From Caproicibacterium amylolyticum (GTDB lineage Bacteria; Bacillota; Clostridia; Oscillospirales; Acutalibacteraceae): a stretch of 64,000 nt of DNA. Position 1 is the first letter of the stretch; each line of letters begins with the position of its first letter. The position numbers and the translations under genes are program-made. Location of the stretch: NCBI RefSeq assembly GCF_014467055.1, contig NZ_CP060696.1, forward strand, positions 1,922,001 to 1,986,000, given 5' to 3'. Shown here piece after piece: positions 1 through 64,000 of this stretch. The notes under the pieces are model-generated. The model was not told the DNA's origin. It saw nothing but the letters and a program-made list of their open reading frames with translations, and did no database searches.

Positions 1-251
1 TTTGCTGTCAGCATCAGCACCGGAATTGCACGGGTCTGTTCATCCTCACGCAGTGTGCGGCAGATCTGCAGGCCATCCATGCCCGGCATCATCCAATCAA
101 GCAAAATCGCATCCGGCTTTCGCAGACGAATCCCCTGCAGCAGTGCTTCCCCATCTGGAAACTCCCCAGTTTCAAAACCGGCATCCTTCAGACCAAATGC
201 TACCAGTCTGCGGATATTCAGTTCATCGTCGGCGATATAAACCAGCGCCAC
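1..251 (-). CDS. PhoB/PhoP-type response regulator, receiver domain (partial, runs off left edge)
   Basis: Only the first 83 codons are inside the window; the C-terminal DNA-binding part lies to the left. The translation begins VALVYIADDELNIRRLV and shows the receiver signature: the acidic pair in IADDE, the phosphoacceptor Asp in ILLDWMMPGMDG and the conserved Thr in LMLTA. I place the start at the GTG at 251 because AAGGGGG lies about 9 bases upstream. It follows phoU on the same strand after a gap of about 53 bases, so it probably belongs to the pst-phoU operon and controls the phosphate response. The identity of the output domain is inferred from context only. Confidence 0.85.
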   Translation of the reverse strand, partial: MALVYIADDELNIRRLVAFGLKDAGFETGEFPDGEALLQGIRLRKPDAILLDWMMPGMDGLQICRTLREDEQTRAIPVLMLTA

Positions 252-304
252 GGCTGCTACCCCCTTTACAATTTTGTACGCAAACTGTATTTTTAAAAAA
301 TGTA

Positions 305-991
305 TCAGTCGGCTGACTTGAACGCATCGTCACCGTCATTTAATTCCGGGTGTTCGCCGGTTACCATATAAATGACCCATTCCGCAATATTGGTTGCGTG
401 GTCGCCCATGCGCTCCACATACTTGATGATAAACAGCAAGTCAACGTCCTGCATAACTTCCTTTGGATTCTGCGTAAGTGCTGAGGAAACTTCCAGCACA
501 ATTTTACCGAAAGCGGAATCGATTTCATCATCCGCCACACAGATGCTTTTCGCCTTCTCAATGTCGCGGCTCAGAAAAACATCCATGGAACCGGTAAACA
601 TATCGTGCACCTTTTCCAGTGCGTTCACAATGTGACTGACCGGCAGACGCTGGCTGTCCGCCATACCACTGGTGGTAATGATTTCGCAGATATCCGCACA
701 CTGGTCGGCTTCACGCTCCATATCCGTCAGAATTTTCAAACTGGCCGCAATAATGCGCAGGTCACTTGCGATTGGCTGCTGGCTTGCAATCAGATTCATG
801 CAGAGTTTTTCATTTTCATGTTCCAGCCGGTCAATTTCATTGTCTCCGGCTGCAACCTGCTGCGCCAGCTCCGTATTTCCGGTACGCAGTGCCTGAATGG
901 TCGTTTCAATACGGCCGTTAATGACATCCCCCATGGCTGTAATGCGCTTTGTAAGCAGCTCCAGTTCCTGGTCAAAGTATTTTCTGGGCAT
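305..991 (-). CDS. phoU: Phosphate signalling protein PhoU
   Basis: A 228-residue all-helical protein made of two PhoU repeats, which connects the Pst transporter to the PhoR/PhoB two-component system and damps phosphate uptake. The N-terminus MPRKYFDQELELL and the repeated motif around DREADQCADI and ERMGDHATNIAEW are typical of the family, and the Asp and Glu residues of these motifs bind metal clusters. A longer frame begins at 1039, but GAGGAGG sits seven bases before the ATG at 991, so I use that start. It lies between pstB and the regulator gene on the same strand, the usual position. Confidence 0.95.
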   Translation of the reverse strand: MPRKYFDQELELLTKRITAMGDVINGRIETTIQALRTGNTELAQQVAAGDNEIDRLEHENEKLCMNLIASQQPIASDLRIIAASLKILTDMEREADQCADICEIITTSGMADSQRLPVSHIVNALEKVHDMFTGSMDVFLSRDIEKAKSICVADDEIDSAFGKIVLEVSSALTQNPKEVMQDVDLLFIIKYVERMGDHATNIAEWVIYMVTGEHPELNDGDDAFKSAD

Positions 992-1095
992 CTTTGGCGC
1001 CTCCTCAATTATATCATAAATAAATATTTTCAGATACACAGCAACAGTATACTATGTATCCACCGAATTTACCAGCAGAAAACCAGACGGAATTC

Positions 1096-1956
1096 TCAGC
1101 CGAAACGGCCCGTAATATAACGCTCTGTGCGCTCATCGGCGGGATTGTTAAACATATCAGTGGTATTGGTGTATTCCACCAGCTGGCCCAGCAGGAAAAA
1201 CGCTGTGTTGTCAGCAATACGCGCTGCCTGCTGCATGTTGTGCGTGACAATAATGACCGTGTACTTTTCACGCAGATCCCCCATCAGGTCTTCGATTTTT
1301 AACGTGGAAATCGGATCAAGCGCACTCGTCGGTTCATCCATCAGCAGCACATCCGGCTGCACAGCCAGCGCACGCGCAATACACAGGCGCTGCTGCTGAC
1401 CGCCGGACATACCCAGAGCGCTTTGCTTCAAACGGTCTTTTACCTCGTCCCACAAAGCGGCAGCTTTCAGGCTCGTTTCAACGATTTTATCTAGTTCAGT
1501 TTTGCTCTTAATGCCGTGCACCTTCGGGCCATAGGTAATATTATCATAAATGCTCATTGGAAACGGATTTGGCTTCTGAAACACCATGCCCGCACGTTTG
1601 CGCAAAAGTGTTACATCCGTGCGCGGGTCATAGATGTCTTCGCCGTCAATCGTAATTTTACCGGTAATGCGGCAGCCTTCCACCAAATCATTCATGCGGT
1701 TCAGGGTTTTTAAGCAGGTGGATTTGCCGCAGCCGGAGGGACCGATAAACGCGGTCACACGATTCGCCGGAATCTCCATATTCAATCCCTTGAGTGCATG
1801 GAAGTCTTTATAATATAGATTCAAATCTTTAATGGATACCTTAATATCTTCACTGCCGGAAATATTGCCGTAAGAGGTTTTCACCGGCGTTTCGCTTTTC
1901 TGGGCAGTTTCCAATGCGGTTGTTTCCTGTTTCATTTTCTCATCATTCATTTTCAT
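1096..1956 (-). CDS. pstB: Phosphate ABC transporter ATP-binding protein PstB
   Basis: A 286-residue ABC ATPase that powers phosphate import. It has the Walker A motif GPSGCGKST, the signature [17 protein letters not shown], the Walker B motif [12 protein letters not shown] and the switch His in IVTHN. The N-terminal 35 or so residues are a hydrophilic extension before the ABC domain, longer than in most PstB proteins (about 250 residues). The ATG at 1956 overlaps nothing and begins six bases after the pstA stop, so translation of the two is probably coupled. Confidence 0.97.
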
Positions 1957-1962
1957 ACACCA

Positions 1963-2859
1963 TTATCCCTTTCTGAGAGCTTTGGAAGCAAGGCTTGCCA
2001 AACGATTCAGCACAAACACCAGAATCAGCAGGACAGCCGCTGTTGCAAAAGCGACATTCAGTGTGTTCGGCCCGGTGGAGTCCATTGCGGTTGTGTACAG
2101 ATGCAGGGTCAGCGTACGGCCGGACTCCATGATGTGGTCCATTGCACCGGACGCGCCCTTGCCCGGCATATTGAAACCAAGGCCGGAAGTAAACAACAGC
2201 GCGGCGCTTTCGCCCACGATTCTGCCGACTGCCAAAATGACACCGGTCAGCACACCGGGCATAGCACATGGCAGAACAATTCCCATAATCACGCGCAGCT
2301 TGCCTGCGCCGAGTGCCATCGCACCTTCTTTGTAGTTCGACGGAACAGAAATCAATGCTTCCTCTGTCGTACGGATGATGGTCGGCAAAATGCAGATTAC
2401 CATTGTCAGGCTGCCTGCCAGAATACTTGTCTGCAGGCGGAACATCACGCAGAACACTGTATAGCCGAACAAACCAAAAATGATGGACGGAATACCCGCC
2501 AAGATTTCCGTCGTAAAGTCAATGGCGCGCACCAGCCGGCCTTTGCGCGCGTACTGCGTCAGGTAAATGGCAGAACAGATACCGACTGGAACGGAAATCA
2601 ACAGCGTTATAATTACGATGTAAAGTGTATTGAGAATCATAGGTAAAATGCCCTGACGATTCTGATCCAGTGTAGAATAGTCTGTTGTCAGGAACTGCCA
2701 CGAAATATGTGGAATGCCTTTTACTAAGATGTAGGCAATGATGCCGACTACGATTACAACGGTAATGACCGCCGCCGCGTTGATTAGCCCTTTAAGCACT
2801 GCGTCCGCGGGACGTTTGTGCTTTGCGTAAAGTGACTCCGTACCTTTTTCATTCAGCAT
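1963..2859 (-). CDS. pstA: Phosphate ABC transporter permease PstA
   Basis: A 298-residue inner-membrane permease with six predicted membrane spans and the EAA-type loop around EALISVPSNYKEGAMALGA, which contacts PstB. The open frame extends further upstream to 2991, but that part is the antiframe of pstC. The ATG at 2859 has AAAGGAAAGGGG in front of it and overlaps the pstC stop by 11 bases, which is the usual tight pstC-pstA junction. Confidence 0.95.
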   Translation of the reverse strand: MLNEKGTESLYAKHKRPADAVLKGLINAAAVITVVIVVGIIAYILVKGIPHISWQFLTTDYSTLDQNRQGILPMILNTLYIVIITLLISVPVGICSAIYLTQYARKGRLVRAIDFTTEILAGIPSIIFGLFGYTVFCVMFRLQTSILAGSLTMVICILPTIIRTTEEALISVPSNYKEGAMALGAGKLRVIMGIVLPCAMPGVLTGVILAVGRIVGESAALLFTSGLGFNMPGKGASGAMDHIMESGRTLTLHLYTTAMDSTGPNTLNVAFATAAVLLILVFVLNRLASLASKALRKG

Positions 2860-4210
2860 CCATCTGCACCCCTTTCCTTGAGATATAGGTAAACAGGACA
2901 TCGACCAGCATAATAAACACGAACAACACCAGTCCAATGGCAAACAGCGCCTGCCGATGCAGACCGGAAGAATAGGATAGTTCCAGCGCAATGCCAGTGG
3001 TCAGGAACCGCACACTGCCCAACAGCTTCGGCATATTGGCAACGTTGCCTGCCACCATGATGACAGCCATTGTTTCACCGATGGCACGGCCCACACCCAG
3101 AATTACACCAGAAAGCACACCGGAGCGCGCCGCCGGAATTGTCACCTTAAAAATTGTCATGACCGGTGTTGCACCCAATGCCATGCTTGCTTCGCGGTAG
3201 GAAACCGGCACTGCACGCAAGGCTGTTTCAGAGACATTCACAATAGTCGGCAAAACCATGACCGCCAAAATCAGAATTGCCGCCAGCAGGCTGTCGCCCT
3301 GTGTGTTCCAGTGGAAGAATTCACCGCACTGCTTAATGAACGGAACAATTACCAACATGCCAAAGAAGCCATAAATGACCGAGGGAATTCCAGCCAACAG
3401 CTCCACAGCAGGATGTACAATTTTGGTAACTGCCGGACGCGCGGTTTCTGAAAGAAAAACTGCTGTTAAAATTCCCACTGGCACACCGAGCAATATGGCA
3501 CCCGCAGTCGCCGCAATGGAGGAAAGGATCATGGGCAGAATACCGAACTGATTGCTGCCTGCTGCCCATGTTTCTCCAAAGAGAAAATTACCAAGGCCAA
3601 TTTCCGCAATCGCCGGTGCACCGGACACAATGACATAAATCGTGATAATTACCACGGAACCGATTGATACGCAGGCACACACCAGAAAAACAGACTGTGC
3701 CAAGCGTTCCGGTCCCATTGTCCACAGCGCCAGAACCGCACAGACAACCCCCAGCAGCAGCACAAGCAGAAAAGGAGCCAAATAGCGCACGGACATCTGG
3801 GTCACATTCAGCTGCGTCACCGCCGACTGAATATCACTGGTCGAAATCAGCACAATCAGCGGGGTTAAAGCAGAAAGGATATAACAGGCACCTGCAGGCG
3901 CCGCTTTTTTCAGCAACATCAACACCACACCGGCAAGCGCGAGCACCACCCCTGCCAGTACCGCAATACGGGTAAGTACGGGAATTGAAACAATACCGGT
4001 CAGCTTTGGCCCAGCTACGCGCATACCGCGTACTGTCAGCAGCTGCAAGGCACTGACCGAGTAAACTTGTTTCTTAAAAACAAAAGTAATGTACGGAAAA
4101 AAGAAGGAAGCGGCAGAAACAACCCCCAGCACGATTGCAAGGATGCGCACAATTCTTGTTTTTTGCGCTTTGCGTCTGTCGCGTTGTGCATCAGTCAGGC
4201 GATTTTCCAT
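2849..4210 (-). CDS. pstC: Phosphate ABC transporter permease PstC, long form
   Basis: The C-terminal part (from about residue 165) is a standard PstC permease with the EAA loop ETALRAVPVSYREASMALGA. At 453 residues it is about 140 longer than usual: the N-terminus adds a hydrophobic module with around four membrane spans (for example FFFPYITFVF, LAGVVLALAGVVLMLL and FLLVLLLGVVCAVLALW) ahead of the permease domain. The ATG at 4210 is preceded by GAGGTG. It is cotranscribed with pstA and pstB. The added module has no function that I can name. Confidence 0.93.
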   Translation of the reverse strand: MENRLTDAQRDRRKAQKTRIVRILAIVLGVVSAASFFFPYITFVFKKQVYSVSALQLLTVRGMRVAGPKLTGIVSIPVLTRIAVLAGVVLALAGVVLMLLKKAAPAGACYILSALTPLIVLISTSDIQSAVTQLNVTQMSVRYLAPFLLVLLLGVVCAVLALWTMGPERLAQSVFLVCACVSIGSVVIITIYVIVSGAPAIAEIGLGNFLFGETWAAGSNQFGILPMILSSIAATAGAILLGVPVGILTAVFLSETARPAVTKIVHPAVELLAGIPSVIYGFFGMLVIVPFIKQCGEFFHWNTQGDSLLAAILILAVMVLPTIVNVSETALRAVPVSYREASMALGATPVMTIFKVTIPAARSGVLSGVILGVGRAIGETMAVIMVAGNVANMPKLLGSVRFLTTGIALELSYSSGLHRQALFAIGLVLFVFIMLVDVLFTYISRKGVQMDAE

Positions 4211-4319
4211 CTTCTATTTGCACCTCATTATAACGCCAAAAGGCACCGACACAGTTTTCGGCTGCACCGGCGCTTTCAGCAGACTCATTTGCTGGTTATT
4301 CTATTTTGTACAGCTGCCA

Positions 4320-5267
4320 TCAGGCCTTGGAAGAAGCGCTGCCGGCAGAAATACCATTGCCCTTCTCATCTGTAGCAATCAGCTTGCAGTCCTGAATAAT
4401 CTTTTTTCCTTCTTCGGAATAAACGAATGTAAACCATGCGTTAATCAGATCATCTTCGCTGCCCTTTTTGCAGATTTCAATGAATGGACGGTGTGCTTTG
4501 TAAGTACCGTTGTTGATATTGTCTTCTGTTGCATCTACACCGTCAACCTTAACCGCTGTTACGGTGTTGTCCACGTTGCCAAGGGAAATGTAGCCGACAG
4601 CAGCTTTATCGCTGGAAACCTTGGTCTTTACAGCGCCCGTACTGGTCAATTCGGAGGCATACTTGCACTTTTCCTTGCACTTAAAGATGGACTCAAAGCC
4701 ATCGCGGGTGCCGGAAGCAGATTCACGGCCGATGACGTTGATTGCCGCGTCGTCGCCGCCGACTTCTTTCCAATTCTTAACCGCGCCGGTGAAGATCTTT
4801 GTAATCTGGTCGGTTGTCAGGTTCTTTACCTTGTTGTCCTTGTTCACAGCAATGGCAATGCCGTCGATTGCGATTGTCTTTACATCAAAATCGTCCGGTT
4901 TTTCTTCGTCTTTCAGCTTACGGGAAAGGTCGCCGATGAGTGCGGTGCCGGCTTCAACAGCCTTTGGCGCATCGCCGGAGCCATTGCCGCTCTTATCCAC
5001 CTTAACATTCGGATATTTCTTCATGAATGCTTCGCCAAGTGCCTGGCAAACTTCTGCCATAGAGGTAGAACCGTTCAGTGTCAGGTTGCCGGAAATTTCA
5101 GTGGAAGCTGCTGCGGAAGCATCGGAAGAACCCGCGGCAGAAGCCTCTGAAGAAGATGCAGCCTTTGTAGAAGAAGCGTCCAGCACCTGCGAACCGCCGC
5201 AGCCCGCAAACATGAACGCGGAGCACGCAACTGTTGCGGCCAAAACTGCACTTACAAGTTTTTTCAT
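4320..5267 (-). CDS. pstS: Phosphate-binding lipoprotein PstS
   Basis: The extracellular substrate-binding protein of the Pst system, 315 residues. A lipoprotein signal peptide MKKLVSAVLAATVACSAFMF ends in the lipobox FAGC, followed by a Ser/Ala/Glu-rich linker and then a PBP-like domain. Phosphate-binding loops can be seen as NGSTSM, SGNGSGDA and GRESASGTRDGFE. An upstream frame starts at 5330, but AAAAGGGG lies before the ATG at 5267 and the signal peptide begins there. It is the first gene of pstSCAB-phoU. Confidence 0.96.
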   Translation of the reverse strand: MKKLVSAVLAATVACSAFMFAGCGGSQVLDASSTKAASSSEASAAGSSDASAAASTEISGNLTLNGSTSMAEVCQALGEAFMKKYPNVKVDKSGNGSGDAPKAVEAGTALIGDLSRKLKDEEKPDDFDVKTIAIDGIAIAVNKDNKVKNLTTDQITKIFTGAVKNWKEVGGDDAAINVIGRESASGTRDGFESIFKCKEKCKYASELTSTGAVKTKVSSDKAAVGYISLGNVDNTVTAVKVDGVDATEDNINNGTYKAHRPFIEICKKGSEDDLINAWFTFVYSEEGKKIIQDCKLIATDEKGNGISAGSASSKA

Positions 5268-5344
5268 TCTTTGAAATCCCCTTTTCTTATGTTCGTGTAA
5301 GATTTGCTCACGCCCTGTGAACAATTTCAATTTTATCGGTGCAA

Positions 5345-5383
5345 TGTAAAATCTATGTTAAGTCCTCTTTAGATTGCAATTAA
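5345..5383 (-). promoter_or_regulatory. PhoP-box-like 11-bp repeats upstream of pstS
   Basis: Read on the minus strand, four hexamers recur every 11 bases: TTAATT, CTAAAG, TTAACA and TTTACA. The last two (5356-5361 and 5345-5350) match the TT(A/T/C)ACA direct repeats bound by PhoP dimers in Firmicutes. The site is about 80-115 bases before pstS. That a PhoB/PhoP gene ends the operon makes it plausible; binding is inferred. Confidence 0.5.
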
Positions 5384-5550
5384 GTTTGCTTTTTATACGA
5401 ATTTCCGTTACAATAGATAAAACATTGTTTGTTTTCTATAAATTTGCAGTAATCATTTTGTTGATTTCGTTATTTTGCTGCTTCTTCATCGAAATTTTTT
5501 TAATTTCAAACTATCTTTTTTAAGAACTATTAAAGTGAGGGACCTCTTTT

Positions 5551-7491
5551 ATGCATGACCGCAGATTTTTAAAGCTGCTTGGCAAGACCTATCCAACAGC
5601 GCAGGCCGCCGCCGCTGAAATCATTAATTTAAAAGCAATTCTTAGCCTGCCCAAAGGTACTGAGTATTTTTTCAGCGACCTACATGGTGAAAGCGATGCT
5701 TTCCTCTATCAACTGCGCAGCGCCAGCGGTGTTGTACGCCGCAAAATCAATGAACTCTTTGAGCAGAGCCTGAGCACCAGCGACCAGGATGAGCTGGCAA
5801 ACCTGATTTACTACCCGGAAGCCGGACTTGAAAAAGCACACCGCAGAAAAGAAAATTACGGAGACTGGTGCCGTATCCTCATTTACCGGCTGGTGGAAGT
5901 CTGCCGCGAGGCCAGCAGCAAATATACCCGCAGCAAAGTTCGAAAGAAGATGCCGCAGAACTTTGCCTATATTATTGACGAACTTCTGCACGCAGACGGT
6001 GGAAACAACAAATCACACTATACAAATGAAATCATTAAAACGATTATTGAAACGGGCATGGGAGATGAATTCATCACCGCGCTGTGCTACCTGATTCAAA
6101 GCCTGCTGATTGACCGCCTGCATATTATCGGTGACATCTTTGACCGCGGCCCGCACGCTGACCTAATTATGGACGCACTGATGGCACAGCACGACGTTGA
6201 CATTCAGTGGGGCAACCATGACATTTCCTGGATTGGTGCCGCCTGCGGCAATCCGGCGCTGGTTGCAAACGTTGTGCGTCTGGGCATAAGCTACAACAAC
6301 TTTGATGTGCTGGAGGACGGTTACGGAATCAACCTGCGTCCGCTGTCTGATTTTGCCGCACGCATCTACTGCGATGACCCCTGCACCTGCTTTGAGCCGC
6401 ATACCCTGGACGAAAACGAATATGACCCGGTTGACTTGCCGCTGGCCGCAAAAATGCACAAGGCGATTGCCATTATCCAGCTGAAGCTGGAGGGACAGCT
6501 GATTCACTGTCACCCGGAGTATCAGATGGACAACCGGCTGCTGTTGGAAAAAATCGATTTCAAAAACGGCACCGTTATTGTTGACGACACTGTCTGTCCC
6601 CTGCGGGACACCTGCTTCCCAACGGTTGACCCGCAGGCTCCGCTTGCGCTGACAAATGAGGAGCAGGAACTGATGCACGCCTTGCAGTCCTCTTTCCTAC
6701 ATTCGGAACGTCTGCAGCGGCACATTCGCTTTTTGTACTCCAACGGCGGCATGTACCTCTGCTGCAACTCGAATCTTTTGTACCACGGATGCATTCCACT
6801 GAATGAAGACGGTTCTTTCGCTTGTGCCGCGCCGGACGGCAGCCCCCACTGCGGCAAAGAATATCTGGACTACATAGACCAAACAGCACGTGCTGCGTTT
6901 TTCTCCACTTATGGAACCACAGAACAGCAGTCCGCCGCCGATTTTCTCTGGTACCTCTGGTGCGGCCCGCTTTCTCCCCTTTTCGGCAAAAGCAAGCTCG
7001 CCATGTTTGAACGGTACTTTCTGAACGATGCGCAGACACATACGGAAATTATGAATCCCTACTACCGCCACCTGGAAAGCCGAACCACCTGCGAAGCAAT
7101 TCTGCGGGAGTTCGGGCTGAATCCCGGTGCCAGCCACATTATCAACGGGCATGTTCCTGTGCGGCTCAAAGAAGGGGAATCTCCGGTCAAAGCCGATGGT
7201 CTGCTGTTCATGATTGACGGCGGCATCAGTAAGGCTTACCAAAAACAAACCGGCATTGGCGGGTATACCTTCATTGCAAATTCACGTTATCTGGCCTTGG
7301 CGCAACATATGCCGCTTTCTCCCGGTAAACTTGTGGAAGATCACAGTCCAAAGGTGCAGGTGGTAGAAGCTATTAAAGAACGCATTACCGTAGGTGACAC
7401 CGATACCGGCGCGGAACTGCGCCTGCAGATTGCAGAGTTGGAGGAACTGCTCGCCTCTTACCGTTCCGGCCAATATCAGGAACACTACTGA
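5551..7491 (+). CDS. fbp: Fructose-1,6-bisphosphatase, class III
   Basis: Hydrolyses fructose 1,6-bisphosphate to fructose 6-phosphate in gluconeogenesis. At 646 residues it is the normal size of the class III (Firmicute YydE-type) enzyme, which has a metallophosphoesterase fold. Metal-binding motifs are visible in order: FFSDLHGESDAF, GDIFDRGPHAD, WGNHDISW and, near the C-terminus, INGHVPV. The start ATG is preceded by GTGAGGGA. It is a single-gene unit, divergent from pstS, and ends at a strong hairpin. Confidence 0.96.
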   Translation: MHDRRFLKLLGKTYPTAQAAAAEIINLKAILSLPKGTEYFFSDLHGESDAFLYQLRSASGVVRRKINELFEQSLSTSDQDELANLIYYPEAGLEKAHRRKENYGDWCRILIYRLVEVCREASSKYTRSKVRKKMPQNFAYIIDELLHADGGNNKSHYTNEIIKTIIETGMGDEFITALCYLIQSLLIDRLHIIGDIFDRGPHADLIMDALMAQHDVDIQWGNHDISWIGAACGNPALVANVVRLGISYNNFDVLEDGYGINLRPLSDFAARIYCDDPCTCFEPHTLDENEYDPVDLPLAAKMHKAIAIIQLKLEGQLIHCHPEYQMDNRLLLEKIDFKNGTVIVDDTVCPLRDTCFPTVDPQAPLALTNEEQELMHALQSSFLHSERLQRHIRFLYSNGGMYLCCNSNLLYHGCIPLNEDGSFACAAPDGSPHCGKEYLDYIDQTARAAFFSTYGTTEQQSAADFLWYLWCGPLSPLFGKSKLAMFERYFLNDAQTHTEIMNPYYRHLESRTTCEAILREFGLNPGASHIINGHVPVRLKEGESPVKADGLLFMIDGGISKAYQKQTGIGGYTFIANSRYLALAQHMPLSPGKLVEDHSPKVQVVEAIKERITVGDTDTGAELRLQIAELEELLASYRSGQYQEHY

Positions 7492-7500
7492 AAATAAACA

Positions 7501-7545
7501 AAAAAGGACAGACCTGATTCATGTACGTCAGGCCTGTCCTTTTTA
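7501..7545. terminator. Bidirectional terminator between fbp and pyrI
   Basis: A 17-bp stem (AAAAAGGACAGACCTGA paired with 7528-7544, one G-U type mismatch) with an A-run on one side and a T-run on the other, so it can end transcripts from both convergent genes. Confidence 0.85.
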
Positions 7546-7598
7546 TCATTCTTATAAACGAATAAACGAAATAAAAAGCAGTGAAAATTGCGGTCTGC

Positions 7599-8039
7599 TT
7601 ACCACCTGTGGCTTGCCGGCCGCTCGTATTCCTGCTCGCAGTAAATGCAGCGGTAACGGCGGGTCTTGGCGTCACAAAGCTTAAATACTTGGTCAACACC
7701 CTCTTCAATGGTCGTAATGCAGCGCGGGTTTTTGCACTTGATTACATTTTTAATGTATTCCGGCAAAGAAAGCGTCTTTTTTTCAACAATGTGGCCGTCT
7801 TCAATGTAATCCACAGTGATATTGGGATCAATAAAGCCCAGTACATCTAAATTGATATCTACTTTGCCCTCAATTTTGATGATGTCCTTACGGCCAAACT
7901 TGCTGCTGCGGGCATTTTTGATAACCGCCACACAGCAGTCCAGCTTTTCCAAGTCCAGCAAATCGTAAATCCGCATACTGGTGCCGGCCTCAATGTGGTC
8001 AATCACTATGCCGGTTTGTAAGGAATCAATATTCAGCAT
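7599..8039 (-). CDS. pyrI: Aspartate carbamoyltransferase regulatory chain PyrI
   Basis: A 146-residue protein that carries the allosteric nucleotide site and the zinc domain of the PyrBI holoenzyme. The N-terminus [19 protein letters not shown] is typical, and the zinc ligands are the four cysteines in CKNPRC and in [14 protein letters not shown] near the C-terminus. It overlaps the end of pyrB by seven bases, so the two are translated together. Confidence 0.96.
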
Positions 8040-8959
8040 GGCAGTTTCACCCCCAGCAGCGTTAAAATAAGTGCCTGTCGCACATAAACGCCGTTCTGCA
8101 CCTGATCAAAGTAAGCGGCGCGCGGGTCGTCGTCCACATCCAGCGAAATTTCATTAACACGCGGAAGCGGATGCAGCACATACATATCAGGCTTTGCTGT
8201 TTTTAGCTTTGCTTCCGTTAAAATATAGCTGTCTTTCAAACGAACATAATCCGCTTCGTTGAAGAAACGCTCTTTCTGCACGCGGGTCATGTACAGAATG
8301 TCCAGATTCGGCAGAACCGCTTCAAGATCGGTCACTTCTTCAAACGGGATATTATTCGGCTTGAGCACTTCATCAATCATATAGCTTGGCACACGCAGTT
8401 CTTCCGGCGAAATCAGCACAAACCGAATGCCAGTATAGCGGGCAAGTGACTTAATGAGGGAATGAACCGTCCGGCCAAACTTCAGGTCACCGCACAGCCC
8501 GATGGTGAGGTTGTCCAGCCGGCCGCGTTTGCTGCGAATGGTCATTAAATCCGTCAGGGTCTGGGTTGGGTGCTGATGGCCGCCGTCACCGGCGTTGATG
8601 ACCGGTATCTTGGAAAAATGCGCGGCACGGCGGGGTGCACCCTCTTTAGGGTGCCGCATGGCGCAAATATCCGCAAAGCAGGACACCACACGAATGGTGT
8701 CCGCCACGCTTTCTCCCTTCGTCGCGGAGGAAGTGTCACCGGAATGGAAGCCCATTACATTACCGCCCATGTTGAGCATTGCGGTTTCAAAACTCAAGCG
8801 GGTGCGGGTACTGGGTTCATAAAAAAGGGTGGCAAGCTTTTTGCCGTCGCAGACGTGCGCGTATTTCTGTGGGTGTGCCGCAATATCGTCCGCAAGGTTC
8901 AGCATGGTATCGATTTCTGAAACAGACAGATCCAGCGGGTCTATCAAGTGTTTTATCAT
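8033..8959 (-). CDS. pyrB: Aspartate carbamoyltransferase catalytic chain PyrB
   Basis: Catalyses carbamoyl phosphate plus aspartate to N-carbamoylaspartate, the committed step of pyrimidine synthesis. The 308-residue chain shows the carbamoyl-phosphate loop [13 protein letters not shown], the mobile-loop Ser and Lys in SSATKGES, the HPTQT motif and the aspartate-binding HPLPR. GGAGG precedes the ATG. The pepP-like stop is only 36 bases upstream and I see no promoter between, so pyrBI is probably read through from that gene. Confidence 0.97.
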
Positions 8960-8995
8960 GGTTCCTCCTGCTTTTGCTGAAATCAGCTTCGTTTC

Positions 8996-10777
8996 TTATT
9001 CACCGAGCGGTTTGCAGGCTTCACGCAGCCAACTGCATTCTTCTTTTGTGAGTTCCGGAGAGAGCTTTTCGTAAACAGTTTTGTGATAATTGTTTAGGTA
9101 AGTGGTTTCTTCCGGAGAAAGAAGTTCCGGCAAAATCGCAGCGCGGTCAATCGGGAAAAGCGTCAACGGGCGGAACGCATAGAACTGACCGTACTCAGTC
9201 TTTTCGTCTTCCACCACTTCCAGTGTATTTTCGGTACGGATACCGAAGCGGCCCTCCATATAAAGGCCGGGTTCGTCGGTAATAGACATGCCGGGCACGA
9301 GCGGGGTGATGTCACGGAAGCCCTGCGGGCCCTCATGCACGGCGCCCATGTAACCAACACCATGGCCGGTGCCGCAGCGATAGTCCAGTCCATGCTTCCA
9401 TACCTGCACACGGGAAAGCGCATCCAAATCCTTGCCGGTAGTACCCTGCGGGAACTTTGCGTCTGCAAGGTCAATGTGTGCTTTTAGCACCCAAGTAAAG
9501 CACTCTTTTTCTTCCTGTGTCAGCCCACCCAGTACAAAAGTACGGGTAACATCTGTCGTACCGGTCAGGTACTGTCCGCCGGAATCCACCAGCAGGAAGC
9601 TCTTTGGCTGCAGGGAAGAATGGATTTCCGCTGTTGGACCGTAGTGCATCATTGCCGCGTTTGGTCCGTAAGCAGCAATCGTTTCAAAGCTGTCGCCGCG
9701 GTTGTCCGGCATCTGCGTGCGGTACTTGTGCGCAATTTCAGAAGCGTCCCACTCTGTCAGCGCTTCACCTGCCGCCATGCGGTATTCCAGTTCCATCTTA
9801 AAGCGCACCAGTGCTACACCGTCATAAACATGGCAGATACGCATATTTTCACACTCTGTTGGGTTTTTCACCGCCTTCAGGTGTGTTACAATATCCTTGC
9901 CCTCTAAGATTTCAATATTCTTGTTCGCGGTAAGACAACTGTAAAGTTCAAAGCTGACATCCGTTTTGCTGACCAAAACTTTTTTGGCACCAAAACCGTT
10001 TTTCAAGTCAGCGGGGAGCTGTGCGTAAGGACGTACTTCCACACCGGACTGTTTTAAATAAGCAGCAGCCGCTGCTTCCAGACGGTCTGCATCCAAATAC
10101 AGATAAGCAGATTTTTCAGTCACCAGCAGAAATGCGATTGCAAACGGATTGCACGCAATATCGGAAGCACGCAGATTAGTTGCCCATGCAACATCGTCCA
10201 GCAAACTGTAAAGCTGCGCGTCTGCACCTTCTTTTTTCAGTTCAGCACGCACCTGTGACAGCTTGTCGGCGCAGGCTTTGCCGGAATAGCGTTCCTCCAG
10301 CAGATAAACCGGAGTAGCAGGCAGCGCCGGACGGTCCTCTGTCCAGATATCCTTAATAAGATCAACATTGACCAGAGAAGCGCCGGACTCAGCCAGCTTT
10401 TTCTGCAGACTTTCCGCCGCCTTTGCAGAGTACAGACGGCCATCCACCGCCGCCTTGCCGTTTTGAATGTGTGCGGCGAGGTACTCCTCAATGGTCGGCA
10501 CACCCGGCTCCCGCATGCGCATCAGTTGAATCGGTGTTCCGGCAAGCTGCTGGTTCGCCTGAATGAAGAACCGGCCGTCTGTCCACAGCAGGCTCTCTCC
10601 TTTTGTAACTACCAATGTGCCGGCATCCCCAGTAAAGCCAGAGAACCAGCGGCGGGACTCCCAGTGTGCCGGGATGTACTCGCTCATGTGCGGGTCACTC
10701 GTCGGCAGGATTACTGCATCCACACCATTATTTCCCATTTTTTGCCGCAAAGCTTCGATTTTTTCCGCTACAGTCAT
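8996..10777 (-). CDS. Xaa-Pro aminopeptidase (M24B, aminopeptidase P, long type)
   Basis: Cytosolic metallopeptidase that removes N-terminal residues preceding proline. The 593-residue chain has two creatinase-like N-terminal domains and a C-terminal pita-bread domain. All five metal ligands are visible: Asp in LVDSGGQY, Asp in GTTDVTRT, His in GTGHGVGY, Glu in TDEPGLY and Glu in RTENTLEV. The frame is open back to 10879, but GAAGGAGC lies just before the ATG at 10777, and the extra 34 codons would be made of the leader hairpin. It heads a likely operon with pyrBI. Confidence 0.93.
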   Translation of the reverse strand: MTVAEKIEALRQKMGNNGVDAVILPTSDPHMSEYIPAHWESRRWFSGFTGDAGTLVVTKGESLLWTDGRFFIQANQQLAGTPIQLMRMREPGVPTIEEYLAAHIQNGKAAVDGRLYSAKAAESLQKKLAESGASLVNVDLIKDIWTEDRPALPATPVYLLEERYSGKACADKLSQVRAELKKEGADAQLYSLLDDVAWATNLRASDIACNPFAIAFLLVTEKSAYLYLDADRLEAAAAAYLKQSGVEVRPYAQLPADLKNGFGAKKVLVSKTDVSFELYSCLTANKNIEILEGKDIVTHLKAVKNPTECENMRICHVYDGVALVRFKMELEYRMAAGEALTEWDASEIAHKYRTQMPDNRGDSFETIAAYGPNAAMMHYGPTAEIHSSLQPKSFLLVDSGGQYLTGTTDVTRTFVLGGLTQEEKECFTWVLKAHIDLADAKFPQGTTGKDLDALSRVQVWKHGLDYRCGTGHGVGYMGAVHEGPQGFRDITPLVPGMSITDEPGLYMEGRFGIRTENTLEVVEDEKTEYGQFYAFRPLTLFPIDRAAILPELLSPEETTYLNNYHKTVYEKLSPELTKEECSWLREACKPLGE

Positions 10778-10817
10778 TTCTGCTCCTTCCACGCGCACAC
10801 AGAATGTTTTGGCCTGC

Positions 10818-10866
10818 AGAAAAAGCTCACCCGAAGAAGTTCCTGCTCTTCGGATGAGCTTTTTCT
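10818..10866 (-). promoter_or_regulatory. Long hairpin with T-tract in the leader of the aminopeptidase-pyrBI unit
   Basis: A 20-bp stem (10818-10837 with 10847-10866, one G-U pair) around a nine-base loop, ending in GCTTTTTCT on the minus strand. It lies downstream of a good promoter (10948-10976) and 41 bases before the start codon, so it is inside the leader and cannot be only the terminator of the upstream gltA gene. An attenuator is the simplest reading. An alternative is that it ends gltA read-through and a short leader RNA. Confidence 0.6.
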
Positions 10867-10947
10867 CTGCAAGCGGCATTCGCGCCGCGATTATGTGAAT
10901 TTGTACAGAACCTATCCTTTAGATATCCCGAAAATCAGGCCTAACAC

Positions 10948-10976
10948 AGTATACGAGTTTTGCCGTGCCATGTCAA
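10948..10976 (-). promoter_or_regulatory. Sigma-A type promoter for the aminopeptidase-pyrBI unit
   Basis: TTGACA (10971-10976) and TATACT (10948-10953) separated by exactly 17 bases. Predicted transcripts start near 10941, giving a leader of about 164 bases before the ATG at 10777. Confidence 0.75.
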
Positions 10977-11012
10977 GGCAAAGCAGGCTAAACCTGCACG
11001 CAGTGTTGTCTT

Positions 11013-12404
11013 TTACTCTCTGCTCTCCATAGGGATATACGGGCGATGAGAAGCAACGGTTTTGTACGCCGGACGAATAATCTTGCCGGCATTGATGCGT
11101 TCTTCCAGCAAGTGCGCGCTCCAGCCCGCAATACGCGCCATGGCGAACACCGGGGTGAACAATTCCATTGGCAAACCAAGCATATTATAAACAAAGCCGG
11201 AATAGAAATCGATATTTGCGCTGACACCTTTGTAGGTTCTGCGTTCTTTACCGATAATCTGCGGTGCCAGCCGCTCTACCAGTGCGTACAGGCCATACTC
11301 TTTCTGCATGCCCTTCTCTTCCGATAAATTTTTAACAAATTTGCGGAAAATTGTTGCACGCGGATCGCTGATGCTGTAAACCGCATGCCCCATGCCGTAA
11401 ATCAGGCCCTTGTGGTCAAAGACCTTTCCGCGCAGTAAACCGCTTAGGTAATTGCCGACTTCCTCTTCGTCTTCCCAATCTTTCACGTTCTGCATCATAT
11501 CAACAAACATCTGCACAACCTTGATGTTTGCGCCGCCGTGTTTCGGGCCTTTCAAAGAGCTGAGTGCCGCCGCAATGACAGAGTAGGCGTCTGTACCGGA
11601 GGAAGCCACCACATGGGTCGTAAAGGTAGAGTTGTTGCCGCCGCCGTGCTCCGCGTGCAGCACCAGTGCAAGGTCAAGGATCCGTGCTTCCAGCTCTGTG
11701 TACTTGTTATCAATCCGCAGCATGTACAGGATGTTTTCCGCGACAGATAAGTCGCTGCGCGGTGTATGAATAAAAAACGGCTGACTTGGGTCTGTATCAT
11801 GCACATAAGCCTGATAGCCGTAAACCGCTAACTGTGGAAAAAGCGCAATCATTTCAATACACTGCCGCAAGGTATTTTCAAGGCTGGTGTCATTTGCTTT
11901 TTCATCATAAGCATACAAAGTCAGTACACTGCGCGCCAATGTGTTCATCATGTCGCTGCTGGGCGCTTTCATAATAATGTCCCGCACAAAATTCGTCGGC
12001 AGTGTGCGGTACTTGTTCAGCAGGCCCCGAAACTCTTCAAGCTGCGGTACAGTCGGCAGATCCCCGAAAAGCAGCAAATAGGTGGTTTCTTCAAAACCAA
12101 ACCGCTTTTCTGTTAAAAAACCTCTGGTCAGGTCATTAATGTGGATTCCCCGGTAGTAAAGTTCACCCGGAATCGGCACTTTTTTGCCGGCAATCGTCTT
12201 TTTGGCACGCACCTCACTAATGTCCGACAGTCCGCACAGCACACCTTCGCCATTTAAATCGCGCAGGCCGCGCTTGACATCATACTCAGCATAAAGTGAC
12301 GGGTCAATCGTATCTTTGCGTATGCACAACTGCGTCAGGTTGGTAATTTCAGGCGTAATCTCAAAAAATTCGTCCTCATTATTCTTTTTAACCAAATGCC
12401 TCAC
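11013..12404 (-). CDS. gltA: Citrate synthase
   Basis: Condenses oxaloacetate and acetyl-CoA to citrate. The 463-residue chain carries the family signature around LHAEHGGGNNSTFT (catalytic His), the GPKHGGAN loop and the C-terminal FTPVFAMARIAGWSAH region with the catalytic Arg and acidic residues. It has an N-terminal extension of about 60 residues compared with the short bacterial enzyme, as seen in clostridial homologues. The start used is the GTG at 12404; a TTG at 12395 preceded by GTGAGG is an alternative. A citrate- versus methylcitrate-synthase choice cannot be made from sequence alone. Confidence 0.93.
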   Translation of the reverse strand: MRHLVKKNNEDEFFEITPEITNLTQLCIRKDTIDPSLYAEYDVKRGLRDLNGEGVLCGLSDISEVRAKKTIAGKKVPIPGELYYRGIHINDLTRGFLTEKRFGFEETTYLLLFGDLPTVPQLEEFRGLLNKYRTLPTNFVRDIIMKAPSSDMMNTLARSVLTLYAYDEKANDTSLENTLRQCIEMIALFPQLAVYGYQAYVHDTDPSQPFFIHTPRSDLSVAENILYMLRIDNKYTELEARILDLALVLHAEHGGGNNSTFTTHVVASSGTDAYSVIAAALSSLKGPKHGGANIKVVQMFVDMMQNVKDWEDEEEVGNYLSGLLRGKVFDHKGLIYGMGHAVYSISDPRATIFRKFVKNLSEEKGMQKEYGLYALVERLAPQIIGKERRTYKGVSANIDFYSGFVYNMLGLPMELFTPVFAMARIAGWSAHLLEERINAGKIIRPAYKTVASHRPYIPMESRE

Positions 12405-12490
12405 TCTCTTTCTATAAGATTTTCTGCAGTGTCCCTGTACACCTTATAACGTCAGAATTTTCCAATGCGCTGTAATGAAACTTATATTTT

Positions 12491-12519
12491 AGTTTAACAT
12501 AATTCCCTTGTGAAGTCAA
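12491..12519 (-). promoter_or_regulatory. Promoter of the citrate synthase gene
   Basis: TTGACT (12514-12519) and TAAACT (12491-12496) with a 17-base spacer, about 80 bases before the start codon, just downstream of the ptsI terminator. Confidence 0.6.
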
Positions 12520-12581
12520 TCTGTCGCAATTTAGTGAAATTTATATGAATTATTTATGAACAGTATATAAATCAGGATAGC

Positions 12582-12620
12582 AAAAATCCCACTGCTCCAA
12601 AAAAAGAGCGGCAGGATTTT
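12582..12620 (-). terminator. Terminator of the PTS operon after ptsI
   Basis: AAAATCC-TGCCGCTC arms close around a short loop containing a T-run and end in a T-rich tail on the minus strand, 13 bases past the ptsI stop. Confidence 0.75.
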
Positions 12621-12633
12621 GATAGGTTTCGGT

Positions 12634-14259
12634 TCACTTTTCACTCAAACTGCAGCTGCGCACAGCTTTGCGTACAGCAAGCACGCTTTTCGGATTGACG
12701 GAAAGTTCATCAATTCCCATGCGCAGAAATGTTTCTGTCAAGGACAAATCCGCCCCCATTTCTCCGCAGATGCCAACCCAACAGCCGTGCCGGTGGCCTG
12801 CTTCAACTGTCATCTGAATTTCCCGAAGCACTGCCGGATGATGCGGGTCACAGAAAGGCTCCAGCTTTGCGTTCTGCCGGTCCAGCGCACAGGTGTACTG
12901 CATCAGGTCATTGGTACCGATGGAGAAAAAGTCACACTCCTGTGCCAGCTCATCAGCACACAAAACCGCCGCCGGAGTTTCAATCATGGTTCCGATTTCA
13001 ACCGTACCTAAAGCAGCGCCCTGCTGCTCTAGGTCTTTACGGCATTCCTCCAGCAATGCTTTACATTTCTGCAGTTCCTGTACACTGATAATCATAGGAA
13101 ACATGATAGACAAATTTCCAAAGGCAGAAGCACGCAGAAGCGCACGCAGCTGTGTTTTAAAGAAATCATGGTTTGTCAGACAAATACGTACCGCGCGGAA
13201 GCCGAGAGCAGGATTCGCCTCCGGTTCCAGTCCCATATAATCTACTGTTTTATCTGCACCAATGTCGCAGGTACGCACAATGACTTTTCTGGGTGCGAGT
13301 GTCTGCACCACCTTTTTGTATGCCGTAAACTGTTCCTCTTCCGTTGGATAATCGCGGCTGTTCAGGTACAAAAATTCAGAACGGAAAAGTCCCACACCGC
13401 CGGCGTCATTCTCCAGCACCGCACTTACATCCTCCGGACTGCCGATATTGGCGTAAACGTGCACGGTTTTTCCGTCTGCTGTGGTGTCGGATTTACCCTT
13501 GAGTTCCTGCAGAAGCGCCTGTTTTTTCAGATCCTCCTGCTGGCGCTGCCGCAGCTTTTCCAGCAAATCCGGCTCTGGAGCAAGGTATACACAGGAGCTG
13601 TAACCGTCAATGACCGCTAATTTGCCGTCCCAGTTCTCCTTCACATCGCTGCACTGAATCAGTGCCGGAATGTTCATGCTGCGGGCAAGAATCGCTGTAT
13701 GGCTGTTTGTGCTGCCCCCGCGGGTCACAAAACCAAGCAGCAGTTTTTTGTCCAGCCGCACCGTTTCAGAAGGAGTCAGGTCATCGGCTGCCAAAATGCA
13801 CGGCTCGCTGCCCTGCAGCTGCGTATCCTTCCCCTGCAAAATGTTTAACATTGCCTGCCCAATGTCCTGCACATCCGCACTGCGCGCCTGCATATAAGCA
13901 TTGTCCATAGAGGCAAACACTGCTGCCTGGTCGTCACTTGCCTTTTTTACAGCATACTCCGCACTTTTCTGATGCTCAACGATCAGTTTTTTAATTGCAT
14001 CCACATAATCATCATCTTCCAGCATCATGGCATGAATCTCAAACACTTCTGCAATGTCTGCATTTGCCTCGGTCTGCGCTTTCTGATACAGTTCCTGCTG
14101 CTGTTTTACAGCCTGCTGCTGTGCGTTCAAAAAGCGCTTCATCTCTGTTTTGCTGCTGGCAGCTGCTGCATCGCTGATGTTGAAATCTGCTTTGCGAACA
14201 AAGCGAATCCTGCCAATCGCGATACCGCCCAGCACACTTTTTCCTGCTGCGACCTGCAT
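12634..14259 (-). CDS. ptsI: PTS enzyme I (phosphoenolpyruvate-protein phosphotransferase)
   Basis: Transfers phosphate from phosphoenolpyruvate to HPr at the start of the sugar phosphotransferase chain. The 541-residue chain has the N-terminal HPr-binding domain, the phospho-His motif GGSTNSHTAILAR, and the C-terminal PEP-binding domain with LYRSEFLYLN-like and IGTNDLMQYTCALDR motifs. The frame could start at a TTG at 14265, but AGGAG sits six to seven bases before the ATG at 14259, which fixes the start there. It is the last gene of the PTS unit. Confidence 0.96.
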   Translation of the reverse strand: MQVAAGKSVLGGIAIGRIRFVRKADFNISDAAAASSKTEMKRFLNAQQQAVKQQQELYQKAQTEANADIAEVFEIHAMMLEDDDYVDAIKKLIVEHQKSAEYAVKKASDDQAAVFASMDNAYMQARSADVQDIGQAMLNILQGKDTQLQGSEPCILAADDLTPSETVRLDKKLLLGFVTRGGSTNSHTAILARSMNIPALIQCSDVKENWDGKLAVIDGYSSCVYLAPEPDLLEKLRQRQQEDLKKQALLQELKGKSDTTADGKTVHVYANIGSPEDVSAVLENDAGGVGLFRSEFLYLNSRDYPTEEEQFTAYKKVVQTLAPRKVIVRTCDIGADKTVDYMGLEPEANPALGFRAVRICLTNHDFFKTQLRALLRASAFGNLSIMFPMIISVQELQKCKALLEECRKDLEQQGAALGTVEIGTMIETPAAVLCADELAQECDFFSIGTNDLMQYTCALDRQNAKLEPFCDPHHPAVLREIQMTVEAGHRHGCWVGICGEMGADLSLTETFLRMGIDELSVNPKSVLAVRKAVRSCSLSEK

Positions 14260-14319
14260 GTTCAATCTCCTCTCTGCAGGGCGCTGTTCAAAGCAGTGCT
14301 CCTGCCGGTTGTAACATCA

Positions 14320-14577
14320 TCAAAGATTTTTCTGAAAATACGTTTCCACTGCCTGTGCGCAGGCTTCTTCATCGCTGCCTTCTACTTTTACAGAAACTGT
14401 ATCGTTCTGCTGCACGCCAAGGCCCATCAGCGCCATCAGCTTCTTCATATCACAGCTTTTTCCGCCCGCAGTAATGGTCGCTGTGCTGGAAAAACCTTTC
14501 ACAAGTTTTACCAAAACGCCCGCCGGACGTGCGTGGATTCCACAAGCATCTTTTACTGTATACTGAAATTCTTTCAT
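14320..14577 (-). CDS. ptsH: HPr-like phosphocarrier protein with Lys in place of Ser46
   Basis: An 85-residue HPr that carries phosphate from enzyme I to the sugar permeases through His15 (GIHARPAG, His at residue 15). The regulatory site normally read as K-S46-I-M-G is CDMKKLMALMGLG here, with Lys at residue 46 (codon 14440-14442). This copy therefore cannot be a substrate of HPr kinase at that position. GGAGGG precedes the ATG. It sits between ptsG and ptsI in one unit, so it is the working HPr of this permease. Confidence 0.93.
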   Translation of the reverse strand: MKEFQYTVKDACGIHARPAGVLVKLVKGFSSTATITAGGKSCDMKKLMALMGLGVQQNDTVSVKVEGSDEEACAQAVETYFQKNL

Positions 14578-14629
14578 CGTAAACCCTCCGTCATTTTATT
14601 CTGCATTTTTTGTTTTTTACTGATCTAAA

Positions 14630-16759
14630 TTACGCCTTTACTGCAAGCAGGTCTTCTCCAGCCTTGACTGTACCGGTGTGCAGCGGCTTTACAGACGCAT
14701 AATCTTCTGTATTGCAGACGATCATCGGTGTTGTTGTTTTGTATCCCGCTGCCTGAATTGCCTGCAGGTCAAAAGTAATCAGCAGGTCACCCTTGTGCAC
14801 TTTATCATTTTCCTGAACATGGTACTCAAAATATTTTCCGCCGAGTTTTACGGTATTGATGCCAACATGCAGCAGCAGTTCCGCACCGGTGTCCGTTGTC
14901 AAACCGATTGCGTGGCCGGTATCAAACAGAGTAGAAACCGTTGCATCCGCCGGAGCATACAGATTGCCGTCTGACGGCTCCACTGCAACGCCATCGCCAA
15001 GCACACAGGCTGCAAAAGCTTCGTCCTCCACCTCGGACATCAGCTTCATCGTGCCATTTGCACAGGCGCCAAACACGGCATCCTGCTTTTTCTCAGCGAC
15101 AGGTACATCCGTCTGTGCCGCAGGGGCAGGTACTGTTTGGGGTTGTACCGCCTCCTCCATAATGTGTTGGGCTTCCGGTGTTTCCATAAAGTCCTCCAAC
15201 TTCGACTTAATGACAGAAACCTGCGGGCCGTAAACGACCTGCACACCGTTGCCTCTGTGAATTACGCCGGAAGCACCGCTTTGCTTGAGCAGGTCATCGC
15301 TGACCTTGCCGCCATCCAAGACAGTCACACGCAGACGTGTTGCACAGCAGTCAACATCGGAAAGATTATCCAAACCGCCAAGGCCGCGCAGAATGAGTGC
15401 GCTCACTGTATTGGCTGCCGCAGAAGTACCTTTGCTTTCGTTTTGTTTGTTCATGTCTTTACGGGTGTACAGCTTCACTTCCGCATCGTCACGGCCAGGT
15501 GTTTTGTAATCAAACTTCTTAATCATAAATTTGAATACAAAGTAGTACAGGAAGAAATATGCCACACCGACAACTACGACCCAAAGCCAGTGGCTCTTTT
15601 CATTGCCCTGCATAATGCCAAACAGCGTCAGATCAATCAGGCCGCCAGAGAACGTCATACCCACACCAACGTTGAGAATGTGCATCAGCATATAGGACAG
15701 GCCGGCCAGCACACAGTGTACTGCATAAAGCGGCAGCGCAACAAACAGGAACGTAAATTCAAGCGGCTCGGTAATACCGGTCAGCATAGAAGTCAGTGCT
15801 GCGGAAATCAGCAGTCCGCCAACCTCTTTTTGCTTGTCCTTGCGTGCACACTGATACATAGCCAGTGCTGCACCCGGTAAACCAAAAATCATAAGCGGGA
15901 ATTTGCCCGACATAAAACGGGTTGCAGCTACTGAAAATTCCGTAGTGTTTTTGGAAGCCAGTTCCGCAAAGAAAATGTTCTGTGCGCCGGAAACTGTGTT
16001 GCCGTCAATAACCGCTGAACCACCCACGGCTGTCTGCCAGAAAGGCATGTAGAAAACATGGTGCAAGCCAAAGGGAATCAGTGCACGTTCAATAATACCG
16101 TAAATCCATGTGCCAATATAACCGGAACTGAGCACTAAATTGCCAAGCCCTGTAATTCCGCTCTGCACAACCGGCCAGATAAAAAACATCAGAATGCCAA
16201 CCATCAAGAATACAACTGCGGAAATAATCGGAACGAAGCGTGTGCCGCCAAAAAAGGAAAGTACCTGCGGCAGCTGTATCTCGTAGAAGCGATTATGCAG
16301 AGCCGCAACACCCAACCCAACGATAATGCCGCCAAACACACCCATCTGCAGTGTAGTGATGCCAAGCATAGTCGTTGTGGAGTTTGGTGCCATAGCCTGA
16401 ACACCGCCTTTGGCAGCAATGAGAGCGCTGATGGCCGTGTTCATAACCAGGTAAGCAACTGCACCGGACAATGCCGCAACTGCTTTTTCTTTCTTCGCCA
16501 TGCCGATGGCAACACCCATGGCAAACAGCAGCGGCAGGTTGTCAAACACCACGCTGCCCGTTTTGCTCATAATAGTCAAAACCATATAAATAACGGTACC
16601 TTTGTGAATCACACCGGTAAGTCCATATGTCGCGAGCATCGTTTCATTCGTAAAGGAACTGCCGATACCCAGCAGCAAACCGGCGATAGGCAGCAGCGCG
16701 ATTGGCAGCATAAAGGATCTGCCCACACGCTGGAGAACGCTGAACGCCTTGTCTTTCAT
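14630..16759 (-). CDS. ptsG: PTS glucose/N-acetylglucosamine-type permease EIICBA
   Basis: A 709-residue membrane protein that imports and phosphorylates a hexose. It is organised as EIIC (residues 1 to about 410, ten or so membrane spans), EIIB (about 455-530, phospho-Cys in DCCATRLRV) and EIIA (about 570-700, phospho-His in LLHVGINTVKL). The EIIC motif with GITEPLEF is typical of the glucose family. AGGGGGAA precedes the ATG. Glucose is the likely substrate; N-acetylglucosamine is the main alternative. Its leader carries an antiterminator target and terminator. Confidence 0.93.
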   Translation of the reverse strand: MKDKAFSVLQRVGRSFMLPIALLPIAGLLLGIGSSFTNETMLATYGLTGVIHKGTVIYMVLTIMSKTGSVVFDNLPLLFAMGVAIGMAKKEKAVAALSGAVAYLVMNTAISALIAAKGGVQAMAPNSTTTMLGITTLQMGVFGGIIVGLGVAALHNRFYEIQLPQVLSFFGGTRFVPIISAVVFLMVGILMFFIWPVVQSGITGLGNLVLSSGYIGTWIYGIIERALIPFGLHHVFYMPFWQTAVGGSAVIDGNTVSGAQNIFFAELASKNTTEFSVAATRFMSGKFPLMIFGLPGAALAMYQCARKDKQKEVGGLLISAALTSMLTGITEPLEFTFLFVALPLYAVHCVLAGLSYMLMHILNVGVGMTFSGGLIDLTLFGIMQGNEKSHWLWVVVVGVAYFFLYYFVFKFMIKKFDYKTPGRDDAEVKLYTRKDMNKQNESKGTSAAANTVSALILRGLGGLDNLSDVDCCATRLRVTVLDGGKVSDDLLKQSGASGVIHRGNGVQVVYGPQVSVIKSKLEDFMETPEAQHIMEEAVQPQTVPAPAAQTDVPVAEKKQDAVFGACANGTMKLMSEVEDEAFAACVLGDGVAVEPSDGNLYAPADATVSTLFDTGHAIGLTTDTGAELLLHVGINTVKLGGKYFEYHVQENDKVHKGDLLITFDLQAIQAAGYKTTTPMIVCNTEDYASVKPLHTGTVKAGEDLLAVKA

Positions 16760-16816
16760 TGACTTTTCCCCCTGATTATTTTAATAAATTTGTTATAAAG
16801 GTAAAGCAGCCTTACT

Positions 16817-16841
16817 CATTTTGACCGGCCGCGCCAAAATG
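16817..16841. repeat. Imperfect palindrome in the ptsG leader
   Basis: CATTTTG and CAAAATG arms flank an 11-base GC-rich centre, between the leader terminator and the ptsG start. It could be an RNA hairpin or an operator; nothing in the window decides. Confidence 0.4.
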
Positions 16842-16849
16842 GGTATATA

Positions 16850-16898
16850 AAAACCCATATGCATCTATGGCTATTCTGCACAGATGCATATGGGTTTA
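16850..16898 (-). terminator. Conditional terminator in the ptsG leader
   Basis: A 16-bp stem of AAACCCATATGCATCT with its complement (16882-16897) around a 15-base loop, followed by a T-run on the minus strand. Its 5' arm overlaps the RAT-like sequence at 16890-16919, the arrangement used by BglG/LicT antiterminators. Confidence 0.85.
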
Positions 16899-16919
16899 GC
16901 CCAAAAGGTAACTATCCCA
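16890..16919 (-). promoter_or_regulatory. RAT (ribonucleic antiterminator) before ptsG
   Basis: On the minus strand GGGATAGTTACC...GGGCTAAACC matches the GGATTGTTACTG...GCAGGCAAAACC pattern of RAT sites bound by LicT/BglG proteins. It overlaps the terminator stem, and a related copy lies before the antiterminator gene itself. Confidence 0.75.
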
Positions 16920-16928
16920 AACGGATTT

Positions 16929-17792
16929 TTATTTTGTTGTCTGTTCACTGGAAAGATTGATGCGTTTTAAATGAATCGTCAGAAAAAGCAGTTCTTCTTC
17001 TGTCAGTTCCTGATTCCAAGTTTCCGCCACATACGCGGCAATTTTTTTTGCACACTCGTAATGTTCTTTACAGCTGCTGGCAATCAGCCGGCGAAAGTCC
17101 TGATCCTGCATAGAGTCATCACTTTCCTGTTCGTGCTGAAAAAGGCGCTGCGCAAAGAAGCGCAGATGCACAGCAAGCCGACTGAACGCCAGCGATTCGT
17201 GGTCGAATGTCCTGCCATAGTAGGACTCTACCACCTTCACACAGCCGTCCACAAAGCGGGTAATGTCATTCGTAATGCTCATGGTGGTGTTCAGCTCCGC
17301 GTTTACGATATGCAGTGCAATGAAGCCCGCCTCATCTTTCGACAAATCAACAGAAAGCTTTTCTTGAATCCGCTGCACACACGCCTTACCCATTCGGTAC
17401 TCCTCCGGGTAATACTCCCGGATGGATTCGAGCAGCGGGTTCTTGAACTCCACTCCCTGCTCCTTACGTTTGATGGCAAAGCTGATATGGTCAGCCAGGG
17501 TAATCAGAAGGCCTTCGTTCAGCGTATATGGGATTTTTTTGCGAATTTCACTAACCAACTCATCCGTCAGTAAAAAGTGGTCATACGGTATTTGTTCCAG
17601 CAAATCCATCAGCTTCTGCTGCACAGGCATACTGGCCATGTGGTAAATCTTCTGAACTGCGTCAGAGTTCACCGGCTGGCCAGCTTTATGTCCAAAACCA
17701 ATCCCGCGTCCGGTAACAATCATTTCGTTGCCGCCTGCATCCGTTACGCAGAGGATATTGTTATTGATGACCTTTTTGATTGTAAAGACCAT
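16929..17792 (-). CDS. BglG/LicT-family transcriptional antiterminator for the PTS operon
   Basis: A 287-residue RNA-binding regulator. Residues 1-55 form the co-antiterminator domain (IKKVINNNILCV, GRGIGFGHKAGQ), followed by two PTS regulation domains with conserved His residues in LADHISFAIKR, ALHIVNAE, LAVHLRFFAQR and LTIHLKRI. It should bind RAT hairpins in the leaders of its own gene and of ptsG when the sugar is present. AGGAGG lies upstream of the ATG. GlcT or LicT would be a reasonable name; I leave the symbol open because the sugar is not proven. Confidence 0.92.
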   Translation of the reverse strand: MVFTIKKVINNNILCVTDAGGNEMIVTGRGIGFGHKAGQPVNSDAVQKIYHMASMPVQQKLMDLLEQIPYDHFLLTDELVSEIRKKIPYTLNEGLLITLADHISFAIKRKEQGVEFKNPLLESIREYYPEEYRMGKACVQRIQEKLSVDLSKDEAGFIALHIVNAELNTTMSITNDITRFVDGCVKVVESYYGRTFDHESLAFSRLAVHLRFFAQRLFQHEQESDDSMQDQDFRRLIASSCKEHYECAKKIAAYVAETWNQELTEEELLFLTIHLKRINLSSEQTTK

Positions 17793-17817
17793 AAAAATCT
17801 CATCCTCCTAAAAGAAA

Positions 17818-17880
17818 AACCAACTCCCACAGTGCATCTGCTGGCATTTACACCAGTACCACAGCTGTAAGGAGTTGGTT
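17818..17880 (-). terminator. Conditional terminator in the antiterminator gene leader
   Basis: AACCAACTCC (minus 17880-17871) pairs with GGAGTTGGTT (17827-17818) and is followed by TTTTTCTTTT. Its 5' arm overlaps the RAT at 17872-17904, so the antiterminator controls its own synthesis. Confidence 0.85.
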
Positions 17881-17904
17881 AAGCCCGCCGAACGGTAACA
17901 TTCC
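17872..17904 (-). promoter_or_regulatory. RAT before the antiterminator gene
   Basis: GGAATGTTACCG...GGGCTTAACC on the minus strand, the same pattern as the site before ptsG. It is the second target of the same regulator. Confidence 0.75.
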
Positions 17905-17928
17905 AACATCCAGATTAATTCTGTTTAA

Positions 17929-17958
17929 AGAGTATCACAGTTTATGGCATACTGTCAA
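17929..17958 (-). promoter_or_regulatory. Promoter of the PTS operon
   Basis: TTGACA (17953-17958) and TACTCT (17929-17934) with an 18-base spacer, just upstream of the RAT at 17872-17904. I see no other good promoter for the antiterminator-ptsG-ptsH-ptsI unit. Confidence 0.7.
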
Positions 17959-18080
17959 GATATTTTTTGAAATGTTGATATTTTTGGTGATATGTACATA
18001 TTTTTTTAATTCTATTGTACACTCCAACCATGGAAGCCAACCACAATATCTTTTAAAGCCAGAGCTTTCATATTTCTGCA

Positions 18081-18162
18081 TAAAAAATCCGGGCTGGCTG
18101 CCCGGTGGATATCTGATTCAATCAGGCATACTTTTTTGTTTCGCTAAACCGCAGAGATATGA
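18081..18162 (-). ncRNA. Candidate small RNA (about 80 nt) with its own promoter and terminator
   Basis: No open frame covers this stretch. A promoter (TTGCAA 18191-18196, 17 bases, TATATT 18168-18173 on the minus strand) is followed about 60 bases later by a CCGGGC-loop-GCCCGG hairpin (18089-18105) and six T residues. A small internal stem CTGA...TCAG precedes the terminator. It matches no RNA family I recognise. The gap of 567 bases between the antiterminator gene and the metal regulator holds only this unit and the two flanking promoters. Confidence 0.5.
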
Positions 18163-18167
18163 ACAAT

Positions 18168-18196
18168 AATATAACACATTTCGACTTTCTTTGCAA
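18168..18196 (-). promoter_or_regulatory. Promoter of the candidate small RNA
   Basis: TTGCAA and TATATT hexamers separated by 17 bases, pointing left, away from the DtxR-type gene. Confidence 0.55.
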
Positions 18197-18310
18197 GGCT
18201 TCTTTATCAGCTGGAAAATACACCTCGGTCACTTACCAAAAGCCCTCTGAAGCCGCACACTGACTGCATAAAATTTTCAGAGCAGGCAAGTTTTGTTCAC
18301 AAAATAGCGC

Positions 18311-18339
18311 TTGTCAAACAGCTATAACTATGCTACTCT
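18311..18339 (+). promoter_or_regulatory. Promoter of the DtxR-family gene
   Basis: TTGTCA (18311-18316), 17 bases, TACTCT (18334-18339), 21 bases before the start codon. Confidence 0.6.
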
Positions 18340-18359
18340 AAATATGGAGGCACAAAGCT

Positions 18360-18731
18360 ATGAAAATTCATGAATCTGCGGAAGATTATCTCGAATCCAT
18401 CCTGATGCTGAAAGAACAGCTTGGCATGGTTCGTTCCATTGACATTGTCAACAAAACCGGCTACTCAAAGCCCAGTATCAGCGTTGCTATGAAGCATCTG
18501 CGCGAAAATGGATACATTAAAATGGACACAGAGGGCTACATTACATTAACTGACAGCGGAATGAAAATTGCCAGCAATATTTATACCCGTCACCGCGTTT
18601 TAACAAAACTGTTGGTAAGCCTTGGCGTGGATGAGGAAACCGCTGCAGCAGATGCTTGCCGCATGGAACATGACTTGAGCGAAAAATCCTTTGGAAAAAT
18701 CAGGGAACATGCTGAACAGCATTTAAAATAG
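18360..18731 (+). CDS. DtxR/MntR-family metal-dependent transcriptional regulator
   Basis: A 123-residue winged-helix repressor with a short dimerisation domain and no SH3-like third domain. The helix-turn-helix covers about residues 25-50 (VNKTGYSKPSISVAMKHL). Candidate metal ligands are Asp9, Glu12, His78, Cys100, Glu103 and His104. The C-R-M-E-H arrangement puts Cys where MntR has Glu99, as in iron-sensing DtxR, so Fe(II) is at least as likely as Mn(II). GGAGG precedes the ATG. No transporter lies next to it, so the regulon is unknown. Confidence 0.88.
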   Translation: MKIHESAEDYLESILMLKEQLGMVRSIDIVNKTGYSKPSISVAMKHLRENGYIKMDTEGYITLTDSGMKIASNIYTRHRVLTKLLVSLGVDEETAAADACRMEHDLSEKSFGKIREHAEQHLK

Positions 18732-18738
18732 CCCTTAC

Positions 18739-18773
18739 AAAAGCGACCCGCGAAAAAGCAGGGTCGCTTTTTG
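18739..18773 (+). terminator. Terminator after the DtxR-family gene
   Basis: AAAGCGACCC and GGGTCGCTTT arms around an 11-base loop, with a T-run, eight bases past the stop codon. Confidence 0.85.
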
Positions 18774-18788
18774 CTGCACGGCAGTTAA

Positions 18789-18815
18789 AATTTGTACGGA
18801 TGAATTTGTACGATG
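18789..18815 (+). repeat. Tandem 13-14 bp direct repeat upstream of the GH2 gene
   Basis: AATTTGTACGGATG is followed at once by AATTTGTACGATG. It lies 23 bases upstream of the predicted -35 box and may be an activator or repressor site. Confidence 0.5.
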
Positions 18816-18837
18816 CTATAGATTTCCACTGCTTTCA

Positions 18838-18866
18838 TTGTTTTTTGTACTGCTTCATGCTATAAT
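18838..18866 (+). promoter_or_regulatory. Promoter of the GH2 gene
   Basis: TATAAT (18861-18866) with TTGTTT 17 bases upstream. The -10 box is perfect, the -35 box weak, as expected for an activated promoter. Confidence 0.5.
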
Positions 18867-18956
18867 GCTTCGGATTAATATCGTAATTTTCCCCAATTTT
18901 TCGAATGGACAGAATTTTGTTAAGTGTTTCGGCAGGAAAGTTAAAGGAGTGTCAGA

Positions 18957-21900
18957 ATGAAACAACTTTTTAATGATAACTGGTACTTTCGCAAAGCACC
19001 GCTGCAAACCCCAATGGAAGCCTTTTTCCATGCAGACGACTGGCAGGCTGTAGATGTTCCGCATGACTGGATGATCTACAACAGTCAAAATTTATATGAA
19101 GGAGCGGTTGGCTGCTACAAAAAGACTTTTTGCGCAGACACACTCGGTACTGACCGCCTTTCCCTTGTTTTTGAGGGCGTTTACCACGATACTACACTAT
19201 ATTTAAATGGAAAAGAAATTTTCAACTGGAAAAACGGTTACTCCCGCTTTGAAGTTGACCTTACGGATGAAATTCAGCCCGGCAAAAACACCATTCTTGT
19301 ACGCTGCATTTACCGCAACCCGAACAGCCGCTGGTATCCCGGTGCCGGCATTTACCGAAACGTATGGCTAATACGCCGCCCCGCTGTGTGCTTCACCACA
19401 GGCGGAGGCTACCTTTCCACTGCACAGAACGGTTCCAATTGGACACTGTTTGCGGATTTTGAGGTTTACAACCACCTGAATACCCCCGCCAAAGCATCCA
19501 TCCGTCATACCATTCTGGATGCAGCGGGCAAATCCGCCTGCACCCAGACCTCTGCTTTTTCCGCTGCTGCCGGACTGAATGTAGACAAGCAGCAGATGGC
19601 TTTCCACGCGCCGAAGCTTTGGGATGTGGAGGAGCCAAATCTGTACCGTCTGCGTTCCGAACTGCTTTTGGACGGAAAAGTTGTCGATACAGAGGAACAG
19701 CGTTTCGGTTTCCGCACCATTCGCTTTGACCCGAACCAGGGACTTTTTTTGAACAGCCGCAGTTTAAAAATCAACGGTTCCTGCGAACATCACACATTTG
19801 GTGCGCTGGGCGCCGCCATGAACAAAGCCGCTCTGCGTCGGCAGCTGCAGGCTTTGAAAGATATGGGTGTCAATTCCATCCGCAGCGCCCACAACATGCC
19901 CTCCGAAGAAATGCTCGATTTGTGCGACGAAATGGGTCTTCTGCTTTACACGGAAAGTTTTGATATGTGGGAAACCTGCAAAACCGACTATGACTACGGC
20001 AATTTCTTCAATAACTGGTGGGAAAAGGACGTTACCAGCTGGGTGCGGCAGGACCGCAGCCACCCCTGTGTGTTTATCTGGAACATCGGCAACGAGATTC
20101 CAGACACACATCAGCCGCGCGGACTGGAAATCACACAAATGCTGCGGGACGCGGTACGCAGACTGGACTACCGTTCAAATGGAGCCATCACCATTGCCAG
20201 CAACTTAATGGAATGGGAAGGTGCGCAGAACTGTGCCGATGCAGTTGACCTTGCAGGCTATAATTACCTTGACAGCCTGTATCAAAAGCATCATAAAGAG
20301 CATCCCGACTGGTGCATCTTCGGCAGCGAAACCGCGTCAACCGTACAGAGCCGCGGAATTTACCACTTCCCGCTCAGCAAACGCCTGCTGACCTATGATG
20401 ATGCCCAATGTTCCACGCTTGGAAACTGCACAACCAACTGGGGTGCCAAAAACATTGACCACGTGATTGCCGCTCACCGCGACTGCAGTTTCTGCTTTGG
20501 CCAGTATATCTGGACTGGTTGGGACTACATTGGTGAGCCTACCCCCTATTTCAGCAAGAATTCCTTCTTCGGTCAGATTGACACCGCCGGTTTTCCAAAA
20601 GACACTTATTATCACTATCAGGCAGAGTGGACAGACTTCCACACAAAGCCCATGGTACATCTGCTGCCCTACTGGGACTTTAATAAGGGACAGCTGATTG
20701 ACGTCCGTGCCTACTCCAATGCTCCAAAAGTAGAATTGTTCTTTAACGGAGAATCTATGGGTGCACAGCAGATTGACCATGCACATGGTACCGTACTGGA
20801 GGGCAACTGGCAGCTGCCCTACCGCAAAGGCGTACTGAAAGCGGTCGCCTACGATGAGCAGGGCAAAATTGCCGCCACAGATGAACAGTCGTCCTTTGGT
20901 GACCCGGTGTGCGTTAGCCTGAAAGCAAACAAAATGCAGCTGCTGGCAAACGGTGAAGACCTGCTGTTTGTGGAAATTGATACGCTTGACAAAGACGGAA
21001 ACTTTGTTGCCAACAGCCGCAGCCGGGTAAACGTCACTGTCACCGGTGCAGGGCGGCTGGTCGGTCTGGACAACGGCGACAGCACCGATTATGAAGAATA
21101 CAAAGGTACATGCCGTCGTCTTTTCAACGGACGGTTGATGGCAATGATCGCAGCAAAAACAAAACCGGGTGAAATTCACATTGAAGTTGCTTCTCCTTCT
21201 CTGAAATCAGCTGTCCTGACCATTCCGGCTGTACCTGCGCCGGTACGCTCCGGCATTTCCTGCTTCATGGAAAATACTGCTTCCTCCAAAAAAGATGACA
21301 TTCCGGTGCGTAAAATTGAACTGACAAACCACGGTGTCAGCCACCTGGACAAAGAACATCCGCAAACCACAGTGACCGCGAAAATTCTGCCGGAAAACGC
21401 CACTTTCCGTCAGCTAGTCTTTGGGGCAAAAACCTTGGATGGTGTGGACAGCAACAGCGTAAAAATCGAAGTAAAGGGAAATACCGCCCAGATTAAAGCA
21501 GTCGGCGACGGCGCATTCCGTCTGTGCTGCTCCTGCAGCAATGACAAAGACCACCCGGAAATCATTTCTGAGCTGGAATTTGACGTTTCCGGTCTGGGCA
21601 GAGCCACCTTTGACCCTTACAAACTAGTCAGCGGCATTAACTGTACGGAATGCACCAGCGAGGCAAAGCTGAGTTTTCAGGGCGGTATCTACATTACTTC
21701 CAATGAACGCACCAACGTTGTTTTTGAAAACGTTGATTTTGGCGAATACGGTGCCGATGAAATCCACATTCCGATTTTCTCTTTTCACGACCAGCTGCCC
21801 ATTGAAATCTGGCTTGGAAACGCTGAAAAGGGCGGCACCTGCCTGCTGCGTGCGGAATACAAAGCAAAAAGCTGGTACAACCATTACCAGGAAAACACCT

Positions 21901-22373
21901 ACCGCCTGCCGCAGCGACTGAAAGGTGTGCAAACCATCACCATTGTGGTAACTCCCGACATTAAAATGTCCCTGCAGGGCTTTTACTTCACAAAACTTGA
22001 AAAAGCCTACGGCAAAAATGAAGCACTGGAAAACAACCGTATCACCGGCGATATGTTCCAAATTGAAAAAGACGTAATTACCGGCATCGGCAACAATGTC
22101 ACCCTGGAATACGAAAATATGGACTTCGGCGAAGTGGGCTGTTCCTCACTCACCATCTGCGGACACTCCCCCATTGACCGCAACATCATTCATGTACGTT
22201 TTTACGGTGATGACGGCTCAGAGGTAAATCAGATTGCAGAATTCCAGCACAACGAGAGCTATGAAGAACAAACTTTCCAAATCAACGGCTTCAGGGGCAA
22301 AGGCAAAGTAAACTTCATCTTTATGCCCGGCAGTAAATTTGACTTCCGCTGGTTCCGATTCAATCGGCAGTAA
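18957..22373 (+). CDS. Glycoside hydrolase family 2 (beta-galactosidase-type), large form
   Basis: A 1138-residue retaining glycosidase. The N-terminal sugar-binding and Ig-like domains occupy about residues 1-270, followed by the TIM barrel. The acid/base Glu380 is in WNIGNEIPD and the candidate nucleophile Glu458 in FGSETAS. Past the barrel there is a DUF4982-like and a GH2 C-terminal Ig-like domain (to about 750), then two related CBM6-like beta-sandwich modules that share the motifs FENVDFGE and YENMDFGE. There is no signal peptide, so it works in the cytoplasm on an imported oligosaccharide. GGAG lies before the ATG. Beta-galactosidase, beta-glucuronidase or another specificity cannot be decided. 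Confidence 0.9.
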   Translation: MKQLFNDNWYFRKAPLQTPMEAFFHADDWQAVDVPHDWMIYNSQNLYEGAVGCYKKTFCADTLGTDRLSLVFEGVYHDTTLYLNGKEIFNWKNGYSRFEVDLTDEIQPGKNTILVRCIYRNPNSRWYPGAGIYRNVWLIRRPAVCFTTGGGYLSTAQNGSNWTLFADFEVYNHLNTPAKASIRHTILDAAGKSACTQTSAFSAAAGLNVDKQQMAFHAPKLWDVEEPNLYRLRSELLLDGKVVDTEEQRFGFRTIRFDPNQGLFLNSRSLKINGSCEHHTFGALGAAMNKAALRRQLQALKDMGVNSIRSAHNMPSEEMLDLCDEMGLLLYTESFDMWETCKTDYDYGNFFNNWWEKDVTSWVRQDRSHPCVFIWNIGNEIPDTHQPRGLEITQMLRDAVRRLDYRSNGAITIASNLMEWEGAQNCADAVDLAGYNYLDSLYQKHHKEHPDWCIFGSETASTVQSRGIYHFPLSKRLLTYDDAQCSTLGNCTTNWGAKNIDHVIAAHRDCSFCFGQYIWTGWDYIGEPTPYFSKNSFFGQIDTAGFPKDTYYHYQAEWTDFHTKPMVHLLPYWDFNKGQLIDVRAYSNAPKVELFFNGESMGAQQIDHAHGTVLEGNWQLPYRKGVLKAVAYDEQGKIAATDEQSSFGDPVCVSLKANKMQLLANGEDLLFVEIDTLDKDGNFVANSRSRVNVTVTGAGRLVGLDNGDSTDYEEYKGTCRRLFNGRLMAMIAAKTKPGEIHIEVASPSLKSAVLTIPAVPAPVRSGISCFMENTASSKKDDIPVRKIELTNHGVSHLDKEHPQTTVTAKILPENATFRQLVFGAKTLDGVDSNSVKIEVKGNTAQIKAVGDGAFRLCCSCSNDKDHPEIISELEFDVSGLGRATFDPYKLVSGINCTECTSEAKLSFQGGIYITSNERTNVVFENVDFGEYGADEIHIPIFSFHDQLPIEIWLGNAEKGGTCLLRAEYKAKSWYNHYQENTYRLPQRLKGVQTITIVVTPDIKMSLQGFYFTKLEKAYGKNEALENNRITGDMFQIEKDVITGIGNNVTLEYENMDFGEVGCSSLTICGHSPIDRNIIHVRFYGDDGSEVNQIAEFQHNESYEEQTFQINGFRGKGKVNFIFMPGSKFDFRWFRFNRQ

Positions 22374-22391
22374 TAAAATTTACATTTTTTA

Positions 22392-22421
22392 TTGACAATA
22401 CTAGCATTTTATGCTAGTATT
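22392..22421 (+). promoter_or_regulatory. Promoter with an operator palindrome between -35 and -10
   Basis: TTGACA (22392-22397) and TAGTAT (22415-22420) have a 17-base spacer that is almost wholly occupied by ATACTAGCAT-TTT-ATGCTAGTAT (22398-22420). A repressor bound there would cover both boxes. It would drive the secreted-protein gene at 22466. Confidence 0.55.
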
Positions 22422-22427
22422 TTTTTA
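22397..22427 (+). terminator. Possible terminator of the GH2 gene (same palindrome)
   Basis: The palindrome has 11-bp arms, a three-base loop and a run of seven T residues, 23 bases after the GH2 stop, so it can act as an intrinsic terminator. It coincides with the promoter described for the next gene; both uses are possible. Confidence 0.6.
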
Positions 22428-22465
22428 GGAAATATTTCCACAATATTAAAAAATGTAATGATTTT

Positions 22466-23074
22466 ATGAAAAAAGTAGTTTCATCCATTCTGTTGGCAGC
22501 TATGTTATTTTGCACAGCAATTATGCCAACATATGCGTCTAGTCCGGCAAACAATGTTTCTCAACCATATGTAGTTTCAAAATCAGAAGTTGAATGCCCA
22601 TCAAGTGATAAAAACGTCAGTACCAGCAAATACATTACAAAATTCAGCAATGGCTATTCTTATATTGATGTAATCAGTCTGAAGAAGGAACAAAACATTG
22701 TACCTTATAAAAATTCTGTGCAGCTCATGTCTGCACTAAGTGGATATAGTAATCGATATGTATTAGATGCATATCGGTACATAACTGGTACAGGTAATAA
22801 CGTCCTTGTCGAAGTAAGGGTTCAAGGAACATTTTACGCAAATCGAAGTGCGAACAAGGTATACTGCAATACAACATATGGAACAGGATACACAATTAGG
22901 GCTTCCGGTATAAGTTGTGCCTCTTTTAAGGATTTTGCTGAGGGAACTATCAATAATCCGGCTAATATCTCTTACGCAGGTGCAAATTATACTTTTTCTA
23001 ACCAGTTTGGCTGGGGAACTCCGGGTTCATTTAAGGTTGGCTGTGACTGCAATGGCAAAAAATATGTAGTGTAA
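22466..23074 (+). CDS. Secreted protein of unknown function
   Basis: A 202-residue protein that I do not recognise. It has a clear signal peptide (MKKVVSSILLAAMLFCTAIM) with likely cleavage after TYA. The mature part is rich in Ser, Asn, Thr and Tyr, with three Cys residues (CNTTYG, GISCAS, GCDCNG region) and probably forms a beta-rich extracellular domain. No Shine-Dalgarno sequence is visible before the ATG, and the gene is distinctly more AT-rich than the neighbouring core genes, which suggests acquisition. It precedes a lipoprotein gene on the same strand after 22 bases, so the two may be one unit. Confidence 0.75.
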   Translation: MKKVVSSILLAAMLFCTAIMPTYASSPANNVSQPYVVSKSEVECPSSDKNVSTSKYITKFSNGYSYIDVISLKKEQNIVPYKNSVQLMSALSGYSNRYVLDAYRYITGTGNNVLVEVRVQGTFYANRSANKVYCNTTYGTGYTIRASGISCASFKDFAEGTINNPANISYAGANYTFSNQFGWGTPGSFKVGCDCNGKKYVV

Positions 23075-23096
23075 GTAATTGCAAAGGAGGTCTGGT

Positions 23097-24053
23097 ATGA
23101 TGAAGAGTTTTGGGAAATCAGCTGCATTGTTACTTTCTGCAGCCATTCTGCTGTCAGCTTCCGCTTGTGGTGCTGCATCAGGCGCAAAAGCAGCAGAGGC
23201 AGCGCCAAACCAAAATGCTGCCGGAAAAAACAATCCTGTACAAACTTCTTTTAGAGCTTTCATTTGGACAAACACTACCGACGCAGGTGAAGGCGGCGAA
23301 GGCACCGCAACTTACGTCACTCTGAAAAAGAGCGGCAAAGACCCCCTGAAAGTAGAACTGCCGTGGCAGCTGTATGAACTTTCCTCAAAATTAAAGAACT
23401 GCGTGCTTACGCACAGTGAAGTTTCAGCTTCATCTGATTCACCTGCGCTTGACATTTGCTATGATATAGAAAAAGCACCCGGTACAACCGACACGGAAAG
23501 TGCACAGCACTACAAATGGGAAAACGGTACTTTTACTTACAGTGGAAAATTCAGTGAAAGTCAAAGTACTTGGCCGCTTGGAAAATATGAATCTTCTCAG
23601 GCAGCCGAAGTCATTAATACGCTTTATGATAAATTTTCCAAGGAATCGGGACTTGAGAATTATTCACCGCAAAGTGCTAAGTTAAACAATCTTTTTTCCA
23701 ATGGAGTGCTGCCACAACAAATTGAGTTGGTTCGCGTAAAACATGGTGAGGCTATTATCACCGGTACTGCATCAGGCGAAACAACGAATCATACAAAATT
23801 GCTTACCAACAAGGCAGATATTGTAAAGTTCATAGACAAGCTCAATAATTGCACACTGTCCAAAACAAGCACGCCTGACAACGGATACAGTTATTCTCTC
23901 ATTCTCAAAATGGAAAATGGCAGTTTTTATACATGGGAAAATAATTTATCTACAACACACGGCAGCTTTGTTCCAGAAGCCGGTATACCGATTGGTGAAT
24001 ATTATTCAGTGAAAATACAAAAATTGATAGACAGCTATTATACTTCTAGATAA
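23097..24053 (+). CDS. Lipoprotein with two tandem copies of an uncharacterised domain
   Basis: A 318-residue lipoprotein: the signal peptide ends in SASAC, followed by an Ala-rich linker. The mature protein contains two similar halves of about 110 residues: each has a K-L-(K/N)-N-C segment, a later Y-K-W-E-N-G or K-M-E-N-G motif, and ends in G-(K/E)-Y followed by a helix. They resemble small DUF5301-like domains found in clostridial lipoproteins, but I am not certain of the family. AAAGGAGG six bases before the ATG at 23097 decides the start over a TTG at 23079. Composition is AT-rich like the gene before it. Confidence 0.75.
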   Translation: MMKSFGKSAALLLSAAILLSASACGAASGAKAAEAAPNQNAAGKNNPVQTSFRAFIWTNTTDAGEGGEGTATYVTLKKSGKDPLKVELPWQLYELSSKLKNCVLTHSEVSASSDSPALDICYDIEKAPGTTDTESAQHYKWENGTFTYSGKFSESQSTWPLGKYESSQAAEVINTLYDKFSKESGLENYSPQSAKLNNLFSNGVLPQQIELVRVKHGEAIITGTASGETTNHTKLLTNKADIVKFIDKLNNCTLSKTSTPDNGYSYSLILKMENGSFYTWENNLSTTHGSFVPEAGIPIGEYYSVKIQKLIDSYYTSR

Positions 24054-24116
24054 AATATCAGACTGTTAAAATCAAACACATTCATCATGTTGTACAAGCA
24101 AATCAAAATGATAGAT

Positions 24117-24159
24117 AAAAGCAGAGGACGCTTCACACAGAAGCGTCCTCTGCTTTATT
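24117..24159. terminator. Bidirectional terminator between the lipoprotein and MATE genes
   Basis: AAAGCAGAGGACGCTTC pairs perfectly with its complement across a five-base loop, with A and T runs outside. The last codons of the MATE gene lie in the stem. Confidence 0.85.
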
Positions 24160-25527
24160 TGCCGCTTTGTTCTCTGCCGCAATGCGGCGCTTGAGCCAGC
24201 CGCCTTTTAGGTAATAAATTACAAACAGCAGTGAAGCAATTACCCAAGAAATCGGGTAACTGAACTCCACCATCTCCACCGTGTGCTGCAGCGGCACCGC
24301 AATCAGCAGCCATGCCATACGCAAGCCGCAGACACCGAAGCAGGTAATCGCCGTCGGCACTGCCACATCCCCGCAGCCGCGCAGCGCACCGGAAAGAATT
24401 TCAATGCAAATATAGGTAATATATACCGGGACCAAAAAGTGCATCATCTGGATGCCCTGCGTCACAACTGCGCTGTCCTGCGAAAACAGGCGGAACAGCA
24501 GTCCACTCGACGGATATAATACTCCACTGATCACCACTGTAATTACAGTCGCCAATCCCAGCGAAACCATAGTTCCTTTTTTCACGCGTGCATACTGCCC
24601 CGCGCCAAAGTTCTGCCCCACAAAGGTGGTAACGGCAATGCCCAGTGAGCTAATCGTCATCCAGAACAGAAAATCGATCTTGCCGTAAACGCTCCAGGCT
24701 GCTACGGCAGTTGTACCAAAACTGTTGATTCCGCTTTGAATCAAAATATTGCTAATACTGTACAGCGAGCTCTGCATCGCCGCAGGCAAACCAATCCGGC
24801 AGATACTATTTAAAATCTTTTTGTCAATCCGAATTTGTGAACGATGGATTTCCCATGGTACCCCCTGCGAACCTATCAGGCAGCGTAGAGTCAGCCATGC
24901 ACTCACGACCTGACTGATAACAGTTGCCAAAGCCGCACCAGCAACACCCCAGTGAAACACCGCCACAAATAGCAAGTCCAGCACAATATTGACAATCGAT
25001 GCAATAATTAAAAAATACAGCGGTCGTTTGGAGTCACCAACCGCGCGCAGAATACTGGCACCCATATTGTAAATCATCTGCGGAATCATGCCTAAAAAGT
25101 AAATCCGCAGGTAAAGCGCCGCCATATCCGCAATATCTGCCGGCGTACCCATCCAGTCCACTGCAGGGCGGGCAACCAACAGTCCCAGAATTGTCAACGC
25201 CGCACCGCCAATTAAAGACAGAGCTAGCGAAGTATGTACCTGCCGATTGACCATATCCCGGTCTTGCGCACCATAACTTTGTGAAATAACCACACTTGCG
25301 CCGCTGCACAATCCTACAAAGAATCCCACAAGCAGCTGCACAAAGGAACCGGTAGCTCCAACAGCTGCCAGAGCCTGTGTTCCCACAAAGTTGCCGACAA
25401 TCAGTGTATCCGCCGTGTTGTACATTTGCTGAAAAAAGGTGCCAAACCAAATGGGTAGAAAGAACAGCATCAACTGCTGTGGTATTTTTCCTGTCAGAAT
25501 GCTGTTGGCGGAATTGTTTTGTTTCAT
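24133..25527 (-). CDS. MATE-family efflux transporter
   Basis: A 464-residue membrane protein with about twelve spans in two homologous halves, expected to export cationic drugs or metabolites in exchange for Na+ or H+. The N-terminal motif GKIPQQLMLFFLPIWFGTFFQQMYNTADTLIVG region and the repeat LGIAVTTFVGQNFGAG are typical of the DinF/NorM clostridial group. A purine-rich GAGAGAAAGAG leads into the ATG. It is divergent from the flavodoxin gene. The substrate is not predictable. Confidence 0.92.
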   Translation of the reverse strand: MKQNNSANSILTGKIPQQLMLFFLPIWFGTFFQQMYNTADTLIVGNFVGTQALAAVGATGSFVQLLVGFFVGLCSGASVVISQSYGAQDRDMVNRQVHTSLALSLIGGAALTILGLLVARPAVDWMGTPADIADMAALYLRIYFLGMIPQMIYNMGASILRAVGDSKRPLYFLIIASIVNIVLDLLFVAVFHWGVAGAALATVISQVVSAWLTLRCLIGSQGVPWEIHRSQIRIDKKILNSICRIGLPAAMQSSLYSISNILIQSGINSFGTTAVAAWSVYGKIDFLFWMTISSLGIAVTTFVGQNFGAGQYARVKKGTMVSLGLATVITVVISGVLYPSSGLLFRLFSQDSAVVTQGIQMMHFLVPVYITYICIEILSGALRGCGDVAVPTAITCFGVCGLRMAWLLIAVPLQHTVEMVEFSYPISWVIASLLFVIYYLKGGWLKRRIAAENKAANKAEDASV

Positions 25528-25609
25528 CTCTTTCTCTCTCTGTCTCCTCTCATATGTTGTAAATAATTTTCAATATGAAATATCCGCAAAAAATTTTCAT
25601 ATGTCTTTT

Positions 25610-25638
25610 AGTGTACGACATTATTTTCATAAAGTAAA
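25610..25638 (-). promoter_or_regulatory. Promoter of the MATE gene
   Basis: TTTACT (25633-25638) and TACACT (25610-25615) with a 17-base spacer. Downstream in the leader, ATATGAAA and TTTCATAT arms around 25573-25602 form a spaced inverted repeat that could be an operator. Confidence 0.5.
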
Positions 25639-25682
25639 CCCCAAATTTTTCGTTGGCTTAGACATTGGTGCCGCAGCATCAC

Positions 25683-25710
25683 TTGACATATTTATTAAAA
25701 TGTTTATAGT
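25683..25710 (+). promoter_or_regulatory. Promoter of the flavodoxin gene
   Basis: TTGACA (25683-25688) and TATAGT (25705-25710), 16-base spacer. Confidence 0.6.
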
Positions 25711-25748
25711 TAAAAGAAAATATGAAAATTTTGGAAGATGAGGTTTAT

Positions 25749-26222
25749 ATGGAACAGAAAAGTCTTGTAGTCTACTATTCCCGTTCCGGAAACACAAAGG
25801 CACTTGCGAAACTGATCGCCCAGCTTGCGGGAGCAGATTTGTTTGCACTGGTACCTGTTGATTCCTACCCCACTGAGAATAGTGCAGCAATCGAGCAGGC
25901 AGAAAAGGAAATTCGCAGCGGATTTCAGCCTAAGCTGCAAGGTCTGCCGTATCTGGAAACTTATGATACCATATTTGTCGGCACACCAAACTGGTGGGGT
26001 ACAGCTGCACCGCCGGTAACTGCCTTTTTAAAGCAGTGCTGCCTTTCCGGTAAAAAGATAGCGCCTTTTTGGACCAGCGGCGGTGATGGTACACAACATA
26101 TTTTACAGGATCTTATGGAGCTTTGTCCTGATTCGGTTTTTTTACAGTATTTCACCGCAGTGAACAAGTGCTTTTTGAAAGAACAGGTCGTACAGTGGCT
26201 GCAGAAAATCGGTTACCACTGA
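25749..26222 (+). CDS. Flavodoxin-family protein
   Basis: A 157-residue flavodoxin-like protein that should bind FMN. The phosphate-binding loop is VYYSRSGNTKALA near the N-terminus, and the isoalloxazine-stacking loops include GTPNWWGT and WTSGGDGT. The frame extends to 25722, but TGAGG before the ATG at 25749 and the conserved start of the fold point to that start. The role is electron transfer or quinone/flavin reduction; the partner is unknown. Confidence 0.88.
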   Translation: MEQKSLVVYYSRSGNTKALAKLIAQLAGADLFALVPVDSYPTENSAAIEQAEKEIRSGFQPKLQGLPYLETYDTIFVGTPNWWGTAAPPVTAFLKQCCLSGKKIAPFWTSGGDGTQHILQDLMELCPDSVFLQYFTAVNKCFLKEQVVQWLQKIGYH

Positions 26223-26272
26223 AAAAAAGCACAGACCGAAGCTGCTTCTGCAGCTCTCAGCCTGTGCTTTTT
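26222..26272. terminator. Bidirectional terminator between flavodoxin and the DUF6076-like gene
   Basis: AAAAAGCACAG and CTGTGCTTTTT arms, with an inner AGCTG/CAGCT stem. It lies between convergent genes. Confidence 0.8.
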
Positions 26273-26285
26273 CTGTGCCGTTTGC

Positions 26286-27329
26286 TTACTCTTTCAGCCA
26301 GGTTTCAAAATCATCCGTGGAAATCTTGCCTTCCAAACACTTATCCCGCAGTGCACGCGCACGTGCAGACCACTCCAAAAACTCCTCGCGAGTTATGCGC
26401 CCGTAACGAATGCGTGCATTATGTGTTTTGTAAGCACGGTTGTAAAGCCGCAGAATTGGATCCTTCATCTGCTTCTGCTGATAAACACGCACCGCACCCA
26501 TCTGGCGGCAGGTTTTCTGAGAACCTTCAATTTTCCTGTCACAGTACTCAGCGTTCATGCTGCCGTTGACTGCAAAATAGCGGCCGCAGTTTTTGCAGAC
26601 CTTAAAGCAGACTCCCTGCTTTAAATAACCGGATATCAGGAAATGATACAGATCCTGCAGAGAGCGCGGATAGAGCGCATCCACCATTTCCAGCGGCACT
26701 TCCTGTGCGCGCAGTTCCTGCAGCGTGGGAATTACCGGATAATCACAGCCTTCTTTTTTCCACAGGGGGAACTGCACCGTCGGCAGAAACTCTGTAACAA
26801 CCATGGAGTATTTCAGCGGTGAACGGTCGCCCAGCCTATGCGTTAAAACCAAGTCTGCATAGCGGTCAACGTAAGTAGAGGCTTTTTGGTCTTCCGCATT
26901 CATGCAGTCTTTTACCAAAAGCATCAGGTTGCCGCGCATCTGCTTGTAAAGCGGAACCAACCGTGAAAGCAAACGCATATCAATTGCAATCGTCTGGCCT
27001 GCCGCCTGCGAAAGGATTTGGCTCGCAAAGCCAAAAAACGGATGCCGATTTATCAGTTCCAACGCCAGCTTACGTAACTGATCCCAATGTGCGTGCACTT
27101 GGAGCCCCGCATTAATTTCTAGAAAAACCGTTTCTGTGCGGCGAAGCTCCTCATATACATCTTCAAAATCATCATAGATAAAGGAAATAACCGACTCCCC
27201 AATCGGCATTTGCTGAGCGGATACCTGCAGCTTTTTATCATCTTCATAAGTTTGCAGTTCAAACGTTTCCTCTTTTCCCTGAAAATAGATTCGCAGAGTA
27301 GTATTATTTAAAATATCCGGGTTTGCCAA
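26286..27329 (-). CDS. DUF6076-like protein with a C-terminal zinc motif
   Basis: A 347-residue protein of unknown function. The N-terminal two thirds are helical. Around residues 255-290 lies a likely zinc site CKNCGRYF...YCDR...KTC followed by RQMGA and a basic helix, as seen in DUF6076 and CGNR-type proteins. This C-terminal pattern suggests nucleic-acid binding; that is inference. The start is a TTG at 27329 with AGAGGTG eight bases upstream; no ATG is suitably placed. It is a single-gene unit with a long AT-rich leader. Confidence 0.75.
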   Translation of the reverse strand: MANPDILNNTTLRIYFQGKEETFELQTYEDDKKLQVSAQQMPIGESVISFIYDDFEDVYEELRRTETVFLEINAGLQVHAHWDQLRKLALELINRHPFFGFASQILSQAAGQTIAIDMRLLSRLVPLYKQMRGNLMLLVKDCMNAEDQKASTYVDRYADLVLTHRLGDRSPLKYSMVVTEFLPTVQFPLWKKEGCDYPVIPTLQELRAQEVPLEMVDALYPRSLQDLYHFLISGYLKQGVCFKVCKNCGRYFAVNGSMNAEYCDRKIEGSQKTCRQMGAVRVYQQKQMKDPILRLYNRAYKTHNARIRYGRITREEFLEWSARARALRDKCLEGKISTDDFETWLKE

Positions 27330-27619
27330 AATCGCTGCACCTCTTTCATTTCAATACAACAAAACCATCTTTACTAAGTGAATGATTATTTCTAGTTATA
27401 TAATCACTATAATTTTATATGTTCTAATTTAATACAAAGCATACGTGCAGAATTTGAATATAGACAAATAATCTATGTTCGGTTTAGATAATCTGAATAA
27501 TTAAGTTTTATATCCGATATTCTAAGAGTATAACACTCATTTTACTATTTTTCAAGCACTTGTATGCACAAGTGAATCATTTTTATATTAATTTTTAGTG
27601 ATTTTCAAAACAGAACAGC
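27330..27619. other. AT-rich intergenic region: long leader of the DUF6076-like gene
   Basis: No open frame. It holds a promoter and palindrome (27527-27574) and, between the predicted start near 27520 and the TTG at 27329, about 190 bases of AT-rich leader in which I see no clear terminator or known riboswitch. Confidence 0.6.
27527..27574 (-). promoter_or_regulatory. Promoter and upstream palindrome of the DUF6076-like gene
   Basis: TTGAAA (27550-27555) and TATACT (27527-27532) with a 17-base spacer on the minus strand. Directly upstream, CACTTGT-atgc-ACAAGTG (27557-27574) is a perfect 7-bp inverted repeat, a candidate operator or activator site. Confidence 0.6.
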
Positions 27620-27668
27620 AAAAAGCAGTGCTTTTTTTGCCACATTCGGCACAAAAGCACTGCTTTTT
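27620..27668 (-). terminator. Terminator of the sufCD unit
   Basis: AAAAAGCAGTGCTTTT pairs with 27653-27668 across a loop; T-runs lie on both sides. It is 15 bases after the SufD-like stop. Confidence 0.8.
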
Positions 27669-27683
27669 CAGTTATATGTCAAA

Positions 27684-28601
27684 TTATTTTAAAAATCCGT
27701 CAATAATTTTAGACTCTGCTTCCTTTTCTGTAAGTCCAAGCGTCATTAACTTAATCAGCTGCTCACCGGCAATCTTTCCAATCGCCGCCTCGTGAATCAG
27801 AGAAGCATCCACACTGTTTGCTGTGAGTTCCGGAATCGCATGCACCACACCATGATCCATCACGATTGCGTCACACTCTGAATGACCGGTACAAACTGTG
27901 TTGCCAATAATCCGGGAACGGAAAGTCTGCTGGCTGTGGCCGCGCGCAACGGAATGGGAAACCAAATCCGCACCGCTTCCTTCGCCGTTCAGTTCCACTT
28001 CAAACGCACTTTCGGCAAGCTGATTGCCGTGCGTCATAATTTTTTCCCGAATCACCATACGAGCGTCTTTATCAAGCTTTGCTTTGGTCAAGCGGCTAGT
28101 GGAATCCACACCCTTAATCTGGGTCGTGTTCATTTCCATATAAGAGCCTTCCGCAAGTTCTGCCCACGTCTGCGGGTTAATAATGCGCTGACCGGTTCCG
28201 CTGCCAATACCGATGTGTTTTTCAAGGTAAACCACATGTGCACCTTTTTCCAGAAAGAAGCGATGAATGCCGTTGTGCTTGGATTCCTCCTCACCGTCCG
28301 TATGCACACCGCAGCCCGCAACAATAATCACATCTGCACCGGCCGCAACGTAAAAATCATTGTAAACCAAATCTTCCACGTTGCTGTGTGTTACACAGGC
28401 AGGAATATAGACTTTTTCACCTTTTGTACTGCCGTCAATATGGATATCGATGCCCGGCTTATCCGTCTTGGGCGTAATTTTAATATGTTCAGAATTCTGA
28501 CGTCCAGCGCAGGCACCATCTTCACGAATATTGTATGCCCCCTGCGGCACATCCTGCAGGTCAGAAACCAATCCCAGCAGTTGCTTCGTTATCTCATTCA
28601 T
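27684..28601 (-). CDS. SufB/SufD-family Fe-S cluster assembly scaffold protein
   Basis: A 305-residue protein with the right-handed beta-helix pattern of SufBD and the C-terminal conserved segment (VVHAIPELTANSVDASLIHEAAIGKI) with Glu and His residues of the family. It is shorter than classical SufB (about 470) or SufD (about 430). With SufC next to it, it should form a minimal SufBC-type complex. GGAGGGA decides the ATG at 28601 over a TTG at 28625; the start overlaps the sufC stop as ATGA. Confidence 0.88.
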   Translation of the reverse strand: MNEITKQLLGLVSDLQDVPQGAYNIREDGACAGRQNSEHIKITPKTDKPGIDIHIDGSTKGEKVYIPACVTHSNVEDLVYNDFYVAAGADVIIVAGCGVHTDGEEESKHNGIHRFFLEKGAHVVYLEKHIGIGSGTGQRIINPQTWAELAEGSYMEMNTTQIKGVDSTSRLTKAKLDKDARMVIREKIMTHGNQLAESAFEVELNGEGSGADLVSHSVARGHSQQTFRSRIIGNTVCTGHSECDAIVMDHGVVHAIPELTANSVDASLIHEAAIGKIAGEQLIKLMTLGLTEKEAESKIIDGFLK

Positions 28602-29323
28602 GCTTTTGGTCCCTCCTTCGGGCAAAATGAACAGCTGTTTTCACCGCTGAGCAGTGTCGGATAAATCTCATCACGCGGGCCGTGTGCAGCGATGCTGCCG
28701 CCGGAAATCACAACGATTTCATCCGCAATATCCAAAATGCGCTCCTGATGAGAAATAATCAGCACAGAGCCGTTGATTTCACGGCGAAGCGAACGAAATA
28801 CATCAATCAGGCTGTTAAAACTCCACAGGTCAATGCCCGCTTCCGGTTCATCAAAAATCGTCAGCTGTGTTTTGCGCGCCAGCACCATCGCGATTTCAAT
28901 ACGCTTGATTTCACCGCCGGAAAGACTGCCGTTTACTTCACGGTCAACGTAGTCGCGTGCGCACAGTCCCACGTCCCGCAGATAACCGCACAGCTCTGTG
29001 TAGGAAAGTTTCCTGTCAGCTGCCAACTCGATCAAGTCCCGCACGGTAAGACCTTTAAAGCGAACCGGCTGCTGAAATGCATAGCTGATTCCCCTGCGGG
29101 CACGTTCCGTAATGGAAAGTTCTGTAATGTCCTCTCCGTCCAGCAAAATGGTACCCGCTGTTGGAGCTGCAATTCCCGCAATGATTTTTGCAAGTGTGGT
29201 TTTACCGCCGCCATTTGGCCCGGTAATGACCACGAACTTCCCATCCGGCACCGTTAAATCAACATTTTTCAGGATTTCCTTTTCATCGGGAAGCTCCAGC
29301 GATATGTTTTTCAGTTCCAGCAT
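28598..29323 (-). CDS. sufC: Fe-S cluster assembly ATPase SufC
   Basis: A 241-residue ABC-type ATPase that drives the SufBD scaffold. It has Walker A GPNGGGKTT, signature NGSLSGGEIKRIEIA, Walker B LTIFDEPEAGID and the switch His in IISHQ. The GEIKR signature with Glu in place of Gln is typical of SufC rather than of transport ATPases. GGGAGAAG before the ATG at 29323 decides the start over a TTG at 29341. No sufS, sufU or full sufB lies in this window. Confidence 0.94.
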   Translation of the reverse strand: MLELKNISLELPDEKEILKNVDLTVPDGKFVVITGPNGGGKTTLAKIIAGIAAPTAGTILLDGEDITELSITERARRGISYAFQQPVRFKGLTVRDLIELAADRKLSYTELCGYLRDVGLCARDYVDREVNGSLSGGEIKRIEIAMVLARKTQLTIFDEPEAGIDLWSFNSLIDVFRSLRREINGSVLIISHQERILDIADEIVVISGGSIAAHGPRDEIYPTLLSGENSCSFCPKEGPKA

Positions 29324-29429
29324 AACTTTATCTTCTCCCAATTTATAATTTGTTCTGAAAGGCAGTGGGAAAGCACTGACCGTTTTTTCTCAAAAAATCC
29401 AGTAATTCCGGCAAAAAATGACTCTACTT

Positions 29430-29457
29430 ATTATAGCAAAAAATATGCATTTGTCAA
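29430..29457 (-). promoter_or_regulatory. Promoter of the sufCD unit
   Basis: TTGACA (29452-29457) and TATAAT (29430-29435), 16-base spacer, with a leader of about 100 bases. Confidence 0.7.
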
Positions 29458-29602
29458 AGTACAGACAAGCTGCAATTTAGCATTGCATTTCCATTGTTTG
29501 CATGGTAAAATACAAATATATTATGGGTTGGTATGACTATATTATGTAATCTGTTACATGTAGTTTTATTTTGGCACATAAATCTACTGGAGGCCATTAA
29601 AA

Positions 29603-30874
29603 ATGATGGAAACACAAAAAATTGTTGCCGAAGCTAAAATGCTGGGCAAATTCTCGCTGACGGTCGGTGACAAAACCATCACCTGCCAGAAGCACCGCCC
29701 AACGCTGGTCTGGCTGCTGCTTGAAATTCTAATATACACCCGCCGCAGTCCTCTCTCTGTTGAAGAACTAATGAAGGTGCTGTGGGACCACAGTTCCGGC
29801 AGCTCTGACCCAATGAATGCACTGAAAAATCTGGTTTACCGTACCCGCGACCTGCTGCAGGAATCCTTTGGGGATGAGGGCGGCCGCTTTATCCTGTTCT
29901 ACGGTGACACTTACTGCTGGAATCCCACACTGGAAACCCACACCGATGTTGACCGCTTTAACCGCCTGTGCAGAACAATCGAAGAAGCCAAATCTGCTTC
30001 TGAAAAGATTCAGCTGTGCACAGAAACGATTCATCTCTACGCGGGCGCTTTTTTGGAGGGTACCGAACACTCTCAGTGGGCGCAGGATACACGATTGGAG
30101 CTGGAGGACCGCTTTGCACAGTGCATTGCGTCCCGCTGCGAAGCAATGGAGCAGATGAACCACACGGAAAACTTGCCTGAATTCTGTCTGGAAAATCTCA
30201 AAAAGGCTCCGCTGAATATTAAACTGCACCGCTTAACGCTTTTCTGTTACTTGAAAGCAGAACGCTTTGCAGAAGCACTTTCACACTATAACAGCACTAC
30301 CTCTCTGTTCTTTCAGGAAAAAGGGACTGACGTTGCACCGGAACTGCGCGACCTTTACCGCCTGATTACCAAGAACTTTCGCCACGCCCAAATGGATATT
30401 TCCTTTGTACGTGAGGAACTGCAGGAGGCTGCTGACATTCAAAACGCTTACTTTTGTGATTTTGAGGCTTTCCGCAACCTTTACCGAGTGGAAGCACGCG
30501 CCTGTGCGCGCAGCCATGAGCCCGCCACCATTGTACTGCTGACACTGGCCATGGCGGATGGCTCCATTCCCGATGACGGCAGTGTTATTCGTGAGCAGAA
30601 TGTACTGAAATCTGCTACAATTTCTTCTCTGCGCGGCGGTGATATGGTAACTGCTTACAGTGACACGCAGTTCCTGATTTTATTGCCGCAGGCAAATATT
30701 AAGAACTCTGAAAAAGCGGTAAAACGCATTATGACCAACTACCACAAAGTTTGCCGCAACAAAGATTTACGCATCATGTACAAATTTCTGCCAGTTGAAG
30801 TACCGGCACCACTGGACAGTTCCGACAGAAAAGCACCTGGAGAAAGCGGTGAAGACTACGGCGACACTTTTTAA
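29603..30874 (+). CDS. SARP/BTAD-type transcriptional regulator with a degenerate GGDEF-like C-terminus
   Basis: A 423-residue protein. Residues about 12-110 form an OmpR-type winged helix (SPLSVEELMKVLW, NALKNLVYRTRDLL), about 115-265 a helical BTAD domain, and about 290-400 a domain resembling a diguanylate cyclase fold in which GGDEF is replaced (SLRGGDMVTAY, then QFLILLPQ). Such proteins are common in clostridia but their targets are unknown. GGAGG precedes the ATG pair at 29603. Its end overlaps the carbonic anhydrase-like gene by 26 bases. Confidence 0.88.
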   Translation: MMETQKIVAEAKMLGKFSLTVGDKTITCQKHRPTLVWLLLEILIYTRRSPLSVEELMKVLWDHSSGSSDPMNALKNLVYRTRDLLQESFGDEGGRFILFYGDTYCWNPTLETHTDVDRFNRLCRTIEEAKSASEKIQLCTETIHLYAGAFLEGTEHSQWAQDTRLELEDRFAQCIASRCEAMEQMNHTENLPEFCLENLKKAPLNIKLHRLTLFCYLKAERFAEALSHYNSTTSLFFQEKGTDVAPELRDLYRLITKNFRHAQMDISFVREELQEAADIQNAYFCDFEAFRNLYRVEARACARSHEPATIVLLTLAMADGSIPDDGSVIREQNVLKSATISSLRGGDMVTAYSDTQFLILLPQANIKNSEKAVKRIMTNYHKVCRNKDLRIMYKFLPVEVPAPLDSSDRKAPGESGEDYGDTF

Positions 30875-31331
30875 GCCTTATTCGGCACTTGGTGCCGTTG
30901 TAGTTGGCAACGTTTCTTTCGGAGAGGACTGCTCTGTATGGTACAATGCAGTCGTGCGTGCGGACAGTGCGCCGATTTCAATCGGCAGCCGCACCAATAT
31001 TCAGGACTGCTGTGTGTTGCACGTTGACAGCAACTCTCCCCTAAAAATTGGGAATGATGTAACGATTGGTCACAGTGCGGTTCTGCACGGATGCACAGTA
31101 GGCGATAACACATTGATTGGCATGGGTGCCATCGTGCTCAACGGTGCTGTAATCGGAAAGGATTCCATCGTTGCCGCCGGTTCTTTGGTACCACAGGAAC
31201 ACATTTTCCCCGACCGGGTTCTGCTAATGGGTTCCCCCGCAAAGGTCAAGCGCGAGCTGACACCCGAAGAAATACAGGAAAACCGCCAGAACGCAGCACT
31301 TTATGTGGAAGAGGCAAAAAAGCAATTTTAA
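30849..31331 (+). CDS. Gamma-carbonic anhydrase-like hexapeptide-repeat protein
   Basis: A 160-residue left-handed beta-helix protein of the YrdA/gamma-CA family. The three expected zinc His residues are present (VLHVDS, then IGHSAVLHGC). Whether it hydrates CO2 is not certain, as many relatives lack measurable activity. I choose the GTG at 30849 because GGAG lies seven bases before it; the frame also runs back to an ATG at 30795 inside the upstream regulator gene. The overlap points to translational coupling with that gene. Confidence 0.88.
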   Translation: MKTTATLFKPYSALGAVVVGNVSFGEDCSVWYNAVVRADSAPISIGSRTNIQDCCVLHVDSNSPLKIGNDVTIGHSAVLHGCTVGDNTLIGMGAIVLNGAVIGKDSIVAAGSLVPQEHIFPDRVLLMGSPAKVKRELTPEEIQENRQNAALYVEEAKKQF

Positions 31332-31422
31332 TAAAAACTACTTTTCATGCAGCTATGTCGGTTTTCCCCATGCCTAGTGGCTTTGTGAGAAATAACTGTG
31401 AATAAGTTTTTTGAGCATTAAT

Positions 31423-31460
31423 AAAAAGCAGATACCATTTGTAAACGGTATCTGCTTTTT
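31423..31460. terminator. Bidirectional terminator between the carbonic anhydrase-like and ANTAR genes
   Basis: AAAAAGCAGATACC and GGTATCTGCTTTTT arms with A and T runs, between convergent genes. Confidence 0.85.
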
Positions 31461-31476
31461 ATATTTTGAAGTTTTC

Positions 31477-32049
31477 TTAAGCATCCTCGTAAGTATGCAG
31501 AATATCTTCTGCAATATCCAAACGTGGGACACGCTGATCCATTGCCTGCTTTTCAATATAGCGATGTGCTTCCTGCTCTGTCAAATGCCGGTACTGCACC
31601 AGTGCACACTTTGCACGTCCAACCAGCTGCAGCTCATGAATTTTTTTCTGCAGCTTCTGATTTTCCTTCTGCAGTGCTTCCAAACGGCGTCCCGCTGCAG
31701 CCGCAATCCGCATGGATTGGTACAACAACATTCGGTTAATGGGCTTTTGTGCTACAATCACACCCGAAGCCTCGACCTTTGCGGAAACCGTTTCGTACAG
31801 CTCCGCTTTTACGACCAGCACAACACCCGCTTTTGTCTTTTCAGCCAAATCAGTTGCCAGTTCATGCCCAAACTCATCTTTCAGCGGTGCATTGATAATA
31901 ACCAGTTCGTAGTCATGCTGCATCACTGTGCGGCGCGCTTCACCGCCGGTTGCCGCACTGCTGAGCGACTTGACCGCATGAGTCCCCAGAAAATCCAGAA
32001 AATATTTTTGGCTTTTTTCCGTACTGGAAACAACTAAGACCTGTTCCAA
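31477..32049 (-). CDS. ANTAR-domain RNA-binding antiterminator with a degenerate receiver
   Basis: A 190-residue protein. Residues 1-110 have a receiver fold but lack the phosphorylation residues: the acidic pair is SS (VVSSTEKS) and the phosphoacceptor position is Asn53 (LVIINAPL). A coiled-coil linker (about 115-140, LQKENQKLQKKIHELQ) leads to a C-terminal ANTAR domain (GRAKCALVQYRHLTEQEAHRYI, AMDQR). ANTAR domains bind hairpins with A1/G4 hexaloops to prevent termination. Start is a TTG with GGTGAT five bases upstream. It follows glnA by 37 bases and is the last gene of the glutamate synthase operon. Confidence 0.9.
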   Translation of the reverse strand: MEQVLVVSSTEKSQKYFLDFLGTHAVKSLSSAATGGEARRTVMQHDYELVIINAPLKDEFGHELATDLAEKTKAGVVLVVKAELYETVSAKVEASGVIVAQKPINRMLLYQSMRIAAAAGRRLEALQKENQKLQKKIHELQLVGRAKCALVQYRHLTEQEAHRYIEKQAMDQRVPRLDIAEDILHTYEDA

Positions 32050-32085
32050 CCCTCATCACCAGCTTTTCTCAGGATTTCGGTTTCC

Positions 32086-33408
32086 TTATACGGTCAGAAA
32101 ATATTCGCGGCGCTCAAACTCCTGCCCGTTGCCGGAGGTTCGGTAGCGCTCCCATTCCCTGCGTTTCTGACCAAAGTAGCTGACCCGTAGTTTTTCGGGT
32201 ACATAAGTCTGCACAAATTTACTGCGTTCCGCTGTCTGCAGAGCTTCATCCAGATTGCCCGGCAGATGCTCCAAATTAGAAGTTTCTTCCTCACTGGCCT
32301 CAAAAAGATTGCGGTTGTCCGGCGCGCAAAGCGGCAATTTTTCACGAACACCTTCCAAGCCAGCCCACAGCAGCAGTGCAAACGCAAGATGCGGATTACA
32401 GGCTGGGTCGGTGCTGCGAAGTTCCATGCGGCCATGCCCCGGATTCGGCGCCGCAGGGATGCGAATCAGCTGAGAACGATTCTGATGCGACCACGTTACA
32501 TATTTGGGTGCTTCAAAACGTCCAAACCGCTCATAAGAATTCGTAAGCGGGTTTAAAAACAATGTGATTTCCGAAACGCGCCGCAAGATTCCCGCCATAA
32601 AGCTTTCCGCCACCGCATTGTGCTTTCCGTTGTCCACCTGAAACAGATTTTCGCCGTCCTGTGTCAAAGACATATTCACGTGCAGGCTGCTGCCGCTGTA
32701 ACCCGGCAGCGGCTTCGGCATAAAGGATGCATACAAGCCACTGCCCTCCGCAATCGACTTGACTGCACCCTTAAAGGCAACAAAATTATCCGCGGCAGTC
32801 AAAATATCACTGTAGCGGAAGTCAATTTCGTTCTGCCCCGGCCCCTGCTCGTGCCGGCTGGTTTCCGGACGCAGTCCCATTGCCTCCAGTGCAAGACAGA
32901 TTTCACGACGAACATTTTCACACTTGTCGCGCGGTGCAGTATCACAGTAGGTGCCATAGTCGTACGGCTCCAAAGTCGGCTCCCCATTTTCATCCGTTTT
33001 GAACAGATAAAATTCGCAGGCTGTACCAACTTTACAGGAAAGTCCCATCTGCTTTGCTTCACGCACAGCCGCTTTCAGCAATGCCCGACAGTCCCCCTCA
33101 AACGGCTGACCGTCCGGATATTTGACATCACAGAAAAGACGCACCACCTGCCCGTGTGACGGGCGCCAGGGCATGACAGTAAAGGTACCGGGGTCCGGCA
33201 CCAAAAACAGGTCGGACTCCACTTCATTCATAAAGCCGCGCACAAAGCTGGCATCAAACCCAACCCCTGTGTCAAAGGCACGGTCCAGTTCGCAGGGCAT
33301 TACCGCCACATTTTTCTGCATTCCGTGAATATCACAAAATGCAAGGCGGATAAATTTTACGTCATTATCCTCCACATACTGCATAACTTCACTGCGTGTA
33401 TAATTCAT
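32086..33408 (-). CDS. glnA: Glutamine synthetase, type I
   Basis: Makes glutamine from glutamate, ammonia and ATP. The 440-residue chain shows the N-terminal latch Asp loop (FCDIHGMQKNV), the metal-binding EFYLFK and HEQGPGQNEID segments, SGSSLHVNMS, and the ATP-binding RIPAAPNPGHGRMELRSTDP region. The last Arg-rich block matches GSI. The length is typical of the GSI-alpha form. CCTAGGAGG precedes the ATG. It has its own promoter but also follows the split glutamate synthase genes, together a GS-GOGAT pathway. Confidence 0.95.
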   Translation of the reverse strand: MNYTRSEVMQYVEDNDVKFIRLAFCDIHGMQKNVAVMPCELDRAFDTGVGFDASFVRGFMNEVESDLFLVPDPGTFTVMPWRPSHGQVVRLFCDVKYPDGQPFEGDCRALLKAAVREAKQMGLSCKVGTACEFYLFKTDENGEPTLEPYDYGTYCDTAPRDKCENVRREICLALEAMGLRPETSRHEQGPGQNEIDFRYSDILTAADNFVAFKGAVKSIAEGSGLYASFMPKPLPGYSGSSLHVNMSLTQDGENLFQVDNGKHNAVAESFMAGILRRVSEITLFLNPLTNSYERFGRFEAPKYVTWSHQNRSQLIRIPAAPNPGHGRMELRSTDPACNPHLAFALLLWAGLEGVREKLPLCAPDNRNLFEASEEETSNLEHLPGNLDEALQTAERSKFVQTYVPEKLRVSYFGQKRREWERYRTSGNGQEFERREYFLTV

Positions 33409-33443
33409 TGCGGCACCTCCTAGGTTTTTTATTGAATAGGTCT

Positions 33444-33452
33444 ATTATAACA
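33444..33452 (-). promoter_or_regulatory. Extended -10 promoter of glnA
   Basis: TGTTATAAT on the minus strand is a TGn-extended -10 box, with no good -35 box at the right distance. It lies 36 bases before the start codon. Confidence 0.5.
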
Positions 33453-33520
33453 TGAAAGCATTTACTCTGAACAGCGGCAGATATTCCTGACTTTGAAGAT
33501 GGATTTTGCATTTCACAATC

Positions 33521-33555
33521 AAAGCCGCAGGCAGCAAAATGCTGACCGCGGCTTG
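33521..33555 (-). terminator. Weak terminator or hairpin after the glutamate synthase genes
   Basis: AAGCCGC and GCGGCTT arms with an inner AGCA/TGCT pairing, and only three T residues after. It may allow partial read-through into glnA. Confidence 0.5.
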
Positions 33556-33568
33556 AAAAAGCAAGCGC

Positions 33569-34294
33569 TTAGTTTCTGGTGTAAAGTGCCTTGTAGGGGT
33601 TCGCTGTATCCGGTGTCAGCACGAAAAAATGTGCAGAAAGAATTTCTTCCATATTTTCACCGAATTTTTCGCAGAATTCCTGCAGCAGCGGCTTAATCTC
33701 CGCTAAATCCTCCTCAGAAGCATCCACTGCCTTTACCTGCTGCGGCAAGTCCGCCGGAAGCATATCGGTACGTAAAAACATTTTGCCGCCGTGCATACCG
33801 GTACCGCAGAAGTTTCCAACCAGTGGACGGTTGCCTTCTTTATGCAGACCAAGCAGGATAATAATGCCGCCCGCCTGGTATTCGCCCAAAAAGCTGCCCG
33901 CACAGCCGCCAACCACCAGCTTCGGCTGTTTTTCTTTGTAGGCTTTCATGTGAATGCCCGCACGGTAGCCAATGCTGCCCTTGACAAAAATTCTGCCGCC
34001 ACGCATTGCATAGCCTGTGGCATCGCCGGAACTACCATAAATCGTGATGGTACCCTCATTCATGGTGTCTCCAGTGGCATCCTGTGCATTGCCGTGCACA
34101 TCGATATCACAGCCATCCTGATACGCACCGAGCGCGTTGCCGGGCGTGCCGTGAATAACAATATGCTTGCCGGAAAGACCAGCGCCGATGTAGCGCTGCC
34201 CAATGCAGTTGTCAATTTCAATTTCCGTATCCGGTGTATTGCGCACAGCCGTGTTCAGTTCTTGGAAATGCATATCTCCTGCTGTAATTTTCAT
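33569..34294 (-). CDS. Glutamate synthase, GXGXG (C-terminal) subunit of the split enzyme
   Basis: A 241-residue right-handed beta-helix protein equal to the C-terminal domain of GltB, which holds the ammonia-channel structure of the enzyme. Repeats of the G-x-G-x-G type are visible (YIGAGLSG, GNAQDATG, GSSGDATGYAMRGG, GSIGYRAG). In archaea and many clostridia this part is a separate gene, as here. It starts three bases after the stop of the flavoprotein gene and works with the subunits at 36349 and 37856. Confidence 0.9.
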   Translation of the reverse strand: MKITAGDMHFQELNTAVRNTPDTEIEIDNCIGQRYIGAGLSGKHIVIHGTPGNALGAYQDGCDIDVHGNAQDATGDTMNEGTITIYGSSGDATGYAMRGGRIFVKGSIGYRAGIHMKAYKEKQPKLVVGGCAGSFLGEYQAGGIIILLGLHKEGNRPLVGNFCGTGMHGGKMFLRTDMLPADLPQQVKAVDASEEDLAEIKPLLQEFCEKFGENMEEILSAHFFVLTPDTANPYKALYTRN

Positions 34295-34297
34295 TGC

Positions 34298-35539
34298 TCA
34301 GGCATCCCCTTTCTTTGCACCGGCCAGCTTTGCTTTGCGCTCAGTTTTGGCAAAAGCCATCAGCTGCGGATGCTGCTTAATCAGATCAAAGTCAATGGTG
34401 TCCAGCGGTGTTTTTTCCCGAATCAAAGAAGTGTAAATGCCAGCGCGCTTAATGTCACCAATCAGAATCATGCCCTTAAGCAGATTCTCCTTAGTAATCA
34501 GTTTTTTGTAAACACCGGGTGCGTGTGTTACATAAGCTTCGCCGTCGTAGCTGCCGGCAGTAATGATATGCAGGTTGAAAAAGCCAATCGCATTCATCGG
34601 CATTGCTTTATCATACAGCTCACTGCCGCCTGCCATATTTGCACCAGCCACCAGCCCCTGCATATGTGCGTTGGGCAGCAGTGCCAAAATGCGGTCTGCA
34701 TCTGTTGTAATATCGTGACTCTTGGCACAATCACCCGCCGCGTAAATATCCGGCACGGAAGTTACGCAAGTGTCGTCGGTGCAGATACCGCGGTTTACTT
34801 CACAGCCGGCCTGCTCTGCCAGTTCCACATTTGGACGAACACCGACCGCAACCACCAGCACATCAAAGCCCAGCACACGACCGCTTTTCAGCGTGGCAGT
34901 GTCCGCAGTAAACTGCGCGACACTATCGGAAAGGTAAAAGCTCACATTGTGTTTTTCAATGTGTTCCTGCATCATTGCAGAGCCTTCCTCATCCAGAATA
35001 CTGGGCAGAATGCGGTCTGCCATATCCACAACATCAATGTGCCCAACGCGCTCGGAAATACCCTCCGCACACTTCAGACCAATCAGGCCCGCGCCGATAA
35101 TCAGCACACGGCTTTCCGGTTTCAGTACCTTTTCCAGTGCTTTCGCGGAATCCAGTGTCATAAAGGTAAACTGATTCTTTACTAAATCCATGCCTGCCAT
35201 CGGCGGCACAAACGGATTGCTGCCAGTCGCCAGCATCAATTTATCATAAGGCAAAACTGTACCATCATCCATCACAACGGTTTTCGCAGCGCTGTCCACT
35301 TTTTCCGCGCGGTGTCCGATATAGGTTTTTACACCATTTTTTTCGTAAAAATCATCAGGGCGGTACTTCATGCGTTTCTCATCCGTTCTGCCAAGCAGCA
35401 GATACGAAATCAGTGGGCGGGAATAAACGGAATACGGCTCATCCCCAACAATCGTGATGCTGCCGGTTTTATCCTGGCTGCGGATACCCTCCACACAGCC
35501 AACGGCGGCGATGGAGTTGCCAATAATGACATAATTCAT
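34298..35539 (-). CDS. FAD/NAD(P)-dependent oxidoreductase of the glutamate synthase cluster
   Basis: A 413-residue flavoprotein with an N-terminal FAD-binding motif (VIIGNSIAAVGCVEGI), a central NAD(P)-binding motif (VLIIGAGLIGLKCAEGI) and the second FAD motif TSVPDIYAAGDCA. It belongs to the NirB/rubredoxin-reductase-like group, not the classical GltD type. It probably passes electrons from NAD(P)H to the ferredoxin partner encoded just upstream (gap seven bases) for glutamate synthesis. The ATG at 35539 has AGGGGG upstream and starts the Rossmann fold. Confidence 0.88.
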   Translation of the reverse strand: MNYVIIGNSIAAVGCVEGIRSQDKTGSITIVGDEPYSVYSRPLISYLLLGRTDEKRMKYRPDDFYEKNGVKTYIGHRAEKVDSAAKTVVMDDGTVLPYDKLMLATGSNPFVPPMAGMDLVKNQFTFMTLDSAKALEKVLKPESRVLIIGAGLIGLKCAEGISERVGHIDVVDMADRILPSILDEEGSAMMQEHIEKHNVSFYLSDSVAQFTADTATLKSGRVLGFDVLVVAVGVRPNVELAEQAGCEVNRGICTDDTCVTSVPDIYAAGDCAKSHDITTDADRILALLPNAHMQGLVAGANMAGGSELYDKAMPMNAIGFFNLHIITAGSYDGEAYVTHAPGVYKKLITKENLLKGMILIGDIKRAGIYTSLIREKTPLDTIDFDLIKQHPQLMAFAKTERKAKLAGAKKGDA

Positions 35540-35546
35540 AGCTGCT

Positions 35547-35981
35547 TTACCCCCTGTCCTCATAAACAATCGCCTGATTTGGGCAGCCGGTCACGCAGGC
35601 CGGTTCTCCGCAGGCGTTCTTCATACACAGTTCACACTTCTGTATCACACGGCCGTCTTCCGCAGGCATCACACAGCCGTAGGGACACACCAGCACACAG
35701 GTGTAACAGCCAACGCACTTATCTGTATCGACGCGGATAATTCCGTCATCAATGGACAGTGCGCCGGTAATACAGCTTTTTACACAGAGCGGATCTTCAC
35801 AGTGGCGGCAAGCAACAGCAAAATTCACGCTGTCCCCTTCTTCCACCTGAATGCGCGGACTGATTTTTTTATCTTTGAGTGCTGTCGGCATATACGTTTC
35901 GCCGGAATTGGCAAACGCACAGTTATATTCGCAAAGATGACAGCCTAAGCACCATTCCTCATTGACATAGACACGTTTCAT
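35547..35981 (-). CDS. Polyferredoxin with four 4Fe-4S motifs (HycB/DmsB type)
   Basis: A 144-residue electron-transfer protein. Cysteine groups are CLGCHLCEYNC, CRHCEDPLCVKSC, CVGCYTCVLVCP and CELCMKNACGEPACVTGCP, enough for four clusters. It should serve as electron carrier between the flavoprotein and the glutamate synthase core. ATGATG occurs at the start; GAGGTG lies five bases before the second ATG (35981), which I prefer over 35984. Confidence 0.9.
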   Translation of the reverse strand: MKRVYVNEEWCLGCHLCEYNCAFANSGETYMPTALKDKKISPRIQVEEGDSVNFAVACRHCEDPLCVKSCITGALSIDDGIIRVDTDKCVGCYTCVLVCPYGCVMPAEDGRVIQKCELCMKNACGEPACVTGCPNQAIVYEDRG

Positions 35982-36019
35982 CATGACACCTCATAAAGCG
36001 CTTATCTAAATTGTTTATT

Positions 36020-36343
36020 CGTGGTTTTTCCCTGCCCATACAGCAAAAGTTTCGCCCGCCTTTTCAAAGGCGGTGAGTGTGGGCGAAGCCCACGGTCTTA
36101 TCCCCTGACCGTAAAGCCCTTAGTATCAAAAAGAAGTAACAGCAGCGTTTCTCTGCGGCGGCGAAACCATGCCGCAAGGTCAAGGCCTTGGGAGCCTGAC
36201 TTGCAGGCTCCCAAACCCGCGAGCGCTTCTTAGGATACTAAGGACAAAAGTCGTGGCGGGCTTCGCCCCCACACCCCCAGTCGCTTTCTATGAAAGCGAC
36301 TGAAAGCAACTGCTGGGCGGGCTGGCGAAACCTTTACTGTAAG
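36020..36343. repeat. Dense cluster of palindromes inside the glutamate synthase operon
   Basis: The 367-base gap between two cotranscribed genes has no gene. It contains at least six inverted repeats: CCGCC/GGCGG (36057-36074), GTGGGC/GCCCAC (36079-36093), CGGTC/GACCG (36094-36111), GGGAGCCT/AGGCTCCC (36190-36212), a GTGG...CCAC stem with a GCTTCGCC top (about 36253-36272) and AGTCGCTTTC/GAAAGCGACT (36279-36301). A long-range pair CCTTAGTATC (36118-36127) and GATACTAAGG (36233-36242) encloses the middle part. It looks like a mobile palindromic repeat or a structured RNA. Confidence 0.6.
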
Positions 36344-36348
36344 GGTGT

Positions 36349-37854
36349 TTATTCCCCTGCGTGCTTAATGCCCAGAATCTCCAGTTCCTTTTCAGTCAGA
36401 CCGATTCCACGCAGCATCAGGCGGTTGCCTTTCAGGGCTTCAATGGAGTTAATACCCATACCGCCCATCATTTCCATAATCTCATGCTGCCATGCGCTGA
36501 CAAGGTTCACCAAGCGCTGGTAGCCAATATTTGGGTTTAAACGCTTTACAAGGTCGGGGCGCTGGGTGGCAATGCCCCAGTTGCACTTGCCGGTTTGGCA
36601 GCTGCGGCACAGATGGCAGCCGAGCGCCATCAGCGCGGCTGATGCAATATACACGGCGTCCGCACCCAGTGCGATTGCCTTTACAACGTCTGCCGCATTG
36701 CGGATGGAGCCGCCGACAACGATTGAAACGTTGTTGCGAATGCCCTCTTCGCGCAGACGGCGGTCAACGCTTGCCAGCGCAAGCTCAATCGGAATACCTA
36801 CGTTGTCACGAATGCGAGTCGGTGCGGCACCGGTGCCGCCGCGGAAACCGTCGATTGCGATAATATCCGCACCGCTGCGTGCAATGCCGCTGGCGATTGC
36901 CGCCACGTTATGTACGGCTGCAATCTTTACGATAACCGGCTTTTGATATGCGGTTGCTTCTTTCAACGAATATACCAGTTGGCGCAGATCTTCAATGGAA
37001 TAAATATCATGATGCGGTGCCGGAGAAATTGCATCACTGCCCTCCGGAATCATACGGGTGCGGGCAACGTCGCCCACGCTCTTGGTACCCGGCAGATGGC
37101 CGCCGATACCCGGCTTAGCGCCCTGCCCCATTTTGATTTCAATGGCGGCACCGGTATCCAGATAGCCCTTGTGTACGCCGAAACGACCTGAAGCGACCTG
37201 AACAATGGTATGCGGGCCGTACTGGTAAAAGTCCTTATGCAGGCCGCCCTCGCCGGTGTTATAGTAAGTGCCAAGTTCCGTTGCCGCGCGGGCAAGGCTC
37301 GCGTGTGCGTTGTAGCTGATGGAGCCATAGCTCATAGCGGAGAACATAATCGGAACATTCAGTTTGAGCTGCGGCGGCGTATTGATTTTCAGCGTGCCGT
37401 CCGCGTTGCGTTCCACGTGCTCCGGCTTTTTGCCGAGGTAAACACGGGTTTCCATCGGCTCACGCAGCGGGTCAATGGACGGGTTGGTAACCTGCGAAGC
37501 ATTAATGAGCATTTTGTCCCAGTAAACCGGGAAGTCATTGGGATTGCCCATGGAGGAAAGCAGCATGCCGCCGGACTCCGCCTGCCGATAAATTTCGGTA
37601 ATTGCCTGCATGCTCCAGTTTTTATTGAGTTTGAATGTATCTTCATTTTTTACGATTTTCAGCGCGTGTGTCGGGCAAAGAGAAACGCAGCGGTGGCAGT
37701 TTACACATTTGCTTTCGTCACTGCGCATTAAGCCCAGTTCCGGGTCATAGGTGTGCACTTCATTTGCACACTGCCGCTCGCATACGCGGCAGGCGATGCA
37801 CCGCTGCGGGTCGCGCAGAACTTCGTATTCCGGTACAATGTAATTGATAGCCAT
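36349..37854 (-). CDS. Glutamate synthase, central FMN/Fe-S (synthase) subunit of the split enzyme
   Basis: A 501-residue protein. Two 4Fe-4S ferredoxin motifs open it (CIACRVCERQC and CVNCHRCVSLCP), followed by the FMN-binding TIM barrel of glutamate synthase (AMSYGSISYNAH, TGEGGLHKDF, GQGAKPGIGGHLPG, GGTGAAPT) and the Cys-rich segment CHLCRSCQTGKC. It makes glutamate from 2-oxoglutarate and ammonia released by the amidotransferase subunit. The fusion of ferredoxin domains to the barrel is the archaeal-type layout. It begins two bases after the upstream subunit ends. Confidence 0.94.
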   Translation of the reverse strand: MAINYIVPEYEVLRDPQRCIACRVCERQCANEVHTYDPELGLMRSDESKCVNCHRCVSLCPTHALKIVKNEDTFKLNKNWSMQAITEIYRQAESGGMLLSSMGNPNDFPVYWDKMLINASQVTNPSIDPLREPMETRVYLGKKPEHVERNADGTLKINTPPQLKLNVPIMFSAMSYGSISYNAHASLARAATELGTYYNTGEGGLHKDFYQYGPHTIVQVASGRFGVHKGYLDTGAAIEIKMGQGAKPGIGGHLPGTKSVGDVARTRMIPEGSDAISPAPHHDIYSIEDLRQLVYSLKEATAYQKPVIVKIAAVHNVAAIASGIARSGADIIAIDGFRGGTGAAPTRIRDNVGIPIELALASVDRRLREEGIRNNVSIVVGGSIRNAADVVKAIALGADAVYIASAALMALGCHLCRSCQTGKCNWGIATQRPDLVKRLNPNIGYQRLVNLVSAWQHEIMEMMGGMGINSIEALKGNRLMLRGIGLTEKELEILGIKHAGE

Positions 37855-37855
37855 A

Positions 37856-38950
37856 TCAGAATTCCACCCCTTCGTTGAGTCTGAAAATCAATGGTTCCCC
37901 GCCGTTTGGCGACCAAATGCGGTCAAGCTCCGGCTGGATGCGGCGAATTGCACTTTCTTCACTTGCCACATACACAGTTTCGCCCTTTTCCGCTGCAACC
38001 ATAGAGCGCAGCTTCAGGCGGTCGTTCAGCGCCATCATGCCACCGGAGAAACCCAACAGAATGGAGAACGGTCCGGTTATCAGCATACTTGCAAAAGTAT
38101 TGCGCAGATAGGTCATCTGGCTGCGCTTGGGCTCCGGCATGGTTTCGATCGTGCTCCAGAACGGCGCCGCAATTACGCCGGCAACCTCCTCCAGCGTCAG
38201 ACCTTGACGGCGGTTCAGGTAATCCACAATATAGGTGATCGCTTCAGTATCTGTCATCAGGTTGCAGCTGTAACCGTACATTTCCACACTGCGGCGGTTT
38301 GCGTCGTAGGAGGAAATCTCACCGTTATGTACGATGGAATAGTCCAGCAGTGCAAACGGATGCGCGCCGCCCCACCAGCCGGGGGTATTTGTCGGGTAAC
38401 GGCCGTGTGCTGTCCAGCAGTAGCCTTCGTATTCTTCCAGCTTGTAAAAGCGTCCTACATCTTCGGGGTAGCCAACCGCCTTGAAAACGCCCATATTTTT
38501 ACCGGAAGAAAACACATAAGCGCCGTCAATGTGTGCGTTGATTTTCATTACACAGCGCATAACATATTCGCGCTCGTCCAGCTGTGCATCGTGCAGTTTG
38601 CGCGGCAGCGGATAAACGAAGTAGCGCCAAATGAGCGGGGCATCAGTAATGCCAGGGGTCTGGCGGGTAGGAATCTTAGAAAGACTTTCCACCTCAAAGT
38701 GGCGGGAAAGAAAATCTTCTACTGTTTCACGCACCGCGGCGTTGTCATAAAAAACATGAAATGCGTATGCATCCTTGTGCTCCGGATAAATTCCGTACCC
38801 AGCAAAACCGCCGCCTAAGCCGTTGCTGCGGTCATGCATGACCGTAATGGAATCAATCATGCTTTCGCCGCTAACGCGTCTGCCGTCTTTGCAGAACAAT
38901 CCTGCAATCGCGCAGCCGGAGGGAATGTGGTACTGGCCTTCTTTTTGCAT
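37856..38950 (-). CDS. Glutamate synthase, class II glutamine amidotransferase subunit of the split enzyme
   Basis: A 364-residue protein equal to the N-terminal domain of GltB. It hydrolyses glutamine and supplies ammonia to the synthase subunit. The catalytic Cys is probably Cys13 (PSGCAIAGLF), which would need removal of a 12-residue propeptide; other family motifs are RYPTNTPGWWGGAHPF, HNGEIS and DTEAI. GGGAGG decides the ATG at 38950 over the longer frame to 39025. It is the first gene of the operon and follows a hairpin-terminator leader. Confidence 0.92.
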   Translation of the reverse strand: MQKEGQYHIPSGCAIAGLFCKDGRRVSGESMIDSITVMHDRSNGLGGGFAGYGIYPEHKDAYAFHVFYDNAAVRETVEDFLSRHFEVESLSKIPTRQTPGITDAPLIWRYFVYPLPRKLHDAQLDEREYVMRCVMKINAHIDGAYVFSSGKNMGVFKAVGYPEDVGRFYKLEEYEGYCWTAHGRYPTNTPGWWGGAHPFALLDYSIVHNGEISSYDANRRSVEMYGYSCNLMTDTEAITYIVDYLNRRQGLTLEEVAGVIAAPFWSTIETMPEPKRSQMTYLRNTFASMLITGPFSILLGFSGGMMALNDRLKLRSMVAAEKGETVYVASEESAIRRIQPELDRIWSPNGGEPLIFRLNEGVEF

Positions 38951-39023
38951 GATGAGTGCCTCCCTGTAGTCTTTTAAAAAGAAAGTTAAAATGGAATTGA
39001 GTAAATAAAATAATGTTATTTGC

Positions 39024-39075
39024 AAAAAAATTGTTCATTAAACGGAATTTACAGAAAAATCCCGCCTAATGAACA
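39024..39075 (-). terminator. Conditional terminator in the glutamate synthase operon leader
   Basis: TGTTCATTA (minus 39075-39067) pairs with TAATGAACA (39040-39032), with further pairing of GGCGGGAT against ATTCCGT inside, followed by a run of seven T residues. It lies before the first gene, in the leader, so it must be regulated or partial. Confidence 0.85.
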
Positions 39076-39084
39076 TCTTTGTTC
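39071..39084 (-). promoter_or_regulatory. ANTAR-type hexaloop hairpin, glutamate synthase operon leader
   Basis: On the minus strand GAAC-AAAGAT-GTTC forms a 4-bp stem with a six-base loop that has A at position 1 and G at position 4, the signature of ANTAR-bound RNA. Its 3' arm GTTC is also the start of the terminator arm, so the two structures exclude each other. It begins about four bases after the predicted transcription start. The family usually has two such hairpins; I see only one. Confidence 0.7.
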
Positions 39085-39094
39085 GCTGGTTTTT

Positions 39095-39123
39095 ATTATA
39101 CGCATATATATTGTTTAAGTCAA
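39095..39123 (-). promoter_or_regulatory. Promoter of the glutamate synthase operon
   Basis: TTGACT (39118-39123) and TATAAT (39095-39100), 17-base spacer, giving a leader of about 140 bases. Confidence 0.8.
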
Positions 39124-39253
39124 CGATTTTCGCCGAATTTTGCATGATTTTTTTAAGTCCTTGCAAATTCATCAATTTTTGAGCACTAGCACCGTTCAAA
39201 ATGTACAGTTCTGACGGTTTTCTTATCTTTCGCTTCAAAATATGAATTTTTTA

Positions 39254-39282
39254 TTGACAAGCGAAGCACACGGGCATATAAT
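39254..39282 (+). promoter_or_regulatory. Promoter of the type III glutamine synthetase gene
   Basis: Perfect TTGACA (39254-39259) and TATAAT (39277-39282) with 17 bases between. Predicted start near 39289. The 434-base divergent gap between the two nitrogen units holds the two promoters and two leader switches and little else. Confidence 0.85.
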
Positions 39283-39293
39283 GCAAAGTATAA

Positions 39294-39309
39294 GTAGCAA
39301 AGGCGCTGC
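39294..39309 (+). promoter_or_regulatory. ANTAR-type hexaloop hairpin, type III glutamine synthetase leader
   Basis: GTAGC-AAAGGC-GCTGC folds into a 5-bp stem (one G-U pair) with a hexaloop having A1 and G4. The loop end and 3' arm overlap the 5' arm of the terminator at 39301-39336, so formation of one prevents the other. It starts about five bases after the predicted transcription start, as in the divergent leader. Confidence 0.75.
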
Positions 39310-39336
39310 GGTTTTAAACCGCTGCGCCTTTTTTTA
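39301..39336 (+). terminator. Conditional terminator in the type III glutamine synthetase leader
   Basis: AGGCGCTGCGGTTT pairs with AAACCGCTGCGCCT (39316-39329, one U-U mismatch) and is followed by seven or more T residues, 48 bases before the start codon. Confidence 0.9.
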
Positions 39337-39384
39337 TTATTTTTTAAAGTTTTGCAAATTCATGCAACTTGGAGGTATCAAGTT

Positions 39385-41481
<2,097 letters not shown>

Positions 41482-41604
41482 TCAGATTTTTGAAAGTCTC
41501 TGAATTTTCAGTTCAAACTTACTTCCTATGTGATATTATGGGATAAAAGCATGGCGGTTTTGCCCTGTACCAAAATAGTTCGCTAATATCATATTGCTGC
41601 CAAC

Positions 41605-41648
41605 AAAAAACACCTCCTGCAGGTTTCAGCCTGTAAGAGGTGTTTTTT
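41605..41648. terminator. Bidirectional terminator between glnN and the signal peptidase genes
   Basis: AAAAAACACCTC and GAGGTGTTTTTT arms with an inner CAGG/CCTG pairing, between convergent genes. Confidence 0.85.
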
Positions 41649-41663
41649 ATGGTCAATTAAAAA

Positions 41664-42245
41664 CTAAAATGTTCGCATAGTTGTAAAGGGGAAAAATCGT
41701 ACCGCGACCTTGCCAATAATGTTGGAAGTACTGACTGCGCCAATTTGCCGGCTGTCAGTGGAATGGTTTCTGTTGTCTCCCATTAGAAAAACTCTGCCCT
41801 GTGGAACTGTCATATCCACATCAGCACCTTCCCACGACTGTTCTTTGATATAATCCTCGGTCAGCTTTTGGCCATTTAACGTAACTGAGCCGTTGTACAC
41901 AGTAATGTGATCCCCTGCAACCGCAATTACACGCTTAATCAGATTTTCCTGCAGAATGTTTTTATTGTTGACCACTACAATATCCCCATGCTGCGGCTGA
42001 TAATTCAATTCCCAAAGCATCACCATGTCACCGTCCTGGCAGGTGTTCTGCATACTGATGCCAATCACCCGGCTGGGGCGCGCAACAAAGTTGCAAAAAA
42101 GCAGCGTTGCCGCAATCGTCAAAACAATGGGCAGAATCCAGGAACGCGGATTTTCTTTTTTTACAGACTTTTTGTTTTTCTGTTCTGCGGTGGGGTCCTC
42201 TGGGCTCTGTTCACAGCCTTGGCCGCTTCCCTTTGATTCTTCCAT
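41664..42245 (-). CDS. lepB: Type I signal peptidase (third of three tandem copies in transcription order)
   Basis: A 193-residue membrane serine protease that removes signal peptides. A hydrophilic N-terminal tail is followed by one membrane span (WILPIVLTIAATLLFCNFVA), the catalytic Ser in GISMQNT, the catalytic Lys in LIKRVIAVAGD and box E GDNRNHSTDSR. The Ser motif has Asn where most enzymes have Pro (SMxPT). GGGAGGGAAAGG before the ATG at 42245 decides the start. It is followed by the glnN-facing terminator. Confidence 0.93.
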   Translation of the reverse strand: MEESKGSGQGCEQSPEDPTAEQKNKKSVKKENPRSWILPIVLTIAATLLFCNFVARPSRVIGISMQNTCQDGDMVMLWELNYQPQHGDIVVVNNKNILQENLIKRVIAVAGDHITVYNGSVTLNGQKLTEDYIKEQSWEGADVDMTVPQGRVFLMGDNRNHSTDSRQIGAVSTSNIIGKVAVRFFPFTTMRTF

Positions 42246-42282
42246 GCACCTTTCCCTCCCTGTTGTGACAGTTTCAACAACT

Positions 42283-42867
42283 TTAAAATGTGCTGAACTG
42301 ATTAAACGGATAGACACGCAGAGCCACTTTCCCTAAAACATCGGCGCACTTAACCGGACCAATCACGCGGCTGTCTGCAGAGTTGTTTCGATTGTCACCC
42401 ATAAGAAAGACCTGCCCCTGCGGAACTGTCAAATCTACATTTGCACCATTCCACTGTTGCTCCTTGATATAGGCTTCTGTTAACTTCTTTCCATTTAACG
42501 TAACTGTTCCGTTTGACACAACAATATGGTCGCCGCCAACTGCAATCACGCGCTTAATTAGATTTTCCTGCAGCGCATTTTTGCTATTTGGAATTACAAC
42601 GTCCCCGCGCTGCGGCTGATAGCCCAACTTCCAAATAAAAACGAAGTCATTGTTGTGAAACGTATTTTGCATACTGTCACCCACCACATAAGCAGGCTGC
42701 GCCACAAATGCACAAAACAGCAGTGCTGCCGCAAAGGTGATTACCATCTGCAGAATCCACGTCCACGGGCTGGATTTTTTGATTTTCTGGTCTGTTCCGG
42801 TTCCCTGTGCTGCTTCCAGCTCATCCGAATCATAATCCGCGCCGAACTTTTCTACATTACCGTCCAC
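42283..42867 (-). CDS. lepB: Type I signal peptidase (second tandem copy)
   Basis: A 194-residue paralogue of its neighbours: acidic N-terminal tail, one membrane span (WILQMVITFAAALLFCAFVA), Ser in GDSMQNT, Lys in LIKRVIAVGGD, and GDNRNNSADSR. The start needs a choice: AGGAGG is directly followed by an ATG (42873), which leaves no spacing, while the in-frame GTG at 42867 is six bases away; I use the GTG. It is 53 bases downstream of the first copy. Confidence 0.92.
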   Translation of the reverse strand: MDGNVEKFGADYDSDELEAAQGTGTDQKIKKSSPWTWILQMVITFAAALLFCAFVAQPAYVVGDSMQNTFHNNDFVFIWKLGYQPQRGDVVIPNSKNALQENLIKRVIAVGGDHIVVSNGTVTLNGKKLTEAYIKEQQWNGANVDLTVPQGQVFLMGDNRNNSADSRVIGPVKCADVLGKVALRVYPFNQFSTF

Positions 42868-42920
42868 TTTCATCCTCCTGCCAGCCGCTGATTTCTAAAT
42901 ACTGTGTCAAAAACTTAGAC

Positions 42921-43532
42921 TTAGAATGTACCGAATTTATCAAACGGATAAACACGAAGAACCACTTTGCCCGCTATGCTGGAACAACTGATTGGGCCAA
43001 CCACGCGACTGTCCGTAGAGTTGTTCCGGTTGTCACCCATTAAAAACACCTGCCCCTGTGGAACGGTCAAGTCCACGTTGGTGCCGTCCCACTGCTGCTC
43101 TTTAATATAAGCTTCTGTCAGCTTTTTGCCGTTGCGCGTAACCGTTCCGTTTGACACCACAATGTGGTCACCACTAACACCAATCACGCGCTTAATCAGG
43201 TCTTCACGTTTGTCGGCAGCAATGGCAATATTATTGGCAATGACAACATCTCCAAACTGCGGTTGGTAACCCAGCTTCCAGATAAACACAAAGTCGTTGT
43301 TTTGAAACGTGTTCTGCATACTGAAACCTATCACATAGCGCGGCTGCGCAACAAAGGCACAAAACAACAGTGCTGCTGCAAAGGTAATCACCATGGTTAA
43401 AATCCAGGAAAGCGGGCCGTCCTTTTTCTTTTCCTGTTTTTCCGCCGCAGGCTGCTGTGCTTCCGGTACAGTTGTTTCTAAAGCAGCATCCGCATTAGGG
43501 GCTGCCGATGTTTCTTTGATTTCTGGTTCCAT
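42921..43532 (-). CDS. lepB: Type I signal peptidase (first tandem copy)
   Basis: A 203-residue signal peptidase with a Glu/Ala-rich N-terminal tail, one membrane span (WILTMVITFAAALLFCAFVA), the Ser motif GFSMQNT, the Lys in LIKRVIGVSGD and GDNRNNSTDSR. Between the Ser and Lys boxes it has a small insertion (AIAADKRED) not present in the other two. AGGAGG before the ATG at 43532 decides the start. It is 37 bases downstream of the flippase-like gene, so all four may be cotranscribed. Confidence 0.93.
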   Translation of the reverse strand: MEPEIKETSAAPNADAALETTVPEAQQPAAEKQEKKKDGPLSWILTMVITFAAALLFCAFVAQPRYVIGFSMQNTFQNNDFVFIWKLGYQPQFGDVVIANNIAIAADKREDLIKRVIGVSGDHIVVSNGTVTRNGKKLTEAYIKEQQWDGTNVDLTVPQGQVFLMGDNRNNSTDSRVVGPISCSSIAGKVVLRVYPFDKFGTF

Positions 43533-43569
43533 TTTAACCTCCTGCAGCACTTGACTGCACTGCTATGAA

Positions 43570-44895
43570 TTATTTGCGGCGAAAAACATTTGCCACAAGC
43601 GTTACTTCACTCTTGCGCGGAACAATCAGCCAAACCGGATTGGTATGTGTAAAAATGCAGAAAATAATCAGGCTGCAAATGCCCTGTACCATCATTGAAA
43701 GGCTGGTTGCCACCGCAACGCCGTTGTAACTCATTAGCGGAATCAGGCTGATTGTGGCAATAATATTTACTACAATGCCCAGTGCCGTCGGCAGAATATT
43801 CAGTTCCGGTCGGCCATAAGCGGAAATCGAGTTCGACAGAACCTTTGCAAATGAAACAAAAATGGAACCGATAATCAAGAATTTCAACGGAGTAAGTGAA
43901 TCCACATATTTGGGGAAAATAATCGGCACAAAAATATTAGCAAGCCAGACAATTAAAAACGCACAGACAACGGTAATGTACATCACAATTTTGCAGGAAA
44001 GCTGCGTAATACGCACTTTGTCGTTATTGTCTTTCATAGAAGCAACACGGCTGGTAATGACCACACCGACTGCCTCCGGCAGAATCCAGACCTGCCGCAT
44101 AATGGTGAAGGCCGTGTTGTAAATACCGAAAGTGCTCAGGTCATACACGCCCTGAATAATGTAATTCCCAATATAGGAGTTAATATAAGTCATCAGGTTA
44201 CTGGCGTAGGCTTTCAAACCATACTTAAAAATTGGTTTGGCCGGAACAATGATGTCGTCCTCGGGTGCCGGTTCCTCCGGTGCACCGTTCCAGCGGCGTG
44301 CACAGAAATACGCCAAAACAATCATTGCCATGGAAATACCGATGGAAGCACCGGTCAACAGCGCCGCTCTCGGCCAAATCAGCGTTAGTGCAGAGAATAC
44401 CGTTATTAAAATACGTTGAATCAAATTAATCATGTTGTAGGACTTAAACTTATTTTCACCACGCAGTACAGCTGTTAAAATATTGAACAGGAAGGAACAG
44501 CCACTGTAAATGACGATGCAAAGCCCATACTCCCACGGTGTTTCCTTAAAGAAATCCGTTGCGTTGAACATCACCAGTAGTATCGCAGCGGAAACCGCAA
44601 TCAGAAAAATTCCAACGCCAAGCGTCAGCTTTTTAATGGCACCTTTTGTGTTTTTAAATTTATAACGTGCCACATAGTAAATAATTGCGCTGTTCAGGCT
44701 GAAACCCAAACAGGTAAAGAATCCTTCACCCCAGGTCTGTACCTGATTATACAGACCCTTTTCAAATGGGGGCATTTTATTCAGGATAACCAGTGACGCA
44801 ATTAGGCCCATAACCGAGCCAAAAGCATTGGTACCAAATGTGCTCAGTGTATCCCGCACCATAGAAGAACGCTGCGGCTTCTGCTTCTGTTTCAT
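43570..44895 (-). CDS. Polysaccharide/lipid flippase-like membrane protein (MOP superfamily)
   Basis: A 441-residue protein with about twelve membrane spans, related to Wzx and other oligosaccharide flippases of the MOP superfamily (GTNAFGSVMGLIASLVILN at the start, then YNTAFTIMRQVWILPEAVGVV). It should move a lipid-linked sugar or similar lipid across the membrane. No glycosyltransferase genes lie nearby, so the substrate is unknown. GGGAG lies six bases before the ATG at 44895; an ATG at 44901 is too close to it. Confidence 0.85.
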   Translation of the reverse strand: MKQKQKPQRSSMVRDTLSTFGTNAFGSVMGLIASLVILNKMPPFEKGLYNQVQTWGEGFFTCLGFSLNSAIIYYVARYKFKNTKGAIKKLTLGVGIFLIAVSAAILLVMFNATDFFKETPWEYGLCIVIYSGCSFLFNILTAVLRGENKFKSYNMINLIQRILITVFSALTLIWPRAALLTGASIGISMAMIVLAYFCARRWNGAPEEPAPEDDIIVPAKPIFKYGLKAYASNLMTYINSYIGNYIIQGVYDLSTFGIYNTAFTIMRQVWILPEAVGVVITSRVASMKDNNDKVRITQLSCKIVMYITVVCAFLIVWLANIFVPIIFPKYVDSLTPLKFLIIGSIFVSFAKVLSNSISAYGRPELNILPTALGIVVNIIATISLIPLMSYNGVAVATSLSMMVQGICSLIIFCIFTHTNPVWLIVPRKSEVTLVANVFRRK

Positions 44896-44953
44896 TTGCA
44901 TCTCCCAATTCTTCCGGCGGCGAATTTGCCGCCTTAGCGTAATTAAACAAGTT

Positions 44954-44982
44954 ATTATAGCATTAATTTATGAACAGAACAA
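44954..44982 (-). promoter_or_regulatory. Promoter of the flippase-signal peptidase unit
   Basis: TATAAT (44954-44959) with TTGTTC (44977-44982) 17 bases upstream. A GGCGGC/GCCGCC hairpin (44916-44933) lies in the leader just before the ribosome binding site. Confidence 0.55.
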
Positions 44983-45111
44983 GGCATATGGAAATATCCT
45001 ATACAGAATTTTGCAGACATTTCATATTTTTCAAATAAAATAAATGGACGGTTACTTTCCGCTGCTTTTTTAGGAAGCGACAGAAAACCAGGAAAGGGCA
45101 TTGGGTACATT

Positions 45112-45140
45112 AAAAAAGCGCCGCCCATTTGGGCAGCGCT
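45112..45140 (-). terminator. Terminator after gatA
   Basis: AGCGCTGCCC and GGGCGGCGCT arms with a four-base loop and a TTTTTT tail on the minus strand, 12 bases past the stop. It closes aspS-gatC-gatA before any gatB. Confidence 0.85.
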
Positions 45141-45151
45141 CCTTCCAACTA

Positions 45152-46582
45152 TCAATGGCGGCTGGCTGCTTCGTACTGAAACGCAGCGTTGAGAATTACA
45201 TCTTCACAACCTGCGTTACCAATTAACTGCATCCCAACGGGCATTCCGCTTTCATCTGTACCGCAGGGTACGCTTAGAGCCGGCAGGCCAACAATATTCA
45301 CCGGCACGGTGCAGATATCCGTCTGGTACGTTTCCACAGCATCCTGACCTGAAAAGCCCTGCGGGAACGCAGTCATCGGCACAGTCGGCGCCAACAGCAA
45401 ATCGCACTTTTCAAACGCGGACTGGAATGCGCGGCGAATCTTGCGGCGCAGCAGCTGTGCCTTTTTATAGTAAGCATCATAGTATCCGGCACTGAGCACA
45501 TAGGTTCCCAGCAGGATGCGGTGCTTTACTTCTTTGCCGAAACCGGCGCTGCGGGTTTTTTCAATCATGTCGTTCACTCCGGTATAGTGCTCCGCTTTCA
45601 TGCCGTAGCGAATGCCGTCATACCGGCCGAGATTGGAGGAAGCCTCCGCACAGGCAAGAATATAATATACCGGCAGAGCATACTTGATTTCCGGAATGGA
45701 AATCGGCACAAGTTCAGCACCAAGCGCTTTATAGACCTCCCCGGCTTTGTCCAGTGCCGTCTGCACACTCTCACGCAGGCCGTCGAAGTATTCCGCCGGG
45801 ATACCGATTTTCTTACCCTTCAGGCTGTTCTGCAAAGCTGAAAGTGCACTGCAGTGTGCACCGGTGCAGGTGCTGTCACGCGGGTCTTTCTTCGCAATCA
45901 CATCAAAGAGCCGTGCGGCATCCTCCACGCAGGTGGTCAGCGGCCCGATTTGGTCAAAAGAACTGGCATACGCAATTAAGCCGAAGCGGGAAACCGCGCC
46001 GTAAGTCGGCTTCAAACCCACAATTCCGCAGAAAGAGGCAGGCTGGCGAATGGAACCGCCGGTGTCGCTACCGATTCCGTAAGCTGCAAGGCCGCCCGCC
46101 ACTGCGCTTGCCGCGCCGCCGGAAGATCCACCTGCCACTTTGGAAGTATCATGCGGATTTTTCGCGCCGCCATGACAGCTAGTTTCACAGCTGGAACCCA
46201 TAGCGAACTCGTCCATATTGCATTTGCCCAGCAAAACCGCACCCTGCTCCTGCAGATTCTGCCACACTGCCGCATCATACACCGGTTTGTAGCCTTCCAA
46301 AATTTTGGAGCAGCAGTCTGTTTCCAGACCTTTGGTGCTGATGTTGGCTTTCAGCGTCATGGGTACGCCCTCGACCGGGCCGAGTGCCTCCCCGCGGGCA
46401 AGCTTTTCATCCACCTTTTTTGCCGCTGCAAGCGCAGTATCCGCAGTTACGCAGGTGTAAGCGTTAAGTTCGCCGTTCTTCTGTTCAATCTTATCCAAAT
46501 ACTGCTGTGTCAGTTCTGTGCAGGTACATTCTTTATCCGTCAGTTTTTTCTGTAACTTCTGAATCGTGCTGAAAGATTCCAT
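45152..46582 (-). CDS. gatA: Asp/Glu-tRNA amidotransferase subunit A
   Basis: The amidase subunit of GatCAB, which releases ammonia from glutamine to convert Glu-tRNA(Gln) or Asp-tRNA(Asn). The 476-residue chain has the amidase signature with the Ser-cisSer-Lys triad: Lys in MTLKANI, Ser in VAGGSSGGAASAVAGG and GSDTGGSIRQPASFCG. GGAGGAGCC precedes the ATG. It follows gatC by nine bases. Confidence 0.95.
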   Translation of the reverse strand: MESFSTIQKLQKKLTDKECTCTELTQQYLDKIEQKNGELNAYTCVTADTALAAAKKVDEKLARGEALGPVEGVPMTLKANISTKGLETDCCSKILEGYKPVYDAAVWQNLQEQGAVLLGKCNMDEFAMGSSCETSCHGGAKNPHDTSKVAGGSSGGAASAVAGGLAAYGIGSDTGGSIRQPASFCGIVGLKPTYGAVSRFGLIAYASSFDQIGPLTTCVEDAARLFDVIAKKDPRDSTCTGAHCSALSALQNSLKGKKIGIPAEYFDGLRESVQTALDKAGEVYKALGAELVPISIPEIKYALPVYYILACAEASSNLGRYDGIRYGMKAEHYTGVNDMIEKTRSAGFGKEVKHRILLGTYVLSAGYYDAYYKKAQLLRRKIRRAFQSAFEKCDLLLAPTVPMTAFPQGFSGQDAVETYQTDICTVPVNIVGLPALSVPCGTDESGMPVGMQLIGNAGCEDVILNAAFQYEAASRH

Positions 46583-46591
46583 GGCTCCTCC

Positions 46592-46870
46592 TTATGCGTG
46601 CTGCTTTACAACAAAACTGCTGCCGTCCGTATCCTCTGCGTTGGCAAGGACTTCGTCACAGGTAAGACCCGGCTGCACAACATCCTCGCGCAGCACGTTT
46701 TCCAGACCGTTAATGTCTGAATACGCCTCATCCTGCGCACTTACAGAAGCAATGGTATCCGCAAAAGAAATGATTTCATTCATATCCTTTGTCAAACCGT
46801 CCAGCTCGGAATCCTCTACTTCCAGCTTTGCAAGCTTCGCAATCTTTAAAATATCCTCATGGGTAACCAC
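46592..46870 (-). CDS. gatC: Asp/Glu-tRNA amidotransferase subunit C
   Basis: A 92-residue protein that wraps around GatA and GatB and stabilises the amidotransferase. The N-terminal helix ILKIAKLAKLEVEDSEL and the C-terminal LREDVVQPGLT match the family. Start is a GTG with AAGGAGG seven bases upstream. It lies between aspS and gatA. Confidence 0.93.
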   Translation of the reverse strand: MVTHEDILKIAKLAKLEVEDSELDGLTKDMNEIISFADTIASVSAQDEAYSDINGLENVLREDVVQPGLTCDEVLANAEDTDGSSFVVKQHA

Positions 46871-46882
46871 GGCGGTTCCTCC

Positions 46883-48634
46883 TTATCTCAGCTTAATGTG
46901 TACTTCACGCAGCTGTTCTTCTGTGACCTCGCTCGGGGAGCCCATCATGACGTCCTGTGCATTGGAGTTCATCGGGAACGCAATGACTTCGCGGATGTTT
47001 TCTTCGCCGGTCAGCAGCATGACCATGCGGTCAATGCCCGGTGCCATGCCGGCATGCGGCGGCGCACCATACTGGAACGCGTGGTACAGGGAAGTGAATT
47101 TCGTTTTCAGATCTTCCTCTGTATAGCCCGCAATCTCAAAGGCTTTCTTCATGATTTCAAGGTCATGGTTGCGGACAGCGCCGGAAGAAAGCTCCACACC
47201 GTCGCAGACAATGTCATACTGATACGCCAGTACATCCTCCGGCGATTTGTTCAGCAGCGCGTCCATACCACCCTGCGGCATAGAGAACGGATTGTGTGTA
47301 AAGATGTATTTGCCGGTTTCCTCGTCGATTTCAAACATCGGGAAGTCCACAATAAAGCACAGTTCAAAGCGGCTTTCATCAATCAGGTTCAGCCGGCGGC
47401 CAAGTTCTGTGCGAATCTGCCCTGCCAGCTGCGGTGCAAAAGCTTTGTCATCTGCAATGAAGAAAATGACACTGCCCTTTTCCAGTTTGCCGCGGCGGAC
47501 AAGCTCCGCACGCTGCTCTTCCGTCAGGAATTTATCGATTGGGCCTTTGTAGGTGCCGTCGTCCAGCACTTCAATGTAGCCCAAGCCTTTCATGCCGATA
47601 GACTCGGCAAACTTCAGCATATTTTCAAAGAAAGAGCGCGGCTGCTTCACGCAGTCCGGCACGCTGATGCCGCGCACGCATCTGCCGCGGAACGGCTTAA
47701 AGTCCGTTTCTACAAACAAATCAGAAAGTTCCACGATTTCCAGCGGGTTGCGCAGGTCCGGTTTGTCTGTGCCGTACTTCAGCATGCTTTCCGCAAACGG
47801 AATCCGGCGGAAGGGTGCAGGTGAAACCGTTTTTCCACCGCCGAATTTCTTAAAAGTATCTCCAATCACCTTTTCTGCCACAGCAAAAACATCGTCCTGC
47901 GTGGCAAAGGACATTTCAAAGTCCATCTGGTAAAATTCACCCGGAGAGCGGTCGGCGCGGGCATCCTCGTCGCGGAAGCAGGGTGCCACCTGGAAATACC
48001 GGTCAAAGCCGGACACCATGAGCAGCTGTTTAAAAATCTGCGGTGCCTGCGGCAGCGCATAAAACTTTCCTTTGTGTTTGCGGCTGGGAATCAGATAATC
48101 GCGTGCACCCTCTGGGGAGGAAGCACTCAGAATCGGCGTCTGAATCTCCAAGAATCCCATCTCGGTCATTTGCTGACGGAGATAGGAGATAATATTACTG
48201 CGCAAAACGATATTATTGTGGACTTTGGGGTTTCGTAAATCGAGGTAACGATATTTCAGGCGTACGTCCTCTTTGGTCTCTTTGCTGGTAACTACCTCAA
48301 ACGGCAGTGCGGCGCGGCATTTGCCCAGCACTTCCAGAAAAGCTGCTTCCACTTCCACAGTGCCGGTGGCGATTTTCGGGTTCACAGTGTCCTCATCGCG
48401 CAGAATCACTTTGCCTGAAATCGTCACAGTGCATTCTTTGTTCACGTTTTCCAGCAGCGTTTCGTCATGCACCACAACCTGCAGCACGCCGTATTGGTCG
48501 CGCAGGTCAAGGAACTTAACGCCGCCGTGGTCGCGGATGTTTTCCACCCATCCGGCCACGCGAACCTCCTTGTCAATGTCAGCTTCACTGATTTCGCCGC
48601 AGGATTTAGTTCGGTACTTGTTCATACAGATCAT
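46883..48634 (-). CDS. aspS: Aspartyl-tRNA synthetase (bacterial type, possibly non-discriminating)
   Basis: A 583-residue class II synthetase with an N-terminal OB-fold anticodon domain (VAGWVENIRDHGGVKFLDLRD), motif 2 (FRDEDARADRSPGEFYQMDFEMSF), a bacterial GAD insertion domain and motif 3 (GIDRMVMLL). Being in one unit with gatCA suggests that it also charges tRNA(Asn), with GatCAB completing Asn-tRNA. AGGGGAA before the ATG at 48634 decides the start; a second ATG lies at 48625. Confidence 0.95.
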   Translation of the reverse strand: MICMNKYRTKSCGEISEADIDKEVRVAGWVENIRDHGGVKFLDLRDQYGVLQVVVHDETLLENVNKECTVTISGKVILRDEDTVNPKIATGTVEVEAAFLEVLGKCRAALPFEVVTSKETKEDVRLKYRYLDLRNPKVHNNIVLRSNIISYLRQQMTEMGFLEIQTPILSASSPEGARDYLIPSRKHKGKFYALPQAPQIFKQLLMVSGFDRYFQVAPCFRDEDARADRSPGEFYQMDFEMSFATQDDVFAVAEKVIGDTFKKFGGGKTVSPAPFRRIPFAESMLKYGTDKPDLRNPLEIVELSDLFVETDFKPFRGRCVRGISVPDCVKQPRSFFENMLKFAESIGMKGLGYIEVLDDGTYKGPIDKFLTEEQRAELVRRGKLEKGSVIFFIADDKAFAPQLAGQIRTELGRRLNLIDESRFELCFIVDFPMFEIDEETGKYIFTHNPFSMPQGGMDALLNKSPEDVLAYQYDIVCDGVELSSGAVRNHDLEIMKKAFEIAGYTEEDLKTKFTSLYHAFQYGAPPHAGMAPGIDRMVMLLTGEENIREVIAFPMNSNAQDVMMGSPSEVTEEQLREVHIKLR

Positions 48635-48894
48635 TTCAATTCCCCTTTGTCTACAATAATGAACTATAAAGCGTATCCTTTGCATGCCGCCGATTTCAGA
48701 AATGCACAAAAGGACGACTTTACAGAATTAAAGTATATCATCTATTCCGGCATTTTACAAGAGTGCTTTCGCGCTTCCCTCCTTATAAAGTTAAAGTATA
48801 GGAACCGCCGAAATACTCTGCCGCATACACTGGCAATCGTTTTGTACTTGCAAGCTGTGATTAAAAAATTGCAGCACAGGCTGTAAAGGATTAC
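48635..48894. other. Intergenic region before aspS
   Basis: No convincing gene. It holds the aspS promoter (48732-48760) and a leader of about 98 bases. Nothing else is visible up to the serpin terminator at 48895. Confidence 0.6.
48732..48760 (-). promoter_or_regulatory. Promoter of aspS-gatCA
   Basis: TTGTAA (48755-48760) and TATACT (48732-48737), 17-base spacer. Confidence 0.65.
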
Positions 48895-48941
48895 AAAAAG
48901 CCGCAGTGGCAGACTGATTCTTACAGTTTGCCAAATGCGGC
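48895..48941 (-). terminator. Terminator of the sigma factor-serpin unit
   Basis: GCCGCA and TGCGGC arms with an inner GGCAnACTG/CAGTnTGCC pairing, followed by TTTTT on the minus strand. Confidence 0.75.
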
Positions 48942-48972
48942 CTGATCATTCGCACAATCCGAAATTGCCTTT

Positions 48973-50394
48973 TTATTCGCAGGTGGGGTCACTGACCGTA
49001 CCTGCAAACAGCAGTGCGCCGGTCTGATTGTTTACAATCGCAGCAAAAAACGGTCGGTTCACATTCATTATTTTTGCGGATGTCACAGCCGCTGAAACAT
49101 CCATGTTTTCCACAGTCACGGCAGCTGCCTCAGTGCCGTCTTCATTCATGTTCAAAGCGGTCATGTGCTTGACCTCTGAAAGGTAAAGCCGGTCACTTTC
49201 TGCTGTGATGCCGCCGAAATCCGCCTGCCGGCTGCTAAACGCCTGCTTCATTCCCATCGCGTTCAAAACAGTCTGCAGAGAAGTATGAAAACTGCACGTT
49301 ACGCGCGGCAGGGTTAAAACTGCCGCTTCGCCGCCGTTTTGATTGGCTTTTGCATAGGCCGTTACCTCTGCAGCGGTAAGCTTTGCAAGCATGCTTTGCA
49401 GATTTTGTTTCGGAAGCAGAATCATCATCGATGTTTTGCCGTCATTATACGGCAGCAGAATTCCCTGCAGACTGCTGTTTTCAAAATAACGTGAAAACTG
49501 CCCTTTCATAAATTCCGCGTTTTTTCCTCCCTGTCCGGTTTGGAACGTACCGCCTGCCGTCTGCTCCTTGTCAAATGGTTCTGCCCAGTTTGACCGAAAA
49601 TGAATGGTATTCAGCAGCAGCATGGCGGTATTCGGCTCAAACTGCTGAAAGTCCGGCTGAATTCGTCCCGCAGTATTGGTTTCGACCCATTTGTTGATTG
49701 CCTGCGGCGCACTCGGCGAAGCAAAATCAAGTACACCGACCGAAGCCCCAAAGTACGCCTGATTCTTTGTGAGAAAACTGGATTTCACCGCATTCCGGTA
49801 CTTGCTGTCAATCCATATGGAATTGGCAAGCTGAAAATGCCCGCCGGAAAGCATCCCCTGCAGGCTGCGGCAGTTCTGATTAAAAATATTGCTGCTGCCC
49901 GCGGAAATGCTGAGGACTTTCTCGTATTCGGCCGCTGTTTCTCCCTGTGCGCCGTTGTACGTCATACCTAGCGACAAATAGATGCTCGCCGGCGAAAAGA
50001 AGCTGTTTTGCTGCCCGCTCTGATTCAGCTTTTTCAGCAGATTCATTCCAAATGTATTATAGGTCAGCACAAAATTCCGCGCGGGATCTGTACTGTTCTG
50101 CACCTGCAGACAGCCGCCGTCATCGTAAAGAATGGCAGCATTGGCCTGCAGAAATGACAGCTTTCCCGAGAAAGCAAAAAATCCGGAAACACACAAAATC
50201 ACCGCAAGTTCAACCGCTGCTGCCCGCAGCACCCACTGCTTTCGGAAAAAGCGCCGGTGCGTTCGACATTCTGAAAGCGGGCGGCCACAACCGGACACCT
50301 GCGCCTGAATACTGCCCCACACATTCGGTGTATTCGCCTGCAGCCCACCCTTCAGTGCTTTGGCAAGCCGACGTTCATATCTGCTTTTTCGCAT
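48973..50394 (-). CDS. Membrane-anchored serpin (inhibitory type) encoded after an ECF sigma factor
   Basis: A 473-residue protein. Residues 1-50 are a basic cytoplasmic segment, about 54-76 a membrane span (VLRAAAVELAVILCVSGFFAF), and from about 105 a serpin domain outside the cell. The hinge of the reactive loop, EDGTEAAAVT (418-427), has the small residues needed for loop insertion, so it should be a real suicide inhibitor of serine or cysteine proteases; the loop continues to about 443. AAGGAG precedes the ATG. The position behind a sigma factor and the short cytoplasmic N-terminus resemble an anti-sigma factor, which is inference. Confidence 0.9.
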   Translation of the reverse strand: MRKSRYERRLAKALKGGLQANTPNVWGSIQAQVSGCGRPLSECRTHRRFFRKQWVLRAAAVELAVILCVSGFFAFSGKLSFLQANAAILYDDGGCLQVQNSTDPARNFVLTYNTFGMNLLKKLNQSGQQNSFFSPASIYLSLGMTYNGAQGETAAEYEKVLSISAGSSNIFNQNCRSLQGMLSGGHFQLANSIWIDSKYRNAVKSSFLTKNQAYFGASVGVLDFASPSAPQAINKWVETNTAGRIQPDFQQFEPNTAMLLLNTIHFRSNWAEPFDKEQTAGGTFQTGQGGKNAEFMKGQFSRYFENSSLQGILLPYNDGKTSMMILLPKQNLQSMLAKLTAAEVTAYAKANQNGGEAAVLTLPRVTCSFHTSLQTVLNAMGMKQAFSSRQADFGGITAESDRLYLSEVKHMTALNMNEDGTEAAAVTVENMDVSAAVTSAKIMNVNRPFFAAIVNNQTGALLFAGTVSDPTCE

Positions 50395-50413
50395 AACAGG
50401 AATCTCCTTTCCG

Positions 50414-50938
50414 TCACAATTCCGGCTGATAATAGGCCTTCAATTTTTTTACCGCAGTGTAGTATGTCCACTGCACACTGCTCTGCTTCTCTCCGAGCAG
50501 CTGCGCAATCTCCCGAAAGCGAAAGCCGGCGGCAAGGTGCAGCAGCACAATACTGCGTGAAAACGAGTCCAGCAGTGCAACCGCCTCTTTCAGCTCTACA
50601 TCCGCAATGAAATCCAGCGCGGCGCTGTCCGTCTGCTGTTTTTCCTGTTCGGTTATCTGCCGGACCGTGTACTGCGGCGACTTTATCCGGTCCAGACAAA
50701 GATTTCTGGCAATCGTAAAAATCCATGAACGGCCGTTTTTATCCGGTGAATGTGCAGCAGCCATGGTAAAAACACGCACAAAGGTATCCTGCAAAACATC
50801 TTCTGCCGCGGCCGGGTCCGCTAAAAGGGAAAGCGCAAGGCCGTAAACGCTGCTTCCCAGTTCACAGTAAAGCTGTTCCAGTGCAGCGGTACTGCCCCGG
50901 CTGACTTCCAACAGTTGCCGGTTTACATCTGCTTTCAT
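50414..50938 (-). CDS. ECF-type RNA polymerase sigma factor
   Basis: A 174-residue sigma factor with region 2 (YGLALSLLADPAAAEDVLQDTFVRVF, WIFTIARNLCLDRIKS) and region 4 (LLDSFSRSIVLLHLAAGFRFREIAQLLG, SSVQWTYYTAVKKLK). It should direct a small stress-response regulon, probably including its own gene. The GAGAGGAG sequence is about 13 bases from the ATG, rather far, and an overlapping GTGATG is out of frame. The serpin gene follows after 19 bases. Confidence 0.93.
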   Translation of the reverse strand: MKADVNRQLLEVSRGSTAALEQLYCELGSSVYGLALSLLADPAAAEDVLQDTFVRVFTMAAAHSPDKNGRSWIFTIARNLCLDRIKSPQYTVRQITEQEKQQTDSAALDFIADVELKEAVALLDSFSRSIVLLHLAAGFRFREIAQLLGEKQSSVQWTYYTAVKKLKAYYQPEL

Positions 50939-51024
50939 TCTGCATCACGCTCTCCTCTCTCTATTAAGACGAATTAGGCGGTCATTTTTTTGCTGTTTTT
51001 CTAAATTTACTGCAGTGCGTAAAC

Positions 51025-51067
51025 AAAAAAGGCCGCACACAGGCAAATCTTCTTTGCTTCTGTGTGC
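51025..51067 (-). terminator. Terminator after the small lipoprotein gene
   Basis: GCACACAG and CTGTGTGC arms with an inner GCAAA/TTTGC pairing and a TTTTTT tail on the minus strand. Confidence 0.8.
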
Positions 51068-51127
51068 AGCAGTAATCTTTCTGACTGCTGGTTCTTGCAA
51101 ACCGCTGTGATGATTTCCCACAGGGTT

Positions 51128-51544
51128 TTACGCCTTTTGAAAAACAAATATGGCACCGCCCTGCTCCAAAGAGAGTTTGTTGTTTTGAAGTGTCAAGATA
51201 TACGGTGTGTCAACGTCGGTAATAGTAATCTTTTCGCCGTCCTGTTTCCATGTACCTGTTTTAGCTACTGAGCCAGCCTGCACAGTGACCTTGCCGCCAT
51301 CCTGAAAGTTCAGGCTGGTCTGCGTCAGATTCTTGTAAAAATCATCTCGGGACGGTACGCTTGCCGTTGGAACAGTCATTGCCTGCAAAGCACTGGCTGT
51401 TATCTCATGTCCGGAACTCGTCAGCTTTTCAAACTTCCATGTACCGACCAGTTGATTTGCAGCTGTACCGCATCCGGCAAGCAAACTTACGGAAAAGCAA
51501 ATTGCCAGCAGCAACAAAAACACGGATTTTTGTGTTTTCTTCAT
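51128..51544 (-). CDS. Small lipoprotein, lipocalin-like fold
   Basis: A 138-residue lipoprotein with signal peptide MKKTQKSVFLLLLAICFSVS and lipobox LAGC. The mature part begins LVGTWKFEKL and contains GTWKQDGEKITIT, the pattern of small lipocalin-like or DUF5640-type beta-barrels common in clostridia. AAAGGAG precedes the ATG. Function is unknown; it is a single-gene unit. Confidence 0.8.
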   Translation of the reverse strand: MKKTQKSVFLLLLAICFSVSLLAGCGTAANQLVGTWKFEKLTSSGHEITASALQAMTVPTASVPSRDDFYKNLTQTSLNFQDGGKVTVQAGSVAKTGTWKQDGEKITITDVDTPYILTLQNNKLSLEQGGAIFVFQKA

Positions 51545-51659
51545 ATCATTTCTCCTTTTGCATTCTTACCGCAAAGCCAAAATCTGTAAAGCGCCCAGTA
51601 AAGTTATCATACCGTCATAAATGGGAATTGTCAACTTTTTCATATAAATGTGGTCAAAA

Positions 51660-51700
51660 TGAAAGCCACCCACAGAAAAGTGAATTCCATGGGTGGCTCA
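51660..51700 (-). terminator. Terminator after kdpE
   Basis: AGCCACCCA and TGGGTGGCT arms (51664-51672 and 51690-51698) with a short T-rich tail, 20 bases past the kdpE stop. Confidence 0.65.
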
Positions 51701-51721
51701 AAGTTCAATCTTCTTTTTTCA

Positions 51722-52420
51722 TTATAGCTTCAGCATACGGTACCCAACACCGATGTGCGTTTGGATGTACTGCGGCACAGAAGGGTCCTTTTCAATTTTT
51801 TTACGCAAAGTTGCCATGAAGACCCGCAAAGAAGCGACATCATTTTCCCATTCGCTTCCCCAGATTTTTCGGGTAATAAATGTATGGGTCAGCACCTTAC
51901 CTACATTCTGTGCCAACAAACACAGCAGTTTATATTCGATTGGGGTCAGATGCAGTTCTTTGCCAGAAACGTACACACACCCCGCCGCATAATCTATTTT
52001 CAACTCGCCATTTTCAAATACCGCCTTATTTGCTGCAGAACTGCTCTGCATATAGTTCAGGCGCCGCAAGGTAACACGCAGCCTTGCCAACAGTTCCTCC
52101 ACGGAAAACGGCTTTGTCAGGTAATCATCCGCGCCCGCGTCCAGTGCATCAATTTTATCTGTATCCTCGCTTCTGGCACTGATTACAATAATGGGCATGT
52201 TGGACCATGTACGGATTTTCTTAATAATCTCAATGCCGTCTATGTCCGGCAAGCCCAAATCCAGCAGCATTACATCCGGATTGTGCGAAACAGCAGCCAT
52301 CACCGCATCTTCCCCGGTTGGCACCGCACAAAAGCGGTATTCGTGTGTTTCTAACGTTGTAGTAATCAGGTTTCTGACTGCTGCATCATCCTCAACAACT
52401 AAAATCAACGGTTTATTCAT
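51722..52420 (-). CDS. kdpE: Response regulator KdpE
   Basis: A 232-residue OmpR-type regulator of the kdp potassium operon. The receiver has the acidic pair in VVEDDAA, phosphoacceptor in VMLLDLGLPDIDG and Lys in YLTKPF; the C-terminal winged helix includes LTPIEYKLLCLLAQNVGKVLTH and the wing GVGYRM. GGAGG precedes the ATG, which overlaps the kdpD end by eight bases. Confidence 0.95.
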   Translation of the reverse strand: MNKPLILVVEDDAAVRNLITTTLETHEYRFCAVPTGEDAVMAAVSHNPDVMLLDLGLPDIDGIEIIKKIRTWSNMPIIVISARSEDTDKIDALDAGADDYLTKPFSVEELLARLRVTLRRLNYMQSSSAANKAVFENGELKIDYAAGCVYVSGKELHLTPIEYKLLCLLAQNVGKVLTHTFITRKIWGSEWENDVASLRVFMATLRKKIEKDPSVPQYIQTHIGVGYRMLKL

Positions 52421-55109
52421 AAGCCGGTACCTCCTCAGCCATCAGTGTAAAGCGGAAAACCGTACCATGCGGGGTATTATCTACAGCATCAATTTCCCCT
52501 CCATGTGCGTTTACGATTGACTTGCAGAGCGCCAACCCCAGCCCCATACTGCGGCGGCTATCTGCAATCTTTGTTTCTGCTGTATAAAACATGTCGAAAA
52601 TATGCGGCTTTGCCTCGGCAGAAATTCCCGGGCCGTTGTCTGCGATCTCCACAACCGCTTTGCTGCCCATGCGGGAAGTGGAAATCGTAATCTGTGAACC
52701 TTGCGGTGTATACTTAATGGCGTTGTCCACAATATTGATGATGACCTGCACAATCAGCCGAGCATCCATTTTTGCCAATATAAAATCATCCGGATGCTTC
52801 ACAAGGATTTTATGCTCCTTGCTGTGCCGATCAATGTGGTGCAGCGCCTCTGTAACAACATCATCCACCAGTTCGGTAGTCAACTTCAAATTCATGCTTC
52901 CGTCTTCAATTCTGGTAACCGAAAGCAGATTTTCGACCAGATTGATGAGCCACAGCGAATCGTCATAAATGTCATTGTACAGTTTCATTTTCTGCTCGAC
53001 ACTCAAAGCTGCATCACTTGCAAGCAGAACGCCGGCATTGCCGGAAATGGAAGTAAGCGGTGTACGCAGGTCATGCGAAATGGAACGAAGCAAATTTGCA
53101 CGCAGCTGTTCATTCTTTGCAAAAATCGCTGCCTCCTCTCGTTCTCTGGCAGCCTGTTCATTCTCCAAAGCCAGCGCACATTCACCCAGAATAGAGAGGA
53201 CAATGCCGTTTTCAAAGGAATCCAGCGGCGAATGTCCAATTACAATGCCAACAACGCCATACACATTATTGTTGACGCGCACCGCCAGATATAAACATTT
53301 TGCATTGGCAAGTGTTCCGGTAGTAGCCCCCGCATGCTTATTGTTTTTAAATGCCCATGCTGCCACTGCCTTTTCATTTTCTGAAACATACTCATTGTTT
53401 TTTTCATTCCCAGCCGCAGGAAAAAGTGCCGGCGGCTGCAGTGCGCCTTTTTCTGCTACATAAAAAACAACATCTTTATTCAGCAATTTTGTCAGCTGGT
53501 TTGCGGTGATAGAAATAATTTCATTTTTGCCTTTTGCCTGCTGCAAAAGCTGGTTTGTGTCCAGCAAAAGTTTGGTACGGTAGGCCGTTTGTGCCGACTG
53601 CCTGGCATGCTGCTTAATTTTGTCTGCAAGTGTGCCTGTAATGAAAGCAGAAAGAAACATAATTAAAAAGGTGGCCAGATATCCGGGGTCATACGCATTC
53701 AGTGTATAGCGCGGTTCTGTGAAACAGAAATTGAACACCAACACACTGATAATGGAGGAAATCAGACTGAACATCCGCTGAGAAGTAGTCACCGCGGTCA
53801 GCATCACACCTAAAATATAGATCATGATGATATTTGCTTCGCTGAAACCAACATGATAAAACACAAAGCCGACTGCAGTTGCACCGACAAGCACCAGCAG
53901 GCTTTTAAAAAAATCCGAAGGCAGAAAGTGGTTTTTTTTCTGCTGTAAGGCCTTTCTTTCCTTGTAAGCCGCTGTTTCTTGGTCCGGAATAATGTACACA
54001 TCCAAATTGGGCGAATAAGAAATCAACTTTTCCGTCAGAGTGGGTTTGCTGAAAAAGTACTTGCGCCTTGCGTTGTTTCTGCCGACTACGATTTTTGAAA
54101 CGCCGGAAATTCGAGCAAATTCAGAAATCTGCAGCGCCACATCGTCTCCGTAAGAGGCCTCCACAGTCGCTCCAAGCTGCTCTGCTAAATGAATATTTGC
54201 GCGCAGTCGGTTTTGATTTTCTTCACTCATAGAAGGAAAGTCCGAGGTTTCAACAAACAAAGCCGTAAAGCTGCCGTGAAAAGCATATGCCATTCTGGCT
54301 GCATTTCGGATAATTTTCTGATTTGTCGGTGAAGAGGAAAGGCAGACCAGAATATGTTCATCCGTATAATAATCGCTCTTGCTTTTGATTCGCTCTGTTT
54401 CAGATATTTTATTGACACGGTCCGCGCAGCGGCGCAGGGCAATTTCACGCAGTGCTATCAGATTTTCGATGCTGAAAAAGTTTGTCAGCGCGCGCTGCGC
54501 CTGTGATTCCCGATAAATTTTTCCTGCATTAAGGCGGTCTATCAGCTCCTGCGGCTCAATATCCACCAGTTCTACCTGGCTGGCATTGTCAAATACATGG
54601 TCAGGAATCCGTTCCCGCACCATCACACCGGTAATGGAAGCAACCATATCATTCAGGCTTTCAATATGCTGCACATTGACGGTCGTGTAAACATCAATAC
54701 CTGCTTTCAGCAGCTCCTCCACATCCTGATATCGCTTTGCGTGGCGGCACCCCTGTGCGTTTGTATGTGCAAGCTCATCCACCAAAATCAGCTGTGGCTT
54801 CCGGCAGATGGCGGCATCCAGATCAAACTCCTGCAAGTCAATTTTGTTGTAGTTGACCTGCTGCACCGGAAGCTTTTCCAATCCGTTCAACAAGGCCATT
54901 GTCTGCGGGCGGGCATGCGGTTCCACATAGCCGACCACCACGTCCACCCCGCGCTGTTTGGCCTCATGGGCAGCTTCCAGCATTGCATAAGTTTTTCCGA
55001 CACCAGCGGCATAACCAAAGAAGATTTTCAGATGCCCGCGCATTTTATCCTTTTCTTCACTGTGGATCATTTTCAGTAATTCATCTGGATTGGAACGTAC
55101 AGGATTCAT
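52413..55109 (-). CDS. kdpD: Sensor histidine kinase KdpD
   Basis: An 898-residue membrane sensor of K+ limitation. In order: the cytoplasmic KdpD domain with Walker A-like GYAAGVGKTYAM (residues about 20-230), a universal-stress-like domain (about 250-375), four membrane spans (about 400-500), a GAF-like region, the HisKA box with phospho-His in SISHDLRTPLTSI, and the ATPase motifs (NAIKYTPQGS, DNGPGIS). GGGGTG before the ATG at 55109 decides the start over the frame to 55154. Confidence 0.95.
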   Translation of the reverse strand: MNPVRSNPDELLKMIHSEEKDKMRGHLKIFFGYAAGVGKTYAMLEAAHEAKQRGVDVVVGYVEPHARPQTMALLNGLEKLPVQQVNYNKIDLQEFDLDAAICRKPQLILVDELAHTNAQGCRHAKRYQDVEELLKAGIDVYTTVNVQHIESLNDMVASITGVMVRERIPDHVFDNASQVELVDIEPQELIDRLNAGKIYRESQAQRALTNFFSIENLIALREIALRRCADRVNKISETERIKSKSDYYTDEHILVCLSSSPTNQKIIRNAARMAYAFHGSFTALFVETSDFPSMSEENQNRLRANIHLAEQLGATVEASYGDDVALQISEFARISGVSKIVVGRNNARRKYFFSKPTLTEKLISYSPNLDVYIIPDQETAAYKERKALQQKKNHFLPSDFFKSLLVLVGATAVGFVFYHVGFSEANIIMIYILGVMLTAVTTSQRMFSLISSIISVLVFNFCFTEPRYTLNAYDPGYLATFLIMFLSAFITGTLADKIKQHARQSAQTAYRTKLLLDTNQLLQQAKGKNEIISITANQLTKLLNKDVVFYVAEKGALQPPALFPAAGNEKNNEYVSENEKAVAAWAFKNNKHAGATTGTLANAKCLYLAVRVNNNVYGVVGIVIGHSPLDSFENGIVLSILGECALALENEQAAREREEAAIFAKNEQLRANLLRSISHDLRTPLTSISGNAGVLLASDAALSVEQKMKLYNDIYDDSLWLINLVENLLSVTRIEDGSMNLKLTTELVDDVVTEALHHIDRHSKEHKILVKHPDDFILAKMDARLIVQVIINIVDNAIKYTPQGSQITISTSRMGSKAVVEIADNGPGISAEAKPHIFDMFYTAETKIADSRRSMGLGLALCKSIVNAHGGEIDAVDNTPHGTVFRFTLMAEEVPAYE

Positions 55110-55204
55110 TTTTTCACCCCGACTTTCATCGCTTTCTGTTTCAGTATAGCACATTTTTCGGCAGGCAGCAGTAAGCTCTCATTTTTTGTAAAGGACATAC
55201 ACAA

Positions 55205-55257
55205 ACAGGCAGAAAAACCGGCAAAGGATTTTTCCTGTGTCCGGCCATTCTGCCTGT
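55205..55257 (-). terminator. Hairpin between kdpC and kdpD
   Basis: ACAGGCAGAA and TTCTGCCTGT arms with an inner CCGG/CCGG pairing. The T-tract is poor, so it may only reduce read-through from kdpFABC into kdpDE. Confidence 0.5.
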
Positions 55258-55268
55258 CGAAGCAATGT

Positions 55269-55874
55269 TTATTTTAGAATACCGTCCAGCATCAAGTTTA
55301 CTTTCAAAACATTGACCGTGTCCTCACCAAAGATGCCGAGAAACCTGCCCTTGCTGCATTTACTGACAATGGTGCGTATCTGTTCTTCCGAAATATTGCG
55401 TACCTTTGCAATCCGCTTTACCTGATAATCCGCCGCAGCCGGAGAAATATCAGGGTCCAGTCCGCTGCCGGAGCAGGTAACAAGGTCAACCGGAACCGCT
55501 GTGCTGCCCATATCCGGGTCAGCAGCCTTCAGCTTTTCCACACGCGCAGAAACCAGCTTTTTATATGCATTGCTGGCAGGGCTTAGATTGGAAGGACTTG
55601 CATACATCAGCGCTTTGCCGTCTTTATCGGTATAGGTAGAAACGTCTACATTCATAATACGTCCCCACATATGACTGTTGTCGGTAAACTGCTGCCCGAG
55701 CATCTCACAGCCGTACTTTTTGCCATCCACCTCAATGATACTTCCATTCGCCTGATTTGGGAATATCACCTGCGCAAGACCTGTTACCACACCTGTGTAA
55801 ATCACACCGCAGAGCAGCGTAAAAATCAAAAAGAGGACAGCCGCGCGCGGCAGGATGTTTTTAAAGGTTTTCAT
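55269..55874 (-). CDS. kdpC: Potassium-transporting ATPase subunit C
   Basis: A 201-residue subunit of the KdpFABC pump with one N-terminal membrane span (AAVLFLIFTLLCGVIYTGVV) and a periplasmic-type outer domain with the conserved SNLSPASNAYKKLV and DLVTCSGSGLDPDISPAAA blocks. It stabilises the complex. GGGGGAAC before the ATG at 55874 fixes the start. Confidence 0.94.
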   Translation of the reverse strand: MKTFKNILPRAAVLFLIFTLLCGVIYTGVVTGLAQVIFPNQANGSIIEVDGKKYGCEMLGQQFTDNSHMWGRIMNVDVSTYTDKDGKALMYASPSNLSPASNAYKKLVSARVEKLKAADPDMGSTAVPVDLVTCSGSGLDPDISPAAADYQVKRIAKVRNISEEQIRTIVSKCSKGRFLGIFGEDTVNVLKVNLMLDGILK

Positions 55875-55923
55875 ATTTTGTTCCCCCATAACTGTATCAG
55901 AGTTTTCAGCCATTCTTTCCGCT

Positions 55924-57993
55924 TTATGCCAAGCCAAGGGCAGTCAGCAGCAAATCCAGCAATTTAATGAAAATAAAGGGAGCTGCGAGACCACCGAGGC
56001 CGTAAACGAGCAGGTTGCGTGAAAGCAGCTTGCCGGCCGGCACTTCTCGGTATTTCACACCTTTCAGTGCAAGCGGAATCAGTGCAACAATAATCAGTGC
56101 ATTGTAAATGATTGCGGAAAGGACAGCGCTCTGCGGGGAATGCAGTCCCATAATGTTCAGTGTGGCAAGTCCCGGATAAAGTCCCATGAACAGAGCCGGA
56201 ATGATTGCAAAGTACTTTGCAACATCGTTTGCAATGGAGAAAGTCGTCAGGCTGCCGCGTGTCATCAAAAGCTGCTTGCCGATGCGAACAATGTCAATCA
56301 GTTTGGTCGGTGAGGAGTCGAGGTCAACCATGTTGCCTGCTTCCTTTGCGGCCTGTGTGCCGGTGTTCATGGCAACGGCCACATCTGCCTGCGCCAGAGC
56401 CGGGGCGTCATTGGTACCATCACCGGTCATGGCAACCAAATGGCCCTTTGCCTGAAAGTCGCGAATCATGGCAAGTTTGCCCTCCGGCGTTGCTTCTGCC
56501 AGAAAGTCATCCACGCCTGCTTCTGCCGCAATGGCGGCGGCGGTCAACGGGTTGTCGCCGGTAATCATGATGGTCTTAATACCCATTTTGCGCAGGTCGG
56601 CGAATTTTTCCTGCACGCCTTGTTTAATAATATCCTTTAAATGAATGACACCGAGAATTTTGTGGTTCTTTGCAACCACAAGCGGTGTGCCGCCCTGATT
56701 AGAAATGGCTTTCACTGCTTCGTCACACTCGGTGCTGTAAGTACCACCGTTTGCCAAAACATACTCTTTGACAGAGTCTGCGGCGCCCTTGCGAATTTCC
56801 GTACCGTCATAGTCAACGCCGCTCATACGGGTTTTGGCGGTAAACGGAATGAACTGCATATTCTTGTCTTCCAGCGTTCTGCCGCGAATGCCGAATTTCT
56901 CTTTTGCGAGAATCACAACACTTCTGCCCTCCGGCGTTTCATCCGCCAAAGAGGAAAGCTGTGCGGCATCCGCAAGTTCCTCCGCGCTGGTGCCATCCAC
57001 TGGAACGAACGCACACGCCTGGCGGTTTCCAAGCGTAATGGTACCGGTCTTATCCAGCATCAGGATGTCAACATCACCGGCGGCTTCAATCGCACGGCCG
57101 CTCATTGCCAGCACATTGGACTGGTTTAGGCGGCTCATGCCGGCAATCCCGATTGCGGAAAGCAGCGCACCAATTGTGGTGGGAGCCAGGCAGACCAGCA
57201 GCGCTACCAGTGTGGTTACGGAAGTCGGGTTTTCAATTCCCGCCTGCTTTGCCGAAAAGACGGAATAGGTATAAAGGGAAAGAGTAACCAGAATAAAGAT
57301 AATAGACAGCGCCACCAAGAAAATTTGAAGCGCAATTTCGTTTGGCGTCTTTTTGCGGGCAGCACCCTCAACCATGGCAATCATTTTATCAAGGAAGCTT
57401 TCGCCCGCTTCGCTGGTAACCTGCACCACAATCCAGTCAGAAAGGACGGTTGTGCCGCCGGTCACCGCGCTGCGGTCGCCGCCGCTTTCGCGGATGACCG
57501 GCGCGGATTCACCGGTTATCGCGCTTTCGTCAACGGACGCAGCGCCGTCAATGACCTCGCCATCGGCGGGAATCTGCTCCCCCGCTTTCACAACAACGAT
57601 GTCGCCCTTTTTCAGGGTAGCGGAAGAAACAACGGTGATCTTTTCTTTTTCTGTCATGGAAGGAATTTTATGCGCTTCCACATCCTTTTTTGCGGCACGC
57701 AGGGAATCTGCCTGTGCCTTACCGCGTCCTTCTGCAATGGCTTCTGCAAAGTTCGCAAAAATGACGGTAAACCAAAGGATAACTGCGATCGCAAAGGTGT
57801 AGCTGCTGGAAGCATCCGACAAACCGAACAGGGAAACAATCCAAAGAATAGTGGTCAGAATTGCGGAAATGTAAACCAGCAGCATCACAGGGTTTTTCAC
57901 CTGTGTCTTTGGATTCAGCTTGATAAATGAATCTTTTATGGCTCTGCCGACAATTTTTTTATCTGCAAAAGCACTTTTTGTTTTCGATGCCAT
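55924..57993 (-). CDS. kdpB: Potassium-transporting ATPase subunit B
   Basis: The 689-residue P-type ATPase subunit that supplies energy for K+ uptake. It has the TGES actuator motif (ITGESAPV), the phosphorylation site MLDKTGTIT, the nucleotide-binding [15 protein letters not shown] and the hinge [30 protein letters not shown] before the ATG at 57993 decides the start over a frame to 58044. It follows kdpA by 13 bases. Confidence 0.96.
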
Positions 57994-58006
57994 CTTAAAC
58001 CCCTCC

Positions 58007-59821
58007 TTATGCGATGCTGCTGAAGAATTCTGCCAGAGGTCCAAGCGCCAGTGCCGGGAAGAAGCTCAAAGCACCAATCAGCAGAACAATGAAAATCAGC
58101 AGAAATACAAACATCGCATTTGTAGTGGAAAGTGTACCGGCGGTTGTTGCAATCCGCTTCTTTCCGGCAAGGTTGCCCGCTATGGCAAGCGTGCCGATAA
58201 TCGGCAAGAAACGTGCAAACAGCATAACCAGTCCAAGCGAAACATTTAGAAAAACTGTATTTGCGTTGAAGCCTGCAAAAGCGGAGCCGTTGTTGCCGCC
58301 GCAGGATGAATAGGTGTAAAGAAGCTCTGAAAAGCCGTGCGCACCGGTATTGTGCAGGCTGTCTGCCACCTGCGGCACCATGGCAGCAATGCCGCTGCCC
58401 ACCAGAATCGCGATTGGTGTGGCAAGACAGACCAGCACAGACCATTTCATTTCGTACGGTTCTATCTTTTTGCCCAAAAATTCCGGTGTGCGCCCAACCA
58501 TCAGCCCGGCAATAAACACCGTTAAAATTGCAAACGCCAACATTCCGTAAAGGCCGCATCCAACACCACCAAAAATCACCTCGCCCAGCTGCATCAGCAG
58601 CATGGTAACCATGCCGCCAAGCGGCGTTAAGCTGTCATGCATGGAATTGACGGAACCATTGGAAGCAGCAGTGGTAAAGGCAGACCATGTGGAGGAAGAA
58701 GCAATGCCGAAGCGCGTTTCCTTGCCCTCCATGTTGCCGCCTGCCTGACCAATCATCGAAAGGTTAACCGTGCCGTTCTGTGCAAGCTGTGGGGTAGCCG
58801 CCTGCTCATTTACCGCAATGGCTGCCAGTGCAACCACAAGGCAGATAAACATCGCCGCAAAAATCGCAACACCCTGCTTTTTGTTTTTCACACACTTGCC
58901 AAAGGTAAAGCACAGCGCCGCCGGAATCAGCAGAATCGAAAGCATTTCAAGCAGGTTCGTAAAAGGACTCGGGTTTTCCAGCGGATGTGCCGAGTTAGTC
59001 CCCATGTAACCGCCGCCATTGGTGCCGGTTTGCTTAATTGCAATCTGGCTTGCGGCAGGTCCCATCGGAACAAATTCTTCTGTAACAATTTGTGCATCCT
59101 TAATGACTTTTCCGTTCAGTGTAACGGTATTTGTTTTGGTGTCAATCTTGGCACCCTCAAGGACTTGCCCTTTTGCACTTATTGCAACCGGCTCTGTCAG
59201 ATTCACGGTTTCGGCAGGCTTCAGGTTCTGAATTACGCCGCCGCCAACCAGACAGAGTGCCAAAACCAGATTCAGAGGCAGCAGCACATGAATAACCGCG
59301 CGGGTCAAATCCACCCAAAAACTACCCAAACCTGTGGACTTTACTTTCATGAAACCGCGGATCAGTGCGAACAAAACCGCAATACCGGTAGCCGCTGAAA
59401 CGAAGTTCTGTACGGTCAAGCCAATCGCCTGCGTCAGGTAGCTCATCTGCGCTTCACCGCTGTAAGCCTGCCAGTTTGTATTCGTAACAAAACTGACCGC
59501 TGTGTTAAAAGCCAAATCCCAGTTTAAACCGGAAACGTGCTGTGGATTGCCGCCCAAAACGCCCTGCAGCATTTGCAGCAAAAACAGAAACAGCAAACCG
59601 ATGCCGGAAAACAGCAGAACACTGACCAGATATTTTTTCCAAGTCATCTGTTCTTCTGCGTCTACGTGCAGAATTTTATAGACCGCTTTTTCACATGGTG
59701 TTAAAATCTTTGAAAGAAAAGTTTTTTCACCGCACATCGCTTTTTTTATGTATGCACCGAGTGGAATCGCCAAAATCACCAGTATTCCGAGATACATCAC
59801 ATACTGTAAAACAGAATTCAC
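58007..59821 (-). CDS. kdpA: Potassium-transporting ATPase subunit A
   Basis: A 604-residue K+ channel-like subunit with about ten membrane spans. The four selectivity-filter regions are visible, for example [49 protein letters not shown] and [13 protein letters not shown]. The start is a GTG that overlaps the kdpF stop as GTGA, with AAAGGGG upstream. Confidence 0.96.
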
Positions 59822-59910
59822 TGCTGCTCATCCCCTTTCATGAGTATGCAGAAGTAATAAATCAGTAACGCAACCGCAACGATACCGATTATGGGAACAA
59901 TGACCGACAT
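59818..59910 (-). CDS. kdpF: Small subunit KdpF
   Basis: A 30-residue single-span membrane peptide that starts MSVIVPIIGIVAVALLIYYF and ends with a short charged tail. Its position directly before kdpA, the overlapping GTGA junction and the strong AAAAGGAGG ribosome binding site identify it as KdpF, which stabilises the KdpFABC complex. It is easily missed because of its size. Confidence 0.88.
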   Translation of the reverse strand: MSVIVPIIGIVAVALLIYYFCILMKGDEQQ

Positions 59911-59988
59911 AATTCTTCCTCCTTTTTATGCGCAGTATTAGTTTATCAGTCCGCATCCTAAAACGGTGTTAACGTTTCGGCACCACGC

Positions 59989-60006
59989 ATTAAGATTTTA
60001 TTAAGA
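59989..60006 (-). promoter_or_regulatory. Direct repeat upstream of kdpF, candidate KdpE site
   Basis: TCTTAAT occurs twice with an 11-base period on the minus strand (60006-60000 and 59995-59989), the spacing used by OmpR-family regulators such as KdpE. It lies about 80-95 bases before kdpF. Confidence 0.4.
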
Positions 60007-60029
60007 ACTGTCTGTTATACAGAATGCAG

Positions 60030-60203
60030 TCAGCGCAAAAGCAGATATGGAACGGACACCAACAGCGCCACCAACGCTACTGCCAGCAGCAGCAAAAGCG
60101 GCGCCGCCAGTGTTAAAACCAGATATGCCGTCACTGGGTGCTTTTCGAAAAAACGCCCTGCAAGGTGCTGAATCTCCGCCAAAAACATATGTAGTATCCT
60201 CAC
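60030..60203 (-). CDS. Small membrane protein upstream of kdpF (57 residues)
   Basis: A GTG-started frame of 57 codons with GGGAGGG seven bases upstream. The first 24 residues are amphipathic with several charged positions (VRILHMFLAEIQHLAGRFFE), and the rest is one very hydrophobic span (LVLTLAAPLLLLLAVALVALLV) ending in Arg. It is on the same strand as kdpFABC, 119 bases before kdpF, so it may belong to the K+ regulon. I know no family for it. The good ribosome binding site supports translation. Confidence 0.6.
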   Translation of the reverse strand: MRILHMFLAEIQHLAGRFFEKHPVTAYLVLTLAAPLLLLLAVALVALLVSVPYLLLR

Positions 60204-60256
60204 AATTTTTCCCTCCCTATACTCAAACTTTACCGCTGCTTTCGTTAAAACGGTAA

Positions 60257-60290
60257 AAAGATTTTATAAGAGGAATAAAGACTTTATAAG
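60257..60290 (-). repeat. Direct repeat upstream of the small membrane protein gene
   Basis: AAAGATTTTATAAG (60257-60270) and AAAGACTTTATAAG (60277-60290) differ at one base and are 20 bases apart, two turns of the helix. It lies between the divergent NUDIX and kdp-side genes and may be a KdpE site. Confidence 0.5.
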
Positions 60291-60300
60291 CAATGCCTTT

Positions 60301-60329
60301 TTGTGTTTTGCTGCTGCGCGTGCTATAAT
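60301..60329 (+). promoter_or_regulatory. Promoter of the NUDIX gene
   Basis: TATAAT (60324-60329) with TTGTGT (60301-60306) 17 bases upstream. Confidence 0.6.
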
Positions 60330-60357
60330 AAAAGCATAATTTTTCGGAGGCGCAAAC

Positions 60358-60813
60358 ATGGATAGAAGTGAAAAAGCAGTTTTAACAAACATGTGCATGG
60401 TCTGCGATGACAAAGGGAACGTGTTGGTATTGGACAAAACTGACCCCGCATACCATGGCATTACTTTTCCGGGTGGTCATGTTGAAAAAGAAGAATCTTT
60501 TACAGATGCTGTTATCCGTGAAATTTTTGAAGAAACCGGCCTGACTGTCCGCCGCCCGCAGTTGTGCGGCATTAAACAGTGGCAGCAGGAAGAAACTGGT
60601 GCAAGATACATTGTCCTGCTGTACAAAACGACTCAATTTTCCGGAACATTATGTGCTTCGGAAGAAGGCCGTGTTTTTTGGACACCGCTGAACAAACTGC
60701 ACTCGCTGCACCTTGCTGAGGACATGGCAGACATGCTGCATGTTTTCACCGATGATAACATCAGCGAATTTTATTATTTGCCGCAAAGCAGCTTTGAATA
60801 TGTTTTGAAATAA
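60358..60813 (+). CDS. NUDIX hydrolase (MutT/8-oxo-dGTP-like)
   Basis: A 151-residue pyrophosphohydrolase. The NUDIX box is complete: GGHVEKEESFTDAVIREIFEETGL has the G-x5-E-x7-REUxEExGU pattern. Its general form fits the clostridial 8-oxo-dGTP diphosphatase group, but the substrate is not certain. GGAGG precedes the ATG. Single-gene unit. Confidence 0.92.
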   Translation: MDRSEKAVLTNMCMVCDDKGNVLVLDKTDPAYHGITFPGGHVEKEESFTDAVIREIFEETGLTVRRPQLCGIKQWQQEETGARYIVLLYKTTQFSGTLCASEEGRVFWTPLNKLHSLHLAEDMADMLHVFTDDNISEFYYLPQSSFEYVLK

Positions 60814-60860
60814 GGAAAAGCAGTGCCTCCGCTTTGTTCTGCGGCAGACACTGCTTTTCC
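60814..60860. terminator. Bidirectional terminator between the NUDIX and diguanylate cyclase genes
   Basis: GGAAAAGCAGTG and CACTGCTTTTCC arms with an inner CCGC/GCGG pairing, between convergent genes. Confidence 0.8.
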
Positions 60861-60874
60861 TTTATATATGTAAA

Positions 60875-62764
60875 CTATAGAATTTGCTTTAACTTTTCCT
60901 GCTGATGATATTTGGTTAAAAAAACTGCCAGCAGGTCAGAAATCTGCCGAAAAGCTTTTTTCTGTTCCTGCGTCCATTTGCACTGTCTGCGGTGGCTTTC
61001 ACAGCCAAGCAGACCAACGCGCTGCCCGCCGTCTGTCATTACACATTTCATCAGACTGCTGACCCCCTGCCTGCGCAGTTCGCGCCCAAGTTCCGTATCC
61101 AACGCATCTGTATCCTCACAGCAGAACAGTACATCTGACCCCGCTGCATCCAACATGGCATCCATGCTGCTGCAGTGCAGGACATTCCGTTGCTGTGGGT
61201 TCGGCAGTTCCAGCTCATTCCACTCAAAAGCTTCCCGATAAACCATTTGCTGCGGAAGATACTCCCAGATATAAATATGCGTTGCATGAAACCACCTGCT
61301 TAATGCCTCCAGTACTTTGGAAACAGCTGACGGGATATCCGCCGTACTGCCCAGCAGGCGGAATGTTTCCTGCAGCAGCTGACCGCTGTCCACATAAAGC
61401 CGATCCGCATGGGTTATACGCCTTTCTTCATGAACAGACAGGTCTTCCGCGGCCTGTTCACTGAATGTTTCCGAATAAAGCGCTGCATCCGCGCGTCCAC
61501 TCCTTTTCACCTGATAAAGCGCACGGTCTGCAAACCGATATAAATCCGAAAAATTTTCCGCATGCGTCGGGTACAGAGAAATACCAATACTGCACGACAG
61601 GTGCTGTTCACTGTTGTTCAGCTGAATACGTTCCAGCTTCTGCAGCAGCTGATGTGCCTTTTTCAGAGCTGCCTGCGGATCTATATCCGGCACGAATACC
61701 AGAAATTCATCACCGCCAATGCGCCCCATAATGTCTGACACTCGAAACATACGTTTTAAAGCAACGGCAGTGTCAGTCAGCACGGCATCGCCACACAGAT
61801 GCCCAAACCGGTCATTCACCGACTTAAAATGGTCCAAGTCAATAATCATCAGCGCGCAGGAAGTATCACCTGCTTTTGCAAGGCTGGCAGTAACCTGCAT
61901 TTCCGTAGCAGCCTTGTTTAGCAGTTGCGTCAGGGAGTCCCTCTGTGCCTGCTCTAAAAGCTGCTGACGCTGCGCTTTATCCTCTGAAATATCTGTAAGC
62001 ATCCCGACCGCCCGAATGGGACTTCCATCCTGGTCGTACTGCGTAGAAGCGCGGATTCGGCACCAGATGTAACTGCCCTGACTGTCCGCAATCCGTACTT
62101 CCACTTCCAGAAAAGAAGTTCCGCTCAGCGCTTTCTGCATGGCACGTTTCAGCTTGGCTTTGTCCTGCTGGAAAATATGGCCCTGTTCAAGTAAAGTATG
62201 TGTAACTGATTTCTGCAGAGGTTCAAAGCCGAATTTTTTCTTCCAGTTCGGTGAAAAATAAACTGTATCCTCCGCAAAGTTCCACTCAAAAATTATATCT
62301 GTGGACTGGTCGGTAATAATTTTGTACCGCTCCAAGTTCAGCCGCAGCTGCTCACTTTCTTCTTTCTGCGCTGTAGTATCCACCAAAATGCAGCCGCAAA
62401 GTCCCTCCGTCCCAATCGTGCTGCGTTGGTCCAAAACCCAGCGCTGCTCTCCGTTTGCACATAAAATGCGGTATTCCAGCTCCGCTTTGCCATACTGCGC
62501 AAGCTGTTCACGTATCGTGGTTTCCGCATACTTTCGGTCATCCGGACAAATCAACTGCAAAAATTCACTTTGAAAGGTACAGCGTATTTCCTTTTCCGTG
62601 TAACCAGTCATGTGCAAAAAGCCCGTGTTCATGTACTGGATGCTGTAGCTGCTGTCATTTTTGCAGCACAGCACCCCAACGGGCAGATTTTCAAGCAAAG
62701 CACTTTGCTGCCGGCTTGTGCGCAGCAGCTGCATTTGTGCTTCGGTCAATTTTCCTTTCAACAT
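60875..62764 (-). CDS. PAS-PAS-GGDEF-GAF diguanylate cyclase
   Basis: A 629-residue soluble protein expected to make cyclic di-GMP. Two PAS domains (about residues 20-135 and 145-265) precede the GGDEF domain (about 275-440) with an intact active site RIGGDEF and an inhibitory-site RVSD five residues before it. After this comes a GAF-like domain (about 465-625), an unusual C-terminal position for a sensor. GGGAG before the ATG gives the start. The signal is unknown. Confidence 0.92.
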   Translation of the reverse strand: MLKGKLTEAQMQLLRTSRQQSALLENLPVGVLCCKNDSSYSIQYMNTGFLHMTGYTEKEIRCTFQSEFLQLICPDDRKYAETTIREQLAQYGKAELEYRILCANGEQRWVLDQRSTIGTEGLCGCILVDTTAQKEESEQLRLNLERYKIITDQSTDIIFEWNFAEDTVYFSPNWKKKFGFEPLQKSVTHTLLEQGHIFQQDKAKLKRAMQKALSGTSFLEVEVRIADSQGSYIWCRIRASTQYDQDGSPIRAVGMLTDISEDKAQRQQLLEQAQRDSLTQLLNKAATEMQVTASLAKAGDTSCALMIIDLDHFKSVNDRFGHLCGDAVLTDTAVALKRMFRVSDIMGRIGGDEFLVFVPDIDPQAALKKAHQLLQKLERIQLNNSEQHLSCSIGISLYPTHAENFSDLYRFADRALYQVKRSGRADAALYSETFSEQAAEDLSVHEERRITHADRLYVDSGQLLQETFRLLGSTADIPSAVSKVLEALSRWFHATHIYIWEYLPQQMVYREAFEWNELELPNPQQRNVLHCSSMDAMLDAAGSDVLFCCEDTDALDTELGRELRRQGVSSLMKCVMTDGGQRVGLLGCESHRRQCKWTQEQKKAFRQISDLLAVFLTKYHQQEKLKQIL

Positions 62765-63071
62765 GCTTCTCCCGCAGTCTCCTTTTCACAGTTGCAGAAA
62801 ACGATTATTTACATTTAGACGATATGAGAACTACACGGTTTTTGTCTGCCAGTGCGCAGGTTATTTTCTCTGCTTTGGCAAAATGATTCATTTTCAGTTA
62901 GGAAAACGCAGAAATTAAAGAGTAATAATTTTACATATTATCAATCTTTATGAAATCAATGAATTTAGCATACCATTTTTTTGATTAAATTTCAATTCAT
63001 TTTGAAAAATATTCCTAAAATTTTTAAAAGTAGTTTAATAATTGTATTATTCTTTTTTAGAATTATTATAC
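62765..63071. other. AT-rich intergenic region upstream of the diguanylate cyclase gene
   Basis: No gene is visible. A weak promoter for the cyclase gene may exist (TAATAT at 62935-62940 with TTCATT 17 bases upstream, minus strand). I do not see a cyclic di-GMP riboswitch. Confidence 0.5.
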
Positions 63072-63120
63072 AAAAAGCAGCGGCTTTTTTCTAAATATCA
63101 GAAAAAGGCCGCTGCTTTAT
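63072..63120 (-). terminator. Terminator after the GH94 gene
   Basis: AAAAAGCAGCGGC and GCCGCTGCTTTAT arms with an inner TTTTTCT/AGAAAAA pairing; T-run on the minus strand. Confidence 0.8.
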
Positions 63121-63145
63121 TTGTTTGCTTTAGGCTATAGACCGC

Positions 63146-64000
63146 TTATTCACAGGCGCCGAGAACAGCTTTTACAGTATATTCCGTTTTTCCGGAAACA
63201 TAGGGAATCAGGTTTTCTTTCATCTGTACACCATCCACAACCAGCTGCCCCACTCCCTTTTGCACTCCCGCAGTGTTGTCAACTGTAATGTTGTACTGCG
63301 CACCACGATAAAACCGTTGCACGGTAAAGCCTTTACAGCTTTGCGGAATGCACGGATTCACACGCAGGCCGTCCAGTTCCGGCTGAATACCCAGCAGGTA
63401 CTGACTCACATCCGCAAAAGTCCACGCGGCGGTACCAGTCAGCCAGCTGTTCTTTGCCTCGCCAAAGCTCGGTGCGTCTTTGCCTGCTACCATCTGACTG
63501 TACACATACGGTTCGGTACGATGAATCTCGCTAATCTCCTCCACATAAGCGGGGCAGGTCTTGCGGTAAACTTCAAAGGCACGGTCGCCGTGGCCCGCAA
63601 CTGCTTCCGCACAGCTAATCCAAGGGTTATTGTGACAAAAAATGCCGGCATTTTCCTTGTATCCGGGCGGATAGCTGGAGATTTCGCCGAGATTCAGGTG
63701 ATAGGTTGTATAAGCCGGCTGCAGCAGAACAATTCCATACTTGGTGTCCAACTTTTCCTGCACACTCTTTAGTGCTCTGTCCGCCAAACCCTCTTTCAGG
63801 CCGATGCCCGCCATAACGCACATCCCCTGCGGTTCGATGAAAATTTGCCCTTCGTTGCACACATGGCTGCCGACCGGCGTGCTAAACGCGTCATAGGCAC
63901 GCACAAACCACTCGCCGTCCCAACCGGCATCCATAACCGCAGCACGCATGACTTCCACCTGCTCACGTACTTGTGCAGCTTCCTGCGCAAAACCGCTGTG
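63146..64000 (-). CDS. GH94 glycoside phosphorylase, C-terminal part (runs off right edge)
   Basis: The last 284 codons of a large cytosolic phosphorylase that splits a beta-linked disaccharide with phosphate (cellobiose phosphorylase-like). Conserved segments of the (alpha/alpha)6 barrel are present: [19 protein letters not shown] with the catalytic Asp of the family, [10 protein letters not shown] and [14 protein letters not shown]. The frame is open to the window edge with [14 protein letters not shown] before the GTG at 63958, so the N-terminal two thirds lie to the right. Substrate (cellobiose, chitobiose or other) cannot be told from this part. Confidence 0.92.

Follow-up and report, generated by a model that had tools for sequence, protein, structure and literature searches.

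Divergent leaders at a nitrogen locus

The window, by which we mean the whole stretch of 64,000 nucleotides of Caproicibacterium amylolyticum DNA that was analysed, contains a type III glutamine synthetase gene (GSIII, glnN) and, divergent from it, the genes of a split glutamate synthase. A type I-like glutamine synthetase gene and a gene for an ANTAR protein lie on the same strand as the latter. The features are given by window position and strand, with their evidence in parentheses.

39254..39259, plus: −35 hexamer TTGACA of the GSIII promoter (sequence reading, pattern matches)
39277..39282, plus: −10 hexamer TATAAT after a 17-nt spacer (start predicted near 39289)
39294..39309, plus: single hexaloop hairpin GTAGC-AAAGGC-GCTGC, proposed antiterminator, with A at loop position 1 and G at position 4 (A1/G4) (RNAfold, conserved in relatives)
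39299..39335, plus: intrinsic terminator, stem 39299-39331 and T-run 39329-39335 (RNAfold)
39371..39375, plus: ribosome-binding site GGAGG (sequence reading)
39385..41481, plus: type III glutamine synthetase, GSIII, glnN, ATG at 39385 (GSIII_N, Gln-synt_C-ter, Gln-synt_C)
39095..39123, minus: promoter of the gltA unit, TTGACT 39123-39118 and TATAAT 39100-39095, spacer 17 (pattern match)
39071..39084, minus: hexaloop hairpin of the gltA leader, GAAC-AAAGAT-GTTC (RNAfold)
39032..39075, minus: terminator of the gltA leader, overlapping the 3′ arm of the hairpin (RNAfold)
37856..38950, minus: glutamine amidotransferase subunit of the split glutamate synthase ("gltA"), first gene of the unit (GATase_2; the other match is weak, below all cut-offs)
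33569..37854, minus: rest of the split glutamate synthase cluster (profile matches)
36349-37854, minus: Glu_synthase
35547-35984, minus: Fer4
34298-35569, minus: Pyr_redox
33569-34294, minus: GXGXG
32086..33408, minus: glutamine synthetase, type I-like (NCBIfam GlnA best, 388 bits, cut-off 429)
31477..32049, minus: pseudo-receiver ANTAR protein, proposed antiterminator (the single ANTAR over the cut-off in the genome)

Between 33569 and 38950, separate genes encode the amidotransferase, synthase, GXGXG, ferredoxin and oxidoreductase parts of the split glutamate synthase. The glutamine synthetase-ANTAR operon has a TATAAT-like element at 33380-33460 on the minus strand, and no hexaloop leader was seen there; by contrast, the glnA leader of one relative (L415 in genome G015) does carry a hexaloop. 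Three similar tandem ORFs at 41664-43550 resemble signal peptidase I by eye.

The GSIII promoter (TTGACA-17-TATAAT) agrees with the consensus at 12 of 12 bases. Transcription was predicted to start near 39289, 7 nt past the −10 hexamer by rule of thumb, and the small hairpin (stem GTAGC 39294-39298, loop AAAGGC 39299-39304, stem GCTGC 39305-39309) begins 11 nt past the −10 hexamer and about 5 nt past that start. When the first 22-28 nt of the RNA were folded with RNAfold (39289-39310 and 39289-39316), this hairpin was the minimum free energy fold at −6.5 kcal/mol. Folding of the first 48 nt (39289-39336) gave instead the terminator 39299-39331 at −22.4 kcal/mol (z −4.2), followed by seven T. 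To build its 5′ arm the terminator takes up the hexaloop and (part of) the 3′ arm of the small hairpin, and the two structures are therefore mutually exclusive; the 5′ arm of the small hairpin, GTAGC, falls outside the terminator. Because the gene upstream of GSIII is divergent, the terminator cannot end a same-direction upstream gene and is a leader element by position. Taken alone, the fold of the small hairpin is not significant (z −1.1 and −1.8), and its significance derives from position, overlap and conservation, not from fold energy. No Rfam family matched the window at its gathering score.

The gltA leader has the same design with a different stem. A preliminary description had placed a hairpin with an A1/G4 loop about five bases from the predicted start in both leaders and had seen it overlap a strong terminator before GSIII, and for the GSIII leader the sequence reading and the folding agree with it on these points. 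Its judgement that two such copies are unlikely to arise by chance is in line with two pattern searches. The pattern TTGACN-N17-TATAAT-N8..20-CAANGRYG had two matches in the window, the two leaders, and none in 100 dinucleotide shuffles, and TATAATN{8,20}CAANGRYGN{12,42}TTTTT matched the 2,996,201-base genome exactly twice, at the GSIII and gltA leaders, with no match to the reversed pattern, both patterns having been designed after the sites were known. In other genomes this −10/loop/T-run pattern finds chance matches too, as does its reversed control, and in the window's own genome it misses the leaders of a second GSIII gene and of amt, which differ in details.

One conserved hexaloop before GSIII genes of relatives

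Conservation was assessed in 150 genomes of the window's family, which represent 135 genera. In 120 of them the GSIII query scored at GSIII level (E below 1e-60); a tally of 139 was set aside, as it included 19 weak matches (E above 1e-13) that are probably other glutamine synthetases. Among the matches listed, 130 GSIII leaders from 110 genomes formed the leader set, from which fragments, places cut by contig ends and the full-length genes of G046 and G060 (a second copy) were left out. Hairpins with six-base loops that overlap a terminator were collected from these leaders without selection on the loop. The A1/G4 class occurred 73 times, and the other 15 classes of loop positions 1 and 4 occurred 5-19 times each (190 in all). 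Conversely, when the loop was fixed and the stem left unselected, 68 of 99 occurrences of C-AANGRY-G had a stem of at least 4 bp, compared to 7 of 93 for six control loops. We defined a core as C-A[AG]NG[AG][CT]-G with a stem of at least 4 bp. Of the 130 leaders 59 had it, compared to 0-6 of 130 in every one of 20 shuffles; the reverse-complement strand, at 16 of 130, is compromised as a control by the divergent gltA leaders that it carries. The stem started 8-12 nt past the −10 hexamer in 42 of the 51 leaders with a good promoter.

The preliminary description had read covariation from the two leaders of the window. That comparison is only suggestive; among relatives, covariation is found. Stem pairs change in step (CAGC/GCUG, CGGC/GUCG, AAAGGC/GUCUUU, GAAC/GUUC, GGAC/GUUC). 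As had been expected of related leaders, the hexaloop is retained while the stems differ. In 67 GSIII hairpins 58 cells were double-changed, compared to 22 in shuffles, and a mixed set of 67 hairpins had 81 cells changed on both sides against a shuffle mean of 32. Since both sets were preselected for pairing, the stem test on C-AANGRY-G loops is the cleaner result. In alignment A1, columns 5/16 and 6/15 alternate between A-U plus G-C and G-C plus G-U, as if total stability were constant.

Hexaloop and terminator mostly occur together, and terminators without the core exist. With two short leaders dropped, 44 of 56 core leaders from genomes with an ANTAR protein had a terminator-like hairpin no more than 230 nt from the gene, as did 2 of 3 from genomes without one; for core-less leaders the counts were 15 of 39 and 7 of 30. 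Terminators that persist in relatives without the hexaloop had been named beforehand as evidence against the switch: 22 of 69 core-less leaders are of this kind, and most core leaders have both elements.

These data bear on the possibility of a constitutive terminator that fixes expression at a low level, the 5′ hairpin either protecting the RNA or being a by-product of the terminator arm. Stem-loops at the 5′ end can stabilise RNA, and conservation of the hairpin is partly shared with the terminator because loop and 3′ arm belong to both. The 5′ arm, however, lies outside the terminator and yet changes together with the 3′ arm in relatives, loops other than A1/G4 are not enriched, and the element tracks ANTAR and nitrogen genes. 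We regard a constitutive terminator as very improbable.

A second A1/G4 hexaloop (stem of at least 3 bp, linker of 3-16 nt) was not enriched near 69 units: three were found upstream and three downstream, no more than the 0-7 for each other loop class, in a scan run without a verified dual element as positive control. Scanning the surroundings of other ANTAR genes for dual hexaloops yielded no clear positive control. Given also the promoter position, the lack of enrichment points to a single hexaloop at the predicted start of the RNA. The core matched twice in 10 of the 130 leaders. The second match in L091 is without a T-run and is probably due to chance, which leaves nine leaders where a single GSIII gene is preceded by two serial units (L012, L017, L018, L036, L061, L064, L071, L073 and L079). 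A third, near-core unit is present in L071, and near-core second units were noticed in L031 and L049. The extra hexaloop units are about 60-135 nt away, beyond a terminator.

An ordinary ANTAR target with two hexaloops, P1 and P2, would look similar if transcription started further upstream or a weak P1 had been missed, the visible hairpin then being P2. The further units in some leaders would fit such an arrangement, and a passage of PMC3369931 has P2 of known targets overlapping the terminator as well. We nevertheless consider it unlikely: the promoters 8-12 nt upstream of most hairpins, the distance of the extra units past a terminator and the scan of the 69 units, with the control noted above, all argue against it, and the single hexaloop remains our preferred reading.

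The ANTAR protein and other genes with the element

ANTAR proteins were found in 91 of the 150 family genomes. Of the 110 genomes with GSIII leaders, 54 of 74 with an ANTAR protein and 4 of 36 without had the core in a GSIII leader. One of the latter, G083, turned out to have an ANTAR orthologue cut by a contig end, and the corrected counts are 55 of 75 and 3 of 35 (Fisher p 8e-11, not corrected for ancestry). Among the genome-wide matches listed for the −10/loop/T-run pattern, a stem of at least 4 bp was seen in 40 of 76 from genomes with ANTAR and 4 of 18 from those without. For 20 of the 75 ANTAR-containing genomes no core was found in the GSIII leaders examined, and cross-reading identified the element on another gene or GSIII copy in at least 10 of these. 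A convincing element with no ANTAR detected was found in six genomes of varying draft completeness: before GSIII in G006 (96%), G072 (84%) and G130 (91%), before gltA in G147 (75%), and at L350 in G004 (97%) and L395 in G148 (99%). The ORF after L395 is weakly similar to ATP synthase subunit A and is not a nitrogen gene.

The window's genome has one ANTAR protein over the cut-off; a second weak match (86188) was discarded as MurQ-like by eye. In 29 of 30 orthologues fetched, the ANTAR gene comes after a type I glutamine synthetase gene on the same strand. The phospho-acceptor Asp, its position set by ungapped alignment to 1s8n, is absent in 30 of 30, replaced by Asn in 29, including the window's protein, and by His in L145; the window's protein in this respect departs from the EutV type, and its receiver domain scores below the Pfam cut-off. 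When aligned by eye with the RNA contact residues of EutV, as given in passages of PMC8934654, it keeps K149, E160, M172 and R175, has Arg for K147 and, like AmiR, His for Y164, does not keep R142, K143, R168 and R177, and has Asp for N173. The R175 position is Cys in 7 of the 30 orthologues. A second ANTAR subfamily was noticed among 13 proteins extracted from 14 regions, one of which (L346) is a classical receiver-ANTAR protein and does not belong to it. Its members apparently lack the phospho-acceptor Asp by eye, and 6 of 12 adjoin a type I glutamine synthetase gene (L335, L338, L339, L341, L344 and L345).

In the window's own genome the element precedes four genes. Besides the GSIII gene at 39385 and gltA, these are the second GSIII gene (L045/L183, C1:601546), with TTGACT-17-TATAAT by eye, the hairpin ACAGT-AAAGGC-GCTGT and a terminator, and amt (L174, C1:859883), with a 3-bp stem (GGC-AAAGGC-GCC), a promoter and a terminator. 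The L045/L183 hairpin has a U-G closing pair. A further site, L417 (C1:2044837, minus strand), has GGAAC-AAAGGC-GTTCC together with a symmetric terminator-like hairpin, shows no consensus promoter and is followed by an ORF resembling, by eye, an iron-type alcohol dehydrogenase. Thirty loci each were fetched for gltA and Amt from relatives, and with a stem of at least 3 bp and a T-run as requirements, the element was present in 16 of 26 complete gltA loci and 16 of 21 complete Amt loci.

Ten further hexaloop matches in relatives, chosen among the best matches to model R1 and not a full survey, precede eight other genes, each in one or two cases:

asnA: L354
asnB: L399, L403
gdhA: L369, L406
glutamate synthase large subunit: L412
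glnA: L415
pyrG: L410
purC: L413 (no clear T-run)
dapF: L373

By eye, a promoter lies just upstream in 7 of the 10 and is absent at L369, L373 and L403. Of 80 organism-titled loci, 35 had the core and a T-run when U-G closing was allowed, among them records of Claveliimonas, Christensenella and Syntrophomonadaceae; an ANTAR signature was present in the fetched stretch for 13 of these 35 compared to 5 of the other 45. Models R1 and R2, at 20 nt, were used only in context, being too short to search a genome cleanly: most of their matches in the window's genome had no recognisable promoter and T-run by eye, and R1 at E ≤ 0.003 matched 100 of 150 genomes, many of them ANTAR-negative. Twenty ANTAR-negative R1 matches were fetched, with promoter and terminator at L395 only; of four more (L350, L363, L368 and L376), L350 and L368 had both. 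L168 was not counted, its hexaloop being about 40 nt from the start predicted by a TTGACA-17-TATACT promoter by eye.

The switch could be real and be opened by another RNA-binding protein or by a metabolite. The six genomes in which elements were found without ANTAR, the receiver domain that cannot be phosphorylated in the usual way and the several EutV contacts that are not kept would all be explained. Against this, the A1/G4 hexaloop is the ANTAR signature according to passages of PMC3369931 and PMC8934654, element and ANTAR co-occur strongly, and G083 moved from the negative to the positive genomes on closer reading. We consider another binder quite unlikely. With one ANTAR protein in the genome and the co-occurrence, both units are best read as served by one RNA-binding protein; the preliminary description had proposed just that, and the six ANTAR-less genomes are what speaks against it.

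A proposed attenuator and its relation to known ANTAR systems

We propose that the GSIII leader is a nitrogen-controlled transcription attenuator read by the ANTAR protein through a single hexaloop, and assign this reading a probability of roughly 0.78; ANTAR binding, the direction of control, the nitrogen signal and antitermination in vivo are inferred from sequence. By default, RNA polymerase would start near 39289 and the small hairpin would form first, to be replaced by the more stable terminator, which would end transcription ahead of GSIII. Under nitrogen shortage, the ANTAR protein (31477-32049) would bind A1 and G4 of the hexaloop within the first ~20 nt of RNA and keep the hairpin loop and 3′ arm out of the terminator, allowing GSIII to be made. 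The gltA unit, the second GSIII gene and amt would respond together with GSIII. Because the Asp is absent and the gene follows that of a type I-like glutamine synthetase, the input to the ANTAR protein is probably a protein or a metabolite and not phosphorylation; the adjacent synthetase is possibly this input.

On a wider scale, the hairpin stands before many nitrogen genes of related gut and rumen bacteria, and one RNA-binding protein probably keeps it open there. A more detailed generalisation is tentative and, in our estimate, rather doubtful: throughout the family and in other Clostridia, a non-phosphorylated pseudo-receiver ANTAR protein would take its signal from the preceding type I glutamine synthetase and grip one hexaloop at the very 5′ end while polymerase is leaving the promoter, and serial units would steepen the response of this nitrogen regulon. 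Such an arrangement would explain how rumen and gut bacteria could control GSIII, GOGAT and ammonium uptake together, and it makes glutamine synthetase as the nitrogen sensor of an RNA-binding protein a testable idea. It may also provide a minimal system, a 22-nt RNA and one protein, in which to ask how antitermination outruns a terminator.

Passages of the ANTAR literature describe dual-hexaloop antiterminators for EutV/eut, NasR/nasF and AmiR/amiE (Ramesh et al., 2012; PMC3369931). For EutV, deletion of P1 abolished induction and both hairpins were needed (PMC3369931), and work of 2012 used dual hexaloops to predict ANTAR antitermination at nitrogen genes, those for glutamine and glutamate synthases among them (PMC3369931, PMC3369936). 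A review passage states that NitR of Clostridium saccharobutylicum is said to induce GS/GOGAT by antitermination under nitrogen limitation (Stutz et al., 2007; PMC6316151). As with NitR, the ANTAR protein described here is linked to glutamine synthetase and glutamate synthase genes; compared to that passage, the present set extends to GSIII, Amt, asn, gdh and others, with a defined RNA element. In the open-access literature, with most subscription papers outside it, we found no description of single-hexaloop antitermination of GSIII, gltA or Amt, nor, in the same literature, of a group of attenuators that each carry just one hexaloop at the start of the RNA.

The EutV-RNA structure, in the passages on which we draw, has one ANTAR dimer contacting one hexaloop, with a single-hexaloop minimal motif, and its authors hold that termination is prevented only when both hexaloops of a pair are contacted (Walshe et al., 2022; PMC8934654). 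Single-hexaloop sites were foreseen there for situations in which transcribing polymerase sets no time limit (PMC8934654). Unlike that expectation, as worded in those passages of PMC8934654, a single hexaloop stands here before terminators on many genes, which suggests that nature can dispense with P1. The leaders share with dual-hexaloop ANTAR targets the six-base A1/G4 loop, the short stem, the overlap of the leader hairpin with an intrinsic terminator that makes the two exclusive, the nitrogen genes and an ANTAR gene in the same genome. They differ in that no second hexaloop at short linker distance is enriched, a point on which the preliminary description is silent, the single hexaloop sits at the predicted 5′ end with about 5 nt of RNA before it, and there is one unit per terminator, sometimes with two or three units in series. 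Judged by these sequence features, the switch works like ANTAR antitermination; by the dual-hexaloop definition it is not a member of that group, and it is instead a real single-hexaloop variant on nitrogen genes.
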